This document shows, one piece after another, positions 1 through 43,219 of a DNA stretch of 43,219 nucleotides. Both the position numbers and the translations under genes were made by a program. Location of the stretch: assembly GCA_023251835.1 (NCBI GenBank), contig JAHEXZ010000001.1, positions 1 through 43,219 of the forward strand. The letters are read 5' to 3'. The notes below the pieces were generated by a model. It was not told the DNA's origin and made no database searches. It saw nothing but the letters and a program-made list of their open reading frames with translations. The first letter of the stretch is position 1, and every line of letters begins with the position of its first letter. The DNA comes from Bacteroidota bacterium (lineage in GTDB: Bacteria > Bacteroidota > Bacteroidia > 2-12-FULL-35-15).

Positions 1-124
1 ATCTATCTATCAATTGAAAATACAGGGTGTTTGGAACCTTTCAGAAATAACACAAAAAACACAAAAACTCTTTAAAAAAATTAATATAGACTACCTAACT
101 TGAGCGGAGTTAGGGGTTAAAGAT

Positions 125-481
125 TTAAAAATCTTCAAAATAATTTCTGCCAGTTTTTATTTCATAAGCCGAACTCGCAATGTGAATAGCCTCTTCACAA
201 GATAACACACCAAAATCACCACTAAAATTGATTTCAATTACTTCTTTTAGAAAAATTGGGGCTTTTATTGTTTGATTATAAAGGACAGAACCTTGTAAAA
301 TAAGCCAGCCCATAAAAAAATCAAATCTATTGTTTGATATTTCGTCTTTAAATACCTCACATAAAAATTCGTGGATACCTGCTTCTTTTGCTTTTGAAAT
401 CAACGTTTCCGAGATGTAGTTAAATTCCCTTATTTCCTTAATTGAGTTCTCTTGTCCATTACAAGTATAAAAGTCTATCAT
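125..481 (-). CDS. Hypothetical protein, 118 aa
   Basis: I do not recognise the family. The protein is small, soluble-looking and mixed in charge, with no signal peptide or membrane segment. An in-frame ATG nine codons upstream (at 508) would give 127 aa. I prefer the start at 481 because those extra nine codons, and the first codons after 481, lie inside a sequence that also ends two MITE-like elements at 20437 and 29314. There the same reading frame begins identically and stops after about 21-22 codons. The gene therefore either lends its 5' end to the element or was itself delivered by a relative of it. No neighbouring gene on this strand suggests a function. An orphan accessory gene is the safest description. 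Confidence 0.55.
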   Translation of the reverse strand: MIDFYTCNGQENSIKEIREFNYISETLISKAKEAGIHEFLCEVFKDEISNNRFDFFMGWLILQGSVLYNQTIKAPIFLKEVIEINFSGDFGVLSCEEAIHIASSAYEIKTGRNYFEDF

Positions 482-507
482 TTTTAAATCTTTTTCTTTG
501 CGTAACA
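447..507 (-). repeat. MITE-end-like sequence covering the 5' end of the orphan gene
   Basis: About 60 bp are nearly identical to the gene-bearing ends of the MITE-like copies at 20437-20713 and 29038-29314. The match includes TTTGCGTAACA but breaks off before the last bases of their terminal inverted repeat. No second end is visible downstream of the gene in 1-124, so this is not a complete element. Confidence 0.75.
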
Positions 508-621
508 CGAGTTAATCAGTTTAAAAGTTAAAAGCTTATACAGCACATACGAAAGGAACAAAAGTTAGCAAAAGGGGGTTAAAAAAAATATTCCCTTCGA
601 GACCACAGAGTAAAATACATT

Positions 622-660
622 AAACACCTACAGCTTGATAGTTGTAGGTGTTTTTGTTTT
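622..660 (+). terminator. Rho-independent terminator-like hairpin
   Basis: An 11 bp inverted repeat (622-632 with 643-653, core ACACCTACA/TGTAGGTGT) is followed on the plus strand by a T-rich run. No plus-strand gene is visible upstream, so its original gene may be lost. The rest of 509-760 holds nothing I recognise apart from a 9 bp inverted repeat near 674-697. Confidence 0.5.
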
Positions 661-779
661 TTATATCCTACCTGATGTTAAAGCATAATTTAGCATCAAA
701 TAAGCCTCTAACTTACAGATAACTTGCATGTAGTTTAATACAAGTTGGCCATAACTAAGTGATTATGGCTACATTAAAA

Positions 780-923
780 CTAACCATTGATGCCAAAAGG
801 AGATACATGTGGTGTAATGTCATCTACTACAATAGCTCTGGCAGCTAAGGTTCTGTCTAATAATAATTTCCCCCAGCCATCGGGCAACGAATCGGCAAAC
901 ACACCAAATAAACTAATAAATGT
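780..923 (-). pseudogene. hipA-like kinase fragment (N-terminal region)
   Basis: A 47-codon open stretch on the minus strand contains FGVFADSLPDGWGKLLLDR. This closely resembles the signature found near the end of the N-terminal domain in HipA-family toxin kinases. It has no start codon, begins just after a stop, and ends at a stop soon after the motif, so the kinase domain is absent. No hipB-like gene is nearby. It reads as a toxin-antitoxin remnant in a decayed intergenic region. The identification rests on this one motif. Confidence 0.5.
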
Positions 924-1046
924 TTATAGTAAAACATAATTCACTTTTTTTAACTAGGGAAAATTACAGTTAAATTTTTATATTCAAAGAATATATGGAA
1001 ATTTTTAAAACAAGATACAGGGCGCAGTTCTGTAATGCACTCTTTT

Positions 1047-3329
1047 CTATCGGTTTGAACTCTCTATAACCAGTTTCCCATTTGTTTGTTTACCATTTGA
1101 AAAAACAGATATTATATATAAGCCCGCGTCAAATGCCGAAGTGTTTACTACCAACCTTTCACTGCATACGCGGTTAGTATAAAGCCGTTTCCCCTGCAAA
1201 TCATAAATGTTGATGGTACTTTCATTTTTTGTTCCGGTGTTTATTATACATTGGTTAGAACAAGGATTGGGATAAGCAACCAAGTAATTATTTTTAAAAT
1301 GTGATTCCATTCCGGTTGTGAGCGTTGGTTCTCCAAAAATGCTGGTTTGTCCCATATACTCATTCAGAAATAGATAACCATCCTTATAATAAAGATCGGT
1401 GACACCCCACAGATTATCAAAAATATGGTCAGCACCGTGATTGTATGTTGAAACAACGGTATAAGGAGTTGTTTTTGTGATTGCCCTCAGGGAGTCGATA
1501 GTAGAGCCAATGTATAAGTGGGAACTATCGCTTGCCATAAATATTCTATACGTAGAATTCATATTAAATAGTGCAGCCGTAACATAGGTAAGGGTTTGAA
1601 ACGCAGCATCGAAATAATATTTAGCAATTCCTTCTCCTAAACCACTATAATAAACATATAACGTATCGTTATATAAGGTGAATGATTTATATTGCTGCAA
1701 ACCTCCTCCGGGAGGTTGTGCAGAGGCGATTATACTCATAGTGGTTGGATTAAATACAATGAGTGAATCGTCAGCACAGACAAATAATAAGCCAGATGGG
1801 TGGAATAACATATCTTCAACATTGTTTTTTTGACGGTAATGCTCTATAACAGGTAAAGATGGGTTGCTTATGTCTGCCGTAATTATTTTCTTATTGCCGG
1901 TACTGATTTCTTCAATAACAGCAATTTTTCCATTATGGTAACGCGATTGTTTAAAATCGGAAATAATGAACACTCCCGGATCAACACTTGTAGCCGCAAT
2001 CTGAGAAAGATTATTCCCATTAAAAACCCTTAACCTGTCACCTGTAAGGAACCAGGCATAAACATAATTAGCAGAATCTGAAATGCTTATGGCACGGCAA
2101 AAGCCAACAGCCGTATCTTCTGCTATCAGTTGTGGCGATTGAATCATAGATACGTCAAACAGGCGAACGCCATAGCCTTCACTTGCTTCAATCAGTCGGT
2201 TTTTTGCAAATGCACTGCCATGGCACCATCCTCCGGTAAGTGTTTTACCAAGAGATACTTCATTGTATATGTTTTGTACATTTACGGTGAGCACACCATA
2301 CCATTCGGATGCAACATACATGGTTCTGGTTGTTTCATCTATATCAATATCAAAATGGTACAAGCCTGCATATAAGTCTGTTAACAAATGGATATTGTTT
2401 GCATTGGTTGCGTCATATATATATACCTGCCCTGTATATGGTCCCCCGGAATAATTGATAGGGCCTCCACCCTGAGTGGCAATGTATACGGTATCGTTAA
2501 TAATTTTTGCACTCATAGGTGTAGAAATACTTCCAAGGAGTATTTGGCCTTTAATGGTATCATTAAATTTTAGCTGTAATGAGCCAGGATTAGTATAATC
2601 AAGAGCATAATAAGAGCCATCAACGAATGGGAATGATGCAAATGCCCCCCCCATCACGTGCAGCAATTTATTGTTTTTTCCAAAATAAACTTCAAGTGGA
2701 TCGGCAGATGAACTATTGTAAAAATCGAGCTGCTGAAGATTTTTTAAATTAACAAGATAAACTCCATCAATGGAATTAGAAGCGGAGTAGCCAAGAGTAT
2801 ATGCAAGCAAGCTGTCTTTCACATCAACCCCGCGCACTCTTGATGTACCGGTATAAGAGGCAATTGTTCCTTTATATGTAAAGGTATTGGCAGAATCTAT
2901 AATAATCTGAACTTTTGTTTTTGCTGCAATTATAATTGAATCGCCATAGAATGCAATATCAAAAATAGATTCATCTATAGTTTGTGGAACATAGTGTGCA
3001 ACAAATACCGGATTAGTAATGGATGGGCTAAGATTAAATTTCCAAAGTCCGTCATGGTTAGCACAAACATACAGATACCCATTTTTTACAGTAATTTGGT
3101 CAATATTTGATAGAAATCTCTTTTTGTACTGAAGCGTTCCTGGAGTATGATTTGACCCGGTTAAATTATAGATTTCCAGCGTATTGGCACATCCGGCAAA
3201 TAAGTAGTTATTGTAATAACATACTTCATAGGTTGAACCTCCATCTGTAGAATTAAGATAATTTAATTGTGCTTTTGAAATAAAAACAATAAAGGCAAAA
3301 CCAATTAAAGAAAGTAGTTTTATTCTCAT
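1047..3329 (-). CDS. Secreted beta-propeller-like protein with T9SS type A sorting domain
   Basis: This 760-residue protein starts with a signal peptide (Arg-Ile-Lys, a hydrophobic core, then SKAQ at about residue 21). The body, roughly residues 25-670, consists of recurrent short beta-rich stretches in which hydrophobic strands alternate with turns such as 'xxYVCANxDGLWKFN' and 'LFVCADDSLIVF'. This pattern resembles YVTN/LVIVD-type propeller blades. The last 80 residues are a T9SS type A C-terminal domain: YPNPC near residue 683, then IYDLQGKRLY and a final GLYIISVFSNGK strand. The protein is probably exported across the outer membrane and attached to or released from the surface. No enzyme motif is visible. 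It is transcribed away from the next gene, with about 90 bp between the two start codons. Its ligand or role cannot be told from sequence. Confidence 0.85.
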   Translation of the reverse strand: MRIKLLSLIGFAFIVFISKAQLNYLNSTDGGSTYEVCYYNNYLFAGCANTLEIYNLTGSNHTPGTLQYKKRFLSNIDQITVKNGYLYVCANHDGLWKFNLSPSITNPVFVAHYVPQTIDESIFDIAFYGDSIIIAAKTKVQIIIDSANTFTYKGTIASYTGTSRVRGVDVKDSLLAYTLGYSASNSIDGVYLVNLKNLQQLDFYNSSSADPLEVYFGKNNKLLHVMGGAFASFPFVDGSYYALDYTNPGSLQLKFNDTIKGQILLGSISTPMSAKIINDTVYIATQGGGPINYSGGPYTGQVYIYDATNANNIHLLTDLYAGLYHFDIDIDETTRTMYVASEWYGVLTVNVQNIYNEVSLGKTLTGGWCHGSAFAKNRLIEASEGYGVRLFDVSMIQSPQLIAEDTAVGFCRAISISDSANYVYAWFLTGDRLRVFNGNNLSQIAATSVDPGVFIISDFKQSRYHNGKIAVIEEISTGNKKIITADISNPSLPVIEHYRQKNNVEDMLFHPSGLLFVCADDSLIVFNPTTMSIIASAQPPGGGLQQYKSFTLYNDTLYVYYSGLGEGIAKYYFDAAFQTLTYVTAALFNMNSTYRIFMASDSSHLYIGSTIDSLRAITKTTPYTVVSTYNHGADHIFDNLWGVTDLYYKDGYLFLNEYMGQTSIFGEPTLTTGMESHFKNNYLVAYPNPCSNQCIINTGTKNESTINIYDLQGKRLYTNRVCSERLVVNTSAFDAGLYIISVFSNGKQTNGKLVIESSNR

Positions 3330-3408
3330 TTTTTAAGTTATAGGTTGGCTAGCAAATATAACATAAAAATAAATGACAGGTGTCATGTAGTATTGGATGC
3401 AATTCGTA

Positions 3409-3416
3409 TATTTTTG
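3409..3416 (+). promoter_or_regulatory. -7 promoter element TAnnTTTG
   Basis: TATTTTTG matches the Bacteroidota -7 consensus and lies only 5 nt before the chosen start codon at 3422. The transcript would have almost no leader. No convincing -33 TTTG is seen at the usual spacing. Confidence 0.4.
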
Positions 3417-3421
3417 CACAC

Positions 3422-4963
3422 ATGGTAAGAAAAATTATATCTCTGTTTTGTTTCATTTTGTTGTTGCAGGGAAATGGCCTAAGGGCTCAACTTGTTACTC
3501 ATCATAATCCTGTAGCCCAACCTGATATTCCAATTCCTGCTGTCGGAGCAGTGTTTACAGATATGAAATTCCATTCTTCGGTTACAAGGATTACGAATTC
3601 TTATTCATCGGATATAGCCGGTGCCTTTCCTGATTATTCTAAGAGACAAGCCTGGAACAGTGATGAAACGCTTCTTATGCTTAGAAGTGCGTCAGGAGAA
3701 GTGTTGATTTATGATGCAGTAAGTTACCAGTATATAAAAACATTGGGAGCTAATTTAGTGGGAGCACAGGATGTTTTCTGGCATCCGACTAACCCGGAAT
3801 TAATTTATTTTATTTTAGAAAACCGCCTGCTTACTATAGATGTATCAAACGAAATAGAAACTATCATTGAAACATTTTCTGCTTATGCTTATGTAAGTAC
3901 ACGTGCAGAAGGAAATATGAGTAATGATGGTCATTATATTGCGCTTGCAGGATACGATACAGTATGGAATTTGATGGATTATATTACTTATGATGTAATT
4001 GGTGGTAATATTATCGCTCAGTTAAATTCCGGAATAAACACACAGGATTTCGACTGGTTGTCTATTTCTCCATTAGGAAATTATGTTATTGTGGACTATG
4101 CCGATAATGATACCGGACGCTGGCATGGTGTTGAAGTGTATGATCGTAATCTGAATTTTTTATGGCAAAAACCATTGGGGGCAGGCCACACAGATTATGG
4201 TCTTGATGGCGATAGTTCTGAAGTATTGATAATGGATGTATATGACATGGACAGTAACATAACATATATCAGAAAATTTAGACTTGCTGATGGAAGTCAA
4301 ACAAACCTTCTTAGCATTTCCCCGGAGTTTGATGTTCATGAAAGCTGCCGGGCAACTGACCGTTTGGGCTGGGTGCTGGTAAGTACGTTTGATTTTGTTG
4401 GTCGTTTAACGGACGACAGCCTTTCCTGGCTTCCATTTGAAGATGAAGTATTTGCTCTTAAAATGGATGGTTCGGGCTCTGTTCAACGGTATGCGCATCA
4501 TCATAGCAGGCGTTATTCGCCACAAACACCGGATTCAGACAATAGTGTGTATTTCTCAGAGCCTCATGCAACAACCAATCACAATGGAACAAAAATATTA
4601 TGGGGAAGTAACTGGCGTATAAATATTGGTGTTGATACCAGTGTTGATGCTTATATTGCTGATGTTGGACTGTTGGTAGGCATACCTCAGGAAAATATTG
4701 AAAAGGAGGAGAGCGATGTAATGCTGTTTCCTAATCCTGTAAGAAACAGGATGTATATTCAATCAAAAAATGGCACAATACAACACTTTGAAATGAGCAT
4801 CTTTTCTATTGATGGAAAAGAATTAAAATTGTCTGTACCAGCTGTAATTATTGGCAACATGGCAATATTAGATTATACGGGTTTTACTCCGGGGATTTAT
4901 CTGATTAAAGGGGAGATTAACAATAAATTTTTTTCAAAACGTCTGGCAAAAATTTCTGAATAA
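3422..4963 (+). CDS. Secreted WD40/propeller-like protein with T9SS type A sorting domain
   Basis: The protein has 513 residues from the ATG at 3422. A GTG 14 codons upstream would only bury the signal peptide, so I reject it. Residues 1-23 form a signal peptide ending GLRAQ. The middle part carries repeated hydrophobic-strand motifs with conserved aromatic/Asp turns (for example 'WNSDETLLMLRSASGEVLIYD', 'VFWHPTNPELIYF', 'WLSISPLGNYVIVDY'), as in propeller proteins that bind but do not catalyse. The C-terminus carries a type A sorting domain: LFPNPVRNRMYI about 80 residues from the end, then SIFSIDGKEL and FTPGIYLIKG. It is divergent from the similar secreted protein at 1047-3329, so the two may share a surface role. 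The substrate is unknown. Confidence 0.8.
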   Translation: MVRKIISLFCFILLLQGNGLRAQLVTHHNPVAQPDIPIPAVGAVFTDMKFHSSVTRITNSYSSDIAGAFPDYSKRQAWNSDETLLMLRSASGEVLIYDAVSYQYIKTLGANLVGAQDVFWHPTNPELIYFILENRLLTIDVSNEIETIIETFSAYAYVSTRAEGNMSNDGHYIALAGYDTVWNLMDYITYDVIGGNIIAQLNSGINTQDFDWLSISPLGNYVIVDYADNDTGRWHGVEVYDRNLNFLWQKPLGAGHTDYGLDGDSSEVLIMDVYDMDSNITYIRKFRLADGSQTNLLSISPEFDVHESCRATDRLGWVLVSTFDFVGRLTDDSLSWLPFEDEVFALKMDGSGSVQRYAHHHSRRYSPQTPDSDNSVYFSEPHATTNHNGTKILWGSNWRINIGVDTSVDAYIADVGLLVGIPQENIEKEESDVMLFPNPVRNRMYIQSKNGTIQHFEMSIFSIDGKELKLSVPAVIIGNMAILDYTGFTPGIYLIKGEINNKFFSKRLAKISE

Positions 4964-4984
4964 GTTGTGGTTTCTCCGTTTTAA

Positions 4985-5184
4985 AATTCTTATGGTCATG
5001 AGCTAACGGATACTAATGCTATTCTGGCTCAGGAAACGGACAATGCGGATCAAATGCATGGTACATCTGTGGCAGGTATTGCTGCCGGATCGGGTTTTGG
5101 AAGTGCAAAGCTTTTGACCCCACTCCTCCATTTTTCACTAATCAAAATTTTCGTACCTTTCGCTTCCCGAAATAAGCATCATTA
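4985..5184 (+). pseudogene. Subtilase (peptidase S8) fragment
   Basis: An open stretch without its own start contains MHGTSVAGIAAGSGFGSA. This is the histidine-block signature of subtilisin-like proteases (HGTxVAGIxAG), preceded by a plausible Asp-containing stretch (ETDNADQ). The Asp-137-type block upstream, the Ser block and the rest of the catalytic domain are missing, and the frame soon runs into unrelated sequence before gatB. It is a leftover of a secreted protease gene. I see the motif directly; its assignment to S8 is from the family signature. Confidence 0.6.
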
Positions 5185-5187
5185 AAA

Positions 5188-6663
5188 ATGACTATTTACG
5201 ATAAATATGAAACAATAATAGGTTTGGAAGTACATGCCCAGCTGTCTACTGAAAGCAAGGCGTATTCAAGTGATTCCACAGAGTTTGGTGTGCTTCCCAA
5301 CACCAATGTAAGTCCAATATCATTAGGGCATCCCGGCACTTTACCCATGACCAATAAAAAGGTGATTGAATACGCTGTTCGTTTGGGGTTGGCTTGTAAA
5401 TGCACCATTCGTGAGTGGAATGAATATGCCCGTAAAAATTATTTTTATGCAGATTTGCCGAAAGGTTACCAGATAACACAGGATAAAACTCCTGTTTGTA
5501 CAGGAGGATATATTACTATAAAACAGGAGGACGGCTCAGAAAAAAACATCAACATCACCCGCATTCACATGGAGGAAGATGCCGGTAAAAGCATTCATGA
5601 TATTGACCCGTTTGATACATTGATCGACTTGAACCGTGCTGGTGTGCCTTTACTGGAAATTGTGAGTGAGCCAGAGATACGCAGTGGTGAAGAAGCCTAT
5701 AAATATTTAACAGAAATACGTAAATTGGTTCGTTATCTCGATATATGTGATGGCAACATGGAAGAAGGCAGCCTCCGCTGTGATGCCAATGTTTCTGTAC
5801 GATTAAAAGGCACTACCGTCTTTGGCAAACGTACCGAAATAAAAAACATGAACTCTATCCGCAATGTACAACGGGCTATTGAGTTTGAAGCAAAGCGTCA
5901 GATAGAGGCAATTGAAAAGGGGGAAGAAATTTCTCAGGATACCCGCAGCTTTAATGCTGTTACCGGTGAAACTTTTGTATTACGCAGCAAAGAAATGGCC
6001 AATGACTATCGCTATTTTCCTGAGCCCGATTTACAACCTGTTGTTGTTAGCCAGGAATATATTGCAAAAGTAAAGAGTACACTACCTCCGCTTCCGAACG
6101 AATTATTTAAAAAATACCAATCATTGGGTTTGTCTGGTTATGATGCCGGAGTGTTAACAGAATCGAAAGAAATAGCATTGTATTTTGAAGGCATAATCGC
6201 AAAGACCAGAAATATTAAGTCGGCTGCAAATTGGCTAACAGTACAAATAAAATCCTACCTCAATGAAAATGCATTGCATATTTCGGATTTTAAAATTTCA
6301 CCTGAACGTGTTGCTCAGTTAGTTGATTTTATTGATAGTGGAAAAGTGAGCCATACAATAGCAGTTCAAAAGATCTTTCCTAAAATGATGGAGGAACAAA
6401 ATAAAACTCCATTACAAATTGCTGAAGAAAATAACTGGATACAGGAAAGTGATACCGATGCTTTGGTAGAATTTGTAAAACAGGCAATTGCCAAATATCC
6501 TGAAAAGGTTGTTGAATATAACAATGGCAAGATAAATTTGTTAGGCCTTTTTATGGGAGAGGTGATGAAACTTTCAAAAGGAAAGGCCGATCCGAAAGTT
6601 GCTACTGAAATAGTTAAAAAAATGCTTGTAGCTTCTATTTCTAAAGCAGAAAAAACACAATAG
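5188..6663 (+). CDS. gatB: Aspartyl/glutamyl-tRNA(Asn/Gln) amidotransferase subunit B
   Basis: The protein has 491 residues, normal for GatB. It is the tRNA-binding and kinase subunit of GatCAB, which converts Glu-tRNA(Gln) and Asp-tRNA(Asn) to the amidated forms using glutamine and ATP. The start shows YETIIGLEVHAQLST, followed by GHPGTLPMTNKK and the family signature around KNYFYADLPKGYQITQ (residues about 83-98). The Asp/Glu-rich cradle motifs EDAGKS and DLNRAGVPLLEIVSEPE follow. The C-terminal 150 residues are the helical GatB/YqeY domain (VSHTIAVQKIFPKM, GLFMGEVMK). Neither gatA nor gatC is adjacent, which is common in this phylum. A TlpA-like gene follows 92 bp downstream, probably co-transcribed. 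Confidence 0.97.
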   Translation: MTIYDKYETIIGLEVHAQLSTESKAYSSDSTEFGVLPNTNVSPISLGHPGTLPMTNKKVIEYAVRLGLACKCTIREWNEYARKNYFYADLPKGYQITQDKTPVCTGGYITIKQEDGSEKNINITRIHMEEDAGKSIHDIDPFDTLIDLNRAGVPLLEIVSEPEIRSGEEAYKYLTEIRKLVRYLDICDGNMEEGSLRCDANVSVRLKGTTVFGKRTEIKNMNSIRNVQRAIEFEAKRQIEAIEKGEEISQDTRSFNAVTGETFVLRSKEMANDYRYFPEPDLQPVVVSQEYIAKVKSTLPPLPNELFKKYQSLGLSGYDAGVLTESKEIALYFEGIIAKTRNIKSAANWLTVQIKSYLNENALHISDFKISPERVAQLVDFIDSGKVSHTIAVQKIFPKMMEEQNKTPLQIAEENNWIQESDTDALVEFVKQAIAKYPEKVVEYNNGKINLLGLFMGEVMKLSKGKADPKVATEIVKKMLVASISKAEKTQ

Positions 6664-6755
6664 AAAACAACTAAATCAAAATGATAAAGAAAGAAATGAG
6701 TATTATTTCTCCGGCTTCTGCCAGATTAAGCTGGCGTACCCTAACAACACTATCT

Positions 6756-7898
6756 ATGAAGCTAACACTAAAACAAATATCTATTGCCCTTCCTATTGTT
6801 ATGTTAGCGGCATGTTCCAACACAAATCCGAAGTCTGGTAATGGAACAGAGGTAAAAGGAAAGTTTAATAATGGTAATGGAAAAACTATTTACTTAGAGC
6901 AGATGTTAAGTACAGGATTTAAACCTGTTGATACTACAGAAGTGGATGAAAAAGGAGAGTTTATAATGACTCCTGAAATTAAGGAGCCGGGCTTTTACCG
7001 TTTGAAAGTGTCCGACAGAAGTTTTGCTACCTTAATTCTTAATGAAAAAGAAAAAGTTACTGTAAATGGTGATGCCAATGATTTAGGCAATTCCTATACT
7101 GTTGAAGGATCTGCCGACTCAAAGTTGTTTTGGGATATCAGTCAGGCTTCTATGAAGAACTATCGTAAACGCGATTCATTACAAAATGTATTTCAGCAAT
7201 TTGTTAGTACTCATCAAAATGATCCTTCAGGTACTGAGGCGATGAGCCAAACCCTGGAGGTACAGTACACTATGCTGGTTGATCAGCACAATAATTTTCT
7301 GAAAGACCTTATTGAAAAAAATCCTTCGTCTCTTGCCGGTTTAGGGGCTATTCAGCAACTGCCTGCGGAACAATTTTTACCGGTTTATTTTAAATTAGAT
7401 GAGACCTTATTTTCAAAATATCCGAACGTTGATTATGTACAGCGTTTTCATGAAGATGTAGAGAATAAGAAAAAACTTGCAACAGGTGCTGTGGCTCCTG
7501 AAATAACCATGAACACGCCTGATGGAAAACCGTTGTCACTTTCTTCATTAAAAGGAAAAGTGGTATTAGTTGATTTTTGGGCATCCTGGTGCGGCCCCTG
7601 CAGAAAGGAAAATCCAAACGTGGTAAAAGCATATAATAAGTACAATTCCAAGGGCTTTGATATATTCAGTGTATCATTAGATCAGGATGCAGACAAATGG
7701 AAACTGGCCATACAAAAAGATAACCTGACCTGGAAAAACCAGGTATGTGATTTTAAAGGCTGGCAAACACCAGTAGTGCAGTTGTATGATTTTAAAGGTA
7801 TTCCGTACAATGTTTTACTGGATAAAGAAGGAAAGATTATCGCGAAAAACCTGAGAGGTGAGGAGCTGGAGAAAAAACTCGGGGAGATTTTTAAATAG
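6756..7898 (+). CDS. TlpA-like thioredoxin-fold lipoprotein with N-terminal DUF4369-type domain
   Basis: The protein has 380 residues from the ATG at 6756, which places a lipobox (LAAC, Cys20) at the end of a signal sequence. Upstream in-frame ATGs at 6681 and 6696 would add a polar stretch before it, so I do not use them. Residues about 30-130 form a beta-rich region (GNGKTIYLEQM, EKGEFIMTPEIKEPGFYRLKV) typical of DUF4369 in Bacteroidota. A helical linker follows, then a TlpA/AhpC-type thioredoxin domain from about residue 245 with active site W278-C-G-P-C282. It is probably anchored in the periplasm and acts as a thiol-disulfide reductase. It lies between gatB and the M1 peptidase gene, 28 bp from the latter, suggesting co-transcription. 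Confidence 0.9.
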   Translation: MKLTLKQISIALPIVMLAACSNTNPKSGNGTEVKGKFNNGNGKTIYLEQMLSTGFKPVDTTEVDEKGEFIMTPEIKEPGFYRLKVSDRSFATLILNEKEKVTVNGDANDLGNSYTVEGSADSKLFWDISQASMKNYRKRDSLQNVFQQFVSTHQNDPSGTEAMSQTLEVQYTMLVDQHNNFLKDLIEKNPSSLAGLGAIQQLPAEQFLPVYFKLDETLFSKYPNVDYVQRFHEDVENKKKLATGAVAPEITMNTPDGKPLSLSSLKGKVVLVDFWASWCGPCRKENPNVVKAYNKYNSKGFDIFSVSLDQDADKWKLAIQKDNLTWKNQVCDFKGWQTPVVQLYDFKGIPYNVLLDKEGKIIAKNLRGEELEKKLGEIFK

Positions 7899-7926
7899 AT
7901 ATCTCATCTCACATCCACTTATTCCA

Positions 7927-10900
7927 ATGAAAAAGCTACTTGCTGTTTTAAATGTAATTGCTTTTACTTCTGCCACTGCCATAGCGCAACCTTACTTTCA
8001 GCAAGAAGTGGATTATACCATTCGGGTGAAATTAGATGATGTAAAGCATGAGCTTACTGCAGATGAAAGCATTGAATATATTAACAATTCACCGAATGAA
8101 CTTTCTTTTATTTATATGCATTTATGGCCAAATGCCTATAAAGACAATACTACGCCCATGGCAAAAGAATTTTTGCGTCATGGTAACAATGAATTTTATC
8201 ATGCAAAGAAAGAAGAACGTGGTTATATTGACCAGCTTGATTTTAAAGTTGATGGACAACCCGCTAAATGGGAACTTTTAAAAGATAGTATTGATATTTG
8301 CAAACTCTATTTGAATCAGCCTTTGAAAAGTGGTGGAAAAACAACTATCACCACACCTTTTCACGTTAAAATACCTTCCGGAAAATTTTCACGCTTAGGT
8401 CATATCGGCCAGTCCTACCAAATCACACAATGGTATCCCAAACCGGCAGTATATGATCGCAATGGCTGGAATTATATGCCCTATTTAACACAGGGCGAGT
8501 TTTATTCAGAATTTGGCAGCTTTGATGTAAGTATTACACTTCCTAAAAATTATGTGCTGGGCGCAACAGGAGATATGGTGGATGGCGAAAAAGAGCAGGA
8601 ATGGCTGAATCAAAAAGTAAAAGAAACAGAAGCAATCGGTTCTTTTGATGCCAAAGACCTTGCATTTCCTGCTTCGGATGCAGAAACCAAAACATTACGC
8701 TTTAAACAAACCAATGTACATGATTTCGCCTGGTTTTGTGACAAACGTTATCATGTTTTAAAAGGTGAAGTAGAAACGCCCCATACCAAACACAAGGTTG
8801 CCACATGGATAATGTTTACCAATGCCGAAGGATATCTTTGGAAAAAAGCGATTAGCTATGTGAATGATGCTATTTACTACTATTCACTTTGGAATGGCGA
8901 TTATCCGTACAATCATTGCACTGCTGTTGATGGAACCATCAGTGCCGGAGGAGGAATGGAATATCCTAATATCACAGTAGTTGGCACTTCCAGAACAGCT
9001 TTTATGCTGGATGTAGTTATAGCACATGAGGTAGGGCATAACTGGTTTTATGGAATGTTGGGCTCTAATGAGCGTATCCATCCATGGATGGATGAAGGAA
9101 TTAATTCTTTCAACGAATTGCGCTATGTTCGTGCTAAATATCCGAACCAGAAACTGATAGGTCGTATGGCTGATAATCTTGTGGGAGAAGCATTTGACTT
9201 AACACGCTATAAACAAAAAGTCCAATATGAATTGTCCTACCTGTTTTCGGCATCAAAAAATGAAGATCAGCCGATAGAATTGCCTGCCTATAAGTATTCA
9301 CAAATTAATTATGGTGGAATAGTATATTCTAAAACAGCTATTGTTTTTGATTATCTGATGTCTATTGTTGGGGAAAAGGACATGGAAAAAGCAATGCAGC
9401 ATTATTTTGATCAATGGCATTTTAAACATCCTCAACCGGCTGATATGAAAAAAGCACTGGAAGAATCAACGGGCAAAGACCTTACCTGGTTTTTTGATGA
9501 CATGATTAATTCTACAAAAAAAATAGATTATAAAATAAAGTCCGCTACAAAAAATGCCGATGGTTCCTGGAACATCAATGTAAAGAATAAGGCAGATATC
9601 AAAGGCCCATTATTTGTTCAGGCCATAAAAGATAAAGAAGTAGTTCAAAAAGCGGTCTATGAAGGATTTGGAGGTGCAAAAACCTTATCCTTTCCTAATC
9701 CTGGCAGCGAAATAGATCATTTTAAAATAGATTACAATGAAGAAATTCCTGAAATCAACAGGAAAAATAATACTATTAAAACCAAGGGCATTTTCAAAAA
9801 AGCAGAACCGCTAAAACTTCAACTGTTCGGAAGTCTTGATAATCCTGATAAAACACAACTTTTTTACTCTCCTGTTCTTGGCTGGAATAACTATAACCGG
9901 TGGATGTTCGGCTTTACATTTTATAATCATCTGTTACTTCAAAAGAAATTTGAATTTGAACTACTGCCCATGTATAGCTTTGGTACCAGCGATATAACAG
10001 GTTATGGCCATATTGCTTATAACATTTTTCCAAACGGTTCACCTTTTCAAAATATCAGTCTGGGTATAACGGGAGCTCGTTATGCCTATTCCAAACAACC
10101 TTTTGATATGAACTTCAATAAAATAGCTCCGGAAGTGACGATTGAGTTTAAAAAAATACGCTGGAATAGTAAATTACACAGTACATTGAGATATAGAAAT
10201 ATTAATATCATCAGCGATAGATACAGTAGCAGCTATACCGGCCCTGAGTTTATTTACTCAAAAACACAAACCAAACACAGGTATAATGATATTACTTATG
10301 AACTATCAGGACATGATGCTGTACAACCTTTTACAATATGTATTAATGCGCAGGAAGGCGGACAACGCAACTATAATTCAGGGCTTGTTATTGATGAAAT
10401 GGTTAAACTTTCCTTAACAGCTTATTATAAATATAAATTCAAACAAAAAAATAAAGGTATTGATGTGCGGCTGTTTGCCGGAGCTTTTATCGGAACAACT
10501 CCTCTTGATGCAGCACCTTACCGTTTCCGCTTAAGCGGACAGCGCGGTTACCAAGATTACCTGTACGATCATATTTATCTGGGGCGAACCGAAACAGATG
10601 GAGTACTTGCCAGCCAGTTTACGGAGACAGATGGTGTTTTTAAATTTTATTCACCTGTGGGGCAAACAGGAAAATGGCTGACAGCATTAAACATAAAATC
10701 CTCCTTAGGAAATCTGAAACTTCCGGTTAAACTATATGCAGATATAGGAACCACGGCAGATGATGGCTTAAGCTCTGAGAAGCTGTTGTACAATGCTGGT
10801 GCCTGTCTTTCTTTTAGTGATAAAATTTTTGAGGTATATTTCCCACTTTTGCTTTGTAAAGATTTTCAGGATTATAAATCTGCAGCAGATTTGAATTATA

Positions 10901-10974
10901 TGGAAACTGTAAGGTTTACTTTAAATTTGAATTTGCTTAATCCATTTGGACTTATTAAGAGTATTGATTTGTAA
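7927..10974 (+). CDS. Secreted M1-family zinc metallopeptidase with barrel-like C-terminal extension
   Basis: The protein has 1015 residues starting at the ATG at 7927, which gives a clean signal peptide (KKLLAVLNVIAF...AIAQ). The peptidase part carries the exopeptidase motif GGGMEYP (341-347) and the zinc site H367-E-x-x-H371 followed after 18 residues by E390 (WMDEGINSF). These are the defining features of M1 (gluzincin) aminopeptidases. After about residue 620 the sequence changes to alternating aromatic/hydrophobic strands (for example FGFTFYNHLLL, FEFELLPMYSFG, IRWNSKLHSTLRYRN, VRLFAGAFIG), resembling an outer-membrane beta-barrel or a large beta-sandwich. The protein is about 400 residues longer than a minimal M1 enzyme. 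It probably trims peptides outside the inner membrane. It ends the gatB-TlpA-M1 run. Confidence 0.9.
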   Translation: MKKLLAVLNVIAFTSATAIAQPYFQQEVDYTIRVKLDDVKHELTADESIEYINNSPNELSFIYMHLWPNAYKDNTTPMAKEFLRHGNNEFYHAKKEERGYIDQLDFKVDGQPAKWELLKDSIDICKLYLNQPLKSGGKTTITTPFHVKIPSGKFSRLGHIGQSYQITQWYPKPAVYDRNGWNYMPYLTQGEFYSEFGSFDVSITLPKNYVLGATGDMVDGEKEQEWLNQKVKETEAIGSFDAKDLAFPASDAETKTLRFKQTNVHDFAWFCDKRYHVLKGEVETPHTKHKVATWIMFTNAEGYLWKKAISYVNDAIYYYSLWNGDYPYNHCTAVDGTISAGGGMEYPNITVVGTSRTAFMLDVVIAHEVGHNWFYGMLGSNERIHPWMDEGINSFNELRYVRAKYPNQKLIGRMADNLVGEAFDLTRYKQKVQYELSYLFSASKNEDQPIELPAYKYSQINYGGIVYSKTAIVFDYLMSIVGEKDMEKAMQHYFDQWHFKHPQPADMKKALEESTGKDLTWFFDDMINSTKKIDYKIKSATKNADGSWNINVKNKADIKGPLFVQAIKDKEVVQKAVYEGFGGAKTLSFPNPGSEIDHFKIDYNEEIPEINRKNNTIKTKGIFKKAEPLKLQLFGSLDNPDKTQLFYSPVLGWNNYNRWMFGFTFYNHLLLQKKFEFELLPMYSFGTSDITGYGHIAYNIFPNGSPFQNISLGITGARYAYSKQPFDMNFNKIAPEVTIEFKKIRWNSKLHSTLRYRNINIISDRYSSSYTGPEFIYSKTQTKHRYNDITYELSGHDAVQPFTICINAQEGGQRNYNSGLVIDEMVKLSLTAYYKYKFKQKNKGIDVRLFAGAFIGTTPLDAAPYRFRLSGQRGYQDYLYDHIYLGRTETDGVLASQFTETDGVFKFYSPVGQTGKWLTALNIKSSLGNLKLPVKLYADIGTTADDGLSSEKLLYNAGACLSFSDKIFEVYFPLLLCKDFQDYKSAADLNYMETVRFTLNLNLLNPFGLIKSIDL

Positions 10975-11067
10975 AGAGAACTACCTTAATTTTGTATAGT
11001 GATTATAATCTTATACCATTACTTATTATGTTTTAGTCCAGCTTCAGAATCAATAACCATCAAATGG

Positions 11068-11253
11068 TTACAGCGTACGTACCCGGTAATAATAAGTGAT
11101 GTTTGGAGTTAATCCAAATAAACCATAACTAAATGTATAGGCACTGCACTGTGTGCCTTGGAAAAAATACTTTAATTTTAGCACTTGTAAGTATGTCCAT
11201 AGTTTTTGTGTTTGGTAGACCTTACACCTATGAACTTTGGCTGCTGGTACCAC
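11068..11253 (-). pseudogene. Possible fibronectin type III domain remnant in the 10975-11328 gap
   Basis: A minus-strand open stretch ends in GLFGLTPNITYYYRVRTL. This matches the last strands of a FnIII domain (GLxPxTxYYYRVRA) as found in many secreted Bacteroidota proteins. The upstream part is not FnIII-like and the frame stops right after. It is most simply the debris of a surface-protein gene. The rest of the gap has only an 8 bp inverted repeat (11239-11246 with 11259-11266) and no gene I can support. Confidence 0.3.
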
Positions 11254-11328
11254 AATATCAGCAGCCTAGGCTGTTTGGGCCGGCTGGTGTGAAAGCCATC
11301 TGACCTTAAAAAAACAAATTATATACAG

Positions 11329-12987
11329 ATGATAAGGCTTAATTTTTTTGTTTTTCTTCTTCTCTTCTTCTCAAGTGATGTTATTTCTCAAAATCCAACA
11401 ATAGATTCTTTAAAAAAGGTTGCTGATGCGGCATCATCTGATACCGCTAAAGTGAATGCACTGATAGAGTTAAGCTGGCAGTTAATGATAATTGGGGATT
11501 ATGAAACAAGCATTTCTGAGGCACAGAAAGCATATCAGCTTGCACAGCACATTAATTTCAAAATGGGAGAAGCAAATGCTTTTTCTTCAATGGCCTCCAA
11601 TTATCTCTATGAGGGAAACCATACAAAAGCCCTGGAATTTTATTTTAAAAGTTTAAAAATAGTTGAACAGACAGGAGATGAAAAACTTGTAGCCAAACAT
11701 TTTGGTAACATTGGAAACGTGTATTACAGCCTTACTGACTACTCCAATGCATTGATATACTATCAAAAAGCATTTGACATAGCAAAAGCTCAGGGAGATA
11801 AGGATCGGATGCCTGCTTTCCTGGTAAATATCGGAAATGTATACAATGAACAAAAAAACTATGATAAAGCGCTGGATTTCTACTTAAAATCCCTCGAATT
11901 ATATGAAGAAACTAAAAATGAAAAGGGAAAAGCCGTTGTCCTCGGAAATATTGGAAAACTACTTTATTTAAAAGGAGATAATAATAGAGCCTTAGATTAT
12001 TTTTTTAAAGCATTAAAATTAAGAGAACAGTTGGGAGATAAAAGAGGAGTGGAAACCAATGTGGGTAATATCGGAGGTGTATATATTTCGCTTGAAAAAT
12101 ATAAAGAAGCTGAGGATTATATTAGTAAAGCCATTGAAATTGCTTCAGAAATTGGTGATATAGAGGGGGTTATGTATTTTAATAATTCTTTAAGCGATTT
12201 GTTCGCCAGAAAAAAAGACTGGGAACAATCATTGAATTATTATAAAAAATATATTGTAATTAAAGATAGCCTTTTTAATGAAACAAAAAGCCAGCAAATT
12301 GCTGAAATGCAGACAAAATTTGATGTTGATAAAAAAGAAAAAGAATTAGTCCTATCTAAACAAAAGCAACAATTTACTACCTATAAAGCCTATTTCTTAG
12401 CAATTATTCTTCTATTAGTCTCTCTATTAGCAGTAGTATTAATAAACCGCCAGCGTATAAAAATAAAAAGACAAAAAGAAGCACATGAACTGGAACAGCA
12501 ATTGACTCAAAATCAATTAGAAAGAAATAAATTAGAAAAAGAAAACTTAGAAGCAAATCTGTTACTTAACCAGGAAAAATTAAATCATATTACTGACCTT
12601 TTTAAAGAAAAATCTAAGCTGATGGATAAAATGCAGGAACAACTGGATAAAGTCAGAGCTGAAAATGCTGAAGAAAAAGGTGTTAAACAACTGTTAACCA
12701 GTATTGAAGAATACATCGATCCTAATGAATATTGGGAAGAGTTTATCACCAGCTTTAATTTAGTAAACAAAAGTTTCTTTGATCAGATAACAAAAAAATA
12801 CCCAGACCTTACCAAAAATGAATTACGCTTATCTGCTCTCATAAAATGTAATCTGGGCAATAAAGAAATAGCTAACATTTTACACATTTCACCCGATTCG
12901 GTAAAAAAATCCAGAAATCGTCTACGGAAAAAACTTCAGTTAGAAATAGATGACAGCCTTACCAAATACATACAGTTTTTGAATTAG
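11329..12987 (+). CDS. TPR sensor-regulator with transmembrane segment and LuxR-like HTH
   Basis: The protein has 552 residues. It starts with a signal-type hydrophobic segment (residues 1-21, ending VISQ). Residues about 60-330 hold six or seven tetratricopeptide repeats, with characteristic units such as GNIGNVYYSLTDYSNALIYYQKAFDIA. One membrane helix follows at about 352-372 (YFLAIILLLVSLLAVVLI), then a long charged coiled coil. A C-terminal helix-turn-helix ends the protein (LTKNELRLSALIKCNLGNKE, then IANILHISPDSVKKSRNRLRKK). This architecture, periplasmic TPR array to cytoplasmic HTH, is common in Bacteroidota and is thought to pass a periplasmic signal straight to DNA. The target genes are not evident. 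It is flanked by a non-coding gap upstream and a strong hairpin downstream, so it is probably monocistronic. Confidence 0.88.
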   Translation: MIRLNFFVFLLLFFSSDVISQNPTIDSLKKVADAASSDTAKVNALIELSWQLMIIGDYETSISEAQKAYQLAQHINFKMGEANAFSSMASNYLYEGNHTKALEFYFKSLKIVEQTGDEKLVAKHFGNIGNVYYSLTDYSNALIYYQKAFDIAKAQGDKDRMPAFLVNIGNVYNEQKNYDKALDFYLKSLELYEETKNEKGKAVVLGNIGKLLYLKGDNNRALDYFFKALKLREQLGDKRGVETNVGNIGGVYISLEKYKEAEDYISKAIEIASEIGDIEGVMYFNNSLSDLFARKKDWEQSLNYYKKYIVIKDSLFNETKSQQIAEMQTKFDVDKKEKELVLSKQKQQFTTYKAYFLAIILLLVSLLAVVLINRQRIKIKRQKEAHELEQQLTQNQLERNKLEKENLEANLLLNQEKLNHITDLFKEKSKLMDKMQEQLDKVRAENAEEKGVKQLLTSIEEYIDPNEYWEEFITSFNLVNKSFFDQITKKYPDLTKNELRLSALIKCNLGNKEIANILHISPDSVKKSRNRLRKKLQLEIDDSLTKYIQFLN

Positions 12988-12995
12988 TTATTAGA

Positions 12996-13044
12996 CACAG
13001 ATTCACAGATTAAATAATCTTTTATATTAATCTGTGAATCTGTG
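12996..13044. terminator. Long perfect inverted repeat between convergent genes
   Basis: Two perfect 18 bp arms (12996-13013 and 13027-13044, CACAGATTCACAGATTAA and its complement) flank a 13 nt loop between the regulator gene and uraH. The symmetry fits a terminator working in both directions, although no long T-run follows immediately. The sequence may also be a dispersed repeat. Confidence 0.6.
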
Positions 13045-13106
13045 CTGTCTTAATTTTGGGGGACATTATAATAATTATACTACCAAAGTCAATTCCACTC
13101 CTTTTA

Positions 13107-13448
13107 CTAGCTCCCCCTATATGTTGAATATCCATAAGGGTTTAAAAGTAATGGTACATGATAGTGAGAGTTGTCGGCTATTTCAAAAGTAATGGTAACA
13201 GAAGGATAAAAGCCTTTTGTTCCTTGATTTTTAAAATAAGAAGCAGTATCAAATACCAAACGATAAATACCGGGTTTTAATTTAACTTCAGCGTTAAGCA
13301 AGTTGGGAAGCCGTCCATCAGCATTTGTTTTGCCTGCACCCAACTGTTTCCATTCTTCAATGTTAGTTAATTGATCCAGCACTATTGAAATATTTTGTGC
13401 AGGCTCACCTATAGTAGTATCTAAAACATGTGTGGTTATCTGGCTCAT
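13107..13448 (-). CDS. uraH: 5-hydroxyisourate hydrolase (transthyretin-like)
   Basis: The protein has 113 residues, the usual length. It hydrolyses 5-hydroxyisourate to OHCU in the oxidation of urate to allantoin. The hallmark N-terminal THVLDT (6-11), the internal GRLPNLL and PGIYRLVFDTASYF stretch, HYHVPLLLNPYGYSTY, and the C-terminal tetrapeptide YRGS (110-113) are all present. The last is diagnostic of HIU hydrolases as opposed to true transthyretins. Its ATG overlaps the stop of uraD by 4 bp, so the two are translated in tandem and catalyse consecutive steps. No signal peptide is seen, so it is cytoplasmic. Confidence 0.96.
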   Translation of the reverse strand: MSQITTHVLDTTIGEPAQNISIVLDQLTNIEEWKQLGAGKTNADGRLPNLLNAEVKLKPGIYRLVFDTASYFKNQGTKGFYPSVTITFEIADNSHYHVPLLLNPYGYSTYRGS

Positions 13449-13951
13449 GTTGTTATTAATTTATTCAATCGGATATGTGTAATTTTATTTTGTTCTTTTC
13501 TGGCAATTTTATATTCCGTTTCAGTGTCATTCATTAAACGCTCTTTGAGTAAAACAAGCATTTCATCAGCCGTTTTACCTGTTGCACAAACAATAAAAAT
13601 ATATCCAAATTTTTTTTCATACGATTCGTTTGCATCTGCAAGTTCCTGAAGGGTTTCTAGTGCAGCCACATTGACACCCGCCTGTTCACCCGATGCCCAT
13701 TCTTTAGTGGAAGCAAATTTTTTTCCAAGGCTTTTTAAATCACCAATTTTAGGATGGTGCGAAAAGGCTTCTAACACTTCTTCATTTCCGCAGCTTGTCC
13801 AAATCATATCAGACAGCCGTACTAACTCTTCTTTGTTTTTATAAGGTCTGAGAGCTAACAGGTTTTGTGCCCATATGGTGCATCCGCAGCATTTGAATAA
13901 AGCATCAAAAGATTCTTTTTTATCTATGGCATTTAATTCTTCAATAGTCAT
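13445..13951 (-). CDS. uraD: OHCU decarboxylase (2-oxo-4-hydroxy-4-carboxy-5-ureidoimidazoline decarboxylase)
   Basis: The protein has 168 residues, normal for the family. It decarboxylates OHCU to S-allantoin, the step after uraH. The catalytic motif HPKIGD occupies residues 66-71, followed by the second family block around SxExAxGEQAGV and the FGYIFIVCATGKTADEML segment. It is first in a two-gene operon with uraH (4 bp overlap). No urate oxidase, allantoinase or transporter gene is visible in the window, so the rest of the pathway must be elsewhere or absent. The operon start lies close to the repeat patch at 14069. Confidence 0.95.
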   Translation of the reverse strand: MTIEELNAIDKKESFDALFKCCGCTIWAQNLLALRPYKNKEELVRLSDMIWTSCGNEEVLEAFSHHPKIGDLKSLGKKFASTKEWASGEQAGVNVAALETLQELADANESYEKKFGYIFIVCATGKTADEMLVLLKERLMNDTETEYKIARKEQNKITHIRLNKLITT

Positions 13952-14068
13952 TTATAATCCGATGTGGCCCACCCATAACGTGGCAGATAAATACAAAAAA
14001 AATACTGAAAAATTTACAAATGAATTAATCCAATTTACTGCAAAACGCGGTATGGCTGTGCTTTGCCA

Positions 14069-14169
14069 GACACAATCCCCATAACCTCATATCCCCCTTC
14101 GCACGAGCGGTTACGTGCAACATCGGTTTCATTGTTCGCCCTGCGGGCGCAACGAAACCTTAGCTGTTA
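14069..14169 (-). repeat. 101 bp direct repeat, copy A; attC-like foldable site
   Basis: It is about 96% identical to copy B (14959-15060) and in the same orientation. Read on the minus strand, it begins with the stop codon of the lipoprotein gene (TAACAGCTAAGG). It then folds into an imperfect hairpin (14125-14141 against 14145-14159, loop TGC) and a small hairpin (GCACG 14101-14105 with CGTGC 14114-14118), and ends near GGTTATGGGG. Its TAAC...GTTA ends are partly complementary. The position directly after a stop codon and the foldability resemble integron attC sites, but I do not find a clean RYYYAAC/GTTRRRY core pair. Confidence 0.8.
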
Positions 14170-14817
14170 CAGGGCGTTTTTCTTCTGTCGTATAAAAGTC
14201 TCACTGTCACTAAATCCGTCAGCCTTTATAAATTTTTTGAACTGCTTTTTTGTCGTTGTGAATTTGTATGGCGGAACAGTGTCTTGTGCTGTTTCAGTTA
14301 TTTCCTTTAGGTTGTCAAGGTCAAGTTTTGTCGAGATACTGCCAATTACAAGTTGTCCTTTTGATAATTGAATTTTCCTTACTTCCCAACTTTCTTTGTC
14401 GTAACGAGTGTTTAAAAAATAATAGCCTTTGAATTTTCGCACAACATTGTCGTAGTTCATTTGAAATAAGGTATCGATGTAATGAATGTGAGTTACCAAA
14501 CTGTCACCATAACGCTTTATTAAAGTCCGCTCATTTGTTTTTAAGTCAATAACTGTGTCACCCACAAGTCTTGAGTTGCTGTCAAGTTGATTTGAATGAA
14601 CCTTGTAGTCATAGTCGTAAATTCTTTTAATTAATTTATCGCTGATTGAAAGCGTTGAATTGTCTGACAAGCTTATATATTGCCCTTGCAAACGATTTGG
14701 AAATTTAGATAAGTTGTCTGTGTCAGTTGGTTGTGGTTCGTTAAAAGTCACGGGGGGGTCACAAGCAAACAAACTTGTCAAAATGATAAATGTCGATATT
14801 ATTTTTAGTCGTTTCAT
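14167..14817 (-). CDS. Hypothetical lipoprotein carried between two direct repeats
   Basis: The protein has 216 residues with a lipoprotein signal sequence (lipobox LFAC, Cys19). The mature part is polar and mixed alpha/beta, with no recognised motif (GQYISLSDNSTLSI, KGYYFLNTRYDKESWEV and a Lys-rich C-terminus). It is probably attached to a cell-envelope membrane. I do not recognise the family. The stop codon overlaps the end of repeat A. About 140 bp upstream of the start lies a candidate promoter and then a terminator facing the same way, before repeat B. The unit [promoter-gene-repeat] is thus self-contained, as in gene cassettes. Both neighbours beyond the repeats are unrelated. Confidence 0.8.
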   Translation of the reverse strand: MKRLKIISTFIILTSLFACDPPVTFNEPQPTDTDNLSKFPNRLQGQYISLSDNSTLSISDKLIKRIYDYDYKVHSNQLDSNSRLVGDTVIDLKTNERTLIKRYGDSLVTHIHYIDTLFQMNYDNVVRKFKGYYFLNTRYDKESWEVRKIQLSKGQLVIGSISTKLDLDNLKEITETAQDTVPPYKFTTTKKQFKKFIKADGFSDSETFIRQKKNAL

Positions 14818-14905
14818 TGTCGGTTGTGTCGTATTTTAAAATGCCCTATAATGTTATGACAGCTAAGAGAAGTGCCCCCTTAACCCACCAAGTTCTTTTA
14901 TTCTG

Positions 14906-14913
14906 CTAATGTA
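14906..14913 (-). promoter_or_regulatory. Candidate -7 element of the cassette gene
   Basis: On the minus strand TACATTAG differs by one base from TAnnTTTG and lies about 90 nt upstream of the lipoprotein start. It is weak on its own; its position just after a terminator supports it. Confidence 0.25.
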
Positions 14914-14933
14914 CGAATTTGCACCGAATTTTT

Positions 14934-14963
14934 AAAAAAAAAGCGTCCTGAAAAACAAGACGC
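14934..14963 (-). terminator. Rho-independent terminator reading out of repeat B
   Basis: On the minus strand GCGTCTTG-TTTTT-CAGGACGC forms an 8 bp stem with one G-U pair, followed by nine T. It would stop transcription entering the cassette from repeat B, so the lipoprotein gene needs its own promoter. Confidence 0.75.
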
Positions 14964-15060
14964 AATCCCCATAACCTCATATCCCCCCTTCACACAAGCG
15001 GTTACGTGCAACATCGGTTTCATTGTTCGCCCTGCGGGCGCAACGAAACCTTAGCTGTTA
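14959..15060 (-). repeat. 102 bp direct repeat, copy B
   Basis: It differs from copy A by three transitions and one extra C. Two of the transitions sit in the left arm of the small hairpin (14992-14996 against 15005-15009). On the minus strand they turn C-G pairs into G-U pairs, so that strand still folds. It abuts the istB remnant directly. Confidence 0.8.
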
Positions 15061-15061
15061 T

Positions 15062-15373
15062 TATTATGATGTTCCCGGTGGAAAAGAAACAGGCTGTGGC
15101 TCTGTTAATCTTATCAACCATCTGCATCAGAACGCCTCACTGATTGTAACTATAAATAAAAGTCCGGATGAATGGGCGGCTATGCTTGATGATGAAGTAC
15201 TGGCAACTGCTATCCTGGACAGAATCCTTTACAATTGTGAAATCATCAAACTAACCGGAAAACTTTTTCGAATGGATAACAGAAAAACAATTTTCTCTAA
15301 AAATAGTTTAAACAAATCAGATATATTTGTGTTTTATAGATTTGTGATTAATATCTATTTTTTGTGTTTATGA
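15062..15373 (+). pseudogene. IS21-family istB 3' remnant (transposition helper ATPase)
   Basis: The reading frame, which has no start outside the repeat, matches the C-terminal third of IstB-like ATPases: NLINHLHQNASLIVTINKSP, DEWAAMLDDEVLATAILDRI, then LTGKLFRMDNRKTIF. The Walker A/B part and the istA transposase are absent. The similarity begins right at the end of repeat B, so whatever created the repeat junction also cut this insertion sequence. The frame stops just inside the next gene's start region. Confidence 0.75.
15322..15329 (+). promoter_or_regulatory. -7 promoter element TAnnTTTG
   Basis: TATATTTG is a perfect match to the Bacteroidota -7 consensus, 40 nt before the methyltransferase start. 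A second match, TAGATTTG, follows at 15337-15344. Either could drive the gene. Confidence 0.4.
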
Positions 15374-15897
15374 GAAAACTATTGAATGAAGAGTTGAATA
15401 GAAAATCTGTAGAAGAATTTAAGAAGGCACTCAAAACGCCTATTATAATTGTTCTTGATAACGTCCGCAGTTTAAACAATGTAGGTTCTGTTTTCAGAAC
15501 TGCCGATGCTTTTTTGGTGGAAGCTGTGTATCTGTGTGGTATTACAGGAACTCCACCAAACAAAGACATTCAGAAAACAGCTTTAGGTTCAACAGAAAGT
15601 GTTGCCTGGAAATATTATAAAACTACACCTGGGGCTGTCAATGAATTAAAACAAAATGGGTACATTGTATACGCTGTTGAACAAACAGAATCAGCCATAA
15701 TGCTAAATAATTTTAAACTCGGTAAAAACGAAAAATTAGCAGTTGTTTTTGGTAATGAAGTAAAGGGAGTGCAGCAAGAGATTATTGATACCAGCAACGG
15801 AGTTATAGAAATACCACAAGTTGGTACCAAGCATTCATTAAATATTGCAGTAAGTGTTGGAATTGTTATTTGGGATATATTTCAAAAAATACAATAG
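15370..15897 (+). CDS. TrmH/SpoU-family RNA 2'-O-methyltransferase
   Basis: The protein has 175 residues from the ATG at 15370; a GTG two codons upstream is less likely. It is a SPOUT-fold, SAM-dependent ribose methyltransferase. All three family motifs are present: N36-NVGSVFR43 (motif 1, catalytic Arg), FGNEVKG (127-133, motif 2) and IPQVGTKHSLNIAVS (148-162, motif 3, the knot). It lacks the extra N-terminal substrate-binding domain of RlmB-like enzymes, so it resembles short TrmH/TrmL types. Whether it acts on tRNA or rRNA cannot be decided here. It is transcribed alone and converges on the next gene across a very strong hairpin. Confidence 0.93.
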   Translation: MRKLLNEELNRKSVEEFKKALKTPIIIVLDNVRSLNNVGSVFRTADAFLVEAVYLCGITGTPPNKDIQKTALGSTESVAWKYYKTTPGAVNELKQNGYIVYAVEQTESAIMLNNFKLGKNEKLAVVFGNEVKGVQQEIIDTSNGVIEIPQVGTKHSLNIAVSVGIVIWDIFQKIQ

Positions 15898-15915
15898 TTT
15901 ATAAAAAATAAGCAG

Positions 15916-15973
15916 TTTCTTAAAAAAACAGGGCTGACTCCATTTTTGGAGTCAGCCCTGTTTTTTTAAGAAA
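15916..15973. terminator. Bidirectional terminator, perfect 27 bp stem
   Basis: Arms 15916-15942 and 15947-15973 are perfectly complementary around a TTTT loop. They have a GC-rich core (CAGGGCTGACTCCA) flanked by A7 on one side and T7 on the other, so each strand ends in a T-run. It sits between two convergent genes. Confidence 0.95.
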
Positions 15974-15979
15974 TTACTA

Positions 15980-17701
15980 TTATTGTTGAACAATAATATC
16001 ATGAAATTTGATAAATTCTGCGTCATCGATCGCCATTTGCCTGAATGAGGCGTCCTTCTGGATAGCAATTGTTATATTACTTTTAACAATATCTGCTTTG
16101 CCTTGGCGAGCACCAGCTATGGCTTTTAAATAATAAGAAATAGCTGCATCTTTTTCCTGTGAATTGTCAATGGTTGAGATGGCAGCTTCATTATTTTTAT
16201 TCAACAATTTAGCTAAAGCAGCATTAAAAGTATTGTAACTTCCAAAATTACTTATGGCAGCAGCATAATTCCCATTTTGTATTTCTATTATTCCCATGTT
16301 ATAAGACACTTCGGTACCTGCACTCGTGGCTGATTTATATAATTCCATTGCCTTTTTACGGTCACCTTTCCAACGAGCTACAATACCCAGATTATTTTTA
16401 ACTATCGCATTATTCGCAGACAATTCATCAGCCTTTTTCAAAGCAGCTTCGGCATCGTTCAATTTGTTTAATAACAAATAAATATAGCCAACATTGTTAG
16501 ACGTTCTCCAATCGTTGCCATACTTTGCCTGTGCTTTTTTATAGATATCAAGCTTAGCATTAAGGTCATTGGTTAGTGTGGCTCCATATAAAAGTTCTTC
16601 TACAGATAAGCTATCAGGAGAAGATGCAGCCAAAGATTTAATTTGTTCATCGGAACGGCTTTTTTCTTCAGCATTCAGAGTAAGAACAGCCCTACGCAGT
16701 TTAGGCAATATTTTATCAGCAACTTCTAAGTATGTTTTTGATAAGTTCTTGATTTCTCGTTCACGCACTTCTCCATCAGGATACATTGTTAAAACACGTA
16801 AAATCAAATCTTTATCAGCAATAGTAGAAGATTCCATCGCTTTTTTAAAACCTTCCCAGTCTTCCGCTGTGGTTACTTTATTATAAAATGATTCTGTTGT
16901 ACCGGCATCCAATTTCATTTTTTTATCCTTAAACATAGCCATCAGTGCTGTTGTTGCTTCTTTTGCACGGTCTTCAGCAAGATTACCATTTAAAGTCAAT
17001 TCTCCATCAGGCGATGCGTATGCAGAAATATTCATGTTTTTGAAATTATAACCCTTTGAAAGTCCCGTTGTAATAAATTCTTTCAATGCTTTCAGTTCTT
17101 CACTAGTTAGCTCAGTAGCCCGTACCTGAGACTGGTTAATAGTGAAGAAAATATTGGCTGTTTGACTACGGGGAACAGTTTTTACAAAATTGTCCTTCGC
17201 CATTATGGGTTTTTCATCATTTTTTACCAACAAAGGCGTTACTACAGTTCCATCAGCAATTTTTTTAGCAGGAAGATCTTTGGTCTTTTTCTTAACCTGT
17301 CCGGTTGCTTTTACTTCCAGAATAGATTTTTTCATTTCAGGGGTATAAGCAAATTTTTCAGATGTATATGAAAAACTGCCGCCCTTTACATTTGTTATTT
17401 TTTGTCCGTTACCTTCTACTTTTTCTCCAATCAGAACTACTGGTTTTAGCTCTTTTTCACCACCATTGTATTTTATTACGGGAGTAGTAGTAACTGTAGC
17501 TTTTTTCGGAAATATTTTTTCGGGATATGTCCCGTTGATACTTACTACTATGCTATCACCATGCATTTCCATAGGATCTGGTGTAACTGCATAAGTAATT
17601 TTATCAGCATTCTTAACCAACTTGGCAAGTCCGTCACAAGAGCTGAATCCAACCGCTGCAACTATTGCCAAACCGAGTATTTGTAAAGATTGATTTTTCA
17701 T
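15980..17701 (-). CDS. Lipoprotein with OmpA-like region and TPR tail
   Basis: The protein has 573 residues with a lipobox (GFSSC, Cys22). Residues about 30-170 are beta-rich with Lys-rich strands (SIVVSINGTYPEKIFPKK). Residues about 185-260 resemble an OmpA-type domain as found in Bacteroidota surface proteins (IFFTINQSQVR...ISAYASPDGELTLNGNLAEDRA). The C-terminal 200 residues contain TPR-like helices (NNVGYIYLLLNKLNDAEAALKKA, NNLGIVARWKGDRKKAMELY, YNMGIIEIQNGNYAAAISNF). It is probably an outer-membrane lipoprotein with a scaffolding or peptidoglycan-linked role, which is inference. A perfect -7 element lies 55 nt upstream. Codon use looks like that of its neighbours. Confidence 0.82.
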   Translation of the reverse strand: MKNQSLQILGLAIVAAVGFSSCDGLAKLVKNADKITYAVTPDPMEMHGDSIVVSINGTYPEKIFPKKATVTTTPVIKYNGGEKELKPVVLIGEKVEGNGQKITNVKGGSFSYTSEKFAYTPEMKKSILEVKATGQVKKKTKDLPAKKIADGTVVTPLLVKNDEKPIMAKDNFVKTVPRSQTANIFFTINQSQVRATELTSEELKALKEFITTGLSKGYNFKNMNISAYASPDGELTLNGNLAEDRAKEATTALMAMFKDKKMKLDAGTTESFYNKVTTAEDWEGFKKAMESSTIADKDLILRVLTMYPDGEVREREIKNLSKTYLEVADKILPKLRRAVLTLNAEEKSRSDEQIKSLAASSPDSLSVEELLYGATLTNDLNAKLDIYKKAQAKYGNDWRTSNNVGYIYLLLNKLNDAEAALKKADELSANNAIVKNNLGIVARWKGDRKKAMELYKSATSAGTEVSYNMGIIEIQNGNYAAAISNFGSYNTFNAALAKLLNKNNEAAISTIDNSQEKDAAISYYLKAIAGARQGKADIVKSNITIAIQKDASFRQMAIDDAEFIKFHDIIVQQ

Positions 17702-17756
17702 TTTATTTAGTTCGCATGAATATTTTTTTCCATTTCTTGGTGGATGGAATGACGCG

Positions 17757-17764
17757 CAAAAGTA
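17757..17764 (-). promoter_or_regulatory. -7 promoter element of the OmpA/TPR lipoprotein gene
   Basis: On the minus strand TACTTTTG matches TAnnTTTG exactly, about 55 nt upstream of the start codon, followed by CGCG. It gives a normal 45-50 nt leader. Confidence 0.5.
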
Positions 17765-17842
17765 ATTAAATTTTCAAATAAGTGAAATTTTATTCGAATA
17801 ATAACACATTTAAATCTGGACTAAAAAAGCATACCCAAAATC

Positions 17843-18490
17843 TTAGGCAGTTATTCTTGTTATACCTATAACATAAGGCTTATTAATTAATTCCTGAAGT
17901 AGATTGTAATCTCGTTCACTATTGGCAAAATCAATATTATTTACATCCACAATCAGAATTCTTAGCTCATTCAATTGTTTAATAAACTCAAAGTATGCAG
18001 TCTGTATTTTTATCAGGTAATTATCTGGTATTTGCTGTTCATAACTTCTTCCCCGTTTTTTAATGTTTTCCTGCAACCGCTCAATATCATGATAAAGGTA
18101 TACAAATAGATCCGGCTTAGGCAGTGAACTATTGATGATATGGAAAAGCTTTGAATATAAACCAAACTCGTCACTTCCAAGGTTTGCTTGTGCAAAAATT
18201 AAAGACTTTAAGAAGAAATAGTCTGAAACAATATTCGGTCTGAAAAGATCATGGATATTAAGCTCATTCTTTAGCTGTTGGTAACGTTCAGCCAAAAAAG
18301 AAAGCTCAAGAGGAAAAGCATGTTTTTCAGGATTTTCATAAAATTTTGGCAAAAAAGGGTTTTCGGCAAACTGCTCCAATATCAAACGGGCATTATAATC
18401 TGTAGCAAGTTTCTTTGCTAAAGTAGTTTTCCCGGCTCCAATATTTCCTTCTATAACCGTAAAATTATATAATGTCTGTTTGTTGGCCAT
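17843..18490 (-). CDS. Deoxynucleoside kinase
   Basis: The protein has 215 residues, typical of bacterial dNK/dGK-dAK enzymes that phosphorylate deoxynucleosides in salvage. It has the P-loop G15NIGAGKTT23, and LEQFAENPFLPKFYENP, which contains the substrate-binding Glu and the aromatic residues of the family. A LSFLAERYQQL helix with conserved Arg follows. FRPNIVSDYFFLKSLIFA corresponds to the D/E-R-S region, in which the usual Asp-Arg-Ser reads Val-Ser-Asp-Tyr. PDLFVYLYHD and the lid RGRSYEQQIPDNYL come next. Base specificity cannot be assigned. The 5' end overlaps folK by 26 bp, implying translational coupling. Confidence 0.92.
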   Translation of the reverse strand: MANKQTLYNFTVIEGNIGAGKTTLAKKLATDYNARLILEQFAENPFLPKFYENPEKHAFPLELSFLAERYQQLKNELNIHDLFRPNIVSDYFFLKSLIFAQANLGSDEFGLYSKLFHIINSSLPKPDLFVYLYHDIERLQENIKKRGRSYEQQIPDNYLIKIQTAYFEFIKQLNELRILIVDVNNIDFANSERDYNLLQELINKPYVIGITRITA

Positions 18491-18977
18491 TTTTTTGAAA
18501 CTTGGTTATTCTTAAATCATCAGAGCTATCCTCAAGTAGTGTAGTAATATTTTTTTTAAGTACAGGATGAACAAAATTAGCAGCTATCTCTGCCATAGGC
18601 ACAAGTACAAATTTTCGCAAATGCAAATAAGGGTGGGGCACCTTTAAATCAATACTATCAATAATAGCATTGTTATAAAACAAAATGTCTATATCCATTG
18701 TTCGCTCCATCCACTTTTGTTCATTGCGTGTACGTCCCAATGATTGTTCGATGGATAACAATATTTTTAGTAAATCGGTTGCAGAAAAAGGTGTCTCAAT
18801 ACATAAGGCCTGGTTTAAAAAATCAGGTTGGTTTACGTTTCCCCAGGCAGCAGTTTCATAAATATTCGATTTTTTAATGATTATTCCCGCTTTCTCCGAG
18901 ATTACCTCCACTACTCTTTCCAAATTCTTAAATTTGTCGCCAATATTACATCCCAATATCAGGTAAACAGTATTCAT
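18465..18977 (-). CDS. folK: 2-amino-4-hydroxy-6-hydroxymethyldihydropteridine pyrophosphokinase
   Basis: The protein has 170 residues from the ATG at 18977. An ATG ten codons upstream lies beyond the only good promoter element, so I reject it. It transfers pyrophosphate from ATP to the pterin in folate synthesis. Motifs are VYLILGCNIGD at the start (normally LGSNxGD; Cys replaces Ser), the signature region around NQKW/ERTMDIDIL with the two metal-binding Asp residues in DIDIL, then VPHPYLHLRKFVLVPMAEIA. It is first in a two-gene operon with the deoxynucleoside kinase, an arrangement I recall from other Bacteroidota. Confidence 0.94.
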   Translation of the reverse strand: MNTVYLILGCNIGDKFKNLERVVEVISEKAGIIIKKSNIYETAAWGNVNQPDFLNQALCIETPFSATDLLKILLSIEQSLGRTRNEQKWMERTMDIDILFYNNAIIDSIDLKVPHPYLHLRKFVLVPMAEIAANFVHPVLKKNITTLLEDSSDDLRITKFQKNGQQTDII

Positions 18978-18982
18978 TCGCG

Positions 18983-18990
18983 CAAAGATA
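18983..18990 (-). promoter_or_regulatory. -7 promoter element of folK
   Basis: On the minus strand TATCTTTG matches TAnnTTTG exactly and ends 5 nt before the chosen ATG. Transcription from it would give a leaderless or nearly leaderless mRNA. Confidence 0.55.
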
Positions 18991-19073
18991 GAAAACATCA
19001 ATAACAAAAAAACTGTTCCCGAATAAGTAACAGTTATATTGTTTTAACAATTATGCAATAATGTTTAAAAAGG

Positions 19074-19081
19074 TATATTTG
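19074..19081 (+). promoter_or_regulatory. -7 promoter element of the permease gene
   Basis: TATATTTG is an exact match, 25 nt before the permease ATG. Together with the folK element it makes 18978-19106 a divergent promoter region. Confidence 0.5.
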
Positions 19082-19106
19082 CCATGTTTTATACTTTAAA
19101 GCTAAA

Positions 19107-20351
19107 ATGATTTTTTTAGGATTATTTAAAGAAAGTATTCTTTTTGCCCTCACAGCTTTAACTGTTAACAAACTGCGGACTTTTCTTTCCCTTTTGGGTA
19201 TCACTATAGGTATTTTTGCTATCATCACTGTATTCACCGTTGTTGATTCCTTGGAACAGAACCTGCGCAAAAGTGTACAAAGCCTGGGTGATGATGTAGT
19301 TTTTATAGATAAATGGCCTTGGACATTTGAGGGAAATTACCCTTGGTGGAAATATATGAACCGACCATTACCTGAATATAAAGAGCTGGATGATATCATT
19401 CAAAAATGTAATGGGGCTCAGGCAGCAGCATTTCTCATCAATTCCCGCATCACTATTAAATATAAAAACAGCAGTATAGAAAATGTAACTATTGTTTGTG
19501 CTTCCCATCAATACGACCAGGTAAAAAATTTTGAAATAGCTGATGGTCGTTATTTTACCGATATAGAATCTTCCTCTGGCCGACCTGTTGCCATAATTGG
19601 CAGTGTGCTGGCTGAAGCTTTATTTCTTAACCAAAGTCCGTTAGGACAAACTGTAAAAATTAATGGTGCAAAAGCAATTGTTGTAGGGGTTTTTAAAAAA
19701 GAAGGAGAAAGTATTTTAGGTGGAAGTCCTGATACACAGGTTCTTGTTCCCGTAAATTATGCCCGTAGCCTTATTGATATCCGTAATGAAGACCTCGACC
19801 CTCAAATCATGGTTAAGGCAAAACCTGGTATTAGTAATGAAGAGTTAATAGCAGAACTCACCGGATTAATGCGTTCAATACATAAACTGAAACCTTTGAT
19901 TGAAGATGATTTTGCTTTAAATCAAACCAGCCTTATTTCCCAACAATTTGATAGTATGTTTGGTGTGGTTGGTATCGCAGGATGGATTATTGGCGGGTTT
20001 TCAATCCTGGTTGGAGGATTCGGAATTGCCAACATCATGTTTGTTTCCGTTAAAGAACGTACCAATATCATTGGAATTCAAAAATCATTAGGAGCAAAAA
20101 ACTATTTTATTCTCTCACAATTTTTATTTGAAGCCGTATTTCTTTCATTGATAGGAGGTATGATTGGTCTAATGGTGGTTTTTATAATAACATTGCTGGC
20201 AGGCGATTCTTTTGGTATGGAAATATCACTGAGCAGGTCTAATATAATTTTAGGCTTCACCATTTCAATTTTAATTGGTGTTGTATCAGGATTTGTACCA
20301 GCATATAGCGCCTCTCAGCTCGATCCTGTAGAAGCTATTCGTGCAAACTAG
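19107..20351 (+). CDS. MacB/FtsX-type ABC transporter permease
   Basis: The protein has 414 residues, normal for the family. It has an N-terminal membrane helix (residues about 25-47, LLGITIGIFAIITVFTVVDS) and a large periplasmic MacB-type core (about 50-270, including VAIIGSVLAEALF and GQTVKINGAKAIVVGVF). Three C-terminal helices with the FtsX signature follow (SVKERTNIIGIQKSLGAK, then FLFEAVFLSLIGGMIGL) and the family ending SASQLDPVEAIRAN. These permeases work as mechanotransmitters with a cytoplasmic ATPase. Neither the ATPase nor a membrane-fusion protein gene is next to it, so the partner must be encoded elsewhere. Downstream is a MITE-like element. Confidence 0.93.
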   Translation: MIFLGLFKESILFALTALTVNKLRTFLSLLGITIGIFAIITVFTVVDSLEQNLRKSVQSLGDDVVFIDKWPWTFEGNYPWWKYMNRPLPEYKELDDIIQKCNGAQAAAFLINSRITIKYKNSSIENVTIVCASHQYDQVKNFEIADGRYFTDIESSSGRPVAIIGSVLAEALFLNQSPLGQTVKINGAKAIVVGVFKKEGESILGGSPDTQVLVPVNYARSLIDIRNEDLDPQIMVKAKPGISNEELIAELTGLMRSIHKLKPLIEDDFALNQTSLISQQFDSMFGVVGIAGWIIGGFSILVGGFGIANIMFVSVKERTNIIGIQKSLGAKNYFILSQFLFEAVFLSLIGGMIGLMVVFIITLLAGDSFGMEISLSRSNIILGFTISILIGVVSGFVPAYSASQLDPVEAIRAN

Positions 20352-20436
20352 GTTACGTTACGCATATAACGGATAAGGCATTCCGATCCACCTTAGGCGA
20401 AAGGAATCTTTTTCATCAGAAAGTGTTTTATATCTC

Positions 20437-20713
20437 ATGTTACGCAAAGAAAAAGATTTAAAAATGATAGACTTTTATACTTATAATGGACAAGAGAATT
20501 GATAAAGAGAGAAGGGTAATTTTCTCAAAAAGACAATAAAAGTGACTGCTTTAAAAAATTCATACTCACTATCATTGTCATTTCGAATCCTGCTGAAAGC
20601 AGGAAGAGAAATCTTTGCAATTGATTGACAAGATTTCTCACTGTGTTCGAAATGACAGGTGGAAATATAGAGATATTCTAAATTAGATATAAATTTTGCG
20701 TAATATCAGTTAT
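20437..20713 (+). mobile_element. MITE-like element, copy 2
   Basis: It spans 277 bp and is nearly identical to the reverse complement of 29038-29314. The right end TTTGCGTAATATCAGTTAT and left end ATGTTACGCAAA are the (here partly eroded) terminal inverted repeats. The left part encodes a 21-codon frame that begins exactly like the orphan gene at 125-508 and then stops. The right half carries a long nested inverted repeat: TGTCATTTCGAA 20576-20587 with 20646-20657, inside it a GAGAAATCTT/AAGATTTCTC pair and a CCTGC/GCAGG hairpin. It has no transposase, so movement would need one in trans. Confidence 0.85.
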
Positions 20714-20716
20714 ATT

Positions 20717-21058
20717 ATGGAATTTACCCAAAAACGACCCAAATTAATCTCAATTGTTTGCATTTTAGGTTTTATATGGATTGTTTTCAGCTTCCCATCC
20801 GTATTCTCCCCATCAATCAAAAATCTTGGCGATTGGTACCCGGCTTTGTTTGGCTTAATTGTGGCATGTAATTTTATTGCCTATATCGGTGTATGGCACA
20901 TGAAAAAATGGGGTGTTGGTTTATACATCATTACCTTTTTTATAAAAGAAATAATTCTTATTTTAATAAATGATATGAGTTATGTTGGATTATTCTTCTC
21001 CGCTTTGTTTATTGGTATCATGTTGTTTTTTTATAAGCGTATGGATATAAATTTGTAA
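20717..21058 (+). CDS. Small four-helix membrane protein, 113 aa
   Basis: I do not recognise the family. Four hydrophobic helices are visible at about residues 10-28, 42-62, 66-84 and 87-106, with Lys/Arg-rich turns (MKKWGVG, YKRMDINL) suggesting cytoplasmic ends. The start is the ATG at 20717. A TTG seven codons upstream lies inside the MITE end and is unlikely. The element stops only 3 bp before this ATG, so the gene's original promoter and leader have been displaced, and any transcription must start in or beyond the element. The gene is followed by a 320 bp gap holding only a hairpin repeat and the next promoter. Confidence 0.6.
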   Translation: MEFTQKRPKLISIVCILGFIWIVFSFPSVFSPSIKNLGDWYPALFGLIVACNFIAYIGVWHMKKWGVGLYIITFFIKEIILILINDMSYVGLFFSALFIGIMLFFYKRMDINL

Positions 21059-21216
21059 AGCTCCCCCTTACAAGTTATTGGTTGTCAGAGAAAAATAATG
21101 TTTTGTGCCCAATGCAACCTTTTAATTAATCACAACATCATTTTGAGAGTAAAATGCAAAATGCGCTTTTTCTTTTTAATGCCTATACTCAATTGAAAAC
21201 ATAAAACAATCTATAT

Positions 21217-21239
21217 CCCTCTCCTTTTAAAGGAGAGGG
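21217..21239. repeat. Palindromic repeat CCCTCTCCTTT/AAAGGAGAGGG
   Basis: Perfect 11 bp arms around a single T sit in the otherwise unremarkable 21059-21342 gap. It resembles the terminator-like repeat at 42050-42110, so it is probably one of a family of dispersed intergenic palindromes. Confidence 0.6.
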
Positions 21240-21342
21240 GAAGGGGAAGAGGTTAAGTCGTTTTATATTTCCAAATAGAGTATACAGAAAGCTTAAATAG
21301 ATAAGTTAGTCTGCAATTATACGGTATTTGGCTTATTTTTAC

Positions 21343-21350
21343 TATCTTTG
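21343..21350 (+). promoter_or_regulatory. -7 promoter element of the T9SS type B gene cluster
   Basis: TATCTTTG matches TAnnTTTG exactly, 31 nt before the start of the first choice-of-anchor L gene. The next two genes follow at gaps of 40 and 49 bp without obvious terminators, so it may drive all three. Confidence 0.55.
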
Positions 21351-21381
21351 CCTGCCCGAAAAAACACACAATTCAAAAACA

Positions 21382-23544
21382 ATGATGAAATTAAAACAAT
21401 TACAAAATTCATTGGTGGTTTTACTCTTTATTACCTGCTCTGTAAAAGCTCAGTTAATAACAAATAATTCATTAACTCCTGCACAGTTGGTTCAAACTGT
21501 ATTACTCGGTAGTGGCGTTACCGCAACAAATATCACATACAATGGAGCATCTATAGCAATAGGTGAATTTGATGGCTCCAATTCCAACATTGGACTTCCT
21601 GCTGGTGTACTTATGACTTCAGGTGGTATTGTCAATGCTGTCGGACCTAATAACACATCTGGTGCTTCAACAGGCAATAGCTTATCCGGAGACCCGGATT
21701 TAGACCAGATTATGTCTCCCACCATGAGTTATGATGCTTGTATTCTTGAGTTTGATTTTATACCAACTTCAGATACAGTAAAATTCCGATATGTTTTCGG
21801 CTCCGAAGAATATATGGAGTATGTGAGTACTACACCGGGTGGAATTAATGATGGTTTTGGTTTTTTTATCAGTGGTCCGGGAATTACAGGTACATTTAGC
21901 AACAATTCTAAAAATATAGCAATAATTCCGGGCACAACGCTTCCCGTTACCATGTTTAATCTGAATTTGAATAATAATGGAGCTTATTATTTTGATAACG
22001 GTGATGGTTACGGAACAGGTACTGCTCCCAATGGTCTGACAGTTCAGTATGATGGTTTTACTGTTCCTATGACAGCAATTACTAATGTTCAGTGTGGACA
22101 GACATACCATATTAAAATTGCAATTGCTGATGGAGGAGATGGTATTCTTGATTCCGGTGTGTTTTTGGAAGCGGGAAGCTTCGCCAGTGCCGGAAGCGCA
22201 ACCTTAACTTCTTCAACAAATTTTGGCGGCACCATTGCTGGTAATGATTCTATCATATACGAAGGATGTGGCTTTGCAGCCCTGCTTATTGTAAGAGGCA
22301 CTGCGGATACCGCTAACGCACAAACTTTTAACTATAGTTTAAGTGGTACTGCAATTAATGGAACTGATTTTGACTATGTTGCTGATACAGTTTATTTTGC
22401 TCCCGGACAGGATTCTGCATTTGTAATTATTAATTCTCTCGCTGATTTATTGATTGAATCAATGGAAACTGTTACAATGTCGCTTTATGCTTCTTCCACT
22501 TGTGGTGGAAATGATACATTAACAAAAACAATATATATTATAGATACGCCACCACTTAACGTTACTCTGAATGATGACACGGCTCTTGTTTGCCCCGCTC
22601 AGAATTTATTTTTAACAGCACAAACAATAGGTGGGGTTGCAATTGGTAACTATACATATACATGGACAAATTATCCTGGTTCAACAACTGATACCCTGCA
22701 CATTAACCCATTAACAACCACTTCCTATATCGTAACCGTTACCGATAGTTGTGGTAATACCGCATCCGACACATGTACCGTAAGTTTTGCTGCTTATATA
22801 CCCATGCAGCTAACCCTTAATAATGATACAACAATATGCGGAGGTGGTCAGGTATTCCTTGATGCCAATGTAACTAACGGATTACCAATCTATAATTATA
22901 ACTGGACACCTGATGTTGTTCTGCAGGATACAGCAACGGTTTCCCCTGTTAACTCAACTACTTATATTTTAAATGTCACAGATGCCTGTGGGTATACAGT
23001 GGCTGATACGGTAAATGTTACCGTATATCCTATAAGCACAAATTTTGACTATTCCTTTGCTACCAACCAAACAGTAACCTTTAGCAATATGTCATCAGGT
23101 GCCAGTTCTTATTATTGGGATTTTGGTGATGGCTCCGAAGACTCAATATCCTCAGAAGCAGACCCCGAGCACTATTATGTAAATGAGGGTACATATACTG
23201 TAACCCTTATTGCTACTAATCAAAATGGCTGTCTGGATACTGTTGGCAAAAAAATAGAAATTATACCCGACTTTTATTTCTTCTTTCCCAACTCATTCAC
23301 TCCAAACAAAAATGATAAGAATGAATATTATATGGGTTCCGGAACCGGGATTAAAACATACCGGATGCGGATCTATAATCGTTGGGGCAACCTGATTTTT
23401 GAATCTAATGATCCGCTTGTCGGGTGGGACGGAACATATAAAGGAATAACAGCAGAAGGAGAATCATTCGTTTGTGTTTTTGACCTGGAAAGTTATGGAG
23501 GAAAAAAAACAAGACGCATGGGCAACGTTAATCTAATACGATAA
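21382..23544 (+). CDS. Secreted choice-of-anchor L / PKD protein with T9SS type B C-terminal domain
   Basis: The protein has 720 residues; the start is one of two adjacent ATGs (21382, 21385) just before a signal peptide ending VKAQ. Residues about 25-260 form a choice-of-anchor L domain (LTPAQLVQTVLLGSGV, then FRYVFGSEEYMEYV and PGGINDGFGFFISGPG). Next comes a Calx-beta-like module starting EGCGFAALLIV (about 293), then two Ig-like repeats (NYTYTWTNYPG, NYNWTPD), then a PKD domain (YYWDFGDGSED, about 579). The last 90 residues are the gliding-motility-associated type B sorting domain (FPNSFTPNKNDKNE, YNRWGNLIFES, GWDGTYKG). It is a surface or secreted adhesive-type protein. It heads a three-gene cluster and is a paralogue of the next gene. 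Confidence 0.9.
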   Translation: MMKLKQLQNSLVVLLFITCSVKAQLITNNSLTPAQLVQTVLLGSGVTATNITYNGASIAIGEFDGSNSNIGLPAGVLMTSGGIVNAVGPNNTSGASTGNSLSGDPDLDQIMSPTMSYDACILEFDFIPTSDTVKFRYVFGSEEYMEYVSTTPGGINDGFGFFISGPGITGTFSNNSKNIAIIPGTTLPVTMFNLNLNNNGAYYFDNGDGYGTGTAPNGLTVQYDGFTVPMTAITNVQCGQTYHIKIAIADGGDGILDSGVFLEAGSFASAGSATLTSSTNFGGTIAGNDSIIYEGCGFAALLIVRGTADTANAQTFNYSLSGTAINGTDFDYVADTVYFAPGQDSAFVIINSLADLLIESMETVTMSLYASSTCGGNDTLTKTIYIIDTPPLNVTLNDDTALVCPAQNLFLTAQTIGGVAIGNYTYTWTNYPGSTTDTLHINPLTTTSYIVTVTDSCGNTASDTCTVSFAAYIPMQLTLNNDTTICGGGQVFLDANVTNGLPIYNYNWTPDVVLQDTATVSPVNSTTYILNVTDACGYTVADTVNVTVYPISTNFDYSFATNQTVTFSNMSSGASSYYWDFGDGSEDSISSEADPEHYYVNEGTYTVTLIATNQNGCLDTVGKKIEIIPDFYFFFPNSFTPNKNDKNEYYMGSGTGIKTYRMRIYNRWGNLIFESNDPLVGWDGTYKGITAEGESFVCVFDLESYGGKKTRRMGNVNLIR

Positions 23545-23584
23545 AGGTCTTATATTTTTTCCCTATAACTGATAGTAAATATCT

Positions 23585-26500
23585 ATGATCTTTAATAAAA
23601 CAGTTTTAAATAAGGTTTCCATACTTTTTATTGCCTTTTTAATTCATTTCGCAGCCAGTGCACAGTTATCCGTTGACGGTACATTAACACCTGCACAATT
23701 AGTACAGAATATTTTATTAGGACCTGGTATAACCGTCAGTAATATTACATATACGGGAGTTGGTAATGCCAGAGGGACTTTTAATGGCTCTTCTTCCAAT
23801 ATCGGATTTAATTCTGGGGTTCTTCTTACCTGTGGAGATATCGTTAATGCCGTTGGCCCTAATAACACCAGTGGGGCATCCGTTTCAAATAGTTTACCCG
23901 GTGACCCGGATTTAGATATAATAATGTCTCCTACTATAAGCTATGATGCTACCATCCTTGAATTTGATTTTGTTCCTCTTTCAGATACTGTTAAATTTAG
24001 ATATGTATTCGGCTCCGAAGAATATATGGAATGGGTGAGCCCAACCCCTGGTGGTATTAATGATGGATTTGGCTTTTTTATAAGCGGACCCGGAATTAAT
24101 GGCCCATTCAGTAATAATGCTGAAAATATTGCCATTATACCAGGTACAACATTACCCGTTACTATGTATAACTTAAATCTGAACAATAATAGCGCATATT
24201 ATTTTGATAATGGTGATGGTTTTGGTACAGGAACCGCACCGGATGGTGCATCTGTACAATACGATGGATTTACAGTACCTCTGACCGCTATTGCTGCTGT
24301 GCAATGCGGTCAAACATATCATATTAAAATTGCCATTGGCGATGGAGGAGATGGTGTTCTTGATTCTGGGGTGTTTCTCGAAGCAGAGAGCTTTTCAAGC
24401 CCCGGTGTTAGCATTATTCCTCAGATTAGCTATGGCGGACAAAATGATTCCACGTTATTCGAAGGATGTGGTAATGCTTGTATATTATTTGTCAGAGGTG
24501 GAACACTTGCCGGTTCAGATACTGTTAACTTGGTAATAAGCGGAAGCGCTGTCAATGCTACTGATTATTATGATGATGCTGGCGGACCAGGTACTCCTGT
24601 TCCAAGCCAGATAATCTTCCTGCCTGGCGAGGATTCTGTTTCATTTTGTTTGACAGCCGTTTCTGACCTAAATACAGAAGGACTTGAATCAATTGTTCTT
24701 ACTATACCTGCTCACAGTGTTGGTACTTGTATACAGCCTGCTATTTCTTCTACCATTTATCTGAATGAATATGCCCCTATTGTTCTTACAACAAGTAATG
24801 ATACTGTTTTATGTAATTCTATTGCTCCTGTACAATTAATGGCCAATGTAACGGGTGGGATACCTCCATATACTTATTCATGGACTAATGGTGCAGGAAC
24901 AACCCCAAATCCTATCGTTAATCCAACAACAAATACAACCTATGTAATAACGGTAAATGATGCATGTAGCGGCTCTCCTGACCCCACTCCTGCTGTAATA
25001 GATAGCGTTAGCGTTTCAATAATTGCAATCCCTTCAATTACTTATACTGTAAGTTATGGCGGAACAAATGATTCTACTTTTTATGAGGGTTGCGGGCAAG
25101 CCTGTATCTGTTTTGTAAGGACAATAGGTATAACTCAATCGGCTACATATACATTAAACATTGCTGGTACAGCACAAAATGGAGTCGATTACAGTCCGGC
25201 ATTGCCTTCGCAGCTCGTCTTTGCCGCTGGACAGGATTCGCTGACCTATTGTATACAAGGTACAACTGATGGTTCAGGTGAAATAGCAGAAACTATTGTT
25301 TTGTCAATTGATACCACGGGCATTTGTAACACAAATGTTAATAACACCCTTTACATTGTTGATAATAATCCATTGCTGATAACAACGTCTGATACAATAC
25401 TATGCGATACTGTCGGTCTTATAACAATATCGGCTGGTGTAACAGGTGGTGTACCGCCCTATACGTATTCCTGGACAAATGGGGCAGGAACTGCTTCAAA
25501 CCCCACAGTCAATCCAACAGTAAATACTACGTATGTAGTTACCGTGAACGATGCCTGTAGCGCTTCTCCCGATCCTACACCTGCTGTAATTGATAGTGTA
25601 ACTGTTTCATTGCTTACAATTCCTGCAATTACAGTTACTGTTAGTTATACAGGAAGCACTAATCCTGTTTTCTATGAGGGGTGTGGTCAGGCCTGTATTT
25701 ATTTTGTACGAAGTCTGGGTATAGCTCAGGCTACTACTTATACCCTTGATATCGCAGGCACAGCTCAAAATGGTGTTGATTATAGCCCTGCATTACCTGC
25801 TCAGTTAGTCTTTGCTGCCGGCCAGGATTCCCTGTATTATTGTATACAAGCTATAGCAGATGGCACGGGAGAATCTTCAGAATCAATTCTTTTAACAATT
25901 GATACAACAAATGGTTTATGCGCTCTTAGTGCAACTCAAACACTTAATGTTGTTGAACCCGCTCCTCTTGATTTAAATGCAGGCAGTGATACCATCCTTA
26001 ACTGTGTAACCGGCCCTGTTAACCTGTTCGCAAATGCTACCGGAGGCATACCGCCATATACATATACATGGTCAAACGGAGCAGGTTCTGTGCCTACACA
26101 AACTGTTACACCTCCTTCAAGCACTACTTATTTTGTTACAGTTGCAGACGAATGTTCCGGCAGCCCCGATCCTACACCTGACATTTCAGATAGTATTCAG
26201 GTTATACTAAATATTCCAACTCCAATGACTGTAAATGCAGGAGAGGATGTAACCGCATGTCCTGATGATATTGTTAATTTAAGCGCAACAGCAAATGGAG
26301 GAGCCCTGCCTTATATATACTTGTGGACAAGTTCGGGTACTGACACAGTGAACTCTCCTAATACAGCAACTACAAGCCTTCTTGCAACAATTACCACTCA
26401 ATATAACATTTCTGTTACAGATAATTGTGGCAACTCTCAAGCTGACCAGGTTATGGTCAATGTTGAAACTAATTGCCTTTTGAATATTCCTAATATTATT

Positions 26501-26809
26501 AGTCCTGATAACCGTGGTTCTGCTTTAAATGAAACCTTTTATATCGAAAACCTGGATAGATTTCCGCCAAGCTCATTAGTAATATACAATCGTTTTGGGA
26601 ATAGGTTATACGAGTCTTCTAATTATCAAAACAATTGGAATGGAAGTAAATATGCTGATGGAACTTATTATTATGTGCTTACTGTTCCTGCTGCCGGTCA
26701 GGTTCTTGCAAAGGTGAAAGCCTCCAATCTATCGGACAGCTATAATGAAACTACAGCCGGTACTGATAAAGTGTTTTCAGGTTTTTTTCAAATAGTAAGG
26801 TCTAAATAA
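23585..26809 (+). CDS. Secreted choice-of-anchor L protein with repeated Calx-beta/Ig modules, T9SS type B
   Basis: The protein has 1074 residues with a signal peptide ending ASAQ. The choice-of-anchor L domain (about 27-265) is very close to that of the preceding gene, so the pair arose by tandem duplication. A two-part unit then recurs three times: a Calx-beta-like module opening with EGCGxAC (about residues 294, 501, 697) and an Ig-like module with GGxPPYTYxWxNGAG (about 423, 620, 819). A diverged fourth Ig module follows near 905. The C-terminus from about 966 is type B (NIISPDNRGSALNE, YNRFGNRLYES, NNWNGSKYADGTYYYVL). Copies 2 and 3 of the unit are more alike than copy 1, indicating internal duplication. 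It is presumably an extended surface adhesin. Confidence 0.9.
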   Translation: MIFNKTVLNKVSILFIAFLIHFAASAQLSVDGTLTPAQLVQNILLGPGITVSNITYTGVGNARGTFNGSSSNIGFNSGVLLTCGDIVNAVGPNNTSGASVSNSLPGDPDLDIIMSPTISYDATILEFDFVPLSDTVKFRYVFGSEEYMEWVSPTPGGINDGFGFFISGPGINGPFSNNAENIAIIPGTTLPVTMYNLNLNNNSAYYFDNGDGFGTGTAPDGASVQYDGFTVPLTAIAAVQCGQTYHIKIAIGDGGDGVLDSGVFLEAESFSSPGVSIIPQISYGGQNDSTLFEGCGNACILFVRGGTLAGSDTVNLVISGSAVNATDYYDDAGGPGTPVPSQIIFLPGEDSVSFCLTAVSDLNTEGLESIVLTIPAHSVGTCIQPAISSTIYLNEYAPIVLTTSNDTVLCNSIAPVQLMANVTGGIPPYTYSWTNGAGTTPNPIVNPTTNTTYVITVNDACSGSPDPTPAVIDSVSVSIIAIPSITYTVSYGGTNDSTFYEGCGQACICFVRTIGITQSATYTLNIAGTAQNGVDYSPALPSQLVFAAGQDSLTYCIQGTTDGSGEIAETIVLSIDTTGICNTNVNNTLYIVDNNPLLITTSDTILCDTVGLITISAGVTGGVPPYTYSWTNGAGTASNPTVNPTVNTTYVVTVNDACSASPDPTPAVIDSVTVSLLTIPAITVTVSYTGSTNPVFYEGCGQACIYFVRSLGIAQATTYTLDIAGTAQNGVDYSPALPAQLVFAAGQDSLYYCIQAIADGTGESSESILLTIDTTNGLCALSATQTLNVVEPAPLDLNAGSDTILNCVTGPVNLFANATGGIPPYTYTWSNGAGSVPTQTVTPPSSTTYFVTVADECSGSPDPTPDISDSIQVILNIPTPMTVNAGEDVTACPDDIVNLSATANGGALPYIYLWTSSGTDTVNSPNTATTSLLATITTQYNISVTDNCGNSQADQVMVNVETNCLLNIPNIISPDNRGSALNETFYIENLDRFPPSSLVIYNRFGNRLYESSNYQNNWNGSKYADGTYYYVLTVPAAGQVLAKVKASNLSDSYNETTAGTDKVFSGFFQIVRSK

Positions 26810-26858
26810 TCTGTTTAATCATTGAACCCTCTATCGCGTAATATGTAATAAATGAAAA

Positions 26859-29027
26859 ATGAAGTCCCTGCGCTGTTTCATTTTATTGTTTTTTTTATGC
26901 TCACTTAAATGCCTTGCTACGCATATTGTTGGTGGAGAAATTTATTACGATTATCTGGGTAGTAATAATTATAGAATTACATTAAAGCTTTACAGAGATT
27001 GTTATACTGGCCAGGCTCTATACGATGATCCTGCTACAATCTTCATTTTTAATTCTTCAGGAGTTTTTATTGATAGTGTTGAAATAGCTTTTCCTGGTTC
27101 TGATACTTTGCCTTCTACTATCAATAATCCTTGTTTTGTACCACCCACTAATGTTTGTGTGGAAGAAGCCATTTACCAGACAAACATAAATTTACCGCCT
27201 ATTTCAGGGGGATACAATATTGCTTATCAGCGCTGTTGCAGAAATAATTCAATCTTAAACATAACAACTCCGGGAGATGTTGGTTCCACGTATATGGCTC
27301 ATATACCGGATCCAACTTTAGCAGTCAATAATAGTAGTCCTCATTATGCCAGTTTTCCTCCCATTTTTATATGCTCGGGAGTGCCGTTAAGTTTCAATCA
27401 TTCTGCAATAGACCCTGATGGTGATTCCCTGCATTATGAACTATGCGATCCAATTACCGGGTTAGATGCCAATTGTCCTATTTTAGGTATACAGGCCGGT
27501 TCTGGATGCCCGGCTATTGCTTCACCCCCTCCTTATTCTGCAGTGCCATGGTCAAGCCCCTATAATGCCTCATATCCCCTCAGTTCATCCCCGGCATTAA
27601 GTATTGACCCTCAAACCGGTCTTATAACAGGAACCCCCAACATGGTCGGACAATGGGTTGTCGGAGTCTGTGTCAGTGAATACCGTAATGGCATATTGCT
27701 CGATGTAAATAAAAGAGATTTTCAGTTTAATGTATTAGATTGTCCCAACCTGCCTGTTGCATCAATCCCCGAGCAAATAGTGTTTTGTACAGGATATACT
27801 GTAAACTTTACCCAAAATAGTGTTAATGCGTTTAGCTACCATTGGGATTTTGGCGATCCTACAACTAACAATGATACCTCTAATAATAACTCTCCGGTAT
27901 GGACCTATGCCGATTCGGGCGTGTATACTGTGACTTTAGTTATTAATCCCGGCAGCCTATGCGTAGATACACAAACAACCGTTTTTTATATTTACCCTTT
28001 GCTCGCCCCTTCGTTTATCCCACCTCCCGGAGAATGTATATATGAGAACAGTTTTGATTTTAATGGAATTGGTACCTTTTCAGGAAATGGAACGTATATC
28101 TGGAATTTTGGAACATCAGCATCTCCTTCGGTATCCAATCAACAAAATCCTGTAGATATTGTTTTTGATTCGGCAGGAGTTCACCCGGTTACTTTTACTG
28201 TGAGCGAAAATGGTTGTGTTAAAAGTTATACTGATTCTGTTTATGTTTACCCCAAACCCAACGCATTATTTGGTGTGTCTGTGGAAACAGCTTGTGTCCT
28301 GAACCCAATTCAATTTATTGACAACTCTGTTTCTGCTTCACCACTAACCTACCTTTGGAATTTTGGGAACACAACCACATCATCAGTTCAAAATCCGGTA
28401 GTTGAATATACTACAGGTGGTTTGTATAACGTCAGCTTGGTGATCAATTCAGAGGATGGCTGCAAAGATACATTTCAATTGTCAGCTCCTTTAGATGTTA
28501 AACCATCACCAATTGCCGGTTTTAGCTTAACCCCAACAGTGGCTTCAATTTTTGATGCAGATATTTCAATAGTGGATCAAAGCCTATATGCTTCCAATTG
28601 TGAAACATTTTGGGGAGATGGTCTGCAATCACCCAATTGCGATTCAACTCATCATTACACTCTTCCCGGAACTTATACCGTGATGCAGGTGGTTGTCAAT
28701 GATGTAGCCTGTTATGATACGGCTTATGACGATGTTATTATTCAGCCTGAATATTTATTTTGGATACCCAACGCATTTACACCCGATAACAATGATTTGA
28801 ATGACAACTTTAAACCAACAATAGTAGGTGTGCATGATTACAGCTTTTTAATCCTTGACCGCTGGGGAACGAAAGTATTTGAAACGGATGATAGCAGCCA
28901 AGGATGGAATGGCTATTACAAAAACCGCCTATGTAAAAATGATGTATATGTATATAAAATCTCTTTCAAAGATGATGTTCAAAATGATTTTCATCAATTC
29001 ACCGGAAAAGTTACACTTATAAAATAG
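26859..29027 (+). CDS. Secreted multi-PKD protein with T9SS type B C-terminal domain
   Basis: The protein has 722 residues with a signal peptide ending KCLAT. An ATG at 26852 is in another frame. Residues 20-300 form the Bacteroidota-specific N-terminal region that begins HIVGGEIYYDYLGSNNYRIT and includes YRDCYTGQ, RCCRNNSI and an Ig-like stretch with DPQTGLITGTP. PKD-type modules follow: YHWDFGDP (about 327), YIWNFGTS (about 410), YLWNFGNT (about 497), and a degenerate one ending TFWGDGLQ. The type B sorting domain (WIPNAFTPDNNDLNDNFKP, LDRWGTKVFET, GWNGYYKN) fills the last 90 residues. It is the third gene of the cluster, 49 bp downstream of the second. Likely a surface or matrix protein. 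Confidence 0.9.
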   Translation: MKSLRCFILLFFLCSLKCLATHIVGGEIYYDYLGSNNYRITLKLYRDCYTGQALYDDPATIFIFNSSGVFIDSVEIAFPGSDTLPSTINNPCFVPPTNVCVEEAIYQTNINLPPISGGYNIAYQRCCRNNSILNITTPGDVGSTYMAHIPDPTLAVNNSSPHYASFPPIFICSGVPLSFNHSAIDPDGDSLHYELCDPITGLDANCPILGIQAGSGCPAIASPPPYSAVPWSSPYNASYPLSSSPALSIDPQTGLITGTPNMVGQWVVGVCVSEYRNGILLDVNKRDFQFNVLDCPNLPVASIPEQIVFCTGYTVNFTQNSVNAFSYHWDFGDPTTNNDTSNNNSPVWTYADSGVYTVTLVINPGSLCVDTQTTVFYIYPLLAPSFIPPPGECIYENSFDFNGIGTFSGNGTYIWNFGTSASPSVSNQQNPVDIVFDSAGVHPVTFTVSENGCVKSYTDSVYVYPKPNALFGVSVETACVLNPIQFIDNSVSASPLTYLWNFGNTTTSSVQNPVVEYTTGGLYNVSLVINSEDGCKDTFQLSAPLDVKPSPIAGFSLTPTVASIFDADISIVDQSLYASNCETFWGDGLQSPNCDSTHHYTLPGTYTVMQVVVNDVACYDTAYDDVIIQPEYLFWIPNAFTPDNNDLNDNFKPTIVGVHDYSFLILDRWGTKVFETDDSSQGWNGYYKNRLCKNDVYVYKISFKDDVQNDFHQFTGKVTLIK

Positions 29028-29037
29028 ACTAACAATT

Positions 29038-29314
29038 ATAACTGATGTTACGCAAAATTTATATCTAATTCAGAATATCTCTATATTTCCACCTGTCATT
29101 TCGAGCGCAGTGAGAAATCTTGTCAATCAATTGCAAAGATTTCTCTTCATGCTTTCAGCAGGATTCGAAATGACAATGATTATGATTATGAATTATTTAA
29201 AGCAGTCACTTTTATTGTCTTTTTGAGAAAATTACCCTTTATCAATTCTTTTGTCCATTACAAGTATAAAAGTCTATCATTTTTAAATCTTTTTCTTTGC
29301 GTAACATCAGTTAT
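29038..29314 (-). mobile_element. MITE-like element, copy 3, with intact terminal inverted repeats
   Basis: It spans 277 bp with perfect 20 bp ends, TATAACTGATGTTACGCAAA and its complement (outermost base at 29037/29315). If the repeat proper is ACTGATG...CATCAGT, the flanks read TATA on both sides, which could be a TA-type target duplication. That would suit IS630/Tc1-like enzymes, but this is inference. Like copy 2 it carries the start of the orphan-gene frame (now at its right end) and the nested TCATTTCGA hairpin. It is inverted relative to copy 2, and the two bracket 8.3 kb. Confidence 0.9.
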
Positions 29315-29321
29315 ACTGAGC

Positions 29322-29353
29322 GAATGAGTTTGCATTTCTATGCAAATTCATTC
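29322..29353. terminator. Inverted repeat after the T9SS cluster and MITE
   Basis: Arms of 14 bp (29322-29335, 29340-29353; GAATGAGTTTGCAT and its near complement, one mismatch) flank a TTCT loop. There is no clear T-run. From 29354 to 29546 I see nothing recognisable. Confidence 0.35.
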
Positions 29354-29546
29354 AGCCGAAGTATATCCCGAATTAAAGTTTTCCTTCGCTAAGAACAAAC
29401 TAACTATTTACTTGTCAATGTATTATCAATAGTTAATTGTCGATAATAAAAAGGCAATCAGCGTCATTTTTTACAATAATGCCGAAAAAGTAGTTCTTTA
29501 GCCTCAAAAAAATTGGAATACCTCTCTCAGATTATGATGCTTTACT

Positions 29547-29554
29547 TATATTTG
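29547..29554 (+). promoter_or_regulatory. -7 promoter element of the giant collagen-like gene
   Basis: TATATTTG is an exact TAnnTTTG match, 137 nt upstream of the proposed TTG start. It would give an untranslated leader of about 130 nt, long compared with the other genes here. Confidence 0.45.
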
Positions 29555-29691
29555 GCGCTTATTAAAAGTGAAAAATTGGCAGTCAATACACGGGCCTAAA
29601 AATGTGTTTTTGTAACCTTGGTGCTTATATAAGGGTATAATACCACGTTGTGGCTGATTCGTGTGTCTGTTAATGGTAAAAGCTGGTAGTT

Positions 29692-41181
<11,490 letters not shown>

Positions 41182-41241
41182 TCCTCATATATTTAAAGTC
41201 AAAAAGTTAAAAGTCAAAAATATAAAATACATTGTTAAGAG

Positions 41242-41271
41242 GCAGGTTTACTATGGTAAGCCTGCTTTTTT
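41242..41271 (+). terminator. Rho-independent terminator of the giant gene
   Basis: GCAGGTTTAC (41242-41251), loop TATG, GTAAGCCTGC (41256-41265), then six T. One G-U pair in a 10 bp stem. It separates the fibre gene from the isomerase gene, so the two are transcribed independently. Confidence 0.9.
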
Positions 41272-41348
41272 ATTCTTAGAGCGGAATAATTTTTCGTTAC
41301 TTTGTAATTGTAAATTTTACTATAAACAAAAACATGTATAAAATAATA

Positions 41349-42047
41349 ATGAAAAAATCATCCTTTTTAATAATAGTAATGCTCTTTTCTGTTGTGGGTT
41401 TTGCCCAAAAGTCTGCTGCAACAGGAGGTGGTGGGGTAGCGGATGTTAAGCTAAAGTCGGGTACGGATAGTATGCAATATATATTAGGTGCATACTTAGG
41501 TCAATATATTGGGAGTCATGGTTTTGTAATCAGTAATCCAACTTTGTTTAAAAAAGGAATGGATGATGTATTGTTGGGCAGACAAATGTTGATACATGCA
41601 GATAGTGTTCAGTCTATGATTAACAGGTATCAGCAATTTAGTGCTGCTGCACGTGGTAAGGAACAGGAAAAGGCAATGTTTGAACTGATAAAAAAAACAC
41701 CGGGAATAGGTGTTCTGCCCAGCGGGGTTTGTTATAATATTGTAAAAATGGGTACTGGTAAGCGTCCGCAATTAACAGATTCAGTAGAGTTGCATCTGAA
41801 AGGTTTTTTTTCTGATGGTAAATTGTTTGAAGATACTTACCCCAAGAATACTCCTTATAAAACATCACCTAATAGTGTAATACCCGGGATAAAAGAAATT
41901 TTGCAGATCATGCCTGCGGGTTCTATCTGGCGTGTATATATTCCATCAACACTGGCGTTTGGTGAAAAGGGGGTTCCGAATTTAATTCCTCCTTATTCTG
42001 CTTTAATATATGAGGTAGAATTGCTGAATGTGAAGGAGATGAAGTGA
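41349..42047 (+). CDS. Exported FKBP-type peptidyl-prolyl cis-trans isomerase
   Basis: The protein has 232 residues from the ATG at 41349, which puts the signal peptide (KKSSFLIIVMLFSVVGFAQ) at the terminus; the ATG at 41334 is an alternative. Residues about 35-125 are the helical FKBP N-terminal dimerisation domain (MQYILGAYLGQYIG, FKKGMDDVLLGRQM). Residues about 130-232 are the FKBP catalytic fold: GVCYNIVKMGTGKRP, DSVELHLKGFFSDGKLFEDTY, VIPGIKEILQIMPAGSIWRVYIPS, FGEKGVPNLIPPYSALIYEVELL. The usual aromatic pocket is partly kept. It probably helps fold exported proteins in the periplasm. It is next to the fibre gene, but a terminator lies between and the fibre has few Pro, so a dedicated role is unproven. 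Confidence 0.93.
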   Translation: MKKSSFLIIVMLFSVVGFAQKSAATGGGGVADVKLKSGTDSMQYILGAYLGQYIGSHGFVISNPTLFKKGMDDVLLGRQMLIHADSVQSMINRYQQFSAAARGKEQEKAMFELIKKTPGIGVLPSGVCYNIVKMGTGKRPQLTDSVELHLKGFFSDGKLFEDTYPKNTPYKTSPNSVIPGIKEILQIMPAGSIWRVYIPSTLAFGEKGVPNLIPPYSALIYEVELLNVKEMK

Positions 42048-42049
42048 TA

Positions 42050-42110
42050 CCCCTCCCCTTCTCCCCGAAATAAATTCGGGGCAAGCTCTCTCCCCAGGAG
42101 AGGGGTTTTT
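42050..42110 (+). terminator. Terminator-like palindrome
   Basis: CCCCTCCCC at 42050-42058 pairs imperfectly with GGAGAGGGG at 42097-42105, enclosing an inner CCCCGAA/TTCGGGG hairpin, followed by five T. It is related in sequence to the palindrome at 21217-21239. Confidence 0.7.
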
Positions 42111-42183
42111 ATCTGTTTGGCTGATTATTTATGCGAATATGTTACACAAACACATGTGCGTATTATTTTTTTGAATAATTTTT

Positions 42184-43219
42184 ATGTGGAAAAAAGTAGT
42201 ATTCGGAATTATTATAGCTGCTCTTATTTCGGGCGGAATATATTGGTTTACATATACGAAAGAGTTACATACACCTGTAAGTGAAGCTATTAATGCTATT
42301 CCGGGAAATGCAGCACTTATTTTTGAGAGCAAACAATCAAGGAGTACATGGAAAAAGTTATCTCAAACCAGTGTTTTATGGCAGGAATTGCTGGGGACGA
42401 AAGCTTTTTCCAGGCTTAATGCCCAGGCTCGTTATATTGATTCGCTGATTGGTTCTGATGCAGCTGTTTCAACGTTGCTGGATAACCATTCGTTATTCAT
42501 TTCTGCTCATGTTTCGGGGGCTACCACTTTTGACTTTTTATATGTATATAGTTTGCCGAACCTCACATATCAATCGCAGGTAAAAGATTTTTTTAAGAGA
42601 ATAAATAAAAATTCAGAACCTGTTTCGAGAACCTATGCTGGTGTTGATATCAGAACAATTTATTCGGATGCAGATTATAAAGATTCCCTGAGTTATGTGT
42701 TTTCAGAAGGTATTCTGATGATGAGCAGTAAACCAATGCTGGTAGAGGATGCTATTCGACAGCTTAAATCGGGTGTATCATTAATGAAAGACAAAAACTT
42801 CAGTAAGATAATAACTACTGCCGGAAAAAATGTGGATGCAAATGTATATATCAATTATAAAAGTTTTCCGGATATACTTACTCAGTTTATTTCACCTTCG
42901 ATGAAGCGGGAAATGAATATGATTCCGGATTTTGCAGATTGTTCCGGTTGGGATGTGGCAATAAAACCAAATGCAATTTCATTTAGTGGTTTTACGCAGG
43001 CAAATGATTCGGCAATTAATTTTTTGAATTTATTCAGAAAGCAGGAACCGAATGAAATAGAGTTAACGAAGGTTGTGCCTTCTAAAACAGCATTGTTGTT
43101 GTTTTTTGGTATTAGTAATATTAAACTATTTCACCGCGACTATAAAAATTATCTGAGCGCAACCCAGCAGTTGAAATTGCAAAGTTATGAGCATTATGTT
43201 GAAGGACTAGATAAAAAAT
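42184..43219 (+). CDS. Membrane-anchored DUF3352-like protein, 3' end outside window
   Basis: The frame is open from the ATG at 42184 to the window edge, 345 codons. An N-terminal anchor (KKVVFGIIIAALISGGIYWF) is followed by a large extracytoplasmic part. It opens with VSEAINAIPGNAALIFESKQ and continues with FSRLNAQARYIDSLIG, YVFSEGILMMSSKPMLVEDAIRQL, DANVYINYKSFPDIL and a GWDVAIKPNAISFSGF strand. This is the pattern of DUF3352-type proteins, where a periodic domain tests 'is this worth keeping' strands without catalytic residues; function is unknown. I base the family on overall pattern, not on a diagnostic motif. It starts about 75 bp after the terminator that follows the isomerase gene. 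Confidence 0.75.
   Translation, partial: MWKKVVFGIIIAALISGGIYWFTYTKELHTPVSEAINAIPGNAALIFESKQSRSTWKKLSQTSVLWQELLGTKAFSRLNAQARYIDSLIGSDAAVSTLLDNHSLFISAHVSGATTFDFLYVYSLPNLTYQSQVKDFFKRINKNSEPVSRTYAGVDIRTIYSDADYKDSLSYVFSEGILMMSSKPMLVEDAIRQLKSGVSLMKDKNFSKIITTAGKNVDANVYINYKSFPDILTQFISPSMKREMNMIPDFADCSGWDVAIKPNAISFSGFTQANDSAINFLNLFRKQEPNEIELTKVVPSKTALLLFFGISNIKLFHRDYKNYLSATQQLKLQSYEHYVEGLDKK

Follow-up and report, generated by a model that had tools for sequence, protein, structure and literature searches.

A lipoprotein gene cassette between IS91-type element ends, and a proposed integron-like cassette system in Bacteroidia

Introduction

Integrons of the IntI type, such as the class 1 integrons and the chromosomal integrons of Vibrio, have a single integrase gene at the array head, an adjoining core site and one-strand arrays of short ORFs. 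Their attC sites fold, with complementary R boxes and GTT cores, and their cassettes are common to distant genomes. The loci described here share these features. In contrast to IntI integrons, their integrase is extended at the N-terminus and is missing the IntI-specific insert of ~41 aa, their R boxes pair over 9 nt, and the integrase gene points towards the array in most genus loci, not away from it. A tool that requires IntI would class these arrays as CALIN; unlike in CALIN, an integrase is present here, though not IntI. In Bacteroidota, integrons have been described as rare to almost absent.

Among the tyrosine recombinases, an “integron-like” subgroup has been described (PMC8138268). The integrases reported here are similar to it in that they group with IntI and apart from XerC/XerD. 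In the available part of that paper, the insert-less members come without a described cassette array, whereas arrays are found here. Our literature search found no such system reported, although an absence of reports is not proof of novelty.

The flank rule of the IS91 family is GAAC/CAAG. The element described below resembles this family (NF033538, Y2_Tnp, Zn_Tnp_IS91) in a transposase well over the cut-off, a hairpin beyond the transposase gene (tnp) and a fixed tetranucleotide outside the hairpin; it differs in its GTTR flank, its own tyrosine recombinase and its attC target. IS1111-attC elements insert specifically into attC in a fixed orientation. Group II introns are also found with integrons (PMC7923331). 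Both IS1111-attC and group IIC-attC introns are similar to our element in attC-specific insertion with fixed orientation, but our element differs in its chemistry, with an HUH transposase together with a tyrosine recombinase, and has an end that itself resembles attC.

Results

Direct repeats around the lipoprotein gene

In the window (the whole stretch of 43,219 nucleotides that was analysed), one lipoprotein gene lies on the minus strand between two direct repeats of 101-102 bp. The repeat pair and its elements are as follows.

14068-14169, minus strand: repeat copy 1 (101-102 bp part from 14069), assigned as the tnp-side end of an IS91-type int-tnp element; 85-89% identity to the L085 and L088 ends, which adjoin IS91 transposase genes; hairpin at 14115-14165.

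13964-14067, minus strand: remnant of an IS91 transposase 3' end with downstream DNA, deletion-joined to copy 1; 98% identity over 104 bp to sequence located at a tnp remnant on a different contig of the own genome (L099).

14934-15060, minus strand: repeat copy 2 (101-102 bp part from 14959), assigned as a second tnp-side IS91-type end of 127 bp; 82-87% identity to the L085 and L088 ends; hairpin at 15006-15056 and terminator-like hairpin at 14934-14963.

15023-15373, plus strand: C-terminal fragment of an IstB (IS21) gene, which abuts copy 2; PF01695, profile positions 177-236 of 238.

The original prediction had reported these repeats around a lone gene, and they are real: the copies are 96% identical and lie on the same strand. 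The repeat also starts at the gene stop as described, with the TAA of the lipoprotein ORF overlapping the first bases of copy 1. The long imperfect hairpin proposed for each repeat was confirmed in part. When folded as minus-strand DNA, both copies are more stable than shuffles (z -2.4 and -2.3), but the stable hairpin comprises just the first ~50 nt of each copy. The homology of copy 2 with other copies extends to 14934 and takes in the terminator-like hairpin.

The proposed search for the repeat in the genome and its relatives was productive, as five copies were found in the own genome and further copies in seven other species of the genus. Given these copies and compensatory changes in the stem among relatives, the repeat is not due to chance. 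A covariance model of the repeat gave matches in 8 of 36 genus genomes, and the repeat was additionally found in Bacteroidota MAGs of a genome collection. The window unit had no match in Rfam, and the repeat core had no exact match in viral contigs.

Most repeat copies lie 3' of a gene stop in the same orientation. This position is compatible with two readings other than an element end. The repeats could be the lipoprotein cassette's own attC, which an IS91-type element merely adjoins, and the R''- and R'-like ends of the hairpin together with its covariation agree with this. They could also be a REP-like regulatory or terminator repeat of 3'-UTRs, unrelated to recombination, in line with the terminator-like hairpin within the longer form.

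The IS91-type element behind the repeats

In L085, L088, L042 and L049, the repeat directly follows an IS91-family transposase gene, intact or as a remnant, on its 3' side, and in the complete elements (L085, L049) a tyrosine recombinase gene precedes tnp. The transposase reaches 433 and 437 bits with profile NF033538 (cut-off 125) and also matches PF04986 and PF14319. The two marks of IS91-type membership, a hairpin at the end beyond tnp and a fixed tetranucleotide (GTTR) outside it, are both present.

Three pairs of near-identical element copies were compared in other genomes. In each, divergence starts just outside the hairpin, at GTTR (GTTA, GTTATT); hence, the hairpin is part of the element. 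Among twelve elements compared, its sequence varies while pairing is kept, with two-sided changes at 11 of the 14 stem pairs and a covariation score of 0.508 vs 0.134 for shuffled alignments. As copy 1 runs into the 104-bp tnp remnant and both window copies are 82-89% identical to the L085 and L088 ends, both repeats are, judged by sequence comparison, IS91-type element ends and not the attC of the lipoprotein cassette.

The own-attC reading is at odds with near-identical element copies that bear the hairpin at their outer edge in unrelated places, and with the repeat extending 50-75 bp past the hairpin into element DNA. We consider it unlikely. A REP-like repeat would not be expected to occur constantly with transposon ends, at GTTR junctions and beside attC flanks, the paired-copy boundaries contradict this reading, and Rfam gave no match; there is scarcely any probability left for it.

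Genes of possible interest were noted near other copies of the repeat. At L041 (534-4431), a copy is flanked on one side by the gene of a Bacteroidota site-specific integrase and on the other by genes for an ADP-ribosylglycohydrolase and TIR/SEFIR-like proteins, perhaps defence cargo. At L048 (10246-14139) and L045 (11418-12683), defence-like genes, named by eye as an AlbA-type ATP-binding protein, a HerA-like ATPase and an AAA ATPase, are located beside repeat copies or within an array.

The lipoprotein gene as a cassette

With the repeats assigned to the element, the cassette and its sites are as follows.

14167-14817, minus strand: lipoprotein gene P0001, 216 aa; no match in Pfam or NCBIfam.

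14166-14852, minus strand: integron-type gene cassette, core R' to R''; core-to-core homology with the L188 cassette.

14843-14852, minus strand: cassette 5' core R', ATTATAGGGC (GTTATAGGGC in the L188 relative); complementary to the R'' of its own cassette.

14166-14175, minus strand: cassette 3' core R'', GCCCTGTAAC (L188 relative: GCCCTATAAC, there followed by an intact 117-nt attC); pairs with R'.

14849-14923, minus strand: truncated native attC preceding the cassette, of which the 3' half remains and the 5' half is lost; 80% identity over 75 bp to a complete L045 attC, just 7.9 bits with the full attC model.

Window positions 14165-14854 share 88.6% DNA identity over 691 bp with a cassette from a different family (L188, 121-810), and the similarity ends at the attC cores on both sides. 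The L188 cassette has intact attC sites of ~120 nt on either side, the 117-nt one being downstream. Two protein relatives, with 91% and 82% identity, are both from other families; none was detected in the other surveyed genus members. The end match of the window cassette is imperfect (9.5/12, where controls reach 10), so the case for its ends rests on the L188 relative. That relative has a different, complete attC at the position where the window has the repeat, which again speaks against the repeat as the cassette's own attC. As an attC candidate, the 101-bp repeat was rejected in view of the paired element copies and the different attC of L188.

We regard the lipoprotein gene as a genuine gene cassette of a Bacteroidota integron-like system. 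The integron-cassette layout had been recognized correctly as far as the gene is concerned, which is a mobile cassette with complementary ends and a core-to-core relative; the repeat, an IS91-type end, is not its attC. Similarly, the unit of promoter, gene and repeat of ~890 bp has to be redrawn to 14166-14852: the upstream repeat lies outside, and the 5' leader of ~35 nt is too short for a full promoter. As possible counter-evidence, the original prediction had named a repeat at unrelated junctions without cassette order, and this is what we found for the repeat but not for the gene. The downstream attC is replaced after R'' by the element end, and both attC sites of the cassette are disrupted by element remnants. 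The cassette is presumably now fixed or poorly mobile.

attC arrays and cassette ends across Bacteroidia

For an attC covariance model, 13 native attC sites were used, which had in part been located via element flanks; the model shows covariation at 17 of 17 stem pairs, and its specificity rests on E-values and on the independent end-complementarity test given below. Matches were obtained in 32 of 36 genus genomes and in 262 of 395 Bacteroidia genomes (141 of 196 genera), all drafts or MAGs with few exceptions. They form one-strand arrays, which are often long. The attC sites of five loci had no match in Rfam.

The first nine bases after one attC are the reverse complement of the nine ending at the next R'' in 72 of 91 cassettes, compared with 2.3% in a mismatched-pair control. 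A second set gave complementary ends in 23 of 30 cassettes. The ends differ from one cassette to another. In array cassettes, the longest ORF lies on the attC strand rather than the opposite one by 59:4. Two marks of IntI integrons are thereby present, namely a one-strand array of mostly short ORFs in the same orientation and complementary R''/R' around an imperfect hairpin with a GTT core.

IS91-type elements mobilise neighbouring DNA. Since an IS91-family transposase and its ends are present, ordinary one-ended transposition might have moved the gene, with no integron-like system involved. However, the tnp-side end has the genes on its outer flank, the cassette ends are complementary and cassette-specific, IS91 plays no part in the long arrays with attC and a single integrase, and the attI positions described in the next section contradict such a route. 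We therefore consider this explanation very improbable.

Weak, below-threshold matches to the DUF805 and DUF805b RNA motifs were seen in or near arrays (L221, 2862-2916; L188, 1232-1264), a possible link to cassette leaders.

Platform integrase and attI

A tyrosine recombinase of ~370 aa (~545 aa in some members) is encoded at the array heads. Of 18 genus loci, 12 have its gene within 0.3-3.5 kb of an attC, and the remaining six are near contig ends. In other families, six long arrays have exactly one integrase gene each, at the array head. In a set of 137 genomes, the list of which was partly reconstructed, attC sites are present in 73 of the 76 that carry the integrase (odds ratio 27, p 4e-11); attC with no detected platform integrase was found in 29 of the 137.

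From the cassette end rule, the 5' core of the first cassette is expected beside the integrase gene, as attI. Of 16 loci, 13 have the predicted core as an exact 9-mer, in most cases no more than ~200 nt from the integrase gene and often after TATAANNAA. The own genome has its integrase on another contig (G000:C144:700-1821), followed by an attI-like core, GGATATAAGCAA|GTTAGGCAA. Thus, the suggestion of an attC cluster without an integrase was not borne out, while that of a distinct Bacteroidota cassette system was, with attC arrays and an integrase unlike IntI.

The spacing between ArgI and HxLRH is 91-94 aa in these integrases vs 133 in IntI (2a3v alignment), consistent with the missing insert. 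The IntI cut-off (TIGR02249) was exceeded in 0 of 36 genus genomes and in 1 of 395 class genomes. Among solved structures, the integron integrase 2a3v has the most similar fold (model pLDDT 82.6, pTM 0.50). In a tree, these integrases, IntI and the recombinases of the IS91-type elements group apart from XerC/XerD (99/97), a grouping to be read with care because of long Xer branches. The element's own recombinase was considered as array integrase and rejected: it groups with the platform integrases and IntI, yet it is not the gene at the array heads. The likely cassette integrase is the ~370-aa recombinase found there. As layout and site rules are integron-like and this integrase stays below the IntI cut-off and lacks the insert, we class the system as a new variant of the integron kind and not as a member of the IntI integrons.

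In the platform integrase of L094 (700-1821), residues 1-70 are predicted as a separate beta-rich domain with no Pfam match; this extension is longer in the ~545-aa members. The sole true IntI among the 395 class genomes (G173, L163, 3295-4542) is In0-like, and no repeated sequence was found near it within the 12 kb examined.

Probable insertion of the element into attC

Directly next to the element's int-side end (GTTG[AC]AC..), the remainder of an attC was recognised above the null level at 16 of 27 distinct loci, with the core mostly at 116-122 nt. On the other side, the hairpin is bordered externally by a cassette's R'' box, with the gene of that cassette directed towards the hairpin; in L105, L112 and L131 the partner R' is found at the far end of that cassette (12/13 bases). 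From both flanks we infer that the element enters attC right after R'' (TAAC|AGC) in a single orientation.

In G008, the dapB-lepB locus has one cassette with the element hairpin as its sole attC and no element adjoining; dapB and lepB are adjacent in nearly all relatives (58-276 nt), species too diverged for a base-level empty site. This locus fits the reading of the repeats as own attC sites. Because of it, element end and attC cannot be separated strictly, and the hairpin of the element may on its own function as an attC. A second species (G030) seems to bear a different insertion after dapB (L134), with the ends CGCTAAC...GCGGTTAGGC.

Discussion

Our preferred explanation, which we hold to be very probable, is that the lipoprotein gene is a Bacteroidota integron cassette, run by an integrase without the IntI insert, and that both flanking repeats are decayed ends of IS91-type elements that invaded attC. 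In the circular cassette, a GTTATAGGGC-type 5' core and a GCCCTATAAC-type 3' core would close into one attC. Cleavage of the folded attC by the integrase would take place at G|TT, with insertion of the cassette either at another attC or at the attI next to the integrase gene. In the window, IS91-type elements would have invaded the attC on both sides of the cassette and later decayed, so that a single element end remains on either flank and the two together form the direct repeat. The tnp-side end of these elements is an attC-like hairpin; for a circular element with attC-like closure, the junction CCGTGCAAC-hairpin-GTTGCAC is expected. Cassette limits, element ends, target, arrays and the positions of integrase and attI were read from the sequence; enzyme-site assignment and strand use are deduced.

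We see even chances for a wider proposal, in which a separate integron lineage is a main route of cassette exchange in Bacteroidia and IS91-type elements, equipped with an integron-like recombinase of their own, exploit it via an attC-mimicking end, with the invaded cassette keeping a working hybrid attC. The G008 dapB-lepB locus may be such a case.

If the proposed system is real, cassette exchange would be common across Bacteroidia, with attC in two thirds of the sampled genomes, and would have been missed because searches require IntI. It would also explain patchy accessory genes, including defence-like and lipoprotein genes. The IntI-specific domain is held essential in IntI and would be absent from the integrase of the proposed lineage, which would thus offer natural integrases for asking whether the insert is needed for recombination of folded attC. 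The element adds a transposon family with attC apparently as its regular target.

Two further features of the window were noted. At 15911-15978, a 32-bp inverted repeat (94% complementary, 4-nt loop) is terminator-like and separates the ends of two converging genes. At 29692-41181 on the plus strand, a giant ORF of 3829 aa consists of tandem repeats on a 9-bp base (GGTTCTACC-type, Gly-Ser/Ala-Thr), a collagen-like repeat protein.
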